A stretch of DNA of 56,660 nucleotides, from positions 1 through 56,660 of the forward strand of contig JAHBVS010000005.1 of assembly GCA_019637445.1 (NCBI GenBank), in the 5' to 3' direction. How positions within the stretch are numbered: position 1 is the stretch's first letter; the number at the start of each line of letters is the position of its first letter. The notes beneath the pieces are model-generated. The model worked only from the letters and a program-made list of their open reading frames with translations, made no database searches and was not told the DNA's origin. The DNA is from Gemmatimonadaceae bacterium (GTDB lineage Bacteria; Gemmatimonadota; Gemmatimonadetes; Gemmatimonadales; Gemmatimonadaceae). Shown in pieces: positions 1 through 56,660 of the stretch. Made by a program: the position numbers and the translations under genes.

Positions 1-59
1 CACAGAGACACAGAGAGTCCGGCGCACCGAGCCCTCTGTGTCTCCGTGCCTCTGTGGCA
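1..59. repeat. Intergenic CACAGAG-type inverted repeat
   Basis: Positions 1-15 (CACAGAGACACAGAG) and 34-48 (CTCTGTGTCTCCGTG) form an inverted repeat with one mismatch, and CCTCTGTGGCA follows at 49-59. A near-identical copy of the right arm lies at 56447-56473 in the opposite orientation. The sequence is non-coding; an 82-residue frame running through it looks like nothing known. It resembles a dispersed intergenic repeat of this genome. Confidence 0.7.
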
Positions 60-234
60 TCGGTTTTCAGCGAGATAGACCGCGCATCAGGGACGTGGAA
101 ACCCTATGTGTTATCCCCAATACAACAATACATAATACTTATTATAGGTAGTATTAGCGAAATGGCGCGGTGTCGGCTCGGCGTCCAGATTCCGCGTCAG
201 CAAGGCGCCAGTTGCTGCCCCGATGCGCAAAGAA

Positions 235-267
235 ATGAGGCCCGCCGATCAAGTCGGCAGGCCTCAT
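235..267 (-). terminator. Hairpin terminator after the TPR gene
   Basis: ATGAGGCC at 235-242 pairs with GGCCTCAT at 260-267, and CGCCGA/TCGGC extends the stem inward. Read on the minus strand the hairpin lies about 25 nt after the stop codon of the TPR gene (292) and is followed by TTTCTTTG, as expected for a weak intrinsic terminator. Confidence 0.6.
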
Positions 268-291
268 CTGTTCATGCGGGACGTGAGACGA

Positions 292-948
292 CTAGCCCTT
301 AACGCTTATCTCACCGAGTCTTAGCTTTGCCTCAGACGCATACGGTGAGTCCTCGCGATCCGCGATAGTCTCGTACAGCGCCCGGCCGGCCGCCACATTG
401 CCCGCCTGCACGTGATGGCGAGCAGCCTCCATCCGGTACTGCTGCGCGTCGATGCTCAGGTCGGCCGCAGCAGCGGCGGCCTCGTAGTCCGCGGCCGCTG
501 CCGCGTCCTCGCCCTTGCTAGCCTTTCCGGCGCCGCGAAGCGCCAGCAACGCAGCCCGCTGGGGGGCTGCGGCCTTGGCCAGCGCCGTCTCAACGAGCGC
601 CAGGCCCTCGTCCACCTTGCCGTCCGCGTAGTACAGCTGGGCTGAGAGGTGGGCGGCCTGGGTACCGGCCGTAGTCCCGGCATACCGGTTCACCACCCGG
701 TTGAGCTCTTCCTGGGCCCGCGCCTGGTCGCTACCGCCGTACAGCGCCTCCGCCTGGGCCAGCGCGTCGTAGCCACGCGCCTCGCGGATCTCGGCGGACC
801 GCTTGGCGAAGTAGAAGCCACCTGCCCCGATGGCGATGACCACTGCCGCGATGGTCAGGGGCTTCTGGTACTTCTTCAGGGTGTAGCCAATGTCTTCGGC
901 TTCCAGTTGCTCCAGGGCCCCGGGGCCCGTCGATCGGGTCTTCGTCAT
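292..948 (-). CDS. YfgM-like tetratricopeptide-repeat membrane protein
   Basis: This 218-residue protein has a cytoplasmic N-terminus, one transmembrane helix at about residues 30-50 (PLTIAAVVIAIGAGGFYFAK) and a long alanine-rich helical region behind it. The helical part reads as degenerate TPRs (for example AQEELNRVVNRYAGTTAGTQ and YEAAAAAADLSIDAQQYRME). The layout is that of the YfgM/DUF2133 family, single-pass proteins which in E. coli associate with the Sec translocon and periplasmic chaperones. A role in envelope protein handling is inferred from that family. The gene stands alone, with a terminator hairpin just after it and a tRNA gene just upstream on the same strand. The start is the ATG at 948. 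Confidence 0.75.
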   Translation of the reverse strand: MTKTRSTGPGALEQLEAEDIGYTLKKYQKPLTIAAVVIAIGAGGFYFAKRSAEIREARGYDALAQAEALYGGSDQARAQEELNRVVNRYAGTTAGTQAAHLSAQLYYADGKVDEGLALVETALAKAAAPQRAALLALRGAGKASKGEDAAAAADYEAAAAAADLSIDAQQYRMEAARHHVQAGNVAAGRALYETIADREDSPYASEAKLRLGEISVKG

Positions 949-1016
949 TCAGTGGCTCAAGTGTCGTGTGTGGCACCGCCCGACGGGGCGGCTGCGCAAG
1001 CAATCTAATCTAGCAG

Positions 1017-1090
1017 TGCCCCCGGGCGGACTCGAACCGCCGACCTGCGGTTTAGGAAACCGTCGCTCTATCCACCTGAGCTACGGGGGC
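1017..1090 (-). tRNA. tRNA-Arg (anticodon CCT)
   Basis: The minus strand folds as a full cloverleaf. The acceptor stem is GCCCCCG/CGGGGGC with discriminator A, the D stem GCTC/GAGC, the anticodon loop TTCCTAA (anticodon CCT, reading AGG), and the T arm GGCGGTTCGAGTCCGCC with the conserved TTCGAGTC loop. The outermost anticodon-stem pair (27:43) is A-C, a mismatch. CCA is not encoded. Confidence 0.93.
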
Positions 1091-1196
1091 CTCACCGAAA
1101 CTTAACCCTACGACCTGAACGATTCGGCGCCTCCAAACGTAAGTCTCGCAGCAAGTTCGCCTAGCTCCCTACCCTCGAAAATCCGCAGTTCCGGCC

Positions 1197-2396
1197 ATGC
1201 GCCTCTCCTATACGTTCCTCCGCGCCGCAGTCGTTGCGGCGCTCGTAGTTTCGACACTCGGCCTCAACGCCTGCAAGACCGAATCTGCAGAGGCCAACGG
1301 CAATGCTGCGGCGCCCGGCGGCAATCGCCCCGGTGGAAGTCAGGGCGGCAACCAAGGCGGCGGTCGCGGTGGCTTCGGCGGCGGCGGCAATCAGATCAGC
1401 CCGGTCGAGATCACCACGGTCGAGCGCGTGAGCATTGCGCGCACCAGTCTTGTCGCCGGCCAGCTCGCGCCGCTGCGCGTCGTCGGCGTGACATCGATTG
1501 TCGCCGGGCCGTTGCTGCGCGTGCCTGTCGAGGAAGGCTCGGTGGTCCGCCAGGGCCAGGTGCTCGCCGAACTCGACGCCCGCGAGCTCGAGGCACAGCT
1601 GACGGCCGCCGAGAAGAATCTGGCGTTCGCCACCAGCACGGCCGCGCGTTCGGCCGAGTTGCACAAGCGCGGTGTCGTCACCGTCGCGGAGTATGAGCGC
1701 GACCAGGCAGCGCTCGGCGCCGCCGAGGCGTCGGTGGCGCAGCTTCGCACGCGCTACGGCTTCACGAAGATCGCCTCGCCCATCGATGGCGTGGTGATGC
1801 AGCGTTTCGTTCAGGCCGGCGACGTCGTAGGCGGCAACAGCCGGATGTTCACGGTGGCCGATGTGAGCACGCTGGTCGTGCAGCTGCCGGTCTCCGAGCT
1901 TGAGGTGCCGTACCTCCGCGAGGGCTCCAACGTGGACGTGAAGGTGGACGCGCTCGGCCAGACGGTGCCGGGCCGCATCCGTCGCATCTTCCCTGCGGCT
2001 GACTCGGTGAGTCGGCTGGTTCCCGTTGAGGTGGCGATTGGCGGTGCGACCGCGCGCCAGCTGCGCCCGGGGTACACGGTGCGCGTGACGCTCAATCTGA
2101 ATGAGCGCCCCAACGCGCTGGTGGTGCCGACGCGCGCCGTCGTCGGTGCGGCGGGCTCGCAGTCTGTGTATGTGATTCGTGACGGGCGCGCCGAGCGTCG
2201 GCGCGTGCGCGTGGGGCCCGATACCGACGGCCGCACGGAAGTCTTCGAGGGACTCGCCGCCGGCGACACCGTGATCACGACGGGTAATGCCCTGCTCCGC
2301 GACGGCGCGCAGGTGCGCATCGTGGAGCCGCTGGCGCCTGAGGGTCCGGGTGCCGCGCAGCCGGTGAGTGTGCCGCCTGCCGGAGCCCGTCCATGA
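1197..2396 (+). CDS. RND efflux periplasmic adaptor (membrane fusion lipoprotein)
   Basis: This 399-residue protein is the periplasmic adaptor of a tripartite RND exporter, bridging the inner-membrane pump and an outer-membrane channel. A lipoprotein signal ends in LNAC with the lipidated cysteine near residue 26, followed by a Gly/Asn-rich linker (about 35-62). The biotinyl-lipoyl/hairpin part (VEEGSVVRQGQVLAELDARE, then AEYERDQAALGAAEASVAQL) and a beta-barrel domain (RIFPAADSVSRLVPVEVAIG) follow, and a C-terminal MP domain contains VVPTRAVVGAAGSQSVYVI. The permease gene overlaps it by 4 bp (ATGA), so the two are co-translated. No outer-membrane TolC-like gene is in this window, so the pump must borrow one. 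Confidence 0.93.
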   Translation: MRLSYTFLRAAVVAALVVSTLGLNACKTESAEANGNAAAPGGNRPGGSQGGNQGGGRGGFGGGGNQISPVEITTVERVSIARTSLVAGQLAPLRVVGVTSIVAGPLLRVPVEEGSVVRQGQVLAELDARELEAQLTAAEKNLAFATSTAARSAELHKRGVVTVAEYERDQAALGAAEASVAQLRTRYGFTKIASPIDGVVMQRFVQAGDVVGGNSRMFTVADVSTLVVQLPVSELEVPYLREGSNVDVKVDALGQTVPGRIRRIFPAADSVSRLVPVEVAIGGATARQLRPGYTVRVTLNLNERPNALVVPTRAVVGAAGSQSVYVIRDGRAERRRVRVGPDTDGRTEVFEGLAAGDTVITTGNALLRDGAQVRIVEPLAPEGPGAAQPVSVPPAGARP

Positions 2397-5300
2397 GCAT
2401 TCATCACAAGCGGGGCATCTCCAGCTGGAGCATCAGCCGGCCGGTCGGGACGCTGATGCTGACGAGCACGCTGCTCGTGCTCGGCGTGGTCTACATCGGC
2501 CGCCTGCCCGTGGACCTGCTCCCGCGCATCGTGTATCCGCAGGTGCGCGTGAACGTCGGCAACCCGGGCGTCGAGCCCGTGGTGCTCGAGGAGACGGTCG
2601 CCAAGCCGCTCGAGGCGGCGCTGGCCACGGTCGAGAACCTGCAGCGCCTGCAGACCAACGTGAACGAAGGAAGCGTGAGCATCGAGCTCAACTTCTCGTA
2701 CGGCACGAACGTCGATATCGCCCTGCAGAACGCTGCGACCAATGTGGAGCGTGTGCGTTCGCGCCTGCCCGTGGAGGCCTCGGCGCCGGTCATCAGCAAG
2801 AGCGATCCCTCGCAGATGCAGATCTTCCAGGTGGCGTTCTCGTCGTCTGAGCGTGACCTGGTTTCGTTGCGGCAATGGATTGACCAGCGCCTGAGGCCGC
2901 AGCTCCTGGCCGTGGAAGGCGTGGCGTCGGTGGATATCTCTGGCGGTCTCGTCCGTGAGATCCAGGTGGAGCTCGATCCTGAGCGCCTGCGTTCGTTTGG
3001 GCTGTCGGTCGGCGATGTGTTGAGCACGCTGAGCGGCGAGAACCAGAACATCGCCGGCGGGCGTGTGATCGCACCGGACCGCGAGATTGTCTCGCGCACG
3101 ACGGGGCGCTTCCGTTCGCTCGAGGAGATCCGCGGCCTGCTGCTCACCGGTGCCGGCGCCACGCGTGTGCCGATCACTGAGGTGGCCGCCGTGCGCGACA
3201 CCTCGCAGGACCAGCGCTTCTGGGCGCGATTGAACGGCACGCCCGCCGTGCGCATCGGCATCCAGAAGCAGCCCGAGGCCAACACGGTCGAGGTCGTGGA
3301 TCAGGTGCGCGCGCAGATGGACCGGCTGCAGTCGTCCAACTTCGTCCCGCGTGACATCCGCTACCAGGTCACCTTCGACCAGTCGGGCTTCATCCGCGAC
3401 GCGCTGAACTCGGTGCGCAACTCCGCGCTGATGGGTGCCTTCCTGGCGTCGCTGGTCGTGCTGCTCTTCCTGCGCAGCCTTCGCAAGACGTTCATCATCG
3501 GCGTGTCGATCCCGCTGGCCATCATGGCCACCTTCGTGATGATGGGCTTCGCCGGCCTGACGCTGAACATCATGTCGCTGGGCGGTCTCGCGCTGGGCAC
3601 GGGCCTGCTGCTCGACAACGCGATCGTGATGCTGGAGAACATCTACCGACGGCGTGAGGTGGACGGCCTGGACCCCGAGGAGGGCGCGCACGTGGGCGCC
3701 GCCGAGGTGACCTCGGCCGTGGTGGCGTCGACGACGACGAACCTCGCGTCGGTGGCGCCGTTCCTGCTCATCGTCGGCCTCGCGGCGCTGATCTTCCGCG
3801 AACTGATCCTGACGATTTCGTTCGCGATCCTGGCCTCGCTGCCCTTGGCGCTGACCTTGGTGCCGATGCTGGCCGCGCAGCTGGGCAAGATCCGCTTCAA
3901 GAGCGGGTTGGAGGACTCGCGTCCGCTGCTGGCGTTCGACGACTGGTTCGGCCGCATGACCGAGAAGTACGCGCGCGGTGCCTCGTGGACCGTGAAGCAC
4001 AAGTTCGCCGTGCTGGGCTCCGTGTTGGTCGTGGCGGGCCTGCTATTCTCGCGTGTGCCGGGCATCCCCAACGAGTTCCTGCCGCAGGTGGATGACGGCT
4101 CGGTGGGCGCCTTCGTGCGCCTCGCGCCTGGCTCGACGCCGTACCAGACGGACCGCATCACGCGTGAGATCGAGGGGATGGTGCAGCGGATGCCGCACGT
4201 GGAGGCCGTCTTCGCCACCGCTGGCGGATTCCTCTTCGGTGGCTCGTCGGCCGCGAATGCCGGCCGCGGCTCGTTGGACATTCTGCTCTCGCCGGTGAGC
4301 GAGCGGAAGATGACCGCCGACCAGTGGGTGCGCACCCTGCAGGACTCGATCAACAAGCGCGGCTTCGCCGGCGCGCGCGTGGGTGTGCGCCCGCCGCGCA
4401 TCCGCGGCCTGCGAACTTCGTCCACCGGCGAGGCCGTCTCGGTCGCGGTGCTGGGTGACGAGATTGCCACGCTGCAGGAGATCGCGCTGGCGGTGTCGCG
4501 TCGCGTGCAGGGCGTGCCCGGATTGGAGAACTTCCAGAACCCGCAGGATGAAGGCTCTCCCCTGCTCTCGATCGAGTTGGACCGCGAGCGTTCACGCGCC
4601 CTTGGGTTGAACGTGCAGCAGGTGGGCGCGGCAGTGCGCACGGCGCTCGACGGCACCATCGCGACGCGCTACGCCGAAGGCAACTTCGAGTACGACGTGC
4701 GCGTGTTCTTCCCGCGTGGGCGCTTCCAGAGCACCACGGACCTGATGGACGTGCCGATCGTGGCGACGCGGAACGCGCCGCCGATCCGCCTGGGCGATGT
4801 GGCGAAGGTGCAGACCGTGCTGGGCCCCAACGGAATCACGCGTGTCAACCAGAGTCGCCAGATCCAGATCAACGGCGACGTGATCACCGAGGTGGCCACC
4901 GTGGGCGCCGTGACGGACTCGATCCGCGCGCGACTCGCCGACCTCGAGATGCCCGATGGCTACGGCATCATCATCGGCGGCGAACAGGAAGCGATCGACG
5001 AGAGCAACCGTCAGCTCGCGCTGGTCATCGCGCTGGCGATCTTCCTCGTGTTCGTGGTGCTGGCCGTGCAGTACGAGAGCTTCATCAATCCTGTGGTGAT
5101 CCTGATCTCGATCCCGCTGGCGATGATGGGCGTCGTGGCGATCCTGCTGGTCTCGGGCACGCCGTTCTCCGCACCGGTCACGCTGGGCATGATCATGTTG
5201 GCGGGCATCGTGGTGAACAACTCGATCCTCCTGGTGGAGTTCGCCGAGGGGTTCTATGAGACGCCGGGCATCACGCGGGCGCAGGCCATCGTGGCGGCGG

Positions 5301-5581
5301 GCGCAGCGCGCCTGCGGCCGATCATGATGACGACGATCACCTCGCTGGTGGGCACGTTGCCGCTGGCGCTGGGCCTCGGCGAGGGCGGCGAGTTGATGCG
5401 GCCGCTCGCAATCGCCGTGGTGGGTGGCCTGTCCGTGTCGACGATCCTCACGCTGTTCGTGGTGCCCTGCACCTACCTGATCATCCACGGCCTGGGCGAT
5501 CGCGTCCGCTCGTTCGCGATCGGGGAGCGCGCGCGGCCCGTACCAGCAGAGCCCGCACCGCAGCAGCCAGCAGCGACGTAA
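2393..5581 (+). CDS. RND family efflux permease (AcrB/MdtB-like)
   Basis: This 1062-residue proton-driven inner-membrane exporter is full length for the hydrophobe/amphiphile efflux (HAE) RND class. It shows the internal duplication typical of the family: an N-terminal transmembrane helix (VGTLMLTSTLLVLGVVYIG), a periplasmic porter loop, a helix bundle containing GLALGTGLLLDNAIVMLENI with the conserved aspartate of the proton relay, then a second loop and a second bundle (VVILISIPLAMMGVVAILL; GMIMLAGIVVNNSILLVEF). It starts inside the stop codon of the adaptor gene. Its last 100 bp overlap the tail of the convergent TetR gene. The substrate cannot be read from the sequence; drugs, detergents or lipophilic metabolites are usual. 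Confidence 0.95.
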   Translation: MSIHHKRGISSWSISRPVGTLMLTSTLLVLGVVYIGRLPVDLLPRIVYPQVRVNVGNPGVEPVVLEETVAKPLEAALATVENLQRLQTNVNEGSVSIELNFSYGTNVDIALQNAATNVERVRSRLPVEASAPVISKSDPSQMQIFQVAFSSSERDLVSLRQWIDQRLRPQLLAVEGVASVDISGGLVREIQVELDPERLRSFGLSVGDVLSTLSGENQNIAGGRVIAPDREIVSRTTGRFRSLEEIRGLLLTGAGATRVPITEVAAVRDTSQDQRFWARLNGTPAVRIGIQKQPEANTVEVVDQVRAQMDRLQSSNFVPRDIRYQVTFDQSGFIRDALNSVRNSALMGAFLASLVVLLFLRSLRKTFIIGVSIPLAIMATFVMMGFAGLTLNIMSLGGLALGTGLLLDNAIVMLENIYRRREVDGLDPEEGAHVGAAEVTSAVVASTTTNLASVAPFLLIVGLAALIFRELILTISFAILASLPLALTLVPMLAAQLGKIRFKSGLEDSRPLLAFDDWFGRMTEKYARGASWTVKHKFAVLGSVLVVAGLLFSRVPGIPNEFLPQVDDGSVGAFVRLAPGSTPYQTDRITREIEGMVQRMPHVEAVFATAGGFLFGGSSAANAGRGSLDILLSPVSERKMTADQWVRTLQDSINKRGFAGARVGVRPPRIRGLRTSSTGEAVSVAVLGDEIATLQEIALAVSRRVQGVPGLENFQNPQDEGSPLLSIELDRERSRALGLNVQQVGAAVRTALDGTIATRYAEGNFEYDVRVFFPRGRFQSTTDLMDVPIVATRNAPPIRLGDVAKVQTVLGPNGITRVNQSRQIQINGDVITEVATVGAVTDSIRARLADLEMPDGYGIIIGGEQEAIDESNRQLALVIALAIFLVFVVLAVQYESFINPVVILISIPLAMMGVVAILLVSGTPFSAPVTLGMIMLAGIVVNNSILLVEFAEGFYETPGITRAQAIVAAGAARLRPIMMTTITSLVGTLPLALGLGEGGELMRPLAIAVVGGLSVSTILTLFVVPCTYLIIHGLGDRVRSFAIGERARPVPAEPAPQQPAAT

Positions 5582-6149
5582 AGCGCGCGCTGCGCTGCGC
5601 CGCGGGGAGACTGATCTCCTCGCGGCACTGGGTCAGGATCACGCGAACGGCTAGCAGATGGTCGGCGCCAGCTGCGTCGCCGGGGAGCGTTGCGGCGTCG
5701 AGGAGCGTTGCGGCGCGGCTGCGGAAGGTGTCGAGGCGCGCTGCCAGGCTCGCCGGCAACTGGTCGCGTCTGGTATCCGACAGCAGCGCGATCGCGACGC
5801 CCGGCCGCGCGGCCATCGCGCCGTACACGCACTTCACAAGCAAGCCTACCTCAAGGCCGCTGGTGTACTTCCGCCCCGCGGTTTCCCGCGCTCCGACAGT
5901 TCCCGGTGCCGCCGTAGACCCGGGACGCAGTCTGCACAGCCGCAGCTCCAAGTCCTGCAGAAAGCGATCCCCGGCCGCCCAGAGCAGGTCCTGTTTCGAA
6001 GGGAATCGCTGGTAGACGGTCCCGACCGGCACCTGCGCCTCGCGCGCAATCGCGGCGACGCTGAGGTCAGCGAACGATTGCTCGCGCAGCAGGCGCGTGG
6101 TGGCAAGTATGAGCTGGCCGCGCGCAGAGACGCTGCGCGCCTGGCACAA
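5481..6149 (-). CDS. TetR/AcrR family transcriptional regulator
   Basis: This regulator of about 222 residues has a helix-turn-helix at about residues 26-56 (FADLSVAAIAREAQVPVG followed by TVYQRFPSKQDLL), the classical TetR_N pattern, and an unassigned ligand-binding domain behind it. It converges on the RND pump genes, so it is a plausible local repressor of the exporter, although the pump promoter lies 5 kb away at the other end. The start is uncertain: no ATG or GTG fits, and the best candidate is a TTG at 6149. The last 100 bp overlap the 3' end of the permease gene on the other strand. A near-perfect 22-bp palindrome lies about 55 bp upstream of this start and could be its operator. Confidence 0.85.
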   Translation of the reverse strand: MCQARSVSARGQLILATTRLLREQSFADLSVAAIAREAQVPVGTVYQRFPSKQDLLWAAGDRFLQDLELRLCRLRPGSTAAPGTVGARETAGRKYTSGLEVGLLVKCVYGAMAARPGVAIALLSDTRRDQLPASLAARLDTFRSRAATLLDAATLPGDAAGADHLLAVRVILTQCREEISLPAAQRSARFTSLLAAAVRALLVRAARAPRSRTSGRDRPGRG

Positions 6150-6202
6150 GGAACGGCTGTACGGCGGGGGCAGGACCTATGCTCCAATTTCGAGATTCGA
6201 AG

Positions 6203-6224
6203 AACATGAATCCCGATTCATGTT
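6203..6224. promoter_or_regulatory. Palindrome upstream of tetR, possible operator
   Basis: AACATGAATC at 6203-6212 and GATTCATGTT at 6215-6224 make a 22-bp palindrome with a single central mismatch. It is followed by TTTCGCGAAC. The same element with the same flank (CATGAATCCGGATTCAT, then TTTCGCGAAA) recurs at 18829-18852. It lies in the 5' region of the TetR gene, which suggests an operator; a dispersed palindromic repeat is the alternative. Confidence 0.5.
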
Positions 6225-6330
6225 TCGCGAACATCGAAAATGTGCAGGTGTGAGCCTCACGGTCTGCGTCGGTCCAAGACTTCGCGGCGAGGTTTGGCAC
6301 GGCGACGGCCGCAAGCCTTCGCCTCGGCAG

Positions 6331-7686
6331 CTATGGACGTCGCGTCGGGCTCTTTGGTGTCGGCTGCGGCGCTGGGGGCGGCGGTGTTGCCGGCGGCGGC
6401 GGCGGAGGGCTGGTAGTGGTCGTACTCGGACGCGTGCTCGGAGGCGCCGTGCGCTCGCGCGGGACGGCCCTCAGGGAGTCGCGGCCCGGTGTGAAGCTCG
6501 TACCGACGCTTGGGCGCTGGCCGCCCATCGTGGTGCGACGACGCTGCTGCGCGGTGGCCCCGGCGCCATCCTCGAACTCGACACCAAGCACACTGGGCGC
6601 GGCCGCGTACAACGCGTTGAGCTGATCCGCGTGTGCGACGAACATCGGCGAGGCGCAGCGCACCGAGGCGCCGACGGCCAGGTGATCAGAGGGCAGCACC
6701 ATGGGTGGCAGCGGGAATCCGGCAACCGCGCCCCCTGCGGGAAGGAGCACGAGCCCGCAGATCTCCGCGCTCCCATCGCCACTTTGCGCGTCGAGGTTGG
6801 TCCGGTGCGCGCGTCCGGCCTCGACGAGTCGCGCGATGGCCCTCGTGTACTCAATGGCGGCGGCGCCATCGGTGATGGCCTGCACGCGCGCGCCAGCTGG
6901 CGAGAAGTACACGTCGTAAGCAAAGGGCTCCGAGAGCGCATAGAGGAGCATCGACAGCCGCGCCGGCCATCCGTCGGCCTCCAGCGAATCGCGCTGGCGC
7001 GCCGAGATGATCAGGCCCTCGCTGCTGCTGGCAATCATCGCGGCGGCCCAGAGTTCGGTCACGGTGGGGTTCGCCGCGCTGCCGACATCCACCACGTCCG
7101 CCAGCGACAGCGTCTTCAGGGCCAGCGCCTCGCGGTGCAGGTTGAAGCGCGCGCCCACCGGCTGCAGTGCGTCGCGCAGGCGCCGTGGCATCTCGCGCGG
7201 ATCCAGCGGCGAGAGCTGCAGCAGGCCGGCACTCGGCCGCGTGGGATCGTCCACGCCGAACACATACACGAGCCTACCAGTCTCGCTGACGGAAAACAGC
7301 GCGGAGCTGCGCGAGGTGGCTCCGGACTCGCCGCAGCGAACACTGCCGAGCAGGTATACGCGAAGGCCGCCATTCGAGAAGCGGGCGGTTTCCGTCCCGG
7401 CGCAGCTCTCGGTGGTGAACGGCCGCTGGGTGCCGTCGGCGCGGACGCGGGAACTGCTGACCTCGAGCCCGTTGCTGAGCGTGATGAGATCGGCGCTGAA
7501 CGGATCGCCGTCGGTGGGGATGACGCAGAGGGTCGTGCCCTGCCCGCCCGCAGCGGGGTCGCTCCAGCAGCCGGCGAAGCTGTACCAGGGACGCAGGTCG
7601 CCCCACTGCGCGTCGATGACGCCGGGCATGGCGAGCCCGAGAATCAACGCGCCAAGGCGAAGCCGCGAGCGACCTGGCATCCGCAA
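6331..7686 (-). CDS. Secreted protein of unknown function, paralogue of the upstream gene
   Basis: This 451-residue protein has a signal peptide ending near GVIDAQ and a C-terminal Pro/Thr-rich tail (TTTTSPPPPPPATPPPPAPQ) that may span peptidoglycan or be disordered. No known family is recognised. The N-terminal 130 residues match the neighbouring 470-residue protein in order and spacing: WYSFAGCW against WAFLYGCW, TTLCVIP against VTCVLP, SADLITLSNG against AVELVTLKDG, and RVYLLGSVRCG against RVYVEGSFDCG. Four cysteines are conserved between them. It is the third gene of a minus-strand run (barrel protein, paralogue, this gene), with 9 bp to the preceding stop. A periplasmic or surface role is inferred from the signal peptide alone. 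Confidence 0.7.
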   Translation of the reverse strand: MRMPGRSRLRLGALILGLAMPGVIDAQWGDLRPWYSFAGCWSDPAAGGQGTTLCVIPTDGDPFSADLITLSNGLEVSSSRVRADGTQRPFTTESCAGTETARFSNGGLRVYLLGSVRCGESGATSRSSALFSVSETGRLVYVFGVDDPTRPSAGLLQLSPLDPREMPRRLRDALQPVGARFNLHREALALKTLSLADVVDVGSAANPTVTELWAAAMIASSSEGLIISARQRDSLEADGWPARLSMLLYALSEPFAYDVYFSPAGARVQAITDGAAAIEYTRAIARLVEAGRAHRTNLDAQSGDGSAEICGLVLLPAGGAVAGFPLPPMVLPSDHLAVGASVRCASPMFVAHADQLNALYAAAPSVLGVEFEDGAGATAQQRRRTTMGGQRPSVGTSFTPGRDSLRAVPRERTAPPSTRPSTTTTSPPPPPPATPPPPAPQPTPKSPTRRP

Positions 7687-7695
7687 CCTGAGGGT

Positions 7696-9108
7696 CTAGG
7701 GCTTCCGCGGCTGCGCCGTGCGCTTGCCTCCCGACGAGCTGCTGCCGGAGGAACTGGACCCCGAGGCGCCCGACCGCGAGGTGCCGGAGCTCGACGCCGG
7801 CCGTGATTCCGTCGCCGGGCTACGCGGGCGTGACGATGCCGCGTCCCCGCCCCGCGGCTGCGCCGACCCGCGTGGCGTCGTGCCCGATGCAGGCACGTAG
7901 CCGCGTCCCTTCTCCATCCGTCCGCCGCGGTCGTAGCGCGGCGTCACAGTCACGGTCACCGGCTGGTTTGCGTAGCCGTAGCCCCAGGTGCCGTAGCGCA
8001 TCGAGCGGCCCCAGAGGTAACCGCCCCAGAACGCGTGGGAGTCCAGGCAGTTGACCGGATTGATCATCAGACCGGTCACCGGCGAATAGAACGGCATCCC
8101 GTAGAGCGGCCAGGCACGGCGCACGTCCCAGAGCAGCCGGTCGCAGGCGCCACCGCTCCAGGCGGTCGCCGTGCGCGATCCGTACGCGGCATTCGACGCC
8201 TCCGCTACGGCGGCCGCGCTGCGTCGCATCTCCGCCATCACGTCCGCGTTGCTCACGGCGCTCGCACCCTCCGCCGCCAAGGACACTTGGAAGTGCTCGC
8301 GATTCCCCAGCGCCACCACCATATCAATTGTAGAGGCCGGGATTCCCGCCGCCTGCAAGCGCTCCAACTCGCGACGCTTCGCGACCAACGCATACTCGGT
8401 CGGAACGATCGCGGCAGCCAGCCAGGTCTCCACCGCAACAGGCTCGAGCCTCTGCGACATCTCAATCACGTCTGCCGAACTCGGCACACGGCTCGCGTGC
8501 TTGCGCGCGGCGAGCGCCGCGGTTTCGAACGGCGCCAACGCCGATCGCAGCGGCTCAGTAAGGTCATCGAGCGCGAGCCGCGAGGATCGCAGGCTCCGCA
8601 CGGCGGTCCGGTTCCCGGTGCGCACGGCCTGCACCTCGATCCAATCACCGCTGGGACCGAGCGCCATCACGGTGCGAGTGTTCCGGAGCACGCCATCGCC
8701 GCAGTCGAAGCTGCCTTCGACATACACGCGTCGGCCGTCGTCCGACGGACGCCCCACTTCACGGCCCGTGCAGCCGGTCTCCTCGATCGGCATCTCGCGG
8801 CCGTCGGCAAAGAGGCTGGCGCGGCGCTCCATCTGGCCATCCTTGAGCGTCACCAGCTCCACGGCCGCGGCATCCCCGGCCACGGGCAGCACGCAGGTCA
8901 CCGCGGGCAGCGCCGTGCTGCCCTGCTCCGTCTCGCCCACCCAGCATCCATATAGGAAGGCCCAGGGTGCCGTCGAGGAATCCTGCGCCGCCAGCGCGCG
9001 TGGCGCGCCAATCGCGAGGGTCGCGCCGAGCGCCAATGCCGCGCCAAGCGCCGATGTCGTGCCAAGCGCCGATGTCGCGCCGAGGGAGATCGCAAGTCGC
9101 ATCCGCAT
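7696..9108 (-). CDS. Secreted protein of unknown function with repeat-built signal peptide
   Basis: This 470-residue protein is paralogous to the downstream gene over its first 150 residues and shares the cysteine pattern GCW...TCVLP...TGCTG...FDCGDG. The hydrophobic core of its signal peptide is made of hexapeptide repeats (LGATSA, LGTTSA, LGAALA, LGATLA) encoded by an 18-bp tandem repeat. A middle region is rich in tyrosine, tryptophan and glycine (SHAFWGGYLWGRSMRYGTWG), and the end is a Ser/Gly/Arg-rich low-complexity tail. No family is recognised. It starts 16 bp after the barrel protein gene and ends 9 bp before its paralogue, so the three are probably one transcript. The start could be 9108 or the in-frame methionine at 9102. 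Confidence 0.7.
   Translation of the reverse strand: MRMRLAISLGATSALGTTSALGAALALGATLAIGAPRALAAQDSSTAPWAFLYGCWVGETEQGSTALPAVTCVLPVAGDAAAVELVTLKDGQMERRASLFADGREMPIEETGCTGREVGRPSDDGRRVYVEGSFDCGDGVLRNTRTVMALGPSGDWIEVQAVRTGNRTAVRSLRSSRLALDDLTEPLRSALAPFETAALAARKHASRVPSSADVIEMSQRLEPVAVETWLAAAIVPTEYALVAKRRELERLQAAGIPASTIDMVVALGNREHFQVSLAAEGASAVSNADVMAEMRRSAAAVAEASNAAYGSRTATAWSGGACDRLLWDVRRAWPLYGMPFYSPVTGLMINPVNCLDSHAFWGGYLWGRSMRYGTWGYGYANQPVTVTVTPRYDRGGRMEKGRGYVPASGTTPRGSAQPRGGDAASSRPRSPATESRPASSSGTSRSGASGSSSSGSSSSGGKRTAQPRKP
9031..9084 (-). repeat. Three 18-bp tandem repeats inside a signal-peptide coding region
   Basis: Units at 9031-9048, 9049-9066 and 9067-9084 are close copies of CGCCGATGTCGTGCCAAG; a partial unit precedes them. 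Each unit encodes six residues of the signal-peptide core of the 470-residue secreted protein, so copy-number change would lengthen or shorten that core in frame. Confidence 0.8.
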
Positions 9109-9124
9109 TGTCAGTCTCCCGGGT

Positions 9125-9874
9125 TCAGAATCGAATGGCGAGGCCGACCGCAGTGGTCAGGCCCGAGAGGTCAATGCGATCAAAGCCCGCGAAGTCGCGC
9201 CCCAAGCTGCCCCGCGCATAGGTGTAGCGAAGGTCGCCAACAAGCTGCATCTCCGGGATGATGCTCCACGCCGCGCCCGCCGAGGCCTGGCCGAACATCG
9301 CCACGCCCTCGGCCTTGAACTCATCGCGGAAGACGTCGAGTGTGCCGGGATCGATGAAATCGCCGTACTGCACGAAGCGATACCGCATCCCGCCCACGGA
9401 GGCGCCGACGTACGGCAGGAGTCGTGTCGGGATCCAGGCGCGTGAGCCGATCATGCGGCCGCGGTCACGCAGGTAGTAGCGGGCCCCGATGCCGATCGGT
9501 GTGCGGGAGAATCGCGTGGTCTGCTCGATGTCGCGGCCGTCCTGGTCTACCCAATCGCGGAATGCGCTGCGGCGCCGCACGCTGTTGCCGGCGACTGAGA
9601 ACACGATGTCCGTGCGTCCGTTCAGCGTGATGGCGACGTCCACGCCGCGGTCCGAACCAGCAAAGTCCTGGCGGCCCAGCGTGAGCTCGTCAAAGGACTG
9701 CGCGAAGATGTCCGACGAGGCACTCGCCTGCGCAAAGCCACCGAACAGCGTGATTGTCGCTGCCGGTGGCTTGAAGAGGTATCCGCGCTCAAGGGCCGAC
9801 TGTGCGTCGGCCGCCGTGGGGAAACTGGCGATGCTTGCGATCGCCAGCAACGCGAGCGGTGGGAGTGCACGCAC
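9125..9874 (-). CDS. Outer-membrane beta-barrel protein
   Basis: This protein of about 249 residues has a signal peptide ending TAADAQS. Alternating amphipathic strands follow (ATITLFGGFAQASASSDIF, RLLPYVGASVGGMRYRFVQY, MQLVGDLRYTYARG), and the chain ends in the aromatic signature GLAIRF, typical of outer-membrane barrels of the OmpA/OmpW size class. A GTG at 9874 is preferred as the start because GGAGG lies 4 nt before it and the signal peptide then begins VRALPPLALLA; an upstream GTG at 9895 has no such site. It heads the operon with the two paralogous secreted proteins, which suggests a shared envelope function that cannot be named. Confidence 0.75.
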   Translation of the reverse strand: MRALPPLALLAIASIASFPTAADAQSALERGYLFKPPAATITLFGGFAQASASSDIFAQSFDELTLGRQDFAGSDRGVDVAITLNGRTDIVFSVAGNSVRRRSAFRDWVDQDGRDIEQTTRFSRTPIGIGARYYLRDRGRMIGSRAWIPTRLLPYVGASVGGMRYRFVQYGDFIDPGTLDVFRDEFKAEGVAMFGQASAGAAWSIIPEMQLVGDLRYTYARGSLGRDFAGFDRIDLSGLTTAVGLAIRF

Positions 9875-9984
9875 GGGACCTCCGGAGGTATGCACTACGA
9901 TATGCGAAATACCTCATAAGCGCCAGAAACGTTCCTGAGGACCTTCATTAAAAGCCTAGGGCGCCGCATACCCACCCCCACCCG

Positions 9985-12747
9985 CTAGAACTTGATGCTG
10001 AGGCCGATGGTGTGGGCCATGCGGTCCCGACTGAACGTTTCGAAGCTCGCCTGGGTCAGGTCGTCGTAGTCCGACGCGTTCTTGTCGTACTCGGGATCGT
10101 CGGAGACCCAGTAGAAGCTGTAGCCGTAGCGCAGGGAGAGGCGGCGGGTGCCCTTGAGAAAGTGGACCTCGAAAGACGCGGTCGGAGTGAGGCCGTCGAA
10201 GATCACCACGGAGCCACGATCGTTGAAGGCGCCGCCGGTTCCGACGCCGGAAACGTCGAAGGTGACGAAGCGGGCGTTGAAGGTGTTCAGCGTGAGCGCG
10301 GGCGAGATGACGACGTTGTCAGAGAGGCGCTTCATCAAGCCCGCGCTGAGGTCGAGCATGCGCCAGCCGAGCACGGTGTTGCGCTCATCGAGGCCGTCAA
10401 CCGTCCGCGACCCCGCGCCGACACCCAACGTCAGGCCGACCATCCCCAGCGTGGGAATCATCTTGCGCGACCAGTAGTCGGAGAGATCGCCGCGCCGGAA
10501 GGCCAGCACCTCCGTGTTCGCCTCCACGTAGCCGCTCGGATGCAGGTCCACGTGATAATTGCGCAGCACGGGATTCGACAGCATCACCAAGTCGTTCCGG
10601 AAGTCCGGTGTGCCAAGCGCGAGCAGGTGGCGGTCGACGCCGAAGTTGCGCTCGTAGGAAGACAACGTGAGGCTGAACTCCTTGCCCGGCTCCATGGCCA
10701 CCGTGCGCAGCTCGAGCGGATCCGGGCTGCGGTACAGGCGGCGCAGCGTGAGGGTCTGCTGTCCAGGCCGGAGGTACACGAACTGCTCGTTAAGGCTCAG
10801 GTTCACGCGCCGCATCGGGTCCTCGAGCTGCTCACAGTCGAAGTGTCGCAGCGCAGGCCGGCTGGGCAACAGCGCCTTGACCAGTGAGTCGAGCTCCTGC
10901 TGGACGTCCACGACGCCCGTCACGCCGACGAGCCGCACGCTGTTTGCGCTCTGGCCACGAACAGCAGCCCGGTTCAGGATCTGTTGCCGCGTGAAGAGCG
11001 TTCCGTTGGGTTGGCTGCGCACCGTCAACTTGGCGTAGCGCCGACCCATTGACTCGGTGGCCGCGCGGAGCTGCGTGGTGACATTGCCCAAGGCCGACTG
11101 ATAGGCGCTGACGCTCTGTGCCTCGGCAACCACCTCAAGCACGGACGGACTGCGTCCACCAATCGCTGAGTACTCGTTGCCGATTGACCGCGCGGCCGAC
11201 CCCGAGCAGAGGAACTTGGCGTTGTCCAACAGTACGGGCGTGAGATCCTCGGCCACGGCGGCGCGCTGCGCCGCCGGCATCGCGGTGCTGCGCACAAGGC
11301 TCAGCGACGACGCCCCGAGCTCGGGATATGAGTTGATTGCGCCCGCATTGGCACGTCGGAAGTCGTCGAGCCCGCCCGTGTACGCCTTCGTGAGGTCGCC
11401 GTCGTAGGCCTCCTCGGCGTCCACGAAGATCTCGTCGACCTCTTCGTACAGCTTCGTGATCGTTGCGAGCTTGGCACGCTGGGCCTCGCGGAGGCGCGTG
11501 GTGGCCTGCTGGATTCCGGTGACCACCGGCGTCGGCAGACCCGGGTGACGGCGAATCACCTCGTGCAGGCGCTGCTCCTCGCGCTGCAGGTCGGCGATGT
11601 CGTCGCGCAGGAGACGTTCGGTGCTCGCCGCGACGCGCGCGATGCGACCTGCCTCGGCGTTGATGGCGCGGATCTTGGCTTGGCGCTCGCGCGCCTCGAG
11701 CACGGCGGCAATCTCGCGGCCGAGCTTCTCGCCTGCGGCCTGATACGAGGCCTGCTTCTGCCGCCAGTTGCGCTCGTTGCGCGCGATGTCAGCAGTGAAC
11801 TGGTCGTTCCACTGCTTGGTCTGGGCATCGTACTGGGCCTGCCAGCGCTGGGTGGCGGCCGCGTCGTAGGTGGGGCGCGCAACTGCGGGCGCGGCGGGAG
11901 CGGAGGGCGCCGAACGCGAAGCTGCAGCCGAGCCGGAAGCGGCGGATGCCGAGCCCGCAGCCGCGCCGGAAGCGGCGCTGCCTGCCGATCGAGCGCCTGT
12001 CCCCGAGGTCGCCCCTGCACTTCCCGCGGTAGTCGCCGAGGCCGAAGCACCGGACTGCTGTTGCTGCTGTTGCTGCTGTTGCGCCAGCCGCTGCAACTCG
12101 AGACCGACGCGATTGTCAATCGACTGTAGGTTCGTCGTCGTCGCGCGCACCCACTCGATGCTCTCCACGCGGACCTTCAGCGAATCGCCCTGCACCTTCA
12201 GTGGCACCTTGTTCGTGTTCCAGCGCGAGAACAACTGTAGCCAGGCACTCTCGCCGAACGTGATGGTCTGCGTGCGCGTGGAGCGTCCCTGTTCGATCGA
12301 GAACGCGTCCGTCTGCACGCGCTTCTCGCCCGTGATGGGATTCGTGGCCGAGACCGTGATGCGGACCTCGGCGCGCGTGATGGGGCGCAGGTTGAACTCC
12401 GAGACCTGACGGAAGACCTCGCCGCCCGACCCGTTGGGCGCGACGACCGTCAGCGTGGAGTCCAACCTGAAGTCGTGCGCGAAGCGCACTTCCTGCAGGC
12501 CCCAGCTGGTACCGCCGAAGAATGTGGCGACGTCCGCGAAGCCGCCTTCGAACTTCGAGATGTGCTTGCAGCCGCTGCAGCGGCCGGCAGTTCCTGGTGG
12601 GATCAGCGCGATCAGCATCTGGCCGACGACACCGCCGACCTGGCCGTCCGTTCGCTGGATGCTGTTCACCCAGCCCTGCGCGTGGATGGTGGCGCTCGGG
12701 AGGACGCCGAGCAGGAGCACGACAAGGGCCGCAGCGAGGGGACGCAT
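9985..12747 (-). CDS. Large secreted coiled-coil protein with C-terminal barrel
   Basis: This protein of about 920 residues is of unknown family. Starting at the methionine at 12747 gives a good signal peptide (MRPLAAALVVLLLGVLPSAT, cleaved near IHAQG); the upstream in-frame extension is Pro/Arg-rich and unlikely. An N-terminal beta-rich domain is followed by a run of nine glutamines, an Ala/Ser/Gly low-complexity linker, a long charged helical segment that is probably coiled coil (ERNWRQKQASYQAAGEKLGR...LQREEQRLHEVIRRHPGL), and a C-terminal part ending HTIGLSIKF. Strands such as RLSLRYGYSFYWVSD resemble an outer-membrane barrel. It is divergent from the downstream kinase gene, with a shared promoter region of about 230 bp. 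Confidence 0.7.
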   Translation of the reverse strand: MRPLAAALVVLLLGVLPSATIHAQGWVNSIQRTDGQVGGVVGQMLIALIPPGTAGRCSGCKHISKFEGGFADVATFFGGTSWGLQEVRFAHDFRLDSTLTVVAPNGSGGEVFRQVSEFNLRPITRAEVRITVSATNPITGEKRVQTDAFSIEQGRSTRTQTITFGESAWLQLFSRWNTNKVPLKVQGDSLKVRVESIEWVRATTTNLQSIDNRVGLELQRLAQQQQQQQQQSGASASATTAGSAGATSGTGARSAGSAASGAAAGSASAASGSAAASRSAPSAPAAPAVARPTYDAAATQRWQAQYDAQTKQWNDQFTADIARNERNWRQKQASYQAAGEKLGREIAAVLEARERQAKIRAINAEAGRIARVAASTERLLRDDIADLQREEQRLHEVIRRHPGLPTPVVTGIQQATTRLREAQRAKLATITKLYEEVDEIFVDAEEAYDGDLTKAYTGGLDDFRRANAGAINSYPELGASSLSLVRSTAMPAAQRAAVAEDLTPVLLDNAKFLCSGSAARSIGNEYSAIGGRSPSVLEVVAEAQSVSAYQSALGNVTTQLRAATESMGRRYAKLTVRSQPNGTLFTRQQILNRAAVRGQSANSVRLVGVTGVVDVQQELDSLVKALLPSRPALRHFDCEQLEDPMRRVNLSLNEQFVYLRPGQQTLTLRRLYRSPDPLELRTVAMEPGKEFSLTLSSYERNFGVDRHLLALGTPDFRNDLVMLSNPVLRNYHVDLHPSGYVEANTEVLAFRRGDLSDYWSRKMIPTLGMVGLTLGVGAGSRTVDGLDERNTVLGWRMLDLSAGLMKRLSDNVVISPALTLNTFNARFVTFDVSGVGTGGAFNDRGSVVIFDGLTPTASFEVHFLKGTRRLSLRYGYSFYWVSDDPEYDKNASDYDDLTQASFETFSRDRMAHTIGLSIKF
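12055..12081 (-). repeat. Three 9-bp tandem repeats coding polyglutamine
   Basis: CTGCTGTTG occurs three times in direct succession and encodes the Q9 tract of the large secreted protein. The unit length is a multiple of three, so slippage would change the glutamine count without a frameshift. Confidence 0.85.
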
Positions 12748-12973
12748 CAAGGGGGCGGGTCGTTGGCCGTCCACTGCTCCGCGCAACCCAAGTGCACGCG
12801 GTGGTGGACGCCCGATTGATGAGGGTGCCGACGCGCTGCGCCGACGGGGCTTCACTTGTGGGCGGAAAGTCTACGTGTGAGGGAATCCCCCGCCAACGGG
12901 GTCGTAACTTTGTGATGCCTCGCGAGCGAGGGCGGCGTTGGCGCGACTCCGCGCTGGGCCGTACATTCGCGCA

Positions 12974-14377
12974 GTGTCGACCCCACTTGAGCGCCTGAAG
13001 GACGCCTTCGCCGGTCAGTACGAGATCACCTCGGAGGTCGGCTCCGGTGGCATGGCGACGGTCTACCTCGCCCGAGATCTCAAGCACGATCGCCAGGTGG
13101 CCATCAAGGTCCTGCGGCCGGAGCTCGCCGCGGCACTCGGCCCCGACCGCTTCCCGCGCGAGATTCGCATCGTCGCGCAGCTGTCACACCCGCACGTGCT
13201 GCCCTTGCACGACTCCGGCGAGGTGGCGGGTTTCCTCTACTATGTGATGCCGTACGTGGACGGCGAGTCGCTGCGCGCCAAGGTCGAGCGCGAGGGACAG
13301 CTGCCCGTGCACGACGCCGTGCGCATCCTCCGGGAGGTCGCCGACGCGCTGGCCTACGCGCACGAGCACGGCGTGATGCATCGCGACATCAAGCCCGACA
13401 ACGTGATGCTCTCGGGCCGCCACGCGCTGGTGATGGATTTCGGCGTGGCCAAGGCCGTGAGCAAGGCGGCCGGCGACAAGCTCACCACGGTGGGCGTGGC
13501 CGTGGGCACGCCGACGTATATGTCCCCGGAGCAAGCGACGGGCGAGGAGCACATCGACCATCGCTCCGACATCTACTCGCTCGGCGTGCTGGGCTACGAG
13601 CTGCTCGCTGGCGAACCGCCTTTCCAGGGCAAGTCCGCGCAGGTCATCCTCTCGGCGCACGTGCTGGAGAAGCCGAAGTCCGTCTCGGAGATCCGCAAGG
13701 CCGTGTCGCCGGTGTTGGCCGATTTGATTGCGCGCTGCATGGAGAAGAATCCGGCAGACCGGCCACAGACCGCCGAGGAAGTGCTGCTGGAGCTGGAGGC
13801 GTTGGCGACGCCGAGTGGTGGCGTGACGCCGACGACGACGCGGCCGATGCGCGCGACCAAGGCCAAGGCGCCCGCGGCTGGCACGCGGATGCGGAATGCA
13901 CTCGTAGGCGTGGCGATCGCGTTGGCGCTCGTGCTTGGCGGCTTTGGGGCCTGGGCCACGCTCGGCAATGCTGCGCCGGGCCCAGAGCGACTGGCCGTGC
14001 TCCCGCTCACGGACGTCTCCGGTCAGGACGGCGAGGTCGTGACGGTGCTTGTGAACCAACTCGGCGTGGCGCTCGGGCAGGTCAGCGGCGTCACGGTCGC
14101 CCCGCCGTCCGCCGTGAATCCCTACAAGACGGCGCCCAAGCCGCTCGATGAGATGGCGCGCGACTTGAACGTCGGCGCGTTCCTCGAGGGGAATGTGTTT
14201 CGCTCGGGCCAGCGGCTGCGGGTGACGCTGCAGCTGACCAATCCGCACTCGATCGGCCAGTTCTGGGCCGGGAGCTATGACATCGATCTCACCGCCGACG
14301 TGCTGGAGGCGGTGGACAAGGTCATCCCCGACATCGTGAACGGCATTCGCACGCGTCTACAGACACCGACCACTTAA
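12974..14377 (+). CDS. Membrane Ser/Thr protein kinase with TolB-like extracytoplasmic domain
   Basis: This Hanks-type kinase has about 467 residues. The GTG at 12974 is chosen as start because the protein then begins STPLERLKDAFAGQYEI, the usual opening for such kinases. It has a glycine loop (GSGGMATVYLA), the lysine in VAIKVL, the catalytic HRDIKPDN, DFGVA, and the activation-segment end GTPTYMSPEQ. One transmembrane helix follows (ALVGVAIALALVLGGFGAWA). The extracytoplasmic part (RLAVLPLTDVS, LNVGAFLEGNVFRSGQRLRV) resembles TolB N-terminal/FlgO-like sensor domains. The PD40 propeller lipoprotein starts 11 bp downstream, so the two probably form a unit. The ligand and the phosphorylation targets are unknown. 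Confidence 0.92.
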   Translation: MSTPLERLKDAFAGQYEITSEVGSGGMATVYLARDLKHDRQVAIKVLRPELAAALGPDRFPREIRIVAQLSHPHVLPLHDSGEVAGFLYYVMPYVDGESLRAKVEREGQLPVHDAVRILREVADALAYAHEHGVMHRDIKPDNVMLSGRHALVMDFGVAKAVSKAAGDKLTTVGVAVGTPTYMSPEQATGEEHIDHRSDIYSLGVLGYELLAGEPPFQGKSAQVILSAHVLEKPKSVSEIRKAVSPVLADLIARCMEKNPADRPQTAEEVLLELEALATPSGGVTPTTTRPMRATKAKAPAAGTRMRNALVGVAIALALVLGGFGAWATLGNAAPGPERLAVLPLTDVSGQDGEVVTVLVNQLGVALGQVSGVTVAPPSAVNPYKTAPKPLDEMARDLNVGAFLEGNVFRSGQRLRVTLQLTNPHSIGQFWAGSYDIDLTADVLEAVDKVIPDIVNGIRTRLQTPTT

Positions 14378-14388
14378 TCCCCCCCTCG

Positions 14389-16374
14389 ATGTCTCGACTT
14401 CGTCTTGTAGTCCTGCCCTTCCTCGCGCTCGCCGGCTGTTCGCGTGGCGACGCCAACGGCGTGCCGGAGCAGATGACCGTGCTGCGCACGGAGATGGGAT
14501 CCGTGCTCACGCCGGCGCTTTCCCCTGATGGCTCCCGACTCGCCTGGTCGCAGCCGGTGGGTGGCCAGGCGCGCATCTTCGTTGGCGCGGCGGACGGCAG
14601 CAATCCCGTCATGCTAACGCAGGGGACCTGGGATATTGATCCGTACTGGTCCCCGGACGGCCAGTGGATCGCCTTCTTTGGCGAATCGCCGGGCTTCGAT
14701 GTGTGGGTGGTGCCGGCGGCGGGCGGCGAGCCGCGGCAGCTGACCTCGGGGCCTGCCAACGACGGACCAATCGGTTGGCTGCCGGACAACAGTGGCGTGG
14801 TCTTCATCCGCGCTGGCGAGGGCAGCACCCGCACGATGGTTGCGCCGCTCGATGGCGGACCGTTGCGAGAACTGGTGGCGGGGCGTAACGCCGACGCGAG
14901 CCAGTGGGCCATGCTCTCGCCGGACGGTACGCGGGTGGCGATGCTCCTGCAGCACGGCAGTGTCTCGACGGTCTGGGTCGCCAACGCCGATGGCAGCAAC
15001 GCGCGGCAGCTGACCACCGACGGACTTGAGGCACTGGGAGGGGCCGATCGCACGTGGTCGCCCGATGGGCGCTTCATTGCCTTTCACTCCCGCCGCACGG
15101 GGACCACGGACATCTGGACGGCAAACGTCGAGACGGGCGAGCTCCGGCAAGTGACGACGGATATCCGCAACGATATGGAGCATTCGTGGTCGCCGGACGG
15201 CCGCTGGATTGCCTACGTATCGGACCGCGGCGGCCAGTTCGATCTCTGGATCTCTCCGGCCAGCGGTGGCGAAGCGCTGCGTGTAACGCACGATGCCGAG
15301 TTGGAGACGGATATCGGCTGGACGCCCGACGGACAGGCGCTGTACTACTCCCGCCTCGTGACGGATGCGCAGGTCGCCGTCACGACTCCGGGTGGCGCGC
15401 CGCAGGTGCTGGTCGAGTGGCCGGGCCGTCAGATCCAAGACCGGGTCGCTCTCTCGCCCGACGAGCGCACGGCGCTCTTCACCGGCGACCGCAGCGGCAA
15501 CTTGGACATCTGGTCCGTGCCCGTGGCCGGAGGCGAGCCGGCGCCGTTCGCGGCCAGCCCGTTGGATGATCGCAGCCCGACCTATTCTCCTGACGGCCGC
15601 CAGGTTGCGTTCGAGTCGAACCGCGCCGGCAACTGGGACGTCTATGTGGTGGGGTCGGCCGGCGGAGAGCCGCGGCGGATCGCCGACTGGGCGAGCAACG
15701 AGTACGACGCCTCGTGGTCGCCCGACGGATCGCAGATCGCGTTTTGGTCCAGCCACGAGACGCCGCAGCTTGAACTCTGGGTGGTCGCGGCCGCCGGGGG
15801 CGCGCCGCGGCGCCTGACGACCATGGGCCGGACCGTGATGGGCGTGCCGCAGTGGAGTCCGGATGGCAAGAGCATCTACGTGCTCAGTTCCAGCAGCGAA
15901 GGCGCCGGACTGTTCCGCGTGCCGGTCGCCGGCGGTCGGCCACAGCGCCTGGAGACCTCCACGGTGGCGAGGCCTTGGGCGGCAGCGCTGTCGCCGGACG
16001 GCCGCTGGTACGGCTACTCGGCAATCGAACGTGGCTGGGCATTCGTGGAGATCGTGCCGACCGCCGGCGGTGCGCGTCGGCGCATCGCGACGCGAAATGA
16101 CCGTGTCTGGAACACGCGCGGCGTCTGGGCGCGCGATGGCAGCGCGATCTTGATCTCGGAGTGGCAGTTCGATGACGACGGCACGGAGAACATGATTGAG
16201 TTCACGCTCGGCGAGCCCGTCACCTCACGCGAGTTGACGGCGCGCCCGAACAGCTTTGAGATTGCCGGCGCGACCCTGAAGGATGGGCGCACGATCTACA
16301 CGGCTCTCGGCTTGAAGGCGGACGTGGCGCGGGTGTCGGTGGGCGCGTTGCTGGCAACGCGCTCCTCACCGTGA
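14389..16374 (+). CDS. PD40/TolB-like beta-propeller lipoprotein
   Basis: This 661-residue protein is exported as a lipoprotein (MSRLRLVVLPFLALAGC, lipid cysteine in LAGC). About thirteen copies of the WSPDG(R/Q)xIAF motif are spread through the whole chain (for example WSPDGQWIAFF, WSPDGRFIAFHS, YSPDGRQVAFES), each followed by a D(I/L)W or similar strand, so it should fold as one or two beta-propellers. Such WD40-like proteins usually bind other proteins, peptidoglycan or ligands in the periplasm. It is encoded between the sensor kinase and a DUF885 hydrolase, and the stop codon overlaps the next start codon by 1 bp, so it is co-translated with the hydrolase. Confidence 0.88.
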   Translation: MSRLRLVVLPFLALAGCSRGDANGVPEQMTVLRTEMGSVLTPALSPDGSRLAWSQPVGGQARIFVGAADGSNPVMLTQGTWDIDPYWSPDGQWIAFFGESPGFDVWVVPAAGGEPRQLTSGPANDGPIGWLPDNSGVVFIRAGEGSTRTMVAPLDGGPLRELVAGRNADASQWAMLSPDGTRVAMLLQHGSVSTVWVANADGSNARQLTTDGLEALGGADRTWSPDGRFIAFHSRRTGTTDIWTANVETGELRQVTTDIRNDMEHSWSPDGRWIAYVSDRGGQFDLWISPASGGEALRVTHDAELETDIGWTPDGQALYYSRLVTDAQVAVTTPGGAPQVLVEWPGRQIQDRVALSPDERTALFTGDRSGNLDIWSVPVAGGEPAPFAASPLDDRSPTYSPDGRQVAFESNRAGNWDVYVVGSAGGEPRRIADWASNEYDASWSPDGSQIAFWSSHETPQLELWVVAAAGGAPRRLTTMGRTVMGVPQWSPDGKSIYVLSSSSEGAGLFRVPVAGGRPQRLETSTVARPWAAALSPDGRWYGYSAIERGWAFVEIVPTAGGARRRIATRNDRVWNTRGVWARDGSAILISEWQFDDDGTENMIEFTLGEPVTSRELTARPNSFEIAGATLKDGRTIYTALGLKADVARVSVGALLATRSSP

Positions 16375-18134
16375 TGCGCGGCTCCCTGCTCCGGCGCCGT
16401 CAGCTGCTTGGCGCCGGCCTGCTCGCCGCGTCTGCAGCGTTCGGCTGCGCGCGCGGCAACGACCCCGACGCAGTCGCCGCGGAGATCACCCGCCTCGCCG
16501 ACTCCGTCTACGCCACGATGCTCGAGCTGAACCCCGAGTTCGGCACGCAGTCTGGCATCGCCGGCGCGACGCACGATGGCATCGCGAGCAATGCGCCCGA
16601 GGTGCTGCGCGCCAACGAGGCGCGCTGGGACCTGCTGCGCGAGGCCGTCCACGGCGTGACGCCTGATGCCGTGATGGGGCGCCCGGAGTGGGCGCTCTAC
16701 GCCGTGATGCGCAACCAGCTGGACGCCGAGCTGGCGATGCGCGTGTGCCGCGAGGAGCTGTGGACCGTGGCGTCGTATGTGAACGGCTGGCAGGCGCGGT
16801 TCACGGACCTGGCGCTGATCCAGCCCGTGGGCAGCGACTCGCTGCGCGCGCAGGCGTTGGCGCGTGCGCGCGCCATTCCACTGTGGTTGGACCAAGAGGT
16901 GCTGAACCTGCGCGAAGGCCTGCGCCTCGGCTATTCGTCGCCCAAGGTGATCGTGCGCAACGTGCTGCGGCAGCTGGATGATCTCATCGCCACGCCCACG
17001 CGGCAGTCGCCGTTCTTCAGTCCCGCGCAGCGGGACAGCGACGCTGCGTTCGGCAACGAGCTCGCGACCATCATCGCCGATGGCATCGTGCCGGCGATGC
17101 GGCGTTACCGCACGTTCCTCGAGCGCGAGTACCTGCCGGCTGCGCGCGAGGCGATCGGAGTGAGCAACAATCCGGACGGCGCGGCCTGCTATGCGGCGAC
17201 CATTCGCAGCTTTGCGACCGTGGAGATGCCGGCAGACAGTGTCCACGAGATGGGCCTGCGGCAGATGGCGCTGATCGAAGGCGAGATGCGCGAGATCGCC
17301 GCGCGCAGCTTCAATGGCGAGGCCTTGGAGACGTTGTTGCCGAAGCTGCAGACGGATCGCCGCTACACCTACCGCACGTCGCAGGAGGTCATCGACACCT
17401 CCCAGGCCGTGATCGGCCGCGCGAAGGCCGTGATGGGCGAATGGTTCGGCCGCCTGCCCAAGGCCGACATGATCATCCAGCCCTATCCCGAGTTCCGCCA
17501 GCGCGCGGGTGCGCCGGGTCAGTACCAGCCGGCGCCGGAGGACGGCTCGCGCCCGGCCATCTTCCTGATCAATCCGTCCAACCCCACGCGGCGTCCGCGC
17601 GCCGACACGGAGACAACGGCGCTGCACGAGGGCATTCCGGGCCACCATCTTCAGGTGGCGATCGCCAACGAGCTCGAGGGCGTGCATCCGCTGGTGAAGT
17701 ACTCGTGGTCCTCGGGCTTCGGCGAAGGCTGGGCGCTCTACGCCGAGCAGCTTGGCGACGAGATGGGTGTGTACTCCGGCGACCTCGCGCGCCTCGGCAC
17801 GCTGGGCTCCCAGGCCTTCCGGGCGGCGCGCATGGTTGTGGACGCGGGCATGCACATGAAGGGCTGGACGCGTGAGCGGGCGCGGGCCTACCTCGCGTCG
17901 CGGACGTTCCTTACCGAGCACGAGTTGGACGGCGAGATCGACCGCTACATCTCGTGGCCCGGCCAGGCGCCATCGTACATGATCGGACGGACGGAGATCC
18001 TGCGGCTGCGCGAGGATGCACGGACGCGCATGGGTGAGCGCTTTGATATCCGCCAGTTCCACGATCGTGTGCTGGAGAACGGGACGGTGCCGCTCTGGGC
18101 CTTGGGAGAGGTGGTGTCGGGCTGGGCGAAGTAG
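16374..18134 (+). CDS. DUF885 family lipoprotein, putative metal-dependent hydrolase
   Basis: This protein of about 586 residues belongs to DUF885, whose members carry a zinc-peptidase-like motif. Here HEGIPGHH lies at residues 418-425, followed by SSGFGEGWALYAEQLGDEMG, the second conserved block with the glutamate of the metal site. The N-terminus has an arginine-rich start (RRRQLLGAGLLAASAAFGC) that fits a twin-arginine-like or Sec lipoprotein signal. ATG at 16374 overlaps the upstream TGA by 1 bp and is preferred to the GTG at 16371. The family is often annotated as peptidase; the substrate is unknown. The position behind the kinase and propeller genes suggests an envelope role. Confidence 0.9.
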   Translation: MRGSLLRRRQLLGAGLLAASAAFGCARGNDPDAVAAEITRLADSVYATMLELNPEFGTQSGIAGATHDGIASNAPEVLRANEARWDLLREAVHGVTPDAVMGRPEWALYAVMRNQLDAELAMRVCREELWTVASYVNGWQARFTDLALIQPVGSDSLRAQALARARAIPLWLDQEVLNLREGLRLGYSSPKVIVRNVLRQLDDLIATPTRQSPFFSPAQRDSDAAFGNELATIIADGIVPAMRRYRTFLEREYLPAAREAIGVSNNPDGAACYAATIRSFATVEMPADSVHEMGLRQMALIEGEMREIAARSFNGEALETLLPKLQTDRRYTYRTSQEVIDTSQAVIGRAKAVMGEWFGRLPKADMIIQPYPEFRQRAGAPGQYQPAPEDGSRPAIFLINPSNPTRRPRADTETTALHEGIPGHHLQVAIANELEGVHPLVKYSWSSGFGEGWALYAEQLGDEMGVYSGDLARLGTLGSQAFRAARMVVDAGMHMKGWTRERARAYLASRTFLTEHELDGEIDRYISWPGQAPSYMIGRTEILRLREDARTRMGERFDIRQFHDRVLENGTVPLWALGEVVSGWAK

Positions 18135-18159
18135 CCTTGGCGCGCGCCACCCACGCGCG

Positions 18160-18639
18160 TTAGGGCGCGCTGCTGTTCCAGATGTTCGCGCGGATCTTGA
18201 ACGCGCCGTCCTCGCGGGCCCAGACGTTCAGGTACTTGCCGCGCTCGACCGTGCTGTCGGAGCCGTAGACCACCTCGTAGTTGCCCTGGTCCACCACTAG
18301 ATCCTCGCCGCCGTAGCAGCTGGTCTGCGACTCCGTGAATGCGTGGATGCCAGCGGCGAGGTAGTCCACCGTAAGCTGGTGCAACGCCTCCGGCCCCACA
18401 GTTGGCGGCGCGCCCGGTGGGAACGACTGCGCGTCGCGCGTGAACATCGCGTCGATGGTCGGGACATCGCCTCGCACGTGCGCGCGGGTGAACACCGCGT
18501 TGGCGCTGTCGATTGCGGCGCAGGTGGCCGCGAGGTCAAAGGAAGCGCGGCGTGCGTCTCCGCAGGCAATCGCCGCGCCGACGCCAACTGCGATGAGCGC
18601 GAACCTGGCGACAGAACGGATGGCTGCTGGGGCCTTCAT
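18160..18639 (-). CDS. SnoaL-like (NTF2-fold) lipoprotein
   Basis: This 159-residue protein has a lipoprotein signal (ALIAVGVGAAIAC, lipid cysteine near residue 26). A domain follows that reads like a SnoaL/DUF4440 polyketide-cyclase-like fold: an N-terminal helix AIDSANAVFTRAHVRGDVPT, IDAMFTRDAQSFPPGAP, and C-terminal strands GNYEVVYGSD and REDGAFKIRANIWNSS. Members are often small ligand-binding or isomerase-like proteins, but most have no known substrate. The frame is open far upstream, but that part is a translated octamer repeat, so the ATG at 18639 is taken as the start. The tandem repeat in its leader begins 12 bp before the start codon. Confidence 0.75.
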   Translation of the reverse strand: MKAPAAIRSVARFALIAVGVGAAIACGDARRASFDLAATCAAIDSANAVFTRAHVRGDVPTIDAMFTRDAQSFPPGAPPTVGPEALHQLTVDYLAAGIHAFTESQTSCYGGEDLVVDQGNYEVVYGSDSTVERGKYLNVWAREDGAFKIRANIWNSSAP

Positions 18640-18650
18640 CGGATGGTCAG

Positions 18651-18730
18651 ACGGTTGGACGGTTGGACGGTTGGACGGTCGGATGGCCGGACGAACCGGC
18701 GGTCCGACGGGCGGACGGGCGGACGGGCGG
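18651..18730. repeat. Octamer tandem repeat array
   Basis: ACGGTTGG occurs three times, followed by the variants ACGGTCGG and ATGGCCGG, a 16-bp degenerate stretch, and then ACGGGCGG three times, all in the same 8-bp register. The array begins 12 bp before the start codon of the SnoaL-like gene and lies in its leader or promoter. Confidence 0.85.
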
Positions 18731-18828
18731 ACGAGAAGAAACGATGTCGAGCGAAATTGTAGTCTCGTAGTCAGTGTGCAAAAGAGCGGGCTGGCGAGCC
18801 GATATATCCTCCCAATCGCGCTTTCGGC

Positions 18829-18852
18829 AAACATGAATCCGGATTCATCTTT
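18829..18852. repeat. Palindrome matching the element upstream of tetR
   Basis: ATGAATCCGGATTCAT at 18833-18848 is a perfect 16-bp palindrome, and A/T pairs extend it to 18829-18852 with one mismatch. The following TTTCGCGAAA also matches the flank of the palindrome at 6203-6224. It is either a second site for the TetR regulator or a dispersed repeat. Confidence 0.6.
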
Positions 18853-18900
18853 CGCGAAACTGAGAAAAGTGGAAGTCCGCGCGGCTTCCGCTCGGTCGAA

Positions 18901-18977
18901 TGGGCTGCGGGCTGTGGGTTGCGGGTTGCGGTCGCGGGGTAGCGGCTGCGGGTAGCGGGTGCGCGGTGGCGGGCGTG
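18901..18977. repeat. Heptamer tandem repeat array
   Basis: The stretch reads in 7-bp units of the form NGGGYTG (TGGGCTG, CGGGCTG, TGGGTTG, CGGGTTG), with later units decaying (CGGTCGC, GGGGTAG, CGGCTGC, GGGTAGC). It is non-coding. Similar GCGGATGCGGG motifs are seen at 56474-56515. Confidence 0.7.
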
Positions 18978-19049
18978 CGGTCTCGCCGATCGATACGCCT
19001 CTCCGTTCGCCGCCCGCCGTCACCGGCCACCGTCATCCGGCCCTGCCGC

Positions 19050-20975
19050 TCAGACCGGCGTCGGCGTCGGCATCCGCGGAAACGCCAGCGCCCGATCCAC
19101 CTCACGGTGCGCGGCAATCAGCCGCTCCACCTGCTCCGAGACGTCTTCGGCGATTCCCAGGTGCGTGGTGAGGTGCTGGACTGACAGCGACCCGGCGTGC
19201 AGCCGCAGCAGCTTCAATCGAATCGCCTCCAGCGCGCCAATCGCCTCGCCAAGCTTGGCGTGCAGTTCGTCGCGCGCCTCGCGGACGTCCGTGTACTCCT
19301 CGCCGGCCGCGGCCTCACCGGCCGCCGTGAGCGCGTCCGCGAGTTCGTCGTGGCGCAGCCGCAGGGCCTGGGCGTCCTCCTGGAGGCGCTTGAGGATCGC
19401 GGGCAACTCGGCCAGGTCCTGCCGTGCAGGCTTCGGCAGCGACTCGTACAACTGCTCGGCGGCCATCCCCAACGAGAGCTCCGTGGCACGGTGCGTGACG
19501 GCGGAGAGCGGCGTCTCCTTGCCCAGCGTACGACGCGCAACGGCGAACAGGAAACGCCCAAAGCGCCCCGTCCAGCGATTCGCCCAGAACTCCGTGTCCA
19601 CGTCTCGTCGGCCGCCCGCCATCGCAAATTCGGTCAGCTTGGCCAGCATCGCGGTACCCGCGGCGAGGATCGGCGTCACGCCCACGGCGTTGATCCACGC
19701 GAAGCCCAGGCGCGGACCGAGCAGCATCGGCGCGAGGATCCAACTGGCAACACCAACCGCGAACACGCCTCCGGCCACGCGCGCAGTCGTTGGGAGCAAG
19801 CGCTCGAAGACGCCCGGTGGCTTTGACCTGCCCGTGGCGGCCAACTCTTCCCGTGCCCGCTCGGCCTCCGACTCGAAGGCCGGCCGCAGGTCCTGGTGCG
19901 CGAAGCCCTGTCGCAGCAATCGCCGCGCCTGCATCACGAGGTAGGCCGTCGGCGTGACGATGCCGGCCAGCGCGAGCGTCCCGAAGCCGGCGACCGAACC
20001 GAGGGCGGCCGACACCACCACCGCAATCGGCGCGACCAGGAAGGCGCCCACCAGCGTGCCGCCACCGTCCAGTCGCCCGGTGCGCTTCACGAAGGCGCGC
20101 AGGGCCGCCGGCACCTCCCGCCGGTGCTCCAGCGCCACGCCGAGCTGCTCAGCCAAGGCCTGCGCGCTCTCGGGTCGCTGCTGCCGCTCCTTCTGCAGGC
20201 AGCGGTCCACCAAGGCCGAGAGCCTACGCGGCACGCCGACCCCGAGTGAGGTCAACGGCGGCGCGGGCTCGGTCACCTGCTTCGCCAACACCTCGGTAGG
20301 CGTCGTCCCCTCAAACGGGAACCGACCGGAGAACGCGAAGAAGGCCGTGGCGCCGAGTCCGTAGAGATCGCTGCGCGCGTCAAGCGACTCGCCCATCGCC
20401 TGTTCGGGGCTCATGAACTCCGGCGTGCCGACGATGCCTTCGTCGGGTGCATCATCAAACGCGGCCGCGATACCGAAGTCCGCGACCAGCACGCGGCCCG
20501 TGGCATTCTCCAGCAGGATGTTGTCCGGCTTCACATCGCGATGCACGAGCCCCTGCGCGTGCGCATAGGCCAGCGCCCAGGCGGCTTCGCGCCAGACGCG
20601 CGCGCCTTCCGTCGCCGGCAGCGGCCCGCGCGTGCGGACGCGCTCGGCCAGCGTCACGCCGTCCACAAACGCCATCACGAAGTAGACGAAGTCCGCCGCC
20701 TCGCCAACCGCGTGGATGGGGATGATGTTCGGGTGCGACAGCTTGGCGGCGAGCCGCGCCTCGCGCAGGAAGCGCTCGCGCAGGCCGGGCACGGCGCTGC
20801 GCTCGGGCGGCAGCAGCTTGATGGCCACCAAGCGATCGAGGTGTACCTCGCGGGCGAGGTATACCACACCCATTCCGCCGCGGCCGAGCTCGCGGTCGAG
20901 CGAGTACTGGCCGGCCAGCGCTTCCTGGACGTCGAGGAACAGCGGGTCGATGGGGCCGACAGGGCTGCGCGCCAT
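19050..20975 (-). CDS. Membrane Ser/Thr protein kinase with C-terminal helical domain
   Basis: This 641-residue Hanks-type kinase has the full set of motifs: GRGGMGVVYLA, VAIKLL, HRDVKPDN, ADFGIA and GTPEFMSPEQ. The kinase domain ends near residue 290. Two hydrophobic regions follow (about 310-355 and 400-445), each long enough for two transmembrane helices. A C-terminal soluble part has heptad-like helices (LKRLQEDAQALRLRHDELAD, EAIGALEAIRLKLLRLHAGS). Unlike the kinase at 13 kb it has no TolB-like domain, so it probably senses an internal or membrane signal. It is divergent from the PadR-ADOP pair. The start ATG at 20975 is followed by PIDPLFLDVQEALAGQYSL, the usual N-terminus. Confidence 0.9.
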   Translation of the reverse strand: MARSPVGPIDPLFLDVQEALAGQYSLDRELGRGGMGVVYLAREVHLDRLVAIKLLPPERSAVPGLRERFLREARLAAKLSHPNIIPIHAVGEAADFVYFVMAFVDGVTLAERVRTRGPLPATEGARVWREAAWALAYAHAQGLVHRDVKPDNILLENATGRVLVADFGIAAAFDDAPDEGIVGTPEFMSPEQAMGESLDARSDLYGLGATAFFAFSGRFPFEGTTPTEVLAKQVTEPAPPLTSLGVGVPRRLSALVDRCLQKERQQRPESAQALAEQLGVALEHRREVPAALRAFVKRTGRLDGGGTLVGAFLVAPIAVVVSAALGSVAGFGTLALAGIVTPTAYLVMQARRLLRQGFAHQDLRPAFESEAERAREELAATGRSKPPGVFERLLPTTARVAGGVFAVGVASWILAPMLLGPRLGFAWINAVGVTPILAAGTAMLAKLTEFAMAGGRRDVDTEFWANRWTGRFGRFLFAVARRTLGKETPLSAVTHRATELSLGMAAEQLYESLPKPARQDLAELPAILKRLQEDAQALRLRHDELADALTAAGEAAAGEEYTDVREARDELHAKLGEAIGALEAIRLKLLRLHAGSLSVQHLTTHLGIAEDVSEQVERLIAAHREVDRALAFPRMPTPTPV

Positions 20976-21032
20976 CCCATAAGTATGCCACGCCGTGGCC
21001 GCGCGGCCAGAGGGTCGCGGGCTGCGAGACCG

Positions 21033-21089
21033 CCTCTCCTTGACTGTCTAGGAGAGGCCGACTACCCTTCTCCTATCCGCCATAGGAGA
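21033..21089 (+). promoter_or_regulatory. Promoter and double operator of the PadR-ADOP operon
   Basis: A sigma70-type promoter reads TTGACT at 21040-21045, a 17-bp spacer, then TACCCT at 21063-21068. Two inverted repeats with the half-site CTCCT/AGGAG overlap it: CCTCTCCT/AGGAGAGG at 21033-21057 and TCTCCTAT/ATAGGAGA at 21069-21089. The right arm of the second also supplies the ribosome binding site (AGGAG, 5 nt before the ATG). This fits PadR autorepression. Confidence 0.75.
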
Positions 21090-21093
21090 CGCC

Positions 21094-21435
21094 ATGCCCC
21101 CGTCCGCCGAACTGCTCGCTGGAAACCTCGACCTGGTCATCCTCAAGGCCATCTCCCTCGGCGACGTCCACGGCTATGGCGTGCTGCTGCGCATCGAACA
21201 GATCTCCGGCGGCGCGATCAATGTGCAGCAGGGCGCGCTCTACCCCGCCCTCTACCGGCTGGAGCGCCAGGGCTTGATCAGCGCCAAGTGGGGCACGTCG
21301 TCGAACAACCGCAAGGCGCGCTTCTATCGCCTGACGGCCCTGGGCCAGCGGCGATTCAAGCAGGAACTCGACGGCTGGCAGCGGCTGGTGGACGCCATCG
21401 GGCGGTCGTTGAGCGCCACGCCGCAGTCGGTCTGA
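21094..21435 (+). CDS. PadR family transcriptional regulator
   Basis: This 113-residue regulator has the PadR winged helix: LDLVILKAISLGDVHGYGVL, RIEQISGGAINVQQGALYPA, LYRLERQGLISAKWG, then the wing NNRKARFYRLTALG. It is a small PadR (class 2) without a long C-terminal domain; dimerisation is through the last helix. It stands one base before a long FtsX-type permease, the standard PadR-ADOP pairing in Acidobacteria and Gemmatimonadota. Inverted repeats cover the promoter in front of it, so it probably represses its own operon until an inducer binds. Confidence 0.93.
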   Translation: MPPSAELLAGNLDLVILKAISLGDVHGYGVLLRIEQISGGAINVQQGALYPALYRLERQGLISAKWGTSSNNRKARFYRLTALGQRRFKQELDGWQRLVDAIGRSLSATPQSV

Positions 21436-21436
21436 G

Positions 21437-24130
21437 ATGCTCGGCCTTCCGGAGTGGCTGTCGCCGACCGCTGTCGTGGCGAAGCTTCGCGCGCTCTACC
21501 GCGGGCTTCGTCAGCGCGAGAGCCTTGAGTCGGAGATGGAAGCTGAGTTCGCGCACCACATCGCGGCGCGCACGGCGGACCTTGAGGCAGAGGGCCTGAG
21601 TCCCGCCGAGGCAGCGGCCCGTGCGCGTAGCGAGTTCGGCCACGCCAATACGCATCGCGCCGACGCGCGCGAGGCGATGGGACTGTCGTCCATCGCCGAG
21701 ATCCGCTTCTCGTGGTTGGACCTCAAGATGGCGGTTCGCCTGCTGCGCAAGTATCCGATGCTCAATCTGGCGGCGGTGTTCGCGCTGGCGGTGGGCATCC
21801 CGGTCGGCGTGGCGCCCTCGCACGTGGCCCGCGCACTCAGCGCGCCGCTGCCGGGCGATACGGACAATCGCATTCGCGCCGTGCGGCTCTGGGATCCCTT
21901 GTCCTCGAGCGTTGCGCCGAGTTGGGAGGAGCAGTTCGAGCACTGGTCCACCTCGTTGCGGTCTTTCTCGACGATGGCGGCCTTCCAGGCGACTGTCGTC
22001 AACGTCGGGCCGGTCGATGGACGCGCCACCCCCTTCGCGGGCGCACGCGTGAGCCCCATCGTGTTCCAGATGCTCGGGGCGCGCACGATGCACGGCCGCC
22101 TGTTCGACAGCGGCGACTTCGCGCCCGACGCGCCCGACGTCGTCGTGATCGGTGATGACGTCTGGGCTTCCCAGTTTGGCCGCGACCCGGGAATCCTTGG
22201 TCGCAGCATCCGCGTGGGTGCCGCGGTGCATCAAGTGGTGGGCGTCATGCCGGCTGGCTTTGCGTTCCCGTCATCGCAGTCACTGTGGCTTCCCTTGCGT
22301 GGGGCCGGAGCCGGTGACCTCCGCAGTCGCCTGCAGATCATCGGCCGCCTCGCTGAGGGCGTTACCGCGGAGCGCGCTCAGCTGGAACTCGACGCCCTCG
22401 GGCCCGCGCCGCAGCGTGTCGCCGAGGACCTGGACGAGACGCGCACACGGGAACGCCTGCGAGCAGAGGTCGTGCCCTTTGGCCTGCTCTACCTCGGACT
22501 CCCGGCCGGCGGCCTCAAGGCCCTGCCCGAGTATCGCTTCGTGCAGCTCATCATGGTGACGCTGCTGCTTGTGGCCTGCGGCAACGTGGCGATGCTCGTC
22601 TTCGCGCGCACGGCGACGCGGCTCCGGGAGTTGGCGATTCGCACGGCACTCGGGGCCAGCCGCGTGCGCATCGTGTCCCAGGTCTTTGTTGAAACGCTGG
22701 TGCTCGCCGTGGCGGGCGCGGGCGTCGGATTGCTCGCCGTGCAGTGGACGCTCAGTCACGTGAACCTCGCGGCGATCGCGGGGGAGAACGCCCTGCCCTA
22801 TTGGCTGTCGCTCGACCTCACGCGCACGACCGTGCTGAGCGCGCTCGCCTTCGCGGTCGTCAGCGCGACGCTGGCAGGCGTACTGCCGGCCATCACGATC
22901 ACTGGCCGCGCGATTGCGGCGCACATCGGCGGCGTGGCGCGTCTGCGCTTTGGCAAGCTGATCGGCGGCCTCATCGTCGCGGACATCGCCGTGTCCATCG
23001 CCGCCGTTGGGATGGCCTTTGCCGTGTCCGGCCACGCGCTGGATCTGCGCGGTGCGGATCTGGCCAGCGGAGTCCCTGCCAGTGAGTACCTCGCGGTGGA
23101 GCTGCGATTGCCGCCGGAGGGCGCGCGCACGCAGCGCGCCTTCATCGCGGCGCTGGCGGCCGAGCCCGGCGTGCGCGCCGTGACCAGCGGCGACGCGCTG
23201 CCGCGGATGGAGCACGCCTCGCGCCCGTTCGAACTCGACGCCCGCGATGCCGACGCCGACGGTCGCCGCCGCTGGACACGCGTCGCGCGCGTGGACGTCG
23301 ACTACTTCACGGCGCTCGAGAGTCCGGTCCTTCGAGGGCGCGGCTTTGCCACCATGGACGCCGATGGCAGCTCACGAGTGGCCATCGTCAATACGGCATT
23401 CGTGGACCGTGAGCTCGGCGGCGGCGACGCGCTCGGACGTCGCGTGCGCTTCCCACTGCGCGCCGGGCTGGGGGATGCCGATTGGTACGACATCATCGGC
23501 GTGGTCGGACACCTTGGCGTGAACGTGCTCAGTCCCGACCACGGGGCGGCGGTCTACCTGCCGGCGGACGTAGGGACCACCAATCCCCTGCAGGTCGCCA
23601 TCCACGCGGCCGTGCCGCCGCTCGGTCTCGTGCCGCGCGTGCGTGAGATCGCGGCGAGCACGGACCCCGACCTCATCGTGGGACGAGTCGCTGTACTCAG
23701 CGACCTGCGCCAGGGCGACTGGTACCTCGTGATGGGAGTCGCGCTCGGTCTTGTGCTGCTCGCGGCCGTGCTCGTTGCATTGGCTACGTCAGGGCTCTAC
23801 GCCATGCTCTCGCTGGCCGTCACCGAGCGCACGCGAGAGATCGGCATCCGCGCCGCGCTCGGCGCCACGCGACGGAGCCTGCTCCTGACGATCCTGCGGC
23901 GTCCGCTCACGCAGATGGGGATCGGGGCGCTCATCGGCCTGCCCTTGGCCGCGCGGTTCGTCTTCGAACTCAACGCGAGCGATGGCAACGGGTCCGTGCT
24001 GCGCTCGTTGGCGCTGGCGCTGGGGCTGGCTGGGACGCTGGTTGCGCTGGTGGCCGTGGTGTCCTGTTTGACGCCGATGCGCCGGATCCTAGCGATCGAG
24101 GCAAGCGAGGCGATGCGGGCGGACGGCTAG
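21437..24130 (+). CDS. ADOP-type ABC transporter permease (MacB/FtsX family)
   Basis: This 897-residue membrane protein has the architecture of the acidobacterial duplicated orphan permeases. An N-terminal helical prefix domain (LESEMEAEFAHHIAARTADL) comes first, then a transmembrane helix near 105-130, a periplasmic MacB_PCD domain (RVSPIVFQMLGARTMHGRLF, DVVVIGDDVWASQFGRDP), three FtsX helices with the cytoplasmic signature RELAIRTALGASRVRI, and a second periplasmic plus FtsX unit with TREIGIRAALGATRRSLLLT. No ATPase is encoded next to it, as is usual for this class. Translation starts 1 bp after the PadR stop. Its cargo is unknown; lipoprotein or peptide export, or signalling, is possible. 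Confidence 0.9.
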   Translation: MLGLPEWLSPTAVVAKLRALYRGLRQRESLESEMEAEFAHHIAARTADLEAEGLSPAEAAARARSEFGHANTHRADAREAMGLSSIAEIRFSWLDLKMAVRLLRKYPMLNLAAVFALAVGIPVGVAPSHVARALSAPLPGDTDNRIRAVRLWDPLSSSVAPSWEEQFEHWSTSLRSFSTMAAFQATVVNVGPVDGRATPFAGARVSPIVFQMLGARTMHGRLFDSGDFAPDAPDVVVIGDDVWASQFGRDPGILGRSIRVGAAVHQVVGVMPAGFAFPSSQSLWLPLRGAGAGDLRSRLQIIGRLAEGVTAERAQLELDALGPAPQRVAEDLDETRTRERLRAEVVPFGLLYLGLPAGGLKALPEYRFVQLIMVTLLLVACGNVAMLVFARTATRLRELAIRTALGASRVRIVSQVFVETLVLAVAGAGVGLLAVQWTLSHVNLAAIAGENALPYWLSLDLTRTTVLSALAFAVVSATLAGVLPAITITGRAIAAHIGGVARLRFGKLIGGLIVADIAVSIAAVGMAFAVSGHALDLRGADLASGVPASEYLAVELRLPPEGARTQRAFIAALAAEPGVRAVTSGDALPRMEHASRPFELDARDADADGRRRWTRVARVDVDYFTALESPVLRGRGFATMDADGSSRVAIVNTAFVDRELGGGDALGRRVRFPLRAGLGDADWYDIIGVVGHLGVNVLSPDHGAAVYLPADVGTTNPLQVAIHAAVPPLGLVPRVREIAASTDPDLIVGRVAVLSDLRQGDWYLVMGVALGLVLLAAVLVALATSGLYAMLSLAVTERTREIGIRAALGATRRSLLLTILRRPLTQMGIGALIGLPLAARFVFELNASDGNGSVLRSLALALGLAGTLVALVAVVSCLTPMRRILAIEASEAMRADG

Positions 24131-24174
24131 GGGGTGCGCGTTACGGTGGTCATGGGACCACACCATCGCCTGCA

Positions 24175-24933
24175 TCAACGACGCATGCCAGTTCCTGGCT
24201 CCACGCGTGCGAGCCTCGCCAAGTACCACCCGTCCTCATCCTGGCGCACCGATGCAATCACCCAGGGCTCGACCACAAGTGCGTACCAGTCTTCAAGGAT
24301 CCGTTCGGCAACCACCCGTGCTGTGTTCGGGTCAACCACAATGAGCACGCTGCCCCACACCTTGCCGCGCTCAACAATGGGGAACGTGGTGCCGCCGCCC
24401 TCGAGGGCCGGGCGCTCGGGTCCGAGGCCTTCCTGCCAGTTCGTCCTCGGCACCTCGAGAAGGATCCACAGCAGACCTGACGAGTCCGCCCAGAATCCTC
24501 GAGTCGTGGGTGACGGCGCTCGATCCGGCAACGCTCGCTGATAGGTCTCGTAGGGCGCAAAGTGAGGCGTCTCAATGAGGATTCGCCGTCGAAGGCTGCC
24601 AGGGCCCACCCAATCGTGTACCTCGAGCCTGTAGAGTTCCGGCATACTCAAGAACCCGCCCTCGGCACCCGGAACCACCAGGTATCGCGTTCGCTGCTGC
24701 CGCGTGATGCTGTCCCCGAACGCCAGCAGTCGACGGCCGTCGCGGGCGAAGTGGTACAACTCAGACGTGCCGTGAAACGGATCCTTGCTGATGACGAAGG
24801 TCCCGTCCTTCAGTTCGACGAGATTGAACGGGCTCTCCATCCAGGCCACCGTACGCAACGGGTTGAGATCCCGATCGAGCACCGCCAAGCGCGACGTGTC
24901 AAAGATGAGGACCGTGTCGCCGCTGACGTGCAC
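24175..24933 (-). pseudogene. Truncated six-bladed propeller-like protein
   Basis: The readable frame gives about 252 residues with propeller-like strands (VSGDTVLIFDTSRLAVLDRD, VELKDGTFVISKD, GRRLLAFGDSI, GGFLSMPELYRLEVHDWVG). Related secreted six-bladed propeller proteins have a signal peptide and about 100 more residues in front. Here a TGA stop lies in frame 17 codons before the only plausible start, a GTG at 24933 that falls in the middle of a strand (SPDIVHVSGD). There is no signal peptide and no ribosome site. The upstream 150 bp contain no continuation in another frame that I can recognise. I read it as an N-terminally truncated remnant; a short cytoplasmic protein is the alternative. 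Confidence 0.5.
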
Positions 24934-25082
24934 GATGTCTGGGCTCCGATACTCCCCGGGCCCGTCCCCTTTGCGTCAGGCCACCAATGCGAAGGCCCGC
25001 ACGAGCCCCCAGATGCGCCGCGGCAAGCTCCCGCACCGCATCTTCAACGAGAGGTCCGGAAGCTGCGAGGACGGCATCACGT

Positions 25083-25718
25083 TCACTTCTTCTTCGCCGC
25101 CGCCTTCTTCGCCAGCGCCGGCCCGGGCAGGATTGTCTCACCCCGCGCCAGCATCGCCACCAAGTCGGCGATCTTCTTCTTCCGCCCCGCGTCCGTCTTC
25201 ATGTTGTTCACGCGGAACGTCAGCGCAAAAAGATTGCCTTTCCGCAGCGTGCCGAACTTGGCGCGAGCTCGCGCATTCTTCCCAATCGCCGCACGCAGGT
25301 CCGCCGGCACTGTTGCGTGCGACGCCGCGCGGATCGGCGCATAAGCCGCCGCCCAGCGCCCATCGGCTTCCGCCGCCGCCACGTGCCGCTCCCCGTGCTC
25401 CGTCATGCGCTTCGCCGCACGCAGTCGAGCCACGTGCCCCTGATTCACCTGACTCCAGATGCTCTTCGCCTTCCGCGGCGTGAAGCGCTGCACGAACGAT
25501 TCCTCATCGTGCCCTTTGCGGAGCCCGTCGATCCAGCCCCAGCACAAGGCGACGTCTAGCGCCTCCTGGTACGTCACCGTCGGCTTGCCCGTGGCCTTCT
25601 TGTAGATCCTCAGCCAGAGCTCGGTCACGCGGTTGTGGTTCCTCGAGAGCCACAACTCAAACGCCGCCTCCGACCGGAAGCCGCGGATGTTCTTGGGGTT
25701 GGGGACGACTGGCGGCAC
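25083..25718 (-). CDS. YdeI/OmpD-associated family protein
   Basis: This protein of about 211 residues has the conserved blocks of the YdeI (OmdA, bacteriocin-protection) family: FRSEAAFELWLSRNHNRVTE, LWLRIYKKATGKPTVTYQEA, LDVALCWGWIDGLRKG, FTPRKAKSIWSQVNQGHVAR and, C-terminal, the PADLRAAIGKNARARAKF region. The tail is lysine- and alanine-rich (ALAKKAAAKKK). The biochemical role is not established; family members have been linked to resistance to cationic peptides and stress. The start is set at the GTG at 25718 because AAGGAG lies 5 nt upstream; the frame is open further but without a ribosome site. Confidence 0.85.
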   Translation of the reverse strand: MPPVVPNPKNIRGFRSEAAFELWLSRNHNRVTELWLRIYKKATGKPTVTYQEALDVALCWGWIDGLRKGHDEESFVQRFTPRKAKSIWSQVNQGHVARLRAAKRMTEHGERHVAAAEADGRWAAAYAPIRAASHATVPADLRAAIGKNARARAKFGTLRKGNLFALTFRVNNMKTDAGRKKKIADLVAMLARGETILPGPALAKKAAAKKK

Positions 25719-25849
25719 GGCGGCTCCTTGAATCGAGCCACAAGTTTGCCCCACTTGGACACACCGGAGCAAGCCTGCTTTCCACGCAATTTCCGGGTCG
25801 CGCCCGCGGCCGTAAGGGAACTACGGGCAGGGCCGTGACGTCCGGCACT

Positions 25850-25870
25850 GTCGCTGCGTGACGCAGCGAC
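25850..25870. repeat. Perfect 21-bp palindromic hairpin
   Basis: GTCGCTGCGT at 25850-25859 and ACGCAGCGAC at 25861-25870 are perfect complements around a single G. The element lies between two divergent genes, about 70 bp before the start of the 966-residue lipoprotein gene. It could be an operator or part of the leader; there is no T-tract. Confidence 0.6.
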
Positions 25871-25942
25871 CTTGCGGCCCCTGATACCGCCCCGTAGCGT
25901 GGTGGCGCGTCGGTTCGCCACCCCAACCCCAGGTGCCCTCTC

Positions 25943-28843
25943 GTGCCGGTCTCGCGTCTGTGCCCCCTCGCATTCTCGCGTGGCGCAGTGGCTGGCGCCT
26001 TCCTGTTCGTCGCCTGTAAGGACAATACGGGTCTCCGTCGCCCGCCGATCGATCAAGTGGTGCCGGGCCAGACCGTCGAGACGGTCGTCGGAAGCGCGGG
26101 CGGTACGGTCTCGCTGCTGACCACCGAAGGCGCACGCTTCGACCTCGACCTTCCCAATGCCGCGCTTGGGGAGAACACCACGATCCGGCTCAGCACCGTC
26201 GCCACGACCGGTGACCAGATCTTCCATCTTCGGCTCGCCCCGGCGGGACTGTTGCTGGCCGATGGCCGCGAGGCCGTGCTGACCGTCGCCGTTCCCGGGT
26301 CCAGTGGATTCCCCGCAACGGGCGCTGTGCTCTACGATGGCGTGCCGCTGGCTCTCGAACGGCTCGGCGACGGTCGCGTCCGACTCCGGCTGACGGCGTT
26401 CGCGGACGAGCCGCCACCAGGGCTTCGCGACGGCGGTGGGCCGGCAGTGCTCGACGCCCAGCAGGCCGCGAGCACAGCGCCGCTGTGCAACGGCGGTCCC
26501 TCGAGCGGCACCTTCGCCTCCGGTGGGCTGATTGCCGTCTCACAGCTGGAACTGTTGATCTACGGCAACTGCATGGTCGCGGCCGTGCAGCGCCTGGCCA
26601 GCTCGGGCGCGCACGCGGACGCCATTCGTGCGGCACTCTCCGCCGCTGCCCTGCTGCAGGGTGCCGGACAGCAGCCTGGGTCGAGCGTGGACGCCGCGCA
26701 GTTCATCACCACCGCCAGCGGGATTGCCTGCACGGCGTATCGCCAGGTGCTCGATGCCGCGTCGACCGCGACCGTGACGACCTTCGGCACGGTGCAGGCG
26801 GTGGTACGGCCGGTGCTCTTCTGGGAGCAGGTGGTGCAGCAGCTGGGTACGACCTGCGCGAATGTCGGTGCAACGGAGTACCAGACGGTGGTGATCGCGA
26901 AGACGGACCAGGCCATCGCGTTCTACGAATCGCAGCACGGCCCGTCGGCAATGGCGGGGCTGCGTGCCCTGCCGGTCGGCCCCGCGAGCGCAGCGATCAC
27001 CGATGTCGGCAGCCCGGAGTACGCGCAGGCCCTGGCCGAGGCCCGCAGCAACCGGACGCTGGTGCAGCAGGTGCAGACCGTTCCCGCCGGCGCCGCCGTG
27101 AAGACCTTCGCGCGCGCGCAGATGCGCGATCGCGCGCAGCCCGAACTGCTGCAGGCCATGCTCGAGGCGCCGTGGCGCCAGTGCCGTGAGACCGGCAGCT
27201 ACAATGCGCTCATCGAGCTGATGGAGCCGATGGACCACGCGGAGGAGATCCAGGAGGCGGCCCAGTATTGCGGGACCCTGCTCGCCGCCGAGTCGCGTGA
27301 TGGCAACGGCGGCGTCCTCGAGAGCCTGTCCCCCTCGCTCGGGGGCGTCTCGGCCATCGAGGTGCGCGCCGCGGGCGCCTTGCGGATCGAGACCAACGGC
27401 GTCGTGCGCCTCAGCGGTCCCATTCGGGCGCTACAGTGTCCGGTCGGCGCCATCGGAGGCAGTGAGCAGCTGCAACTACGCCTCAACAGCACCGTGCTGC
27501 AATCGATCACCGCCGTTCCGTACCTGGCCAACGTGTTGGAGCTCGATGTTGCCCAGTCCCTGCAGGCAGCCGGCATCGACGCCCAGCAGTTCACGCAGGC
27601 CACGCTCGGCCTGTATCGCGTGGGCAGCCCCTGTGGCGGATACTGGGGCGAGGCCCCGGCTCCGCTGCTCGCCGTGACCCTGCAGCGCGGTATCTGCGTG
27701 CCGGCGGAGGGGATGGATCACTGCATGACGGTGCTGAAGGATGCCGCCAATCCGCAGCGCCTCCTACAGAACCCGATCGCCATCAGCGACCAGAATGGCT
27801 ACGTGTTGCTCGGGACCTCGGATGGATTGGCCGTCTGGCACAAGGGGGCGACTACCCTGGCACCGAGTCTCTTCAACCCGCCCGGCACGAGTGAGTTTGC
27901 CAACTTCGCGTCGATTGCGGATAACGGGGCTGTTGCGGGAGTGCTCTGGGACACGGAGTACCCGCCGAACTCATTCATGCCGGCGCTCTGGGGACCGAAC
28001 ACGCCCCTGCGCTCACTCCTGGCGCAGCCCATCACGTTCCTCGAGCCAGTGCTGTCCTGGCTCGGGAACAACACGACCATCACTCGGACTCCGCTCTCCG
28101 TCACCATTTCTCCGCAAGGTCGCGCGACCTTTACGATCTACGAGAGCGTGAACGCGTGGCCTGCCTCGGACATCGGCTTCTGCGGGACCGTCCAGACCGG
28201 GGGCGGTCCACAGCTCGATTGCGCGCGCTACCGCCGCTTTGAGGCACTGGCGAGCGGGGCTGGCCTCGCGTCGCAGGAGCAGGAGATTGCCGCTCCGAAC
28301 ACCGGGGCGATGAATGTGGTGTTGTTCGACGGTGGCACCGGTGTGGGGCGCTACGGTTATCTCGACAGCCTCGCTGCCATTGGCGGGGTCGGCGGCATCG
28401 GGGCGTACCGCCGCAAGAACCAGACATTCAGCGCGCGGGAGCTGGCGAGCGACGTCCCGGCGGTGGAGGGCCGGCGTCACGTGGCAGCAGATCGCGATGG
28501 ACGTACGGTCTCCTATACCGGTTCCGTGCATCTGATTCCCGCCAGCGGCGCCGTGCCAGGCGGATGGAACATCGGTGCACTCAGCCTGGCCGGGCAGCTG
28601 CAGGTCTGCTCTCAGGACTACTCCATCACCCGTCTGCTGAAACTCAGCGACGGCAGCACGGTCATGGACGTGCCGCTCAGCACGATCACACTGGACGGCC
28701 AGTCCGTAATGGTGCAGGCCCTCTGCGGGTACGGGCCACGTGCGGTCGATAGCCTCGGCCGCATGTTGGGCGTGGGGTGGATCGAAGCCCAGCAGCGGGA
28801 GATCCCCGTGATCTTCACCCCGTCTGGCGTGCCGCTGCCGTAG
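25943..28843 (+). CDS. Large lipoprotein of unknown function
   Basis: This 966-residue protein starts at a GTG at 25943 and has a lipoprotein-type signal ending FLFVAC near residue 25. The first domain (SAGGTVSLLTTEGARFDLDL, NAALGENTTIRLSTV) resembles the ZU5-like strand pattern often found at the N-terminus of surface lipoproteins of this group. The middle is alanine- and glutamine-rich and mostly helical. The C-terminal half contains short repeats of strand-turn units (NGYVLLGTSDGLAVWHKGAT, ASIADNGAVAGVLWDTEY) that look like HAF/propeller-type repeats. No enzyme motif is visible. It is a single gene between two oppositely oriented neighbours. Confidence 0.72.
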   Translation: MPVSRLCPLAFSRGAVAGAFLFVACKDNTGLRRPPIDQVVPGQTVETVVGSAGGTVSLLTTEGARFDLDLPNAALGENTTIRLSTVATTGDQIFHLRLAPAGLLLADGREAVLTVAVPGSSGFPATGAVLYDGVPLALERLGDGRVRLRLTAFADEPPPGLRDGGGPAVLDAQQAASTAPLCNGGPSSGTFASGGLIAVSQLELLIYGNCMVAAVQRLASSGAHADAIRAALSAAALLQGAGQQPGSSVDAAQFITTASGIACTAYRQVLDAASTATVTTFGTVQAVVRPVLFWEQVVQQLGTTCANVGATEYQTVVIAKTDQAIAFYESQHGPSAMAGLRALPVGPASAAITDVGSPEYAQALAEARSNRTLVQQVQTVPAGAAVKTFARAQMRDRAQPELLQAMLEAPWRQCRETGSYNALIELMEPMDHAEEIQEAAQYCGTLLAAESRDGNGGVLESLSPSLGGVSAIEVRAAGALRIETNGVVRLSGPIRALQCPVGAIGGSEQLQLRLNSTVLQSITAVPYLANVLELDVAQSLQAAGIDAQQFTQATLGLYRVGSPCGGYWGEAPAPLLAVTLQRGICVPAEGMDHCMTVLKDAANPQRLLQNPIAISDQNGYVLLGTSDGLAVWHKGATTLAPSLFNPPGTSEFANFASIADNGAVAGVLWDTEYPPNSFMPALWGPNTPLRSLLAQPITFLEPVLSWLGNNTTITRTPLSVTISPQGRATFTIYESVNAWPASDIGFCGTVQTGGGPQLDCARYRRFEALASGAGLASQEQEIAAPNTGAMNVVLFDGGTGVGRYGYLDSLAAIGGVGGIGAYRRKNQTFSARELASDVPAVEGRRHVAADRDGRTVSYTGSVHLIPASGAVPGGWNIGALSLAGQLQVCSQDYSITRLLKLSDGSTVMDVPLSTITLDGQSVMVQALCGYGPRAVDSLGRMLGVGWIEAQQREIPVIFTPSGVPLP

Positions 28844-28875
28844 GCTCGGGCAGTGGCGGTCGGGCGTGCGGGCTG

Positions 28876-29766
28876 CTACCGCACGTGCTGCCGGAAGAAC
28901 GCCACCGTCCGCCCCCACGCCAACTTCGCCGCCGCCTCGTCATACCGCGGCGTGGTGTCGTTGTTGAACCCGTGCTGCGTGCCAGGATACAGGTGCCGTT
29001 CGTACTTCACTCCAGCCGCCTTGAGCGCCTCCTCATAGGCCGGCCAGCTCGCATTGATACGCGCATCCGTCTCGGCAGATTGGATCATCAGCGGCGCGCG
29101 GATGTTGGGCACGTCCTCCAAGTTCGGCGACGACCCATAGAACGCCACGCCAGCGGCGAGATCGGCCCCGAGCCGAGTGGCGAGGAAGTTGACCATCCCG
29201 CCGCCGTAGCAGAAGCCAACAGCCCCGATCTTCCCGTTGGTCTCGGGACGCGCACGCAGGAACGCGGACGCCGCCACGAAGTCTTCGCGGGTCTTCGCCT
29301 GGTCGAGCTTCCCGAACTGCTCGCGCGCCGCATCCTCTGTGCCGGGATACCCACCGAGCGGAAACAGCGCATCGGGCGCAAATGCCACGAATCCGTCCAC
29401 TGCCAGGCGTCGCGCGATGTCCTCGATATGCGGATTGAGCCCGCGGTTCTCGTGGATCACGAGCACGCCGGGCGCGCGTCCCGCCATCTGCGCCGGCTTC
29501 GTGAAGTAGCCGCGCGCGGTCCCATACCCATTCGGCGACGGAAACTCGATGTACTCCTGCACGATGCGCGCGTCTTCCGGCTTGATCACCTGCGCCTCGA
29601 GGAACTTCGGGCTGAGTTGCTCGAGCAGCATCGCGGCGGTGACGCCGGCGGTGGCGTACTTGGCGGCGCGGTCGAGGAAGGTGCGGCGGTCGATGCCACC
29701 GTGGACGTAGGCATCGAAGAGGATCAGGAGGTCCTGATCGAAGTCGTGGGCGGTCTTTCGGGTCAC
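28876..29766 (-). CDS. Dienelactone hydrolase family protein
   Basis: This alpha/beta hydrolase of about 296 residues has a Cys-Asp-His triad visible as GFCYGGG (Cys186), SAETDARIN (Asp234) and GTQHGFNND (His265). GVLVIHENRGLNPHIED is the oxyanion-side motif of the dienelactone hydrolase family. An N-terminal extension of about 60 residues (IDRRTFLDRAAKYATAGVTA) includes a hydrophobic stretch that may be a membrane or export signal. The start is a GTG with GGAGG 6 nt upstream, and it overlaps the stop of the preceding gene by 4 bp. It is the last gene of the NfeD-flotillin operon. Hydrolysis of a lactone or ester is inferred; the substrate is unknown. Confidence 0.9.
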   Translation of the reverse strand: MTRKTAHDFDQDLLILFDAYVHGGIDRRTFLDRAAKYATAGVTAAMLLEQLSPKFLEAQVIKPEDARIVQEYIEFPSPNGYGTARGYFTKPAQMAGRAPGVLVIHENRGLNPHIEDIARRLAVDGFVAFAPDALFPLGGYPGTEDAAREQFGKLDQAKTREDFVAASAFLRARPETNGKIGAVGFCYGGGMVNFLATRLGADLAAGVAFYGSSPNLEDVPNIRAPLMIQSAETDARINASWPAYEEALKAAGVKYERHLYPGTQHGFNNDTTPRYDEAAAKLAWGRTVAFFRQHVR

Positions 29767-30155
29767 GGTGAACCTCCAGGTGAGTCGTAGACGTCCCGCA
29801 CATCCCGCGTGATGACCGACGACGCATCATAGGTCACGATGCAGTCATCCCACGGGAACGACGGGTCCCTGTCGAACAGACGCTTGTAGTCCTGATAGCT
29901 CCGGAGAATGATGAGCTTGCCGCCGTCCAACTGCCGCGCGAGGACGGGCGGCAGGTCGGTTTCCGGCCGGAAGAAGATGCCATCTGCCGTGCCATTGACC
30001 ATCACGATGGCGTGCAGCACCGCCGGGGATTCGAAGGCAAATGGAAGCTTCCCGTACGGCGTATCCACCGTGAGGAACTCGACTTCGGTGGTATCCGGCG
30101 TCGGATTGTCCGTGAGCAGTCGGAGCGGGAAGGCGATGGGTTCACTTTGAGACAT
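29763..30155 (-). CDS. Small conserved-looking protein of unknown function
   Basis: The product has 130 residues and starts at the ATG at 30155; the longer open frame is Gly-rich shadow sequence of the flotillin gene. No family is recognised. The chain is mixed alpha/beta, with strands TEVEFLTVDTPYGKLPFAFE and VLHAIVMVNGTADGIFF and a helix near YQDYKRLFDRD; there is no signal peptide or membrane segment. It starts 11 bp after the flotillin stop and its stop overlaps the start of the hydrolase gene, so it is co-transcribed and probably co-translated with both. Confidence 0.65.
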   Translation of the reverse strand: MSQSEPIAFPLRLLTDNPTPDTTEVEFLTVDTPYGKLPFAFESPAVLHAIVMVNGTADGIFFRPETDLPPVLARQLDGGKLIILRSYQDYKRLFDRDPSFPWDDCIVTYDASSVITRDVRDVYDSPGGSP

Positions 30156-30166
30156 CGGCCGGCCCC

Positions 30167-31762
30167 TCACTTGCCCTTGGGCACTTCCGATGACTTCCCC
30201 TCCCCCTCCTCCGCCATCTTGCCCACGTACCCCGGCAACTCCACCCCCGCGATATCCCGCAACACATTCATCATCGGCGGCAGCGTCCCCGCCATCGACT
30301 GCAGGAACCCACTCGCCCCGCCCTTCCCACCCTGCCCCGCATCCCACACCACCACCTTATCGAACTTGATGTTCGAGATCGCCTTGGCCGAGGTCTCGGC
30401 CAGCGTGTCGAGATGCTCCACCATCATGAGCTGGAAGGCCTCCTTGGCCCCACCCGCCGCGGCAACGAGCTCCTTCATCGCCTCCGCCTTCTTCGACATG
30501 ATCTCGTACTGGCCCCGCGCCTCGGCCTCCAGCTTCACGTAGATGGCCCGCGCCTCAGCCTCGGCGCTGATGCGCCGCTTCTCGGCCTCTGCCTCGGCCT
30601 CCACGATCGTCTTGGCCTTGGTAGCCTTCGCCACCGCCTCGAGGGCCGCACGCTGCTCGGCTTCGACCCGCTCCGCGTCCGCCAGGGCCGCGCGCGTCTT
30701 GGCCTTGGCCTCGGCCTCGCGCACCAGCGCCTCCGCCTCACGCCGGCGGGTCTCCGAGAGCTGGTAGGCCTCCGCCTCGCGCACCTGCAGCTGCGCGCGC
30801 GTGGACGCCACCAGCGCCTGCGACGCCGACTCACCCTCGAAGGCCTTCGCCTCCGCCTCGGCCACCGCGATGCGTCGGGCGCGTTCCGCGTCCTTGATGG
30901 CCGCGTCGCGCTCGAAGGCCGCCGTCTGCTCGCCGACCGACTGTTCCTTCTCCATCTCCGCAATGCGCACCAGCTTGTCGCGGTCCGCCTCGCGGGTGCC
31001 GATCTCGCGCAGCTTGAGGGCGTTGGCCACCTGCACCATCCGCTCGCGCTCGGCGTCCGCCACGCGCACCTCGCCGAGCTTCTCCTGCTCGGCCACGTCG
31101 CCGCGGGCCTGCTGCACCGCCATCGCCGCCGCCTTCTTGCCGATGGCCTCGATGTAGCCCGAGTCGTCCTTGAGGTCCGTGATGTTCACGTTGATTAGCA
31201 CGAGGCCGATCTTCTTGAGCTCCGGCTCCAGCGAGGTCTGGATGCGATGCAGGAAGGCCTCGCGGTCGCGGTTGATCTCCTCGATGCGCATCGAGGCGAT
31301 CACCTGGCGCAGCTGGCCGAAGATGATGTCCTGCGCCTGCCGCTTGATCTGCTCGTGCGAGAGGCCCAGCAGGCGCACCGCGGCGTTGCTGCGCAGCACC
31401 TCCTCCGTGCCGATGGCCACCGTGAACACCGAGGGCACCGCCACGCGGATGTTCTCCAGCGAGAGCGCGTCCTTGAGCGGGATGTCGATCTGGATCGGCT
31501 CCAGGCTCAGGTACGCGTACTCCTGGATGACCGGCCAGACGAAGGCGCCGCCGCCCGAGATGCAGCGGGCGGACTCATCGCCGCCCGTGCGGCCGGAGAT
31601 GACGAGGATGCGATTGGCCGGGCAGCGCCGGTAGCGGCTCACGAAGAGCACCACGATGCCGCCCAGCGCGAGGGCGGCGACGGCCGGCAGGACGACGCCG
31701 AGGAAGTTGATGTTCTCCAGCATCGCGCTGATCTGCATCGGGACGAGTGAGCCGAGGGCCAT
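30167..31762 (-). CDS. Flotillin-like SPFH protein
   Basis: This protein of about 531 residues has an N-terminal hydrophobic anchor (VVLPAVAALALGGIVVLFVS) and then the SPFH/band-7 domain (NRILVISGRTGG, PVIQEYAYLSLEPIQIDIPL, VAVPSVFTVAIGTEEVLR). A very long Ala/Glu/Arg-rich coiled coil (about 230-450, with repeats such as AEAEAKAFEGES and REAEALVREAEAKAK) follows, and a C-terminal oligomerisation region. It scaffolds membrane microdomains in bacteria and archaea (FloT/YuaG class). The start ATG at 31762 follows the NfeD-like gene by 10 bp; NfeD-flotillin pairing is the standard arrangement. Confidence 0.93.
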   Translation of the reverse strand: MALGSLVPMQISAMLENINFLGVVLPAVAALALGGIVVLFVSRYRRCPANRILVISGRTGGDESARCISGGGAFVWPVIQEYAYLSLEPIQIDIPLKDALSLENIRVAVPSVFTVAIGTEEVLRSNAAVRLLGLSHEQIKRQAQDIIFGQLRQVIASMRIEEINRDREAFLHRIQTSLEPELKKIGLVLINVNITDLKDDSGYIEAIGKKAAAMAVQQARGDVAEQEKLGEVRVADAERERMVQVANALKLREIGTREADRDKLVRIAEMEKEQSVGEQTAAFERDAAIKDAERARRIAVAEAEAKAFEGESASQALVASTRAQLQVREAEAYQLSETRRREAEALVREAEAKAKTRAALADAERVEAEQRAALEAVAKATKAKTIVEAEAEAEKRRISAEAEARAIYVKLEAEARGQYEIMSKKAEAMKELVAAAGGAKEAFQLMMVEHLDTLAETSAKAISNIKFDKVVVWDAGQGGKGGASGFLQSMAGTLPPMMNVLRDIAGVELPGYVGKMAEEGEGKSSEVPKGK

Positions 31763-31772
31763 CGAGGGGATC

Positions 31773-32297
31773 TCAGGTGGTGGGATTGGTGCGCGAGACC
31801 AACACGGTGTCTGCCGAGACGCTATCAACCACAAAGACGTCGGTGCCGGTGGGGAGATCGTCCTCGGCGGTCACCGCGTTGAGTTCCATGAAGCGATTGT
31901 GGGCATTGAGGTGGACCTTCCCCTCCCCGCTGCGGCCGCCCGGGATGCTGAGGGAGACCTTGGCGGGCGCGCCGAGGGTCATGCTGATCTTGAAGGACTT
32001 GTCCTGCTGGAGGCGATGGAGGGAGCGCATGGTGAGCGCTATGGCGACGGCTCCGGTGAAGCCTACTGCCAGCGCGATTGGCAGGGCAATCCAGGAGTTG
32101 ATGCCCCATTGCATGAGGCCTAGGCCTGTGGCGCCGAAGGCTGCGGCGGCGGTGCTTAGGGCCCTTGTGGTGAACAGATCTAGGCCGTCGCCGGGGTCTA
32201 AGTCGAAGTCGTCCGCGGAGCCTAGGATTCCGCCTAGGAGTTGGAAGACTAGGACTAGGGCGCCTAGGGCGAGGAAGGTTAGGTAGAAGGTGGTCAT
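31773..32297 (-). CDS. NfeD-like membrane protein with OB-fold domain
   Basis: This protein of about 174 residues has an N-terminal helix (FYLTFLALGALVLVFQLLGG), two more hydrophobic segments (TAAAAFGATGLGLMQ and WIALPIALAVGFTGAVAIAL) and a small C-terminal beta domain (GAPAKVSLSIPGG, GKVHLNAHNRFMELNAVT, VDSVSADTVLVSR) that fits the NfeD OB-fold. It heads the flotillin operon and is expected to partner flotillin, as YuaF does YuaG. The first part of the gene uses CTA leucine codons unusually often (for example CTAGGC CTAGTC CTAGTC-like runs), unlike its neighbours. The start is the ATG at 32297. Confidence 0.82.
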   Translation of the reverse strand: MTTFYLTFLALGALVLVFQLLGGILGSADDFDLDPGDGLDLFTTRALSTAAAAFGATGLGLMQWGINSWIALPIALAVGFTGAVAIALTMRSLHRLQQDKSFKISMTLGAPAKVSLSIPGGRSGEGKVHLNAHNRFMELNAVTAEDDLPTGTDVFVVDSVSADTVLVSRTNPTT

Positions 32298-32413
32298 GGG
32301 CGGTAGCGTGGTCGCACTCTGAAAGCTGGACACGGGGCCGAACGTGCGCTAGGCGATTTGCGCCGGAGTGCTCATCGAACAGCGCCTAAGTGCCCTAGGC
32401 TTGATAGGACTAG
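32120..32413. other. Cluster of CTAG tetranucleotides at the island edge
   Basis: Ten CTAG sites, four of them CCTAGG with flanks, occur within 294 bp at 32120, 32180, 32222, 32234, 32249, 32255, 32264, 32349, 32395 and 32410. CTAG is normally one of the rarest tetranucleotides in bacterial genomes. The cluster runs from inside the NfeD-like gene into the intergenic region before the HEPN gene, where no other feature was seen. Confidence 0.75.
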
Positions 32414-32491
32414 CGGCGGTAGCGACGGGACCGCAAGATGGGGGCCGACGACGCAGGCCACCGTTGCATGCTGCATTCCTTACGGAGACCC

Positions 32492-33097
32492 ATGCCTGTA
32501 CCGCCCGCGATGAAACGGCGTATTCGGCGCGTGCTTGAGACAGAAGCACCGCACCAGCTTCAAGTTGACGAGAACCTTGATGACGTAATCCTCCTCTGGC
32601 GCGCCTTCGAACGATCGTTCTCTCCTGTTGGCGTACCATACGATGCGACTTCCATAGCAAAGAAGGCTCGAGACGCGATAGAAGAGGCAATTGCGCACGT
32701 TGGAATCGGCGATCTCGAAGAGGTAAGGGAGCTCGCGCGGTTGATGCGAAAGTTCGACGGCGCTACAGACTCCACAATCGACGACTGGTTTCTACGAGAC
32801 GTGGGGCCAGAAGAACTTGCCACGAGACGTCGAGAGTGGCGCCTCCGCCTCGATCGGCTCGCGGAGGCAGGGCTAGCACCGGCTAGCCGCTGGGCACCAA
32901 GAGACTCAGGTGATCTTGCTCGCGTGATTTACGCGGTAAGAAATGGAGTCCTGCACGGGAGTCTCGAGACCACGGCCGATCTCGTTCAGCGCGTTATCCC
33001 TCAAGTGCGTGCAGGGTTGATGTCCTTGTGCGTGGCGCGTGTGGCAGTTCTGGAAAAGACGACACTCGTAGGCGCCCGGGCGTACCTCTCTCGTTAG
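32492..33097 (+). CDS. HEPN-like protein, putative toxin/RNase partner of the kinase-SWIB gene
   Basis: This 201-residue protein has no close family that I can name, but it carries the HEPN hallmark R-x4-H as RNGVLH at residues 150-155, set in a helical context (DLARVIYAVRNGVLHGSLET). HEPN domains are all-helical and many are ribonucleases in toxin or defence systems. The N-terminal part is helical and charged (TSIAKKARDAIEEAIAHVGI). The start is set at the ATG at 32492 because GGAG lies 5 nt upstream; earlier in-frame ATGs lack this. It is followed after 30 bp by a Ser/Thr kinase on the same strand, so the pair looks like an operon. GC content is lower than in the flanking core genes, which suggests transfer. 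Confidence 0.65.
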   Translation: MPVPPAMKRRIRRVLETEAPHQLQVDENLDDVILLWRAFERSFSPVGVPYDATSIAKKARDAIEEAIAHVGIGDLEEVRELARLMRKFDGATDSTIDDWFLRDVGPEELATRRREWRLRLDRLAEAGLAPASRWAPRDSGDLARVIYAVRNGVLHGSLETTADLVQRVIPQVRAGLMSLCVARVAVLEKTTLVGARAYLSR

Positions 33098-33127
33098 CCG
33101 AGCGCTCACTTCCATCACGATATATCT

Positions 33128-34534
33128 ATGACGTCGTCGCTATCGCTGTCTGGAGCGAACCTGTCTGCTTTAGAGCTCTTCACAGAGGGGGCCGGATCAA
33201 CTCGCATCTACCGCGGGCTGAGTGAGGCTGGTGCTCCCGTCTGCATCAAGGTCATCCCGAGAAAGAACAACGCGAAACAACTGGATACGCAGAGGCGATA
33301 CTTTCTTGAGGAGAAAGCGCTCGTTAAGCAAGTCGCGCATCCTAATCTCCGTCTTCCGACGTTAGCGATTGAGCTGGATTCCGTGCGGGAGCTTGGTGCG
33401 CTAACGCCAAATGGAGCGTTCATCTTCGTCTACCCTTGGATCGAAAGATCCCTTCGAGAGCACATGGACAACGGTTGCCTTGCCCCGAGTGCGGTGCTGG
33501 AGCTGGGAGCCGCCCTGGCTAGCGGCCTCGATGCCCTTCACGGATGCAAGCCTCCCTATCTACACCGCGATGTTAAGCCGGAGAACGTCCTGGTCCCTGA
33601 AGCTGGCTACTCTCAGGCGGTCCTAAGTGATTTTGGTATCCTGAGGCGGTCGGGAGACGAGAACACAACCGCTCTCTTCAGAGGCACGCAGCGGTACATG
33701 CCACCTGAACAGTTCAAGGGCATCGAGGCGCAGGGTGTCGAGTTAGACGTCTACTCCCTCGCCCTCGTTCTCTGGGAAGCGTTGACGGGAGAGGTGCCCC
33801 TGTTTGACCCGCAACTCGACGCATTCGACCTGCTACAGCTTCGCTCGGACCCGCCCGAACTCCCGGCCCTGCGGGTGGACGGGCGCGATTGCGAATTCAT
33901 GGCTGACGTATTCGAGTCGGCGCTTGCTCCGGACCCCGCCGAACGCCCCGGGTCGGCGGGAGAGCTGATAGTGCTTCTAAGGGAAGCTGCCAGTCGGGAC
34001 GGGTTGCATGCACTCACCGACGACGGCTCCGGCTTCTCACTACCCGACCGATGGGAGTCCGAGGACAACAGGGCTAGCGGGGGTGCTTTCTGGGTAGAGG
34101 CGAGTTCAGAAGAGGAGAGTGAGCTCCGTAGACTCACTCCCGGAATTGAATGGAAGTACTCTCGCAAGCGCAGTGCGTGGTATACGATGGACAAGTCAAC
34201 TGCACTTCGAACACCCGACATCTCACTGCGCCTCTCTGCGCCGACGAGGCCGCCGGCAACTCGAAAGATCCCAGATGGAGCGGTTCCGTTCCTGAAGCCG
34301 GTTCGCCCCAATGACAAACTGGCGCGTATCGTCGGGCCGAGTCCGCTTCCGCGAACCGAGCTCACCACGAGACTGTGGGCCTACATCAAGAGAAAGGGCC
34401 TTCAGGACAAGAAGAACAGGCGAATGATTAACGCAGACGACGCGCTACGCGATGTCTTCGGAGGAAGGAGCCAAGTCTCCATGTTTGACATGACGAAGCT
34501 CGTGAGCCGAAATCTGATCTACGATGACGAATAG
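33128..34534 (+). CDS. Ser/Thr protein kinase fused to a C-terminal SWIB/MDM2 domain
   Basis: This 468-residue protein has two recognisable parts. Residues 1-290 are a Hanks-type kinase with a glycine loop (EGAGSTRIYRG), the lysine in VCIKVIP, HRD at 146-148 in HRDVKPENVLV, DFG at 168-170 and GTQRYMPPEQF. All catalytic residues are present. There is no transmembrane helix, so it is cytoplasmic. A linker with a small domain follows (LTPGIEWKYSRKRSAWYTMD). Residues about 388-463 are a SWIB domain: LARIVGPSPLPRTELTTRLW, AYIKRKGLQDKKNRRMINAD, DALRDVFGGR, VSMFDMTKLVSRNL. SWIB is a chromatin-associated fold which in bacteria is mostly found alone or fused to topoisomerase I in Chlamydia. A kinase fusion next to a HEPN gene is unusual and suggests a DNA-linked defence or regulatory switch (inference). 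Confidence 0.88.
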   Translation: MTSSLSLSGANLSALELFTEGAGSTRIYRGLSEAGAPVCIKVIPRKNNAKQLDTQRRYFLEEKALVKQVAHPNLRLPTLAIELDSVRELGALTPNGAFIFVYPWIERSLREHMDNGCLAPSAVLELGAALASGLDALHGCKPPYLHRDVKPENVLVPEAGYSQAVLSDFGILRRSGDENTTALFRGTQRYMPPEQFKGIEAQGVELDVYSLALVLWEALTGEVPLFDPQLDAFDLLQLRSDPPELPALRVDGRDCEFMADVFESALAPDPAERPGSAGELIVLLREAASRDGLHALTDDGSGFSLPDRWESEDNRASGGAFWVEASSEEESELRRLTPGIEWKYSRKRSAWYTMDKSTALRTPDISLRLSAPTRPPATRKIPDGAVPFLKPVRPNDKLARIVGPSPLPRTELTTRLWAYIKRKGLQDKKNRRMINADDALRDVFGGRSQVSMFDMTKLVSRNLIYDDE

Positions 34535-34849
34535 GCTCCCGGCCTGCCCGTTGTAGCCTCAATTTGACGCGACCGCATCGTAAGTGACGCTCGCAATGAC
34601 CGTCCGCCGGCGTGCGGTCCAGACGCTTGTCGACAGCGGGACCCACCGGGTTGTCCATCGACCGACCGAGGAGCCCCCGTGCGGACATCACGATTCACCG
34701 AATAGCGGATCGTCAGGGTCGAGGGTCGCCGCCCCAAGCGGATCGTGGCCGACCAGGCGCCCACTCCCCCGATCATAGAGGTCGTCCTAGGAAGAGGCTC
34801 GAGGCCGAGTACGGGCGCAGGGGAGTGCCGCGGCCTCCAACATCTGGCC
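34535..34849. other. Intergenic region between the kinase-SWIB gene and res
   Basis: This 315-bp gap separates two convergent genes. Its content is high-GC, unlike the kinase gene. It contains the short YD-repeat-like remnant described separately, and otherwise no supported gene. No hairpin with a T-tract was seen. Confidence 0.6.
34688..34783 (-). pseudogene. Possible remnant of an RHS/YD-repeat protein C-terminal core
   Basis: A 31-residue minus-strand frame reads DDLYDRGSGRLVGHDPLG and continues to a TGA stop. The pattern YD-x-GSGR-L-x-x-x-DPLG matches the conserved end of the RHS core (YDPxxGRFxxxDPxG). A TAG stop lies immediately upstream in the same frame, so this can only be a fragment. 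The similarity is short and I hold it loosely. Confidence 0.3.
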
Positions 34850-37800
34850 TCATCGCGTCCCCTCAGCCGTCGAGCCCGCGAGTATCGTCCCGACATAGCT
34901 GCCTCCATCCTCTTCCTGAAACACGATATTCCGCCGAAGCATCTCGGCCTTCTTCTTGCCCCACTGCAACTGCATTGTCACCGACGGCGTGTTCGACACG
35001 ATGAACGAATCCAGTCGTACCGCGGAATCGCCGAGCCGCGTCTCGATCTCCTTGACGGTCTCGTGGAACAGGATCTTCGGATCATCCCACGGCAGGTTCC
35101 GGATCCCCTTGGGGTCCACGAAAACAACGCGCTGCTTGCCGCCCTCGATCAACCACAGAATGAAGTCAGGGTGGAAGTTCCCGGCCTCGAAGAACCCCAC
35201 GCCGCGCCCGCGGCTGAGATTCCGCAGCAAATAGAGCTCTCGATCCTTGAAGAATGCGCCGTTCGCGTCGTGGAAAGCCCGCAGGTCTTCCACGAACTGC
35301 CGCTCCCCCCTGTTCAAGGGCGCCGGACTAATCTCCACGATGTTCGTGTCGAGATACAGCAGCGGCTGATACAGGTGCTTCCCGAACCACACCGCCTTCA
35401 TCCCCTTGAACTCCCACGGCTTCATCTCGCCCTTCGCGATCGAGGCCTTCAGTTCCTCGAGCTTGGCTACGATCTCCTCCTGCGACTTGTCGAGCAGTAT
35501 GCGATGGTAGCCATCCTCCGGGGTTTCCTTCACGCCTAGGAAGTTGGGATCGTCGGTCTCCAGGTCTCGATACTCCAAGTGCGGTAGCTCCCAGTCCCGC
35601 TTCCTGAACGTGTAGTACCGCTCCACATACTTGCGCAGAAGCGCCAGCGCGATCTCTTCCCACACGCGCACCTTGTCGAACCCACTGCCCAGCAGCTCGC
35701 TGGGTGGGATCTGCAATCGGTACCAACTGGTGTCCACCAAGAGATCTGCGATGCCGGACCGCGTAATGTTCAGGTTGTACCACCCCCGCTCGGCCTTGAA
35801 ACGCTCCAGTTCGAAGTACAAGCGGTCGACATCCAGAAAGGCCACGTGGCGCGCCGAGAGATGCGTCTCGTGCTTGGCAGCGTCGCCATCTCCGCCGACG
35901 AGCCCCTGCGAACCCAAGGCGCGGATCCTTGGGTACCAGTCGAGCACCAACCGGTTCTCGTGTAACTGCTTGGCCTCCGACGGCCTCGATAGGTCAGGCG
36001 GACGCACCGTGGGTACCGGCGCCAGCTTCCGGAATGCATCGCCGAACTCCGTACTCACGCCGTTGATGGTCTTCTTGAGACGCACCGTCTTGAGCTTCTG
36101 CGTGCCGAGGCTCTTGATGACCGGCAGAAGGAACTCGATGCGCTCCTCATTCGACGGAAGCCCCTCTTCCTTGAGGAAGTCGCGGAACTGGGCCATATAG
36201 TCGGCATGCACGCCGAAGATGCCCAGCGTCTCGAGCACGGCAATGTGCCGAGGCCGCTCGACACCCTGTGGCAGGTCGGTCTTGAGGCTGCGCTTGAGGC
36301 TTATATCGAATCCCTTGAGCCGCACGCCGCGCCCGAAGAGCTGGATGATCTGTGCTCCCTCGCCCTTACCGACGTTCATCAGCCCCATCGTGGACACCCG
36401 CCAACTACTCCAGCCCTCGGTGAACTTCTTGGACCCGATCAACAGGTTTACCGGTGACTCGGACGTGTTGATTCCGTGGAAGAGCGATTCGGAGAACGTG
36501 GGCTCCGCCACACTTAGGCCGTTCTCCTCGCACAACTTGAGCAGCTTCGTATCATCGCCCACGTTGATCACGCCGAATGGCGGGTTCTCAGCGCCCAGCC
36601 GCAGTGCGATCTCGCCGGTCACGCCCTTTAGGTTCTCGACATACAGCTGACCTCCCGCCGAGGCGTGAAATAGCGTCGACAGCGTCTCGTCAAAGATCTG
36701 CGCCGGGGTAAACGAGCAGGTATTCAGGTACTCGAAGCGCCGCGCGAAGATATCCTTCCCGTTGGCACCGATCAGCCCCTCGTGCAGCACGCGCCGGATG
36801 CGCTCTGTGCTGCCGGCACGGTCGGCAACGTAGCGGGCCAGGAACTTGAGGATCTCCACGATGTCCGACGCATCGCGCGTGGCCAGGCCGGCCGTCACAC
36901 TGCCTCCCACGAAGATCCACAGCGGCTTCTCGATGTTGAACGGGCGAAATGCCGCGCCCAGTTCGCGAAACAGTCGCTGCTGCTGATAGAACGTCAGCAA
37001 GCAGGCCGTGAGGTACAGGTCTTGATGCGCCTGCTGGGTCCCCTCGTCGAGGTTTAGGATCTGATAGTCCTTTCCGAACCCGTCCCCGTAGAAGTACTTG
37101 TACGAGTAGTCCACCAGCGTGCTCTTGGCGTAGAGATCGGTGAGCGCCGGGCTCCCTTTGACGGCCTGTCCGAATGTGGCCGAGTATTCGAACGAGAAGC
37201 CTTTCTCGCACAGCTTCTCGCGCCTCTTCATCCAGGTGCCTTCCTTGCCACCGCTGGCGCCGCGGTGTCCCTCGTCCACCAGCACAAGGTTGTTGCCCTC
37301 GAATGCGTCGATGGCTACGGATTTCTCGCCCATCTCGTCGCGTAGGAGCGTGACCTCGAGAACCTCCACCGCCTGCCCGCTGAACAAGCCGCGCCCGTCT
37401 TTGTTGAACAGCTCCGCGGCGATTCCGGCGGCCTCAAACTCGCGAAGGTGCTGCTGCGACAGCCCCTCGTTGGGCGTGAGCAGCAGGATGCGATTGAGCT
37501 CCCGCGATCGTCCGTGCGTGGCGAGCGCGTGCTGGTACTGCAGGATGTTGGCGTGCATCAGCAGTGTCTTGCCACTGCCAGTGGCCATCCAGAATGCCAG
37601 CTTGTTGAGCTGCGGCCACGCCTCGGCGGCTTCATCGAACGGCGTGATCCGGTCGGGTTCCGGTTTGTCGGCGTTGTACGCGGCCACTTGCGCGTTCAGC
37701 GCAGCCAGCAGCGCCTTGGCGTCGGTGAAGTACCGGTCGAGGTAGATCTCCGTAAACAGCAGGCCCAGGTACTGAAAGTACTTCCAGACGATCGGGTCCT

Positions 37801-38146
37801 CGCCGCGCGTGATACGTCGCTCGTTGAGCCGGAGCGTGTGGCGCACGATGTTCTGGTCGTAGCGCAGCAGGTCGTCGGTGCTGAGCTGCGTGAGGTTGAA
37901 GAACTGTGCCGCAATCGCGTGGTGGAACCGGTGGACGTTGTTCTCGTCCAGCCCTTCCATCGCCTCACCCCGCAGGTGCTCGGCCAGCTCCCCGAAGCGC
38001 TTCACGTTGAAGAGCGACAGGATCCACTGGTTGAGGATTAGCTTGTATGGGAACGGGACCTGGGGCTTGGTCGTCGAGCGGCGCGTCCGAGCAGCGGGGG
38101 CCGCCGCGGTCGCCGTGCCCGAGTTGCGAGGGCGTCCTCTCGGCAT
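34850..38146 (-). CDS. Type III restriction-type helicase-nuclease (Res-like)
   Basis: This protein of about 1098 residues combines a superfamily 2 helicase and a nuclease. Walker A is ATGSGKT (GSGKT at 190-194), and motif II is DEGH at 291-294 in [14 protein letters not shown]. Later come the C-terminal RecA-like motifs ([27 protein letters not shown]). Near the C-terminus HPDF (Asp994) and VDPKG (Asp1011, Lys1013) form a PD-(D/E)xK nuclease site. The start at 38146 overlaps the upstream stop codon by 1 bp (TGATG), implying translational coupling to the DUF262 gene. Res normally cleaves DNA with a cognate Mod methyltransferase, which is encoded two genes upstream. Classical Res proteins are somewhat shorter. 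Confidence 0.9.
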
Positions 38147-39942
38147 CAGAGCACCTGGAACCAGCGCTTGATCTTGAGCGCCATCAGTCTGCGCCGCGTC
38201 TCCAGGAAGGAGTCGTAATCGGGGATGCCCTCTCCTAGGAGCGATTCCGGTAAGCAGTGCATCTGGAGGTTCACCCGAAGGTCGTCCTTGCTCGTGATCC
38301 CCCCATACTTCTTCGCTCCGCCATGGCACTGCGCGACCAACTCAGCGAAGTACTGTTCCGGTGACTTGTCGCCTATCGCAATGTTGATCTCGCTCTGCGC
38401 AAGCACGAAGTTGGCGATCTGATTGTACCGGCCGCGGGGGAGGCCCTGCTGCTTCAGGTGATTGCGCGGGTACACGTGGTGCACGTCGCTGCGGTTGAGC
38501 AGCAGGTCCAGCACCGTGATGTCGCGCGAGAGGAAGCCCTTGTCGCCCAGCTTCACCTGTGCCGCCTTGTAGGCGAGGAAGTACGGACTCTGGGCTGACG
38601 ACGTGTCCATCAGCTGCGGAAGCATACCGGTCCAGAAGCTCTCTGGCAGTTCGTTCTCTAGGACAGATGTCGCGTACGGCACCAGTCCACGCGCCTCGAC
38701 CTGACGAATATCGAAGTCAAAGGCCGTCTCGGGACTGCCGGTGTAACGCCCGCGCAGGATTGACATCGCGTACCAGCGCCGTACCAGTTGCTCGAGATCT
38801 GCCGCGGGTACGCCCTCGGCCCGGCCCTTCAGGTATATGATGTACGCAAAGTTCACGGCGTTGCGGCCGCCGATCAGGTCGCTGGTCACGAAGCCAGCCG
38901 AGCGCAGGATCATCGTGATGCGATCGAAGTGCGTCTTGTTGATGAACGCGAGGATGCCCTTCTTCAGCCGCGCGAATGACTGCTCGGCAATCGCTTCCTC
39001 GAACTGCTTGGTCTCGAAGTTTCTGCCGGACAAGAGCGCGACCAAGTCCTGCAGCTTCCCGCGTCCGAACTCCGATGTGAACGCCACGCGCAGCATATCC
39101 GTGTAGGTCGGATCGTAGATGTCGTCGTTGACATCCTTGAGCCAGCGCATCGCGGGCAGGAACTCGGACTGCGCGAACGCCTTGTCACCCTTCTCGACGC
39201 GGGACAGGAACTCCGGCGCCACGGCCAGGTGGCAGAAGTAGTCGATGGCCTTGCGGAGGAGGTTGCCGCCGTACGTCTCGTTGACGGCGATCTTCGACAT
39301 CGCGAAGTCGGCCTGCGAGAGCTCGGTGCCCGCGGAGTTCACGCGGATGAAGATCTCGGTCACCGTCTCGATGTCGAGGTCATCGGCGAGCTCGATCACC
39401 CCAACGTGATTATTGATGGTCTTGCGTAGCTTCTCGATGCTCGCGAAGACTGCGTCCTGCGACACGCCGGGGTTCTTGGCACAGTAACTCGTCACCAACT
39501 GAAAGACGCTGGTGCTGGGTGCGAAGACCTCGGCCACATCCTGGATCCACGCAACATCCTTCCGGATCGCTGGGTTGGCGACCTCGAACCGCTCGTCCTG
39601 TGGGTGGAACGCAATCCGGATACGGACCGTTTCGTAATCCTTGGTTAGGACCTCGCGGCCCAGCAACGCGGCCATCAGAGCGGTGACGCGCTGTTGCCCG
39701 TCAATCAGGATGCGCTTACCCGCCGAGGGGGATCCATCCTTGAGCTTCACGGTAGGGTTTCGCCAAGCGATGAGGTAGCCCACCGGATAGCCCTGATACA
39801 GGGAATCCAGCAGGTTGCGCACCTTGGTGGCTTCCCACACGAACGGCCGCTGAATCTCGGGAATGGCGATCTCGCCCGATTTGACCCAGGTGAGAAGCGT
39901 TTCGATCGCGTGCGGCGTGACTGAGTAGCGCTGCGTAGACAT
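38146..39942 (-). CDS. DUF262 (GmrSD-like) protein with C-terminal HNH motif
   Basis: This 598-residue protein has the DUF262 ParB-like nuclease domain at its N-terminus: [20 protein letters not shown], then [11 protein letters not shown] with DGQQR at 81-85, and [20 protein letters not shown]. The C-terminal half holds an HNH-like site, [10 protein letters not shown] (His488-His489), followed by [19 protein letters not shown]. This two-domain layout is that of GmrSD-type type IV restriction enzymes, which use NTP hydrolysis and cut modified DNA. Its position is remarkable: it is inserted between mod and res with 1-bp overlaps on both sides (TAATG and TGATG), so it is made as a stoichiometric third subunit or a second effector of the same system. 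Confidence 0.88.
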
Positions 39943-42900
39943 TACTGTGCACGCTCCGTCCCCTCGAACATCAGGCGATGGAAGTCCTCCTCGATGAGCC
40001 GCACCTTCCAGCGGTCATCGGGCATCCTGAGGTTCTCCAGGTTGTTGCCGCCGTTCACCCAAATCACGTCGAACTCCGAGTCTTTGGCCGAGTACCCCTG
40101 CTTGGTAAACCACTCGTCGAGCACGAGGTTGTCCTGCTCCACGTCGCCGCTGAGCTTGCGCCAGATCACCAGCGCCTTGCGGCCGTCAGGGGTCGTGCCG
40201 GAGACGGTACGGAACCAGTGTGGACCAGCGGCATCCTTCTTGAGGCGCGCGTCCTTGAGCCGGAGCCGTCCTTCGCCGTCCCTCACGAAGGCCCCGCTGA
40301 ACGATTGCGGTGCCGCGATGTGACGCACGGTCAGGCCGACGAGCCAGTTGAACGTCTCCAATAGGTCAACATTCACCTCACGGCTCTCGTCGGAGCCTGG
40401 GCGCTTGACCTTGAGTCGGTACGCCGTGGGATCGGTGAAGGCTTGCACGTTGAGCAGCGACTGCGAGCCGCGCGTCTCCACGTTCAGCATATAGCGGAGT
40501 ACGTATTGCTCCTTGAGCCCATCCGGGCCGTGGGCCTCAGGCGAGTCGAGCAGGAGCTGCTGGGTGGCGGTGCGGCGCGTCTCGAGGTTGTTGAGCGCGT
40601 CCTCATACGACTCCAGCCGTAGCACCTTGACGATGCGAGGCGCGCGCTCGGACTCCTCAGCGTTGGGGAGGCGCCTCGGCTTGCCGTCCTTCCACTCGGG
40701 GGTGAAAGTGACCTTCTTGATGCGTGGCAGGAGAACGGCGTCGAAGTGGTCTCCCATCTCGACGAGAACAAACTTGCGGCTTCCGCCGTCCTCTCGGTTG
40801 AGGTTAATCAGGGCGTGTGCGGTAGTGCCGGATCCAGCGAAATAGTCGAGAGTGACAGTGCCGCTACCCACGCGCACGACGCGTTCAATCAGCCCCGTCG
40901 GCTTCGGGCTCGTGAATGTTGTATCTGGTAGCAGGTCACGTAGCTGCCGAATGCCATCTTGGTTGTGGCCCACTTCCTCGTGCCTCCAGATTGTTCGGGG
41001 CACTACGTCGCCGACCTCCGAGAGAAAACGCTTGTAGGCGGGAACCGCATTCGTGCCATCGCGGCCCCACCAGACACGGCCTTCCAGCTCGTTGATCTCG
41101 TGCTGTTCGCGCGAGTACGCCCACACGCGAGATCGCTGTGGCCACACGTCTTGGCCTGTGGTCGGGTTCCGAATCGCGTAGAATAAGTTCGGCCGCTCGT
41201 CCGCTGACTTGTTTGACTTGTAGTTGTCAGCCTTCCAGCGACCGCGCGGGTCCTTGTCTGGATTGCTGTACGAGGCATCCTGCGCCTCTGTGCGCGGCAG
41301 CTTTGTCGGCCGCCAGCGCTCGCGTGAGCGCGCGAACGCTACCACGAAATCGTGATCGTCGCTAAACCACTTGGCGTCGTTCGCTGGCGCGTACTTCTTC
41401 TGCCAAATGATGTTGCTCACAAAGTTTTCAGCCCCGAACGCCGAGGAGAGCAGGCTGTAGAGAAGAGCTTGCTCTCCGTCGTCGATGCTAGCGAACAGTG
41501 CTCCGTCGCTAGGGTTGAGGAGCGAGAATGCTGTGTCGGCGCGTTCGATCATCATCGATGCCCAACTCGAGTGCTGATAGCTGTCCTTGTAGGCGAATCC
41601 GTCACCGCCCGTGTTGTAGGGAGGGTCGATGTAGATGCAGGGTATCGTTCCACGGAACAGCGACTGCATCACGGAGAGCGCCTGGAAGTTCTCGCTATGG
41701 AACAGCACGCCGTCCACGTGCGCGTCCACATCGCCGAGCCCGTCCAGCAGCCGCGCAACAAAGTCCGCGTCGAAGTGCCGCGTATCCACCACCATCGACG
41801 GCTGCCCCTTGAGGAACTCCACCGCCAGCGGCACGCTATACGCCGCGGCCACCAGGTCTCCAGCGATCGAATCAATCCCACACAACCGCACCCACTCCTC
41901 ACGCTGCGCTTCGTTCGCCGCGATCTCTGCGTAGAACGTCTCCGGAATCACCCCGAGCCGAACGCACCACGATGTCTCTACCACGAACTTCTTCTTGAGC
42001 CACAGCTTCTTCTGGAAGTCCTCCAGTTGCGCCAGGAAGTCGATGATCTTCCCCGCAATCCGCCGCACTACCTTGATCTTCGACAGATACTGCTCCACAC
42101 GCGGCGCCGTCTCGCTCTCCACATCGTCAAGGTGCATCACCTCGCTCTTGATGTAGAAGTCGAGCTCGCGGCGCAGGAATCCACCCAGGTCCTTGTGGAT
42201 GAAATAGTCGAACGTGTTGCGGTCCGAGTAGCCCTTGAGATGCTTGGCCAACACCGTGCGCTTGGGATCCTTCTCGGTGGGCGCAGGCGCCTGCAACGCC
42301 GCTACCCAGTCAGCGACCGCGGCATCGGTGCTCGCCAGCACCGCTGCTTCGGCCTCGGCGTTGAGCTCGGCCTGCTTCTTCGCATCCGGCTGGTAGGTGA
42401 AGCGCACCACGAGTTCACCATTCTCCACTGCGAGCGGCTGCTCTGCTGCCAGCTTGAAGCGACGATCCTTCCCCTCCGCCACCTTCACATTGCCGTGCTC
42501 CCCCTCGGCGGCGTCCACCAGTCGGAAGTGCACGCGCATCGGCTTCGCCTCGTCATGCGGCCGCAGCTGAAACGCGTAGTCGCGCAGGTATTCGCTGGTC
42601 TTGATGTAGTACTGGTCCTTGTTGGCCCAGTGCAGCGTCACCTCCTCGCCTTCGTACGGAATGGCGTACACCCCCGGCTTGTACACGCGCTTGGCTAGGT
42701 AGTCGCCCTCGGAGTAGTAGCGGCGGAAGAACGAGTACAGGTGGTCATACACCTCGCGCTCGAGCGTCTTCACGTCGACTGCTTCGTTGGCCAGCTTCTT
42801 TCGCAGCTCCTTCACCTTCGGTGAGGCGTCCGGCGTGAGCCCCGCCGCCTCGACGCCGGCAATGACCTTGGCCAGCTCCTTCTCGATCTCCGCCTTGTCC

Positions 42901-43079
42901 GCTGACTGGTACTGCGCGAAGGCCTGCTGCACGTGCGGCAACAGGTCCTCATCGAGGAACTTGGTGACTTCGGCGCTCTTGGCGTGCATAACGCGGTAGA
43001 GGCCGAAGTCCAGGTCCGGCTGGTCGAGCTGGAAGAGCTCCTGCAGCAGGGTCTTCAGCTTGGTGTACTGCTGGGTCAT
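39942..43079 (-). CDS. Type III-like adenine-specific DNA methyltransferase (Mod)
   Basis: This 1045-residue protein carries the beta-class order of motifs: DPPY at 485-488 ([20 protein letters not shown], motif IV) and, 260 residues later, FAGSGTT at 747-753 ([19 protein letters not shown], motif I). The target-recognition region should lie between them. It is much longer than classical type III Mod (about 600-650); an N-terminal arm of about 450 residues, partly helical ([20 protein letters not shown]), precedes the catalytic core. It is the first gene of the coupled set Mod-DUF262-Res and starts 31 bp after the AAA/DUF4143 gene. It should methylate adenine in a short asymmetric site and protect host DNA; the site is not predictable. 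Confidence 0.92.
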
Positions 43080-43110
43080 CGGTCGTCCCGTCGGTCAGTG
43101 ATCCAAGGTA

Positions 43111-44361
43111 TCATTGCGTCAGTTCCCAGAGCGCACGGATGGGCACCGCATAGAGGCCGTCGCCGAAGCTCACGCTGGCCTCGCCGTCGTACAGCACCAC
43201 GCCACCTGCAAACCGCTTGCCCAGCGCCGTCTGCAGCTTGCGGATTCCCCGGAAGTCGGAGGCGGTGACTGTCGCGGACGCCTTGACCTCCACTGCGGCC
43301 AGCGCGCGCGCGCCCTGCTCGATCACGAGGTCCACCTCCACTCCGTCCTTGTCGCGCAGGTGGTGGAAGCGCAGGTCGTCATCCCGCCAACTGGCCTGAC
43401 GCCGAAGTTCCTGCACCACGAAGGTCTCCAGCAGCTGTCCCAGGGTGCCGCGGTCCTCCGACAGTGCGGCTTCGTCGAGCCCCAGCAGCGCGCAGGCCAC
43501 GCCGGTATCGGTGACGTGGAGCTTGGGCGTCTTGATGAGGCGACTCAGCCTGTTGCTGTGCCAGGGCGGCAGCTCTTCAAGCAGGAAGATGCGCTCCAAC
43601 AGCGTCACGTAGTCCCGGATGGTTGGCCGGCTCAACTGAAAGGGCGCCGCGAGGTCACTCACGTTGAGGAGGTGCGCGGTCTGTCCGGCCGCCAGCGTGA
43701 GCAACCGCGGGAGAGCGTCCAGCGACGCAATCCGAGCCAGGTCGCGCACGTCGCGCTGCACCAGCGTCTCCACGTAGTCGCGGTACCAGGTCGCCCGCCG
43801 CTGCGCCGAGCTGCGGGCGAGCGCGGTTGGAAAACCACCGGACACGATGCGCCGCCCGAGCTCCTTGCCCAACCGAGCGTAGGGGCGCGCCTTGAAGCCA
43901 CCTCCGAACAGGGCGTCGAGGAACGCGGGCTTCGCTCTTGCCAGCTCGCTCTGCGCCAGCGGGTGCAGGCGCAGGATCTCCATCCGTCCGGCGAGCGAGT
44001 CGGAGAGCGTGGGTAGCAGCAGTACGTTGGCCGAGCCCGTGAGCAGGAATCGGCCCGGTCGCCGGTCGCGGTCCACCGCGCGCTTGAGGGCGGTGAAGAG
44101 CGCAGGCGCGCGCTGGACCTCGTCCAGGATCGCGCGCTCGGGTAGGTCGCCCACAAAGCCTACCGGGTCGGTGGTCGCCGCCTCCAGCGTGACCGCATCG
44201 TCAAAGCTGAAGTAGCCGTAGCCGTGCGCGTCCCCTGCCGCTTGGGCGAGGGTCGTCTTGCCGCACTGCCGAGGCCCGTGGATCAGCACCACCGGCGACT
44301 CGGCTAGTGCCTGTTCGAGCAGTGGCGTCGCGAACCGCGGATACGGAGGGATGGGTGCCAT
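43111..44361 (-). CDS. AAA ATPase with DUF4143 domain
   Basis: This protein of about 416 residues has an AAA_14 ATPase domain with Walker A GPRQCGKTT near residue 30, Walker B-type AILDEVQRAP and sensor LLTGSANVLL. A C-terminal DUF4143 domain follows (LLNVSDLAAPFQLSRPTIRD, LLERIFLLEELPPWHSN) and a restriction-nuclease-like tail (KDGVEVDLVIEQGARALAAV, EVKASATVTASDF). The D-x-n-ExK-like signature VDLVIEQ...VEVKAS suggests a PD-(D/E)xK fold. The ATG at 44361 is used as start rather than the TTG at 44370. Four 23-bp direct repeats lie immediately upstream. Such ATPases are widespread and mobile and their function is unresolved; it may be a passenger in the defence cluster or part of it. Confidence 0.85.
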   Translation of the reverse strand: MAPIPPYPRFATPLLEQALAESPVVLIHGPRQCGKTTLAQAAGDAHGYGYFSFDDAVTLEAATTDPVGFVGDLPERAILDEVQRAPALFTALKRAVDRDRRPGRFLLTGSANVLLLPTLSDSLAGRMEILRLHPLAQSELARAKPAFLDALFGGGFKARPYARLGKELGRRIVSGGFPTALARSSAQRRATWYRDYVETLVQRDVRDLARIASLDALPRLLTLAAGQTAHLLNVSDLAAPFQLSRPTIRDYVTLLERIFLLEELPPWHSNRLSRLIKTPKLHVTDTGVACALLGLDEAALSEDRGTLGQLLETFVVQELRRQASWRDDDLRFHHLRDKDGVEVDLVIEQGARALAAVEVKASATVTASDFRGIRKLQTALGKRFAGGVVLYDGEASVSFGDGLYAVPIRALWELTQ

Positions 44362-44363
44362 TA

Positions 44364-44455
44364 CGGCCAAATGTAAGCTTCGGTGGCGGCCATATGCAAT
44401 CTAGATTAGCGGCCGATTGCAATGTTAGATGGCGGCCATATGAAAAGCACCTCGA
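44364..44455. repeat. Four 23-bp direct repeats upstream of the DUF4143 ATPase
   Basis: CGGCC recurs at 44364, 44387, 44410 and 44433, exactly 23 bp apart. The units share CGGCC(A/G)(A/T)(A/T)TGNAA and, in the two central copies, a TTAGAT/TAGATTA tail. The array starts 3 bp before the ATG of the ATPase gene and ends 40 bp from the SNF2 gene. The repeat length equals the period, so there are no spacers. Iteron-like binding sites or an autoregulatory operator are likely. Confidence 0.8.
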
Positions 44456-44494
44456 CTCGGAAGCCCGGCGCCTCCGGGCGCTGCGGAGTCACCG

Positions 44495-47386
44495 TCACAC
44501 CACCGTCCATCGGACCGAGAACAGCGTCTCGGTCTCGGCGCGCTGCGCCAACCGACGCTCCAATTCGTCAATCAACCGGTCGCGCTTTTCGAACACTTCG
44601 TCCTCGGCGGCGAAGATCTCCTGCCGCTGCTTGCGCTGCTGGCGTTCCAGCTTCTGGATGCGCTCCTGGACGGCGTGCTGCTCGGCCAAGGTCACCGCCT
44701 GCCGCGCTTCGCGACGCAGCGCCTTGATCTGCTCCTTGGTGTCGTGCAGCGCCTTCTCGGCCGAATGCACCAGGTCCTCGGCCCAGCGTTCCAGCTTCTC
44801 GCGCGCCGCCTGAAAGTGCGCGTTATTCTGCTCCAGCGAGCGACTGACCGTGGCCTGCGCGTGACGCTCCGCTTCGCGCGCCAGTTGGCCCTGCGCTGCG
44901 GACGGCAGCACGTGCGGTGCGGCCGTGCCGCCCAGTCCGAACAGCTTCTCCATTGTCTCCTGATCGAGGGCGACGCCCGCATCGTCGAAGCCGGAGAAGA
45001 GCAGATACTCCTCGCGTTCGTAGGAGTCCACGGCGAGGCGCGTGAGCGTGAGGTAGCCGGAACGCCCGCGCAGGGATTCAGCCGCAGCGATGCGTGTCGG
45101 GTGAGCCGAGCTGTCGAAGGTGAGGTGTGCGCTCGGTGTGAGTAGCCCCTTGGCGCTCTCGATTACGTGTTCGCCCAGCGGGTGCGAGAGTCGGTAGAGG
45201 AAGCGGCTCGCCTCCTCGCCGCTGGCGTCGCCATCGCTGGCGCGCGGGTGTGTCTTGGAGATCAGGTGGTAGCGACCCGTGGCGATGTGGTCGTCTGGGG
45301 CGCGGTACAGGTCGAAGGCCAAGGCCGCATCGTCAAAGCTGGCGGCCTCGTGCAGCATCCAGCGGGTGAGCGCCCAGAAGCGCTGGCCCACGCGATCTAG
45401 CTGTGCCTGCGCGTCCGCTAGTTGCACGCGCAGCCGTTGGTGAACGTCCTCGTCGAAGTGTTCGAGCAAGGCGCGGCGGGTGTCGTCGAGGCGCGCGCGG
45501 ATCTGTTCGTCTAGCTCATCCTGAAGCGCCTTGAACGCCGCGTCAATCTCAGCCGGCGTGCGGCACTCTTGGTAGATGGCCAGAATGCGCTGCTCAAAGT
45601 CCACGCCGCTGTCGATGCTGCCGAGAACGTCGTCAGAGGCGCCGAAAACGCCGCTGAAGAGGGAGAACTTCTCCGTCAGCAGCTCGAGTACTCGCTTGTC
45701 GGCAGCATTGCGCTCGTTGAGGAAGTTCACAACCACGACGTCATGCCGCTGGCCGTAGCGATGGCAGCGTCCAATGCGCTGTTCGATGCGCTGCGGATTC
45801 CACGGTAGGTCATAGTTGACCACTAGGGAGCAGAACTGCACGTTGATGCCCTCGGCCGCCGCTTCGGTGGCCAGCAGGATCGTGGCGTGGTCGCGGAAGT
45901 GCTCGACGAGTGCGGTACGGAGCTCCACCGCCTTCGACCCCGAAATCCTCCCGGAATCGCGATTGGCCTCGAGCCATCGCTGGTAAATCGCCGTCGCTTC
46001 GGGCCCACCATTGGTCCCGTTGAACACGACCACCTGGCCCGCATACCCGTGGGTCTCGAGGAACTGCTTGAGGTAGTCCTGCGTGCGCCGTGACTCTGTG
46101 AAGATGAGAGCCCGTCGCGCGGCGCCCGTCTTCGCCATCTCCGCAAGTCCAACGTCGAGCGCGGTGAGGAGTGCCGCAGACTTGCTGTCCTCGCCGATGC
46201 GCCTCGCACGGTCCGCTAGGCGGCGCAGAATCTCTATCTCTTCGCGAAGCTGCTGTCGATTGATGGGCACCGAGGACTCGGTTTCCAAGCCGGCCGCGTC
46301 CTCGTTCGCGAGGATCTCGTCCAGAAGGTCCTCTTCGAGTTCCTCGGACTCGATGAGTCGCTCCGTGAACTCGGGGTCGTTACCGACCCGTTCGTCGCGC
46401 AGCGACTCCAGGCGCTTCCGCAGAGCATCAAGGGTGCCGGCAATCGCCTGTGAGGAAGAGGCCAGCAGCTTGCGCAAGATGAGCGCCGTAAGGTGGCGCT
46501 GACGATGGGGAAGCGCATAGCTGTCCTCACGCTGCAGGAACTCCGAGACAGCTTCGTACAATGCGTGCTCGTCGTCAGTCGGCTGGAAAGGTCGTGTGAG
46601 CGGACGCCTTTCCGTGTAGCGAACGTACTCGGTAACCTGATTCCGCAGAGTGCGCTTGCAGAACGTTGCCAGCCGCGTGCGGAGCGCATCTAGATTGCTG
46701 CCGGCGCTCGCGTAAAGCGACCGGAACGCATTGACGTCGCCGAACAGTGTGTCGTCGATGAGCGTCGACAGGCCGTAGAGCTCGAGAAGCGAGTTCTGCA
46801 GCGGCGTGGCGGTGAGTAAGAGCTTTCGGCAACCCTCCGTCGCCCACCGTATCCCCTGACCCACCTTGTTGCTCGGACGGAAGGCATTCCGGAGCTTGTG
46901 AGCCTCGTCGATGACAACCAGGTCCCATGCCACACCTCGCAGCTCATCCCGAAACGCGTGCGCAAAATGGTATGACATCACTTGGATCGCACCGGATGCG
47001 AACGGGTCGTGGCCGGCCCGGCGCGCTTCGCGAAGCGACTTAGCGTCGAGCACCAGTACCGGCAGTTTGAACTTCTCGCCGAGCTCCAGCGCCCACTGCT
47101 TCCGAATCGCAGCTGGAGCGATCACCAGGAGCCGGCGCTTGCGCTCGGCCCACAGTTGGCAGAGCACAATGCCCGCCTCGACTGTCTTGCCGAGGCCGAC
47201 TTCGTCAGCGAGGATCACGCCCTTCGAGAGGGGGGAGTGCAGGGCGAATAGGGCGGCCTCGATCTGATGCGGATTGAGGTCAACTGCTGCGTCGAACAGC
47301 GCTGAGGAGAGGCGGTCGATGCCTCCGGCGGCCCGCCGAGTCAGGTCGTGGGCGTAATACTTGGCGTGGTGAGCGGAGAGAGACAT
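44495..47386 (-). CDS. SNF2/RapA-like helicase of the defence island
   Basis: This protein of about 963 residues is a superfamily 2 DNA translocase of the SNF2 class. It has GLGKT at 64-68 within ILADEVGLGKTVEAGIVL, DEAH at 160-163 (LVVIDEAHKLRN), LLLTATPLQNS (motif III) and, in the second lobe, LIFTESRRTQDYL, LLATEAAAEGINVQFCSLVV and QRIGRCHRYGQ (motifs V-VI). The C-terminal 250 residues are a charged coiled coil (AVQERIQKLERQQRKQRQEI). Such helicases are encoded next to methyltransferases and Res-like proteins in several restriction clusters. It is separated from the downstream ATPase gene by 133 bp containing the 23-bp repeats. The start is the ATG at 47386 rather than the adjacent TTG. 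Confidence 0.92.
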   Translation of the reverse strand: MSLSAHHAKYYAHDLTRRAAGGIDRLSSALFDAAVDLNPHQIEAALFALHSPLSKGVILADEVGLGKTVEAGIVLCQLWAERKRRLLVIAPAAIRKQWALELGEKFKLPVLVLDAKSLREARRAGHDPFASGAIQVMSYHFAHAFRDELRGVAWDLVVIDEAHKLRNAFRPSNKVGQGIRWATEGCRKLLLTATPLQNSLLELYGLSTLIDDTLFGDVNAFRSLYASAGSNLDALRTRLATFCKRTLRNQVTEYVRYTERRPLTRPFQPTDDEHALYEAVSEFLQREDSYALPHRQRHLTALILRKLLASSSQAIAGTLDALRKRLESLRDERVGNDPEFTERLIESEELEEDLLDEILANEDAAGLETESSVPINRQQLREEIEILRRLADRARRIGEDSKSAALLTALDVGLAEMAKTGAARRALIFTESRRTQDYLKQFLETHGYAGQVVVFNGTNGGPEATAIYQRWLEANRDSGRISGSKAVELRTALVEHFRDHATILLATEAAAEGINVQFCSLVVNYDLPWNPQRIEQRIGRCHRYGQRHDVVVVNFLNERNAADKRVLELLTEKFSLFSGVFGASDDVLGSIDSGVDFEQRILAIYQECRTPAEIDAAFKALQDELDEQIRARLDDTRRALLEHFDEDVHQRLRVQLADAQAQLDRVGQRFWALTRWMLHEAASFDDAALAFDLYRAPDDHIATGRYHLISKTHPRASDGDASGEEASRFLYRLSHPLGEHVIESAKGLLTPSAHLTFDSSAHPTRIAAAESLRGRSGYLTLTRLAVDSYEREEYLLFSGFDDAGVALDQETMEKLFGLGGTAAPHVLPSAAQGQLAREAERHAQATVSRSLEQNNAHFQAAREKLERWAEDLVHSAEKALHDTKEQIKALRREARQAVTLAEQHAVQERIQKLERQQRKQRQEIFAAEDEVFEKRDRLIDELERRLAQRAETETLFSVRWTVV

Positions 47387-47576
47387 CAACTCGTCGTGTG
47401 CGGTGCTCGGCGTTCATCGGTGGCGCGCCGTTGGGCGGCCGGGCGCACGCAGCAGTTGTCTTGAATGCAAATGCAAGCAGAAGTGCCGGGCCGGTAGCAC
47501 TGGCGCATCCCTCCTAGCCTAGGGCGCCAGACGCTCACCCAATCATTCTCGGCGCAACGATTCGCCGCGAGCCTCG

Positions 47577-48230
47577 TTAGGCTGTCCAAAGAGCGGCGGA
47601 AGGCAACAGCACAGCAACAAACGCACGCACGCAAGCTGAGAACTCTGCATTCTTCTCCTGCATCTTCCTTAGCTCGTCGAGCCTAACTGGCGTCAACGGA
47701 TCAGCGTCGTTGGCGGATAGGTCGATCAATGCGCGCGCGCGTGCGAGCACGTCCAGCTTCTGCTGAATCAGAGCGGGGCGGTCATACAAGTGTAACTCGA
47801 GCTTCCGGACCGAGAACTCAGCGCTGGCCGCACCAATCCGCCACGTAACCAGTGGTCCGCAGTGTACGACATCCTCCTCCACCGCGTGGAGATATGGGTC
47901 TATGAACGGCAGCTCGTCGCTGTGGTAGTCAGACTTGCGCCGATTGCACTCAGTGCAGGCGACCGTAAGGTTGTCCCAGACAAACCGCAACTCCTGGAAC
48001 TTGCTTGCAGGCTTCTTGTGCTCCACGTCCCCAGGCGTGTTGTGGCCGATTCTGCTCTCACAGAACACGCACTTCCATCCGGTCTCCTCGCGAAGGGCAG
48101 CGCGCACGTCATCGTGCCGATAGCGCTTGCGCTTCGTTTCGTTCGTCGGGTCTGCAAGGTACTCCTGGAGCCACCTCGCTCCGTTCTCGACTAGCACTGT
48201 CGGCTCGGCACCTTTTTCATGACGCCTCAT
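47577..48230 (-). CDS. HNH endonuclease (PtuB-like) of a Septu-type pair
   Basis: This 217-residue protein has an HNH domain framed by two zinc knuckles: Cys54-x2-Cys57 (WKCVFCESRIG), DVEHKKPASKF with Glu70-His71, WDNLTVACTECNRRKSDYH with Asn87, Cys92 and Cys95. This is the arrangement of PtuB in Septu defence systems. The C-terminal third is helical. It is encoded directly after the ATPase gene with a 4-bp overlap (ATGA), so both proteins are made together. The target is expected to be DNA or RNA of an invader; cleavage chemistry is inferred from the HNH motif. Confidence 0.82.
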   Translation of the reverse strand: MRRHEKGAEPTVLVENGARWLQEYLADPTNETKRKRYRHDDVRAALREETGWKCVFCESRIGHNTPGDVEHKKPASKFQELRFVWDNLTVACTECNRRKSDYHSDELPFIDPYLHAVEEDVVHCGPLVTWRIGAASAEFSVRKLELHLYDRPALIQQKLDVLARARALIDLSANDADPLTPVRLDELRKMQEKNAEFSACVRAFVAVLLPSAALWTA

Positions 48231-49459
48231 GAGAGCGAGCTCTCGCCTCGAAGAGGAGCCTGGACGAGGTAATCTCCGAAAGCCGATTCAAGCCCTTCTT
48301 CGCGCAGTCGCTCACGGAGCTCCGAGATGGCATCCGCGTCAAATGAGCGATCTGCGAACCCGGACAAGAGCTGCTTGATTCGTGCCTCAACCCACAAAGG
48401 CATCACGACGGGAACGTCCAATACATCACGAAGCAAGCGCTGCGGCGAACCCGCCAGATCCGTGTGCTCAAGCCGACGTGACGTGACGCGTTGGTTAGTC
48501 CCGAACAAGAGACCGTAGACTGCTGCAACTGGCGACGATGCCACTACGAACGGGCTGTGTGTTGCAACGACAAACCGGTGGTCAGGAAATGCGTCGAGCA
48601 GTCGCGGCAGAAACTCGCGTTGCATGCTCGGGTGCAGATGATTCTCAGGCTCATCCAACAGCACCGTGCACGTTCGGCCACCGATTGCGTGCATATGAAT
48701 CTGCCAGGCAATGCCAAAGATGGCATTGAGGCCTCCTGACATTGACTCCAGAGGGAAGCGCCCCGTGCGTGTGCGAAGCAGGACCTCTGGAGTATCGATC
48801 TCAATCCGTTCAAAGCCGAGATGCTGTGGGAGAAGCTTGCCGAGGATGCTCTCGAAGCCGCGAAGGATACCCTCGTACTCCTGGTTCGCACTTACTGACG
48901 AGTTGCCCTCTCCAAAGACCGCGAAGCCAATTAATGCCTCCTTCATTGCAACGGATGGGTTTCGTCTAGGCGACTCCCCGTAAGACTGAAAGAGGAAGTT
49001 CTGGTAGGCTTGGAAGTGCTGCTCAGATGTTTTCGGGTCAATCGGAATGTTTTGCAGGCGCGCGTAACCGGGAGGAGGGCGATGCGACGGAATGTGGATG
49101 CCGGCGACGGGCCGCTGATTATCGAGTTGAATATTGGTCTGTGTGGAATCTGCGACCGGAGCGACGATGCGAGCTTGGTGTCCTTCTGAGTATCCAAGGG
49201 TTCCGATGGGCACACCGCTGATTTCCGGCTGCTCTTCGGCATCCCACGCGTCTGAGTATCGCCGACGCTGGCGTTTTGACGTGAGCGGCGACGAGAGGAA
49301 CTGCTGATTCCATCCGAAATGGCGCCCGAGCAAACTCAAAAGCGTCGTCTTACCGCAACCGTTGGGGCCCGTTAGCACCACAAGGCGGTCAGACAGATCT
49401 AGCGCGACGCTTTCGAACTGGCGCCAGCGACTGAGTTTCAGATGTGTGAAGTAGGTCAT
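48227..49459 (-). CDS. ABC-type AAA ATPase (PtuA-like) of a Septu-type pair
   Basis: This 410-residue protein is an ABC/SMC-type ATPase without membrane segments. It has Walker A GPNGCGKTT at 31-39, a signature-like MSGGLNAIFGIAW, Walker B TVLLDEPENHLHP and the H-loop VATHSPFVV. The N-terminus LKLSRWRQFESVALDLSDRL is the OLD/RecF-like first strand. It lacks a TOPRIM domain, so it is closer to PtuA than to OLD nucleases. It opens a two-gene unit with the HNH gene. Septu pairs restrict phages; PtuA is thought to control the nuclease by nucleotide binding. About 220 bp upstream hold no supported gene. Local GC is lower than in the core genes. Confidence 0.82.
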   Translation of the reverse strand: MTYFTHLKLSRWRQFESVALDLSDRLVVLTGPNGCGKTTLLSLLGRHFGWNQQFLSSPLTSKRQRRRYSDAWDAEEQPEISGVPIGTLGYSEGHQARIVAPVADSTQTNIQLDNQRPVAGIHIPSHRPPPGYARLQNIPIDPKTSEQHFQAYQNFLFQSYGESPRRNPSVAMKEALIGFAVFGEGNSSVSANQEYEGILRGFESILGKLLPQHLGFERIEIDTPEVLLRTRTGRFPLESMSGGLNAIFGIAWQIHMHAIGGRTCTVLLDEPENHLHPSMQREFLPRLLDAFPDHRFVVATHSPFVVASSPVAAVYGLLFGTNQRVTSRRLEHTDLAGSPQRLLRDVLDVPVVMPLWVEARIKQLLSGFADRSFDADAISELRERLREEGLESAFGDYLVQAPLRGESSLS

Positions 49460-49679
49460 AGGTCAGTCACGTTGCCATTCCACTGATGAACCAAGCAAAC
49501 GGGCTCTCCACTTGCCGACTTCAAGCAACAGCATGAGGTGTCGCCAATCCATTGGCCTTCGTAACCGCGTCCACGAGACGAGTCGAGTTCTTGGTGAGAA
49601 TTCAGCTCGCGCCCGCCATCCACCTACGTCTGCTGACCACGCAACGGAATGCGGAGTCAACACGACGCGCCCACTGATC

Positions 49680-50222
49680 TCAATACTCCATCACCACGGC
49701 CGCGCCCACACCCCTCATGGCCTCCCGCCAAGGCAAGAACTCGAGAGAGATCAGCACAGAAATCCCAACCACCCCCGCCCCACACCGCATCGCCAACCTT
49801 CGCGTCGCCGCCGCTGTCCCTCCCGTCGCCACCACATCATCCACAATCAACACCAGCGACTTCGAATCCAACGCGTCGGAATGGATCTCCACCACATCCT
49901 CCCCATACTCCAACGCATACCGCTCCGAGATCCGAGCAGAGGGAAGCTTCCCAGCCTTCCGCACCGGCACCAACGCCGCGCCTAGCTCCAAAGCGATAGG
50001 AGCCCCAAACAGAAACCCCCGGCTCTCAATCGCCAGCACGTGCGTGACGCCCTTCCCACGCCAAGGCGCCGCCATCGCCTTCACCACATCCGCGAACAAG
50101 ACAGGATCCAACAAAACAGGCGTGATGTCCTTAAACACCACGCCCGGCTTGGGAAAATCCGGCACATCCCGTATCGCCGCCCTGAGCCGCGCCTCCAGCC
50201 CCACCGAGCCCGCGTCCGTCAT
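49680..50222 (-). CDS. apt: Adenine phosphoribosyltransferase
   Basis: This enzyme of about 180 residues turns adenine and PRPP into AMP in purine salvage and is cytoplasmic. It has the opening IRDVPDFPKPGVVFKDITPV, LAIESRGFLFGAPIA, and the PRPP-binding signature VLIVDDVVATGGTAAATRRL. The length is normal. Three possible starts lie close together; the ATG at 50222 is chosen because GGAGG lies 7 nt before it, whereas it is too close to the ATG at 50228. The + strand here is very poor in G and rich in C, so the gene's third positions favour G and T, unlike most neighbours. A hairpin lies between it and pcm. Confidence 0.95.
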   Translation of the reverse strand: MTDAGSVGLEARLRAAIRDVPDFPKPGVVFKDITPVLLDPVLFADVVKAMAAPWRGKGVTHVLAIESRGFLFGAPIALELGAALVPVRKAGKLPSARISERYALEYGEDVVEIHSDALDSKSLVLIVDDVVATGGTAAATRRLAMRCGAGVVGISVLISLEFLPWREAMRGVGAAVVMEY

Positions 50223-50257
50223 CAACATTCCTCCGCGCCAGGGACCCCGCAACCCAT

Positions 50258-50278
50258 CCTAGGGCACCCTGCCCTAGG
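50258..50278. terminator. Hairpin between pcm and apt
   Basis: CCTAGGGCA at 50258-50266 and TGCCCTAGG at 50270-50278 form a perfect 9-bp stem with a 3-nt loop. It lies just after the stop codon of pcm on the minus strand and before the start of apt. There is no T-tract, so it may weaken read-through or protect the mRNA end rather than terminate fully. Confidence 0.5.
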
Positions 50279-50285
50279 CCCGCAA

Positions 50286-50930
50286 TCAAGACTCGAAGCC
50301 ATGCCGCCCAATCAACGGCACAAACCGCATCGCATCGAGCGTCGTCTCCTCAAACTCCGCGTCTGAAGTCCGCCGCACCCGAACCAACTTCTGCACCTCA
50401 CGGTCCCCAATCGGAATCAGCAGCTGCCCACCCACCGCCAACTGATCCAACAATGGCTGAGGCACAGCAGGCGACGCAGCCCCAACAAGAATCGCGTCAT
50501 AAGGCCCATACTCCGGCCACCCCAGCGTCCCATCCCCCACACGCTGGATCACATGCTCAATCCCGCATCTCCGGAGAGCTTCCCGCGCCAACTCCGCCAA
50601 CGCCGGAATCCGCTCAATCGAGAACACAGCACCAGCAAGCCGCGACAAGAGCGCCGACTGGAACCCAGAGCCAGTGCCAATCTCGAGCACGCGTTCTTTG
50701 CCGGAAAGCCCAAGCAACTCGAGATACTTGGCGTGAACCCAAGGCTGCGAAATCGTCTGCCCCTGCCCGATCGGCAACGGCGAGTCCTCATAGGCGCGAT
50801 GCCGCAGCCCAGTCGGCACAAACTCATGCCGCGGCACCTCATCAAACGCCTTCAGCACCGCCAGGTCTTTGATCCCCTTGCGCTGCAGCTCCTCGATCAA
50901 CCGCCGCCGCGCGCCGCCGTACGCGTGCAC
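50286..50930 (-). CDS. pcm: Protein-L-isoaspartate O-methyltransferase
   Basis: This 214-residue SAM-dependent enzyme methylates isoaspartyl residues in aged proteins so that they can be repaired. The family blocks are present: LAVLKAFDEVPRHEFVPTGL, AYEDSPLPIGQGQTISQPWV, the SAM site VLEIGTGSGFQSALLSRL, and LGWPEYGPYDAILVGAASPA. The GTG at 50930 is taken as start because it overlaps the TAG of surE by 1 bp (TAGTG) and gives the usual length; the longer frame runs through surE in another register. surE-pcm adjacency is common and reflects shared stress-survival roles. Confidence 0.95.
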   Translation of the reverse strand: MHAYGGARRRLIEELQRKGIKDLAVLKAFDEVPRHEFVPTGLRHRAYEDSPLPIGQGQTISQPWVHAKYLELLGLSGKERVLEIGTGSGFQSALLSRLAGAVFSIERIPALAELAREALRRCGIEHVIQRVGDGTLGWPEYGPYDAILVGAASPAVPQPLLDQLAVGGQLLIPIGDREVQKLVRVRRTSDAEFEETTLDAMRFVPLIGRHGFES

Positions 50931-51694
50931 TAGAGCGGACGCCACCACCGCTCCGCATCCTCCAGCCGGTCCTTCGCCGTCAGGTCCAGGTGCAACGGCG
51001 TGATGGAGATGTACCCATCCTTGAGCGCGCGGAAGTCGGAGTCCTCCGACGAGCCAGTCCACGACACCGACCCACCACCGATCCAAAAGATCTCGCGCCC
51101 CCAGGGATCCTTCATCGGTGTCAGCGAGTCGGAAAACACACGACGCCCGAGCCGTGTCAGCCGAATCCCCTTCACGTCCTTCGCGGGGATGGGCGGGATA
51201 TTCACGTTGAGCAGCGTATCAGCAGGAAATGAAGGCAGCTGCGTCAGGTGCGTGAGCACCTTGGTGAGATTGTCCACGTGGTCGAAGAGCAGTGAGTCGT
51301 CCGACCGCAACACCCGCCCGCCAAACGACACGGCAATCGACGGCACGCCCAGCGCCAGCCCTTCCATCGCCGCGGCCACAGTGCCGGAATAGAGAACATC
51401 CTCGCCCATATTGGGCCCGTGGTTGATGCCGCTCAGCACGAAGTCCGGCCGCTCGGGCAGCAAGGCCTCGATGGCCAGCATCACGCAGTCGGTCGGCGTG
51501 CCGTCCACCTGCCAGCGCCGCTCGCCGAGCTGGATGGGCCGCAGCGGATGATGCAGCGTCAGCGAGTGCGACGTCGCCGACTGCTCACGGTCCGGCGCCA
51601 CCACCCACACCTCGCCCAGCGGACTCGCCGCGCGCTCGAGGCACTCCAGCCCGCGCGCCAGGATTCCATCGTCATTACTGCACAGAAGCCGCAT
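50930..51694 (-). CDS. surE: 5'/3'-nucleotidase SurE
   Basis: This 254-residue metal-dependent phosphatase acts on nucleoside 5'- and 3'-monophosphates during stress. The N-terminal metal motif is LLCSNDDGILARGL, followed by VWVVAPDREQSATSHSLTLH, VDGTPTDCVMLAIE, VLSGINHGPNMGEDVLYSGT and AAAMEGLALGVPSIAVS; all are typical of SurE. It starts in the stop codon of the MerR gene (TGATG) and ends in the start codon of pcm (TAGTG), so it is tightly coupled at both ends. Confidence 0.96.
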   Translation of the reverse strand: MRLLCSNDDGILARGLECLERAASPLGEVWVVAPDREQSATSHSLTLHHPLRPIQLGERRWQVDGTPTDCVMLAIEALLPERPDFVLSGINHGPNMGEDVLYSGTVAAAMEGLALGVPSIAVSFGGRVLRSDDSLLFDHVDNLTKVLTHLTQLPSFPADTLLNVNIPPIPAKDVKGIRLTRLGRRVFSDSLTPMKDPWGREIFWIGGGSVSWTGSSEDSDFRALKDGYISITPLHLDLTAKDRLEDAERWWRPL

Positions 51695-52053
51695 CAGTCC
51701 TTGCGCTCCAAGATCTCGAGGATGCCCTGTAGGTCCTTCTCCAACTGGATCACGGTCTCCGCGTCCAGGCCCTGCCGCGCCGCGGGCTTGATGCCCCCGC
51801 CCTTGCGCTGCTCGTCCACCTTCTGCTTCGCGCCCTCGATCGTGTACTTCTCCGTGTAGAGCAGGTGCTTCACCAGCATCACCAGCTCCACCTCGCGGCG
51901 CGTGTACACACGGTTGCCGCTGCGGTTCTTGGCCGGGCTCAGGAACTTGAACTGGCTCTCCCAATACCTCAGCACGTGCGGCTTGAGCTCGGTCATCTCG
52001 CAGACGTCGCCAATGCTGAAGAACTCGCGGACCGGCTCCGCGCCGCCCGCCAT
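51694..52053 (-). CDS. MerR-type transcriptional regulator
   Basis: This regulator of about 119 residues has an N-terminal winged helix of the MerR type: EFFSIGDVCEMTELKPHVLR, YWESQFKFLSPAKNRSGNRV and YTRREVELVMLVKHLLY, ending in a helical tail (VIQLEKDLQGILEILERKD) that should form the dimer coiled coil. It lacks an effector domain with metal-binding cysteines. ATG at 52053 overlaps the gpsA stop by 1 bp (TGATG); a GTG at 52056 is the alternative. Such short MerR proteins are often found between gpsA/der and surE in related bacteria; what they regulate is not known. Confidence 0.85.
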   Translation of the reverse strand: MAGGAEPVREFFSIGDVCEMTELKPHVLRYWESQFKFLSPAKNRSGNRVYTRREVELVMLVKHLLYTEKYTIEGAKQKVDEQRKGGGIKPAARQGLDAETVIQLEKDLQGILEILERKD

Positions 52054-53045
52054 CACTCGTTCTCCGCCTTCAGGTCGCGCGTCATCAGCTCCACCAATGC
52101 CCAGCGCGCCGGCTGCTTCTCAAACAGCACGCGATGCACGGCGTTCACGATCGGCATCTCCACCCCGTGCTTCTCGGCCAACTTCTTGGCCGTCTCGGTG
52201 GTCGTCACGCCCTCGGCCACGGTCTCGCGGCCCTGCAGCACTTCCTGCAAGGTGGCGCCGCGCCCGATCTCCAAGCCAACGGAGCGATTGCGCGAGAGCG
52301 ATCCAGTGCAGGTCAGCACGAGGTCGCCCATGCCGGCCAGCCCCGCGAAGGTCTGCGGATCGGCCCCGAGCTTCACGCCCAGCCGCGTCATCTCGGCCAA
52401 CCCACGCGTGATCAGCGCGGCCCGCGCGTTGAAGCCCAGCTGCAGGCCGTCGGCAATACCAGTGGCCACGGCCATCACGTTCTTGAGCGCGCCGCCGAGT
52501 TCCACGCCGATCACGTCGCTCTGCGTGTAGACGCGGAACGCGGAGGTGCTGAGCGCCTCCTGCACCTTGAGCGCGGCGTCGGTGTCCGCCGAGGCCGCGA
52601 CGATGGCGGTGGGCAGATGGTTGGCGACTTCTAGGGCGAAGCTCGGCCCACTCAAGGCGACGATGGGATGCCCGGGGATCTCCTCGTTCACCACGTCGGT
52701 CATCAGCGCCAGATGGTCGCGATCAATGCCCTTGGTGGCCACGACAAGCGGGATGCCCTCGGGCACGTGCTTCTTGGCGGCCGCGGCAACACCACGCAGC
52801 ACGTGCGAGGGCGCGACGAACAGCGCCAGCTCCACGCCCTCGAGCACGTGCTCGAACTGGCCGGAGGCCCGCAGGTCGCTGTGCAACTGCACGCCGCCCA
52901 GAAAACGTCGGTTCTCGGCGTGCTGGTTGACGCTCTCCACCACATCGGGCTCGTAGGCCCAGAGCATCACGTCGTGCTCGTTCTCGGCCAACAGGTTGGC
53001 CAGCGCGGTGCCCCAGGCGCCGGCGCCAATCACGGCGACTTTCAT
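52053..53045 (-). CDS. gpsA: NAD(P)H-dependent glycerol-3-phosphate dehydrogenase
   Basis: This 330-residue cytoplasmic enzyme reduces dihydroxyacetone phosphate to sn-glycerol-3-phosphate, the backbone of phospholipids. The Rossmann motif is VAVIGAGAWGTALANLLAE. Later come LVVATKGIDRDHLALMTDVV, IVALSGPSFALEVANHLPTA, the catalytic lysine in IGVELGGALKNVMAVATGI, and GLAGMGDLVLTCTGSLSRNR. Start at 53045 overlaps the stop of plsY by 4 bp. Coupling with plsY places the supply of glycerol-3-phosphate next to the enzyme that acylates it. Confidence 0.97.
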   Translation of the reverse strand: MKVAVIGAGAWGTALANLLAENEHDVMLWAYEPDVVESVNQHAENRRFLGGVQLHSDLRASGQFEHVLEGVELALFVAPSHVLRGVAAAAKKHVPEGIPLVVATKGIDRDHLALMTDVVNEEIPGHPIVALSGPSFALEVANHLPTAIVAASADTDAALKVQEALSTSAFRVYTQSDVIGVELGGALKNVMAVATGIADGLQLGFNARAALITRGLAEMTRLGVKLGADPQTFAGLAGMGDLVLTCTGSLSRNRSVGLEIGRGATLQEVLQGRETVAEGVTTTETAKKLAEKHGVEMPIVNAVHRVLFEKQPARWALVELMTRDLKAENE

Positions 53046-53707
53046 TGTGCCTCCTTCTGCTTCTTGCCTGAGCCGAAGCTGCGCGGCTCGGTGCCGGCCC
53101 TGAGCCGCGCAATGTTGCCGCGGTGCGACCAGACCACGAACACGCCAATCAACAGCGCCACAGTGAAGATGGGCGATTGCACACCCTTCACCACCGCCAC
53201 GGCGATCGGCAGCACGATAGCCGCGGAGATGCTGCCCAGCGAGATGATGCCGCTTCCCGCCGTCACAGCGATGAACACGATGAGACTGATGCCCAGCGAC
53301 ACCGGCGCCAGCGCGCCAAACACACCGGCGGCCGTCGCCACGCCCTTGCCCCCGCCCTTCCAGCCGAGGAAGATCGGCTTGGCGTGGCCGGCGATGGCGA
53401 GGATGCCGCAGGCGAGGCCCCAGACCAGCACTTCGCGCGACTCGAAGAACCACACGCCCTTGATGTGCTTGGGCAGATAGAGCACCGGCAGCGCGCCCTT
53501 GGCGGCGTCAATCAACAGGACCACGATGCCCGGCAGCGCGCCGAGGTTCCGAAACACGTTGGAGGCGCCGAGGTTGCCGGAGCCCACCGTGCGCAGATCG
53601 ATGCCCTTGAGCAGACGGCCGGCCAGGTAGGCCGTCGGGAACGAGCCCGCGAGGTAGGCAATCGCGAGCGCCACGCCCCAGTGCAGGTTCCCGGTCAGCT
53701 CATTCAT
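53042..53707 (-). CDS. plsY: Glycerol-3-phosphate acyltransferase PlsY
   Basis: This 221-residue multi-spanning membrane enzyme transfers an acyl group from acyl phosphate to glycerol-3-phosphate. Its three family motifs are visible: GSFPTAYLAGRLLKGIDLRT with VGSGNLGASNVFR (motif 1), HAKPIFLGWKGGGKGVATAA (motif 2) and the C-terminal WSHRGNIARLRAGTEPR (motif 3). Five or more hydrophobic segments alternate with them. The start is the ATG at 53707, which overlaps the end of der by 8 bp; the longer frame is a shadow of der. The next gene, gpsA, makes its substrate. Confidence 0.96.
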   Translation of the reverse strand: MNELTGNLHWGVALAIAYLAGSFPTAYLAGRLLKGIDLRTVGSGNLGASNVFRNLGALPGIVVLLIDAAKGALPVLYLPKHIKGVWFFESREVLVWGLACGILAIAGHAKPIFLGWKGGGKGVATAAGVFGALAPVSLGISLIVFIAVTAGSGIISLGSISAAIVLPIAVAVVKGVQSPIFTVALLIGVFVVWSHRGNIARLRAGTEPRSFGSGKKQKEAQ

Positions 53708-55034
53708 ACGTGTTGCGGCCTCCCTTGCGGCGCAGCAGGATCTTGAGCGGGTTGCCCGTGAAGCCCCACTTCTCGCGGAAGCCGTTGTGCAGGTAGCGCA
53801 CGTAGTGCTCCTGGACGAGCTCCGGATGGTTGCCAAACACGGCGATGGCCGGCGGCGCCGTGAGCACCTGCGTGGCGTAGTTGAGCTTGACCTCGTTGCC
53901 CGCGGCCTGCGGCGGCTGCCGGCGCGCCAGCAGCTCCTGCAGCGTCTCGTTCACGTCGCTGGTGCTGATGCGCTTCTTGCGCTCGCTCTCCACCTCAAGC
54001 AGCACGTCCATCACCTTGGTCACGCGTTGGCCCGTGATGGCACTCGTGAACAGGAAGGGCACGAACTTGAGATACGGCGCCTTCTCCGTGCATTCCTTCT
54101 GGAACTTGGCGCTGGTCTTGTCGTCCTTCTCCTTCAGGTCCCACTTGTTGACGACAATGATCATCCCGCGGCCGGCCTCCCAGGCCAGCGTGGCGATCTT
54201 GAGATCCTGGTTATGCAGCCCCTCGGTGGCGTCGATCATCAGGATGCAGATGTCGGCGCGCTCGATGGCTCGGCGCGTGCGCAGCGAGGAGTAGAACTCG
54301 ATGCCGTCGTCGATCTTGCTCTGACGTCGCAGACCGGCGGTATCGACAAAGATGAACCGCCGTTCATGATACGTGAACGGCGTGTCGATGGAGTCACGCG
54401 TCGTGCCGGCCGTGTCGCTCACGACCAGACGGTCCTCGCCGAGCAGGCGGTTGATGAACGAGCTCTTGCCGACGTTCGGGCGGCCGATGACGGCCACGCG
54501 CATCACGTCGGGGCCCGCGACCTCTTGCTTCTCGGGCAGCTTCTCGACGATCACATCGAGCAAATCGCCCGAGTTCTTGCCGTTGGCCGCCGAGACCGGC
54601 ACGGGGTCTCCCGCGCCCAGATTGAAGAACTCGAAGTGATCCGTGCTCTTCGGGTCGTCCACCTTGTTGGCGACCAGCACCCAGGGCTTCCGCGAGTTGC
54701 GCAGCATGTCCACGATACGCGCGTCGCTGGGGTGCAGGCCCGCCTTGGCGTCCACCGTGAGCAGCAGCAGGTCCGCTTCCTCGATGGCCTGCTTCACCTG
54801 ACGCTTGATGGCCACGTCCATCGGCAGGTCGGAGTCCTCGACCAGGCCGCCCGTGTCCACCAGCCAGAACGCCCGCCCCTGCCACTCGGCGCGCGCAAAA
54901 TGCCGGTCACGCGTGGTGCCGGCCTCTTCGCTCACGATCGCCGTGTCATCGCCAATGAGGCGGTTGAACAGGTGCGACTTGCCCACATTGGGCCGCCCCA
55001 CGAGGGCGACCACGGGGATGGTGCCGTCGTTCAC
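53700..55034 (-). CDS. der: Ribosome-associated GTPase Der (EngA)
   Basis: This 444-residue GTPase is required for 50S ribosomal subunit assembly. It has two tandem G domains. The first has GRPNVGKSHLFNRL, DTGGL and NKVD, and the second has GRPNVGKSSFINRL, DTAGL and NKWD. A C-terminal KH-like domain follows (PPAIAVFGNHPELVQEHYVR, YLHNGFREKWGFTG). The length is typical of Der. It starts 4 bp inside the DUF512 gene and its end overlaps plsY. Confidence 0.97.
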   Translation of the reverse strand: MNDGTIPVVALVGRPNVGKSHLFNRLIGDDTAIVSEEAGTTRDRHFARAEWQGRAFWLVDTGGLVEDSDLPMDVAIKRQVKQAIEEADLLLLTVDAKAGLHPSDARIVDMLRNSRKPWVLVANKVDDPKSTDHFEFFNLGAGDPVPVSAANGKNSGDLLDVIVEKLPEKQEVAGPDVMRVAVIGRPNVGKSSFINRLLGEDRLVVSDTAGTTRDSIDTPFTYHERRFIFVDTAGLRRQSKIDDGIEFYSSLRTRRAIERADICILMIDATEGLHNQDLKIATLAWEAGRGMIIVVNKWDLKEKDDKTSAKFQKECTEKAPYLKFVPFLFTSAITGQRVTKVMDVLLEVESERKKRISTSDVNETLQELLARRQPPQAAGNEVKLNYATQVLTAPPAIAVFGNHPELVQEHYVRYLHNGFREKWGFTGNPLKILLRRKGGRNTYE

Positions 55035-56332
55035 GCGATGCCCTCCGCTACTCCGGCTGGCACACCTTCTTGTTCGAGCACGTCGATAAAGTCGTACGAG
55101 GGATACACGGGCATCGGCAGGTCTTCGCGCACGGCGATGAACGATTCATCGTCGAGGAAGATGCCGTCCTGGTTGATGGTCTCGGCGGGGATCAGCGCCA
55201 GATCGAGATCGTGGCGCTCGGCCAGCGCGCGCCGGATGTCCGCGCCCACGAGCAGGCCTGCAGTGGTGACGGTGGGGCCGAAGAGCGAGTTCTCTGTTGC
55301 GATGAGTTCGAACTTGGCACCCGTCTGGTTCGTGAGCTGTTCCAACAGCTCGGGCATCAGCTTGGCCATGGCCGAGCCGGTGACGACGCCGATGCGCTTG
55401 CCATCAAGCCGCGGCAGGCGGGAGACGCCATCGCGCACGCGGTCGCGCAGCGAGGTCACCGCGCCCACACCGTTCTCGATCTGCGAGAAATCGCCATAGT
55501 GCTCGGCGGCCGGCAGCTCGCGGCCGGCGAGCAGGTAGAGCTCGTCGGAGCCATAGACCCAGACCTCGCCGCGCTCCTTCTGCGCCTTCGCCGCCCAACG
55601 CTCGGCGGTCTCGAGGATCTTGTTGGCGTTCTCGCGGTCCATCGACTTGCCGGTGTAGATGTGCGAGAACTGCGTGAGTCCCACGGGCACGAGCGCGACG
55701 GAGAGGCAGGCGTCGCCGAAGCTGTAGAGGTCCTTGAGGGACTGCTCGAGCACGTCGTCGGAGTTGAGGCCCGGGACCACGACCATCTGGCCGTGGAACT
55801 GGATGCCGCCCTCGGTGAGCCGCGTGAGCTGCTCCATGATGTTCGGCACGCGCGGGTTGTTGAGCAGGACCTTGCGGGCCTCCCAGGGCGTGGCGTGCAC
55901 GGAGACGTAGAGCGGCGAGAGCCGGTACTCGAGGATGCGCTGGAAGTCGCGCTCCTTGAGGTTGCTGAGCGTGGCGAAGTTGCCGTAGGCGAAGCTCAGG
56001 CGGTAGTCGTCGTCGCGGATGTAGAGCGGCTTCCGCAGGCCCTTGGGGAGGCCTTCGATGAAGCAGAACTCGCAGCGGTTGGCGCAGCGGCGGACGTTGG
56101 GAGGCTCGAGTTCGAGGCCCATGGGCTCCCCGCCCTCGCGTTCGATCTCGAACACGACGTGCTCGCCGTCGGGGAGCCTTGCTTCGAGCTCGAAGGCGTC
56201 GTCGGCGGTGAGGAACTCCCAGTCGAGGAAGTCATCCAGGGCGCGCCCGTCCACGCTGAGCAGCTCCGTGCCGGGCACGAGGCCCAGCTCGGCGGCGATG
56301 CTCTCGGGGTGGACTTTGGAGACGCGGACCAT
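55031..56332 (-). CDS. DUF512 family radical-SAM-like protein with PDZ domain
   Basis: This protein of about 433 residues begins with a PDZ-like module (VSKVHPESIAAELGLVPGTE, LLSVDGRALDDFLDWEF). A cysteine cluster follows, CANRCEFCFIEGLPKGLRK, with the C-x3-C-x2-C spacing of radical SAM iron-sulfur sites. The DUF512 domain makes up the rest (LYIRDDDYRLSFAYGNFATL, VYGSDELYLLAGRELP, GVVTGSAMAKLMPELL). Its reaction is unknown; it is often encoded next to der, as here. The ATG at 56332 is preferred because AGGAAG lies 4 nt upstream. It heads the operon DUF512-der-plsY-gpsA-merR-surE-pcm, with an intrinsic terminator 26 nt in front of its start. Confidence 0.92.
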   Translation of the reverse strand: MVRVSKVHPESIAAELGLVPGTELLSVDGRALDDFLDWEFLTADDAFELEARLPDGEHVVFEIEREGGEPMGLELEPPNVRRCANRCEFCFIEGLPKGLRKPLYIRDDDYRLSFAYGNFATLSNLKERDFQRILEYRLSPLYVSVHATPWEARKVLLNNPRVPNIMEQLTRLTEGGIQFHGQMVVVPGLNSDDVLEQSLKDLYSFGDACLSVALVPVGLTQFSHIYTGKSMDRENANKILETAERWAAKAQKERGEVWVYGSDELYLLAGRELPAAEHYGDFSQIENGVGAVTSLRDRVRDGVSRLPRLDGKRIGVVTGSAMAKLMPELLEQLTNQTGAKFELIATENSLFGPTVTTAGLLVGADIRRALAERHDLDLALIPAETINQDGIFLDDESFIAVREDLPMPVYPSYDFIDVLEQEGVPAGVAEGIA

Positions 56333-56356
56333 GGGACTTCCTGAGTGCCAACGGGA

Positions 56357-56381
56357 CAAAAAAAGCCGCGGCTTCGCGGCT
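56357..56381 (-). terminator. Intrinsic terminator close upstream of the DUF512 operon
   Basis: On the minus strand AGCCGCG (56381-56375), a 4-nt loop and CGCGGCT (56370-56364) form a strong 7-bp GC stem directly followed by seven T (56364-56358). It stands only 26 nt before the ATG of the DUF512 gene. It either ends a transcript entering from the right or acts as an attenuator of the operon. Confidence 0.8.
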
Positions 56382-56446
56382 CAAGAAATCTATTAAGACA
56401 GAGGGGCGAACACAATGTCAGGGCGTCACTTATAGAACTGACGATA

Positions 56447-56473
56447 TGCCACAGAGGCACAGAGACACAGAGG
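56447..56473. repeat. CACAGAG-type dispersed repeat, second copy
   Basis: TGCCACAGAGGCACAGAGAC followed by ACAGAGG matches the reverse complement of positions 33-59 with one difference. It is intergenic, as is the first copy. Confidence 0.8.
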
Positions 56474-56533
56474 ACTGCGGATGCGGGATGTACGGCGAAT
56501 GCGGGACAACGGCGAGGGGCGATTCGGAAACTA

Positions 56534-56598
56534 CAACTGCCTTCTTGGGGGGCCGCGGCGCACGGATCTGCCCGAGGGACCCCTTTGAAGGGCAGTTG
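56534..56598. repeat. Long imperfect hairpin
   Basis: CAACTGCCTTCTTGGGG at 56534-56550 pairs with CCCCTTTGAAGGGCAGTTG at 56580-56598 with a bulge and one mismatch, enclosing about 29 nt. It lies in the repeat-rich non-coding region and may be a folded dispersed element. Confidence 0.55.
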
Positions 56599-56660
56599 CC
56601 GTTGCGGTTACCGCATTGCCGTCCGCGGTTGACCCGCATTCCGTTCCCCGTATTCGCAGT

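Follow-up and report, generated by a model that had tools for sequence, protein, structure and literature searches.

Tandem 23-bp repeats in front of a DUF4143 (PDC-S01) ATPase gene as a candidate autoregulatory operator

Introduction

What is the function of four tandem 23-bp repeats that stand directly in front of a DUF4143 ATPase gene, and which protein reads them? The question is raised by the 56,660-nucleotide stretch of Gemmatimonadaceae DNA analysed here (the window), in which the motif CGGCC recurs at exact 23-bp steps, at 44364, 44387, 44410 and 44433, with the coordinates and period that a preliminary description of the locus had reported. That description offered three possible roles for the array: a binding site of the ATPase itself, an autoregulatory operator, or a mobility mark of the gene family.

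PDC-S01, a candidate single-gene defence system, is described as a fusion of an ATPase with a PD-(D/E)XK domain and is reported to be the fourth most common prokaryotic defence, with nearly 40,000 detected copies; most PDC candidates still await validation (PMC12988326). The window protein is a clear member of PADLOC PDC-S01 / AAA_14-DUF4143. A literature search that covered few subscription journals found neither an operator, promoter or DNA-binding property of the DUF4143/PDC-S01 family, nor DUF4143 repeats or their autoregulation, nor a mode of action for any PDC-S01 member.

We hypothesise that the repeats form an array of cognate operators by which the DUF4143 protein, with its ATPase, helix-turn-helix (HTH) and nuclease parts, represses its own promoter, and we consider this reading probable.

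The DUF4143 gene and its protein

The gene lies in a defence island on the minus strand (34850-49459), which holds a PtuA/PtuB (Septu-like) pair, a DrmD-like SNF2 helicase, the DUF4143 ATPase, a type III Mod, a GmrSD_N/DUF262 protein and a type III Res. The features of the locus are:

43111-44361, minus strand: DUF4143 ATPase gene, 416 amino acids, with AAA_14 and DUF4143 (PADLOC candidate defence protein PDC-S01; PDLC04790, 563 bits)
43279-43344, minus strand: PD-(D/E)XK-like nuclease motif GVEVD...VEVK, residues 340-361
43588-43671, minus strand: winged helix-turn-helix (wHTH), residues 231-258, with the recognition helix SRPTIRDYVTLLER; proposed to read the repeats
44254-44277, minus strand: Walker A motif GPRQCGKT, residues 29-36
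44362-44494, minus strand: 133-bp intergenic gap that separates the SNF2 helicase and DUF4143 genes, with the putative operator array and predicted promoter of a probably leaderless mRNA
44364-44376, minus strand: repeat core 1, promoter-proximal, TTACATTTGGCCG, with the -10-like hexamer TACATT (44375-44370), 8 nt before the ATG
44387-44399, minus strand: repeat core 2, TTGCATATGGCCG, whose first hexamer TTGCAT (44399-44394), 18 bp upstream of the -10-like element, is a weak -35 with a role suggested by its spacing
44410-44422, minus strand: repeat core 3, TTGCAATCGGCCG
44433-44445, minus strand: repeat core 4, promoter-distal, TTTCATATGGCCG
44495-47389, minus strand: SNF2 helicase gene

The Pfam scores of the protein lie over the curated cut-offs, at 159 bits for DUF4143 (cut-off 28.1) and 90 bits for AAA_14 (cut-off 27). 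A Walker B motif, LDE, occupies residues 79-81, and across 39 homologues the ATPase-motif residues G34, K35, T37, D80 and E81 and the nuclease-motif residues E342, D344 and K360 are invariant, with E358 conserved in at least 90%. An AF2 model of the protein (pLDDT 78, with residues 102-130 below 50) comprises an ATPase domain, a wHTH at about residues 231-265, built from helices 234-237 and 245-257 and a strand at 261-264, and a C-terminal restriction-endonuclease-like domain. Using Foldseek, the HTH matched structures that include MarR- and ArsR-type repressors, and the C-terminus matched Can2/McrC nucleases. Over the ATPase and wHTH together, the best VIA-align matches were the STAND-type archaeal ATPases SSO1545 (2fna) and PABY2304 (2qen), with Z-scores of 7.6 and 7.4, rmsd values of 5.9 and 6.6 over 232 and 237 residues, and 15-16% identity; these Z-scores are middling, and what they support is the assignment of domains in the model. 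A PDB sequence search returned generic AAA matches only.

Geometry and significance of the array

Over 44364-44455 the identity at lag 23 is 40 of 69, a value reached by none of 20,000 shuffles, and none of 2,000 shuffles gave an equal identity at any lag from 12 to 46, the shuffles preserving single-base rather than dinucleotide composition. Chance or low complexity was rejected as the origin of the array. Tandem Repeats Finder (TRF) likewise recovers the array, with period 23, at 44386-44442. Two details of the preliminary description need to be amended, since the conserved span runs from 44364 to 44445 rather than to 44455, and the gap between the array and the gene start (ATG 44361-44359) is 2 bp and not 3 bp. 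Its geometric proposal needs adjustment as well: a unit of 23 bp makes 2.2 helical turns, which at 10.5 bp per turn rotates neighbouring units by about 70 degrees, and they do not lie strictly on one face of the DNA.

The functional strand of the array is the minus strand, on which the core reads TTnCAWWTGGCCG and the order is TTTCATATGGCCG - TTGCAATCGGCCG - TTGCATATGGCCG - TTACATTTGGCCG - TA - ATG. A position weight matrix was built from 293 units of other genomes, with the window excluded, and used to scan both strands of the window; the four best sites were precisely the four units (19.6, 19.2, 16.8 and 16.0 bits; next site 12.2 bits). The pattern of two adjacent units occurs a single time in the whole 3.35-Mb genome. 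A CRISPR-like array was also considered and rejected, as the units consist of 13-17 conserved plus about 6 free bases, no cas gene was found among the scanned genes, and inverted repeats take the place of the array in other clades.

The window holds other repeats as well. Its top-scoring tandem repeat lies at 9004-9081 and consists of 18-bp units in 4.3 copies, CGCGCCAAGCGCCGATGT, and at 18639-18733 there are twelve degenerate 8-bp units, TCGGACGG.

The array is conserved with the gene

Aligning the upstream regions of homologues, which the preliminary description had put forward as a check, gave a strongly positive outcome, with one shared motif and period in 90 of 90 close homologues and clade-specific repeats in distant ones. 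The outcome that the description had named as refuting, a lack of repeats in front of homologues, was not seen. The 23-bp array was found in none of 283 control genes, these being other genes of the homologue loci. In a collection with one genome per species, the nearest 80 homologues, at 67-82% identity, all carry it upstream of the gene. The close homologues come from more than ten phyla, with labels that include Proteobacteria, Acidobacteria, Nitrospirae, Chloroflexi, Gemmatimonadaceae, Omnitrophota, Planctomycetota, Myxococcales, Bipolaricaulota, Uhrbacteria, Kapaibacterium, Sumerlaeota, Eisenbacteria and Acidimicrobiia, among others, and their genomes are isolates and metagenome-assembled genomes (MAGs), with metagenome assemblies in the majority.

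In total, 88 non-redundant genes carry 297 units, at least two each, and the clade unit can be written AANNTTNC(A/G)(A/T)T(T/C)(G/A)G(C/A)CG, with about 6 free bases after it; the core of the main clade condenses to TTnCAWTTRGMCG. Spacing is tightly held, at 23 bp in 188 of 209 intervals, 22 bp in 18 and 24 bp in 3. A pair score, from a matrix trained on the very clade that was scored, exceeded its threshold in 90 of 90 clade genes, as against 0 of 283 controls, 0 of 105 distant DUF4143 genes and 1 of 10 genes of a sibling clade. Searched for in 40 homologue genomes, the two-unit pattern turned out to be almost restricted to the DUF4143 gene, and a reversed control pattern gave no occurrence. 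Strong motif hits fall within 150 bp upstream of the gene in 257 of 272 cases, with 2 within 200 bp downstream, and no neighbour gene is conserved among open reading frames of at least 100 amino acids, the commonest neighbour family being present in 4 of 80 loci. As the motif is concentrated on the upstream side of the gene and the neighbours are not constant, array and gene form one unit.

A scan of 2.9 million viral contigs gave eight matches to the 23-bp repeat pair of the main clade (L242-L249), none beside a DUF4143 gene, and the idea that the repeats are a common mark of viral invaders was dropped on this result. The eight matches are near a rough chance estimate for 18 fixed bases, and two of them (L244 and L249) fit the fine consensus.

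Two loci bear on the island itself. A betaproteobacterial MAG (L003) shares the order SNF2-DUF4143-Mod with the window at 74-82% identity, and a Blastomonas plasmid (L272) has SNF2-Mod-Res without a DUF4143 gene, and the ATPase with its array therefore looks like an optional insert of the island.

The gene-nearest units overlap promoter-like elements

Within the clade, A stands at the third core position in 66 of 88 promoter-proximal units, as against 3 of the 88 penultimate ones, and its presence there creates TACAnT, a -10-like hexamer 6-8 nt before the ATG. Several clade members without this A in the last unit (for example L016, L025 and L034) have a TATACT-like element at the same place. 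At a distance of 18 bp on the upstream side of the -10-like element, the penultimate unit supplies TTGCAT or TTTCAA, which would serve as a weak -35; its weakness is indicated by a strict sigma-70 consensus scan that calls no promoter at the window array. Of the clade genes, 87% have the pattern TANNNT ending 5-8 nt before the ATG, compared with 4% of controls, and a Shine-Dalgarno-like sequence is present in 0% versus 16%; the control percentages are rough, control start codons having been assigned mechanically. As the elements predict transcription from the position of the start codon, the DUF4143 mRNA is probably leaderless, with a predicted start at or beside the ATG. Such a transcript would be suited to a gene that passes from phylum to phylum.

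Which protein reads the repeats

A Pfam DUF4143 search finds at least 20 paralogues in one genome. Of 187 pairs of paralogues, each pair taken from within a genome, 2.7% have repeats that are alike. Repeat similarity instead tracks protein similarity, and among protein pairs of more than 60% identity the repeats are alike in 52-95%. The unlike repeats of paralogues and the alike repeats of close proteins are not explained by a host-wide common factor and fit a reader encoded by the gene.

A blind scan along the protein compared pairs matched for overall identity, and pairs with alike operators peaked in excess identity at residues 231-258, the wHTH, in four overlapping scan windows. The excess is modest (0.05 versus a median of 0.003) and the pairs are not independent; in a rank-correlation version of the scan, residues 327-342 came slightly above the HTH (0.071 versus 0.064). 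The covariation is thus supporting and not decisive as evidence that the HTH would be the reader. Individual pairings are plain on inspection: the recognition helix QGNTTTLAHYLELL, found in two phyla, is always paired with GAGTAA repeats, and the recognition helix GISQPTAKAWLS with GGCTGATTCAA inverted repeats. The gene's own protein most likely reads the repeats.

Different repeats in distant branches

Distant members of the family were collected by Pfam DUF4143 searches in three phyla, in further regions and in plasmid records, and many of them carry other repeats where the main clade has its 23-bp array. With periods from 12 to 61 bp scanned, direct repeats (p<=0.01) were found in 27 of 112 distant genes versus 7 of 283 controls. 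The periods in the distant genes are 22 (6 genes), 23 (6), 32 (12), 33 (2) and 46 bp (1), whereas those of the controls are scattered. This preference for two or three helical turns, with the half-turn values empty, is expected if proteins on adjacent DNA sites touch one another.

In one score band, 24 of 49 genes carry inverted repeats, compared with 3% of controls; an example is GGCTGATTCAA...TTGAATYAGCC. In the branch concerned (L082-L092 and L146), the half-site TTGAATYAGCC resembles the main-clade TTGCAATCAGCCG with one base fewer, and direct and inverted operators may, to judge from this resemblance, derive from one half-site. Among single loci, a Chloroflexota DUF4143 gene (L163) has an upstream palindrome, GAATTAGCGCTAATTC, that recurs at 32 bp, and the start of an archaeal one on a Methanomethylovorans plasmid (L276) is preceded by the 32-bp direct repeat TAGATTATRATCG, from which the rule of a repeat before the gene may extend to Archaea. 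The direct and inverted repeat scans found no significant repeats in roughly half of the distant genes of two score bands; misplaced start codons, position within an operon or true absence may account for these. Most branches of DUF4143 / PDC-S01 seem to carry their own version of the repeat.

Proposed mechanism and alternatives

Among the roles first suggested for the array, that of binding site and autoregulatory operator of the ATPase is best supported, by the covariation of repeats with their cognate proteins, the predicted wHTH and the overlap with the predicted promoter. In the mechanism we propose, each 23-bp unit (AANNTTNCAWTTRGMCG plus about 6 free bases) would be a site for the DUF4143 wHTH, and the two units nearest the gene would overlap the -35 and -10, with the transcript starting at or near the ATG. 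Once enough protein is present, neighbouring sites would be filled through cooperative contact across two helical turns, or three in other branches, and the filled array would cover the promoter, turn the gene off and keep the level of the ATPase-nuclease low. Departure of the protein from the array, for instance when it engages its trigger, would then release expression. The one feature that points to repression over activation is the overlap with the promoter.

If the protein were instead to act from the distal units as an activator of its own promoter, the array would be a positive-feedback or timing element, comparable to the C proteins of restriction-modification systems at moderate level; such C-protein loops are known in the control of restriction genes. 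The distal units do lie upstream of the -35-like element, in the usual place for an activator, and a -35 that the strict scan passes over is in keeping with this, but the -10 itself lies inside the conserved proximal unit, the nine genes with two units retain just the pair that overlaps the promoter, and in the inverted-repeat clades too the operator lies near a -10-like element, so that we regard activation as quite unlikely. Also unlikely, in our estimation, is that regulation is secondary and the ATPase-nuclease uses the repeats as a working site outside transcription, either for its loading or licensing or as a sensor of DNA copy number, replication or invader DNA. The AAA and PD-(D/E)XK-type motifs of the protein would suit such a role, and phased arrays recall the iterons of replication initiators and Orc1, an Orc1-DNA complex being a weak fold match (Z 5.1). 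Laboratory strains of Thermus thermophilus carry DUF4143 genes on pTT27. When a plasmid is present in the Ago-positive strain of T. thermophilus HB27, the DUF4143 gene TT_P0211 rises 6.6-fold (PMC4406477), an RNA result that speaks for a working site and is compatible with regulated expression. Against a working site, the array keeps its place at the promoter, always equally far from the ATG, and the few viral matches lie away from DUF4143 genes.

Host regulators often bind repeats near promoters, and a different cell factor might in principle occupy these; we consider this very unlikely given one motif across more than ten phyla, unlike motifs inside one cell, and an array that travels without a conserved adjacent gene. 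Least probable of all is the mobility mark of the preliminary description, in which the repeats would be a signal for insertion or transposition. The gene is indeed widely transferred and found on plasmids (411 plasmid records), but the repeats stand on a single side of it, as the upstream and downstream counts given above show, their spacing is locked to the start codon with no flanking copy, and a Pfam scan finds no transposase-like domain.

Relation to known systems

The iterons of plasmid replication initiators, for example the 22-bp iterons of R6K, are tandem direct repeats associated with autorepression. The resemblance of the array to iterons would extend to the period of about two turns, to reading by the wHTH of the nearby gene's product, to a half-site used in both direct and inverted form, and to autorepression. 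The locus differs from them in that it has neither a Rep protein nor an origin (a Pfam scan finds no replication-initiator domain in the gene or its neighbours), the gene is often chromosomal, and the protein proposed to read the array belongs to AAA_14-DUF4143. Autorepressed toxin-antitoxin operons and C-protein restriction operons appear similar in their self-regulating promoters, repeated sites and defence context, whereas here there is a single gene without a conserved partner, and regulator and putative effector would be one polypeptide. A type II toxin-antitoxin partner gene is not conserved at the 80 neighbour loci, where the cut-off of 100 amino acids leaves a very small partner possible. 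For the STAND-type ATPases SSO1545 and PABY2304, the best fold matches of the window protein, we know of no upstream repeats. Autoregulatory operator arrays are a known kind of element; a private operator for each DUF4143 branch, whether of two- or three-turn direct repeats or inverted, was not found in the literature searched.

Implications for the DUF4143 family

More tentatively, and with considerable doubt, the autoregulatory reading may be extended to the whole DUF4143/PDC-S01 family, which is among the commonest candidate defence families in bacteria and archaea and whose members would then be self-contained orthogonal switches. Each would have a private address for its own HTH, either an inverted repeat or direct repeats with a step of two or three turns, together with a leaderless promoter that is independent of the host, and the array would serve also as a sensor whose emptying frees the nuclease, so that about twenty such switches could operate in a cell without cross-talk.

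The repeats offer a mechanistic handle on the family, in that they give a predicted DNA target for each DUF4143 protein. They also provide a large natural set of pairs of HTH helix and DNA site, of use for a recognition code and for orthogonal repressors, and they suggest why at least 20 paralogues can share one genome.
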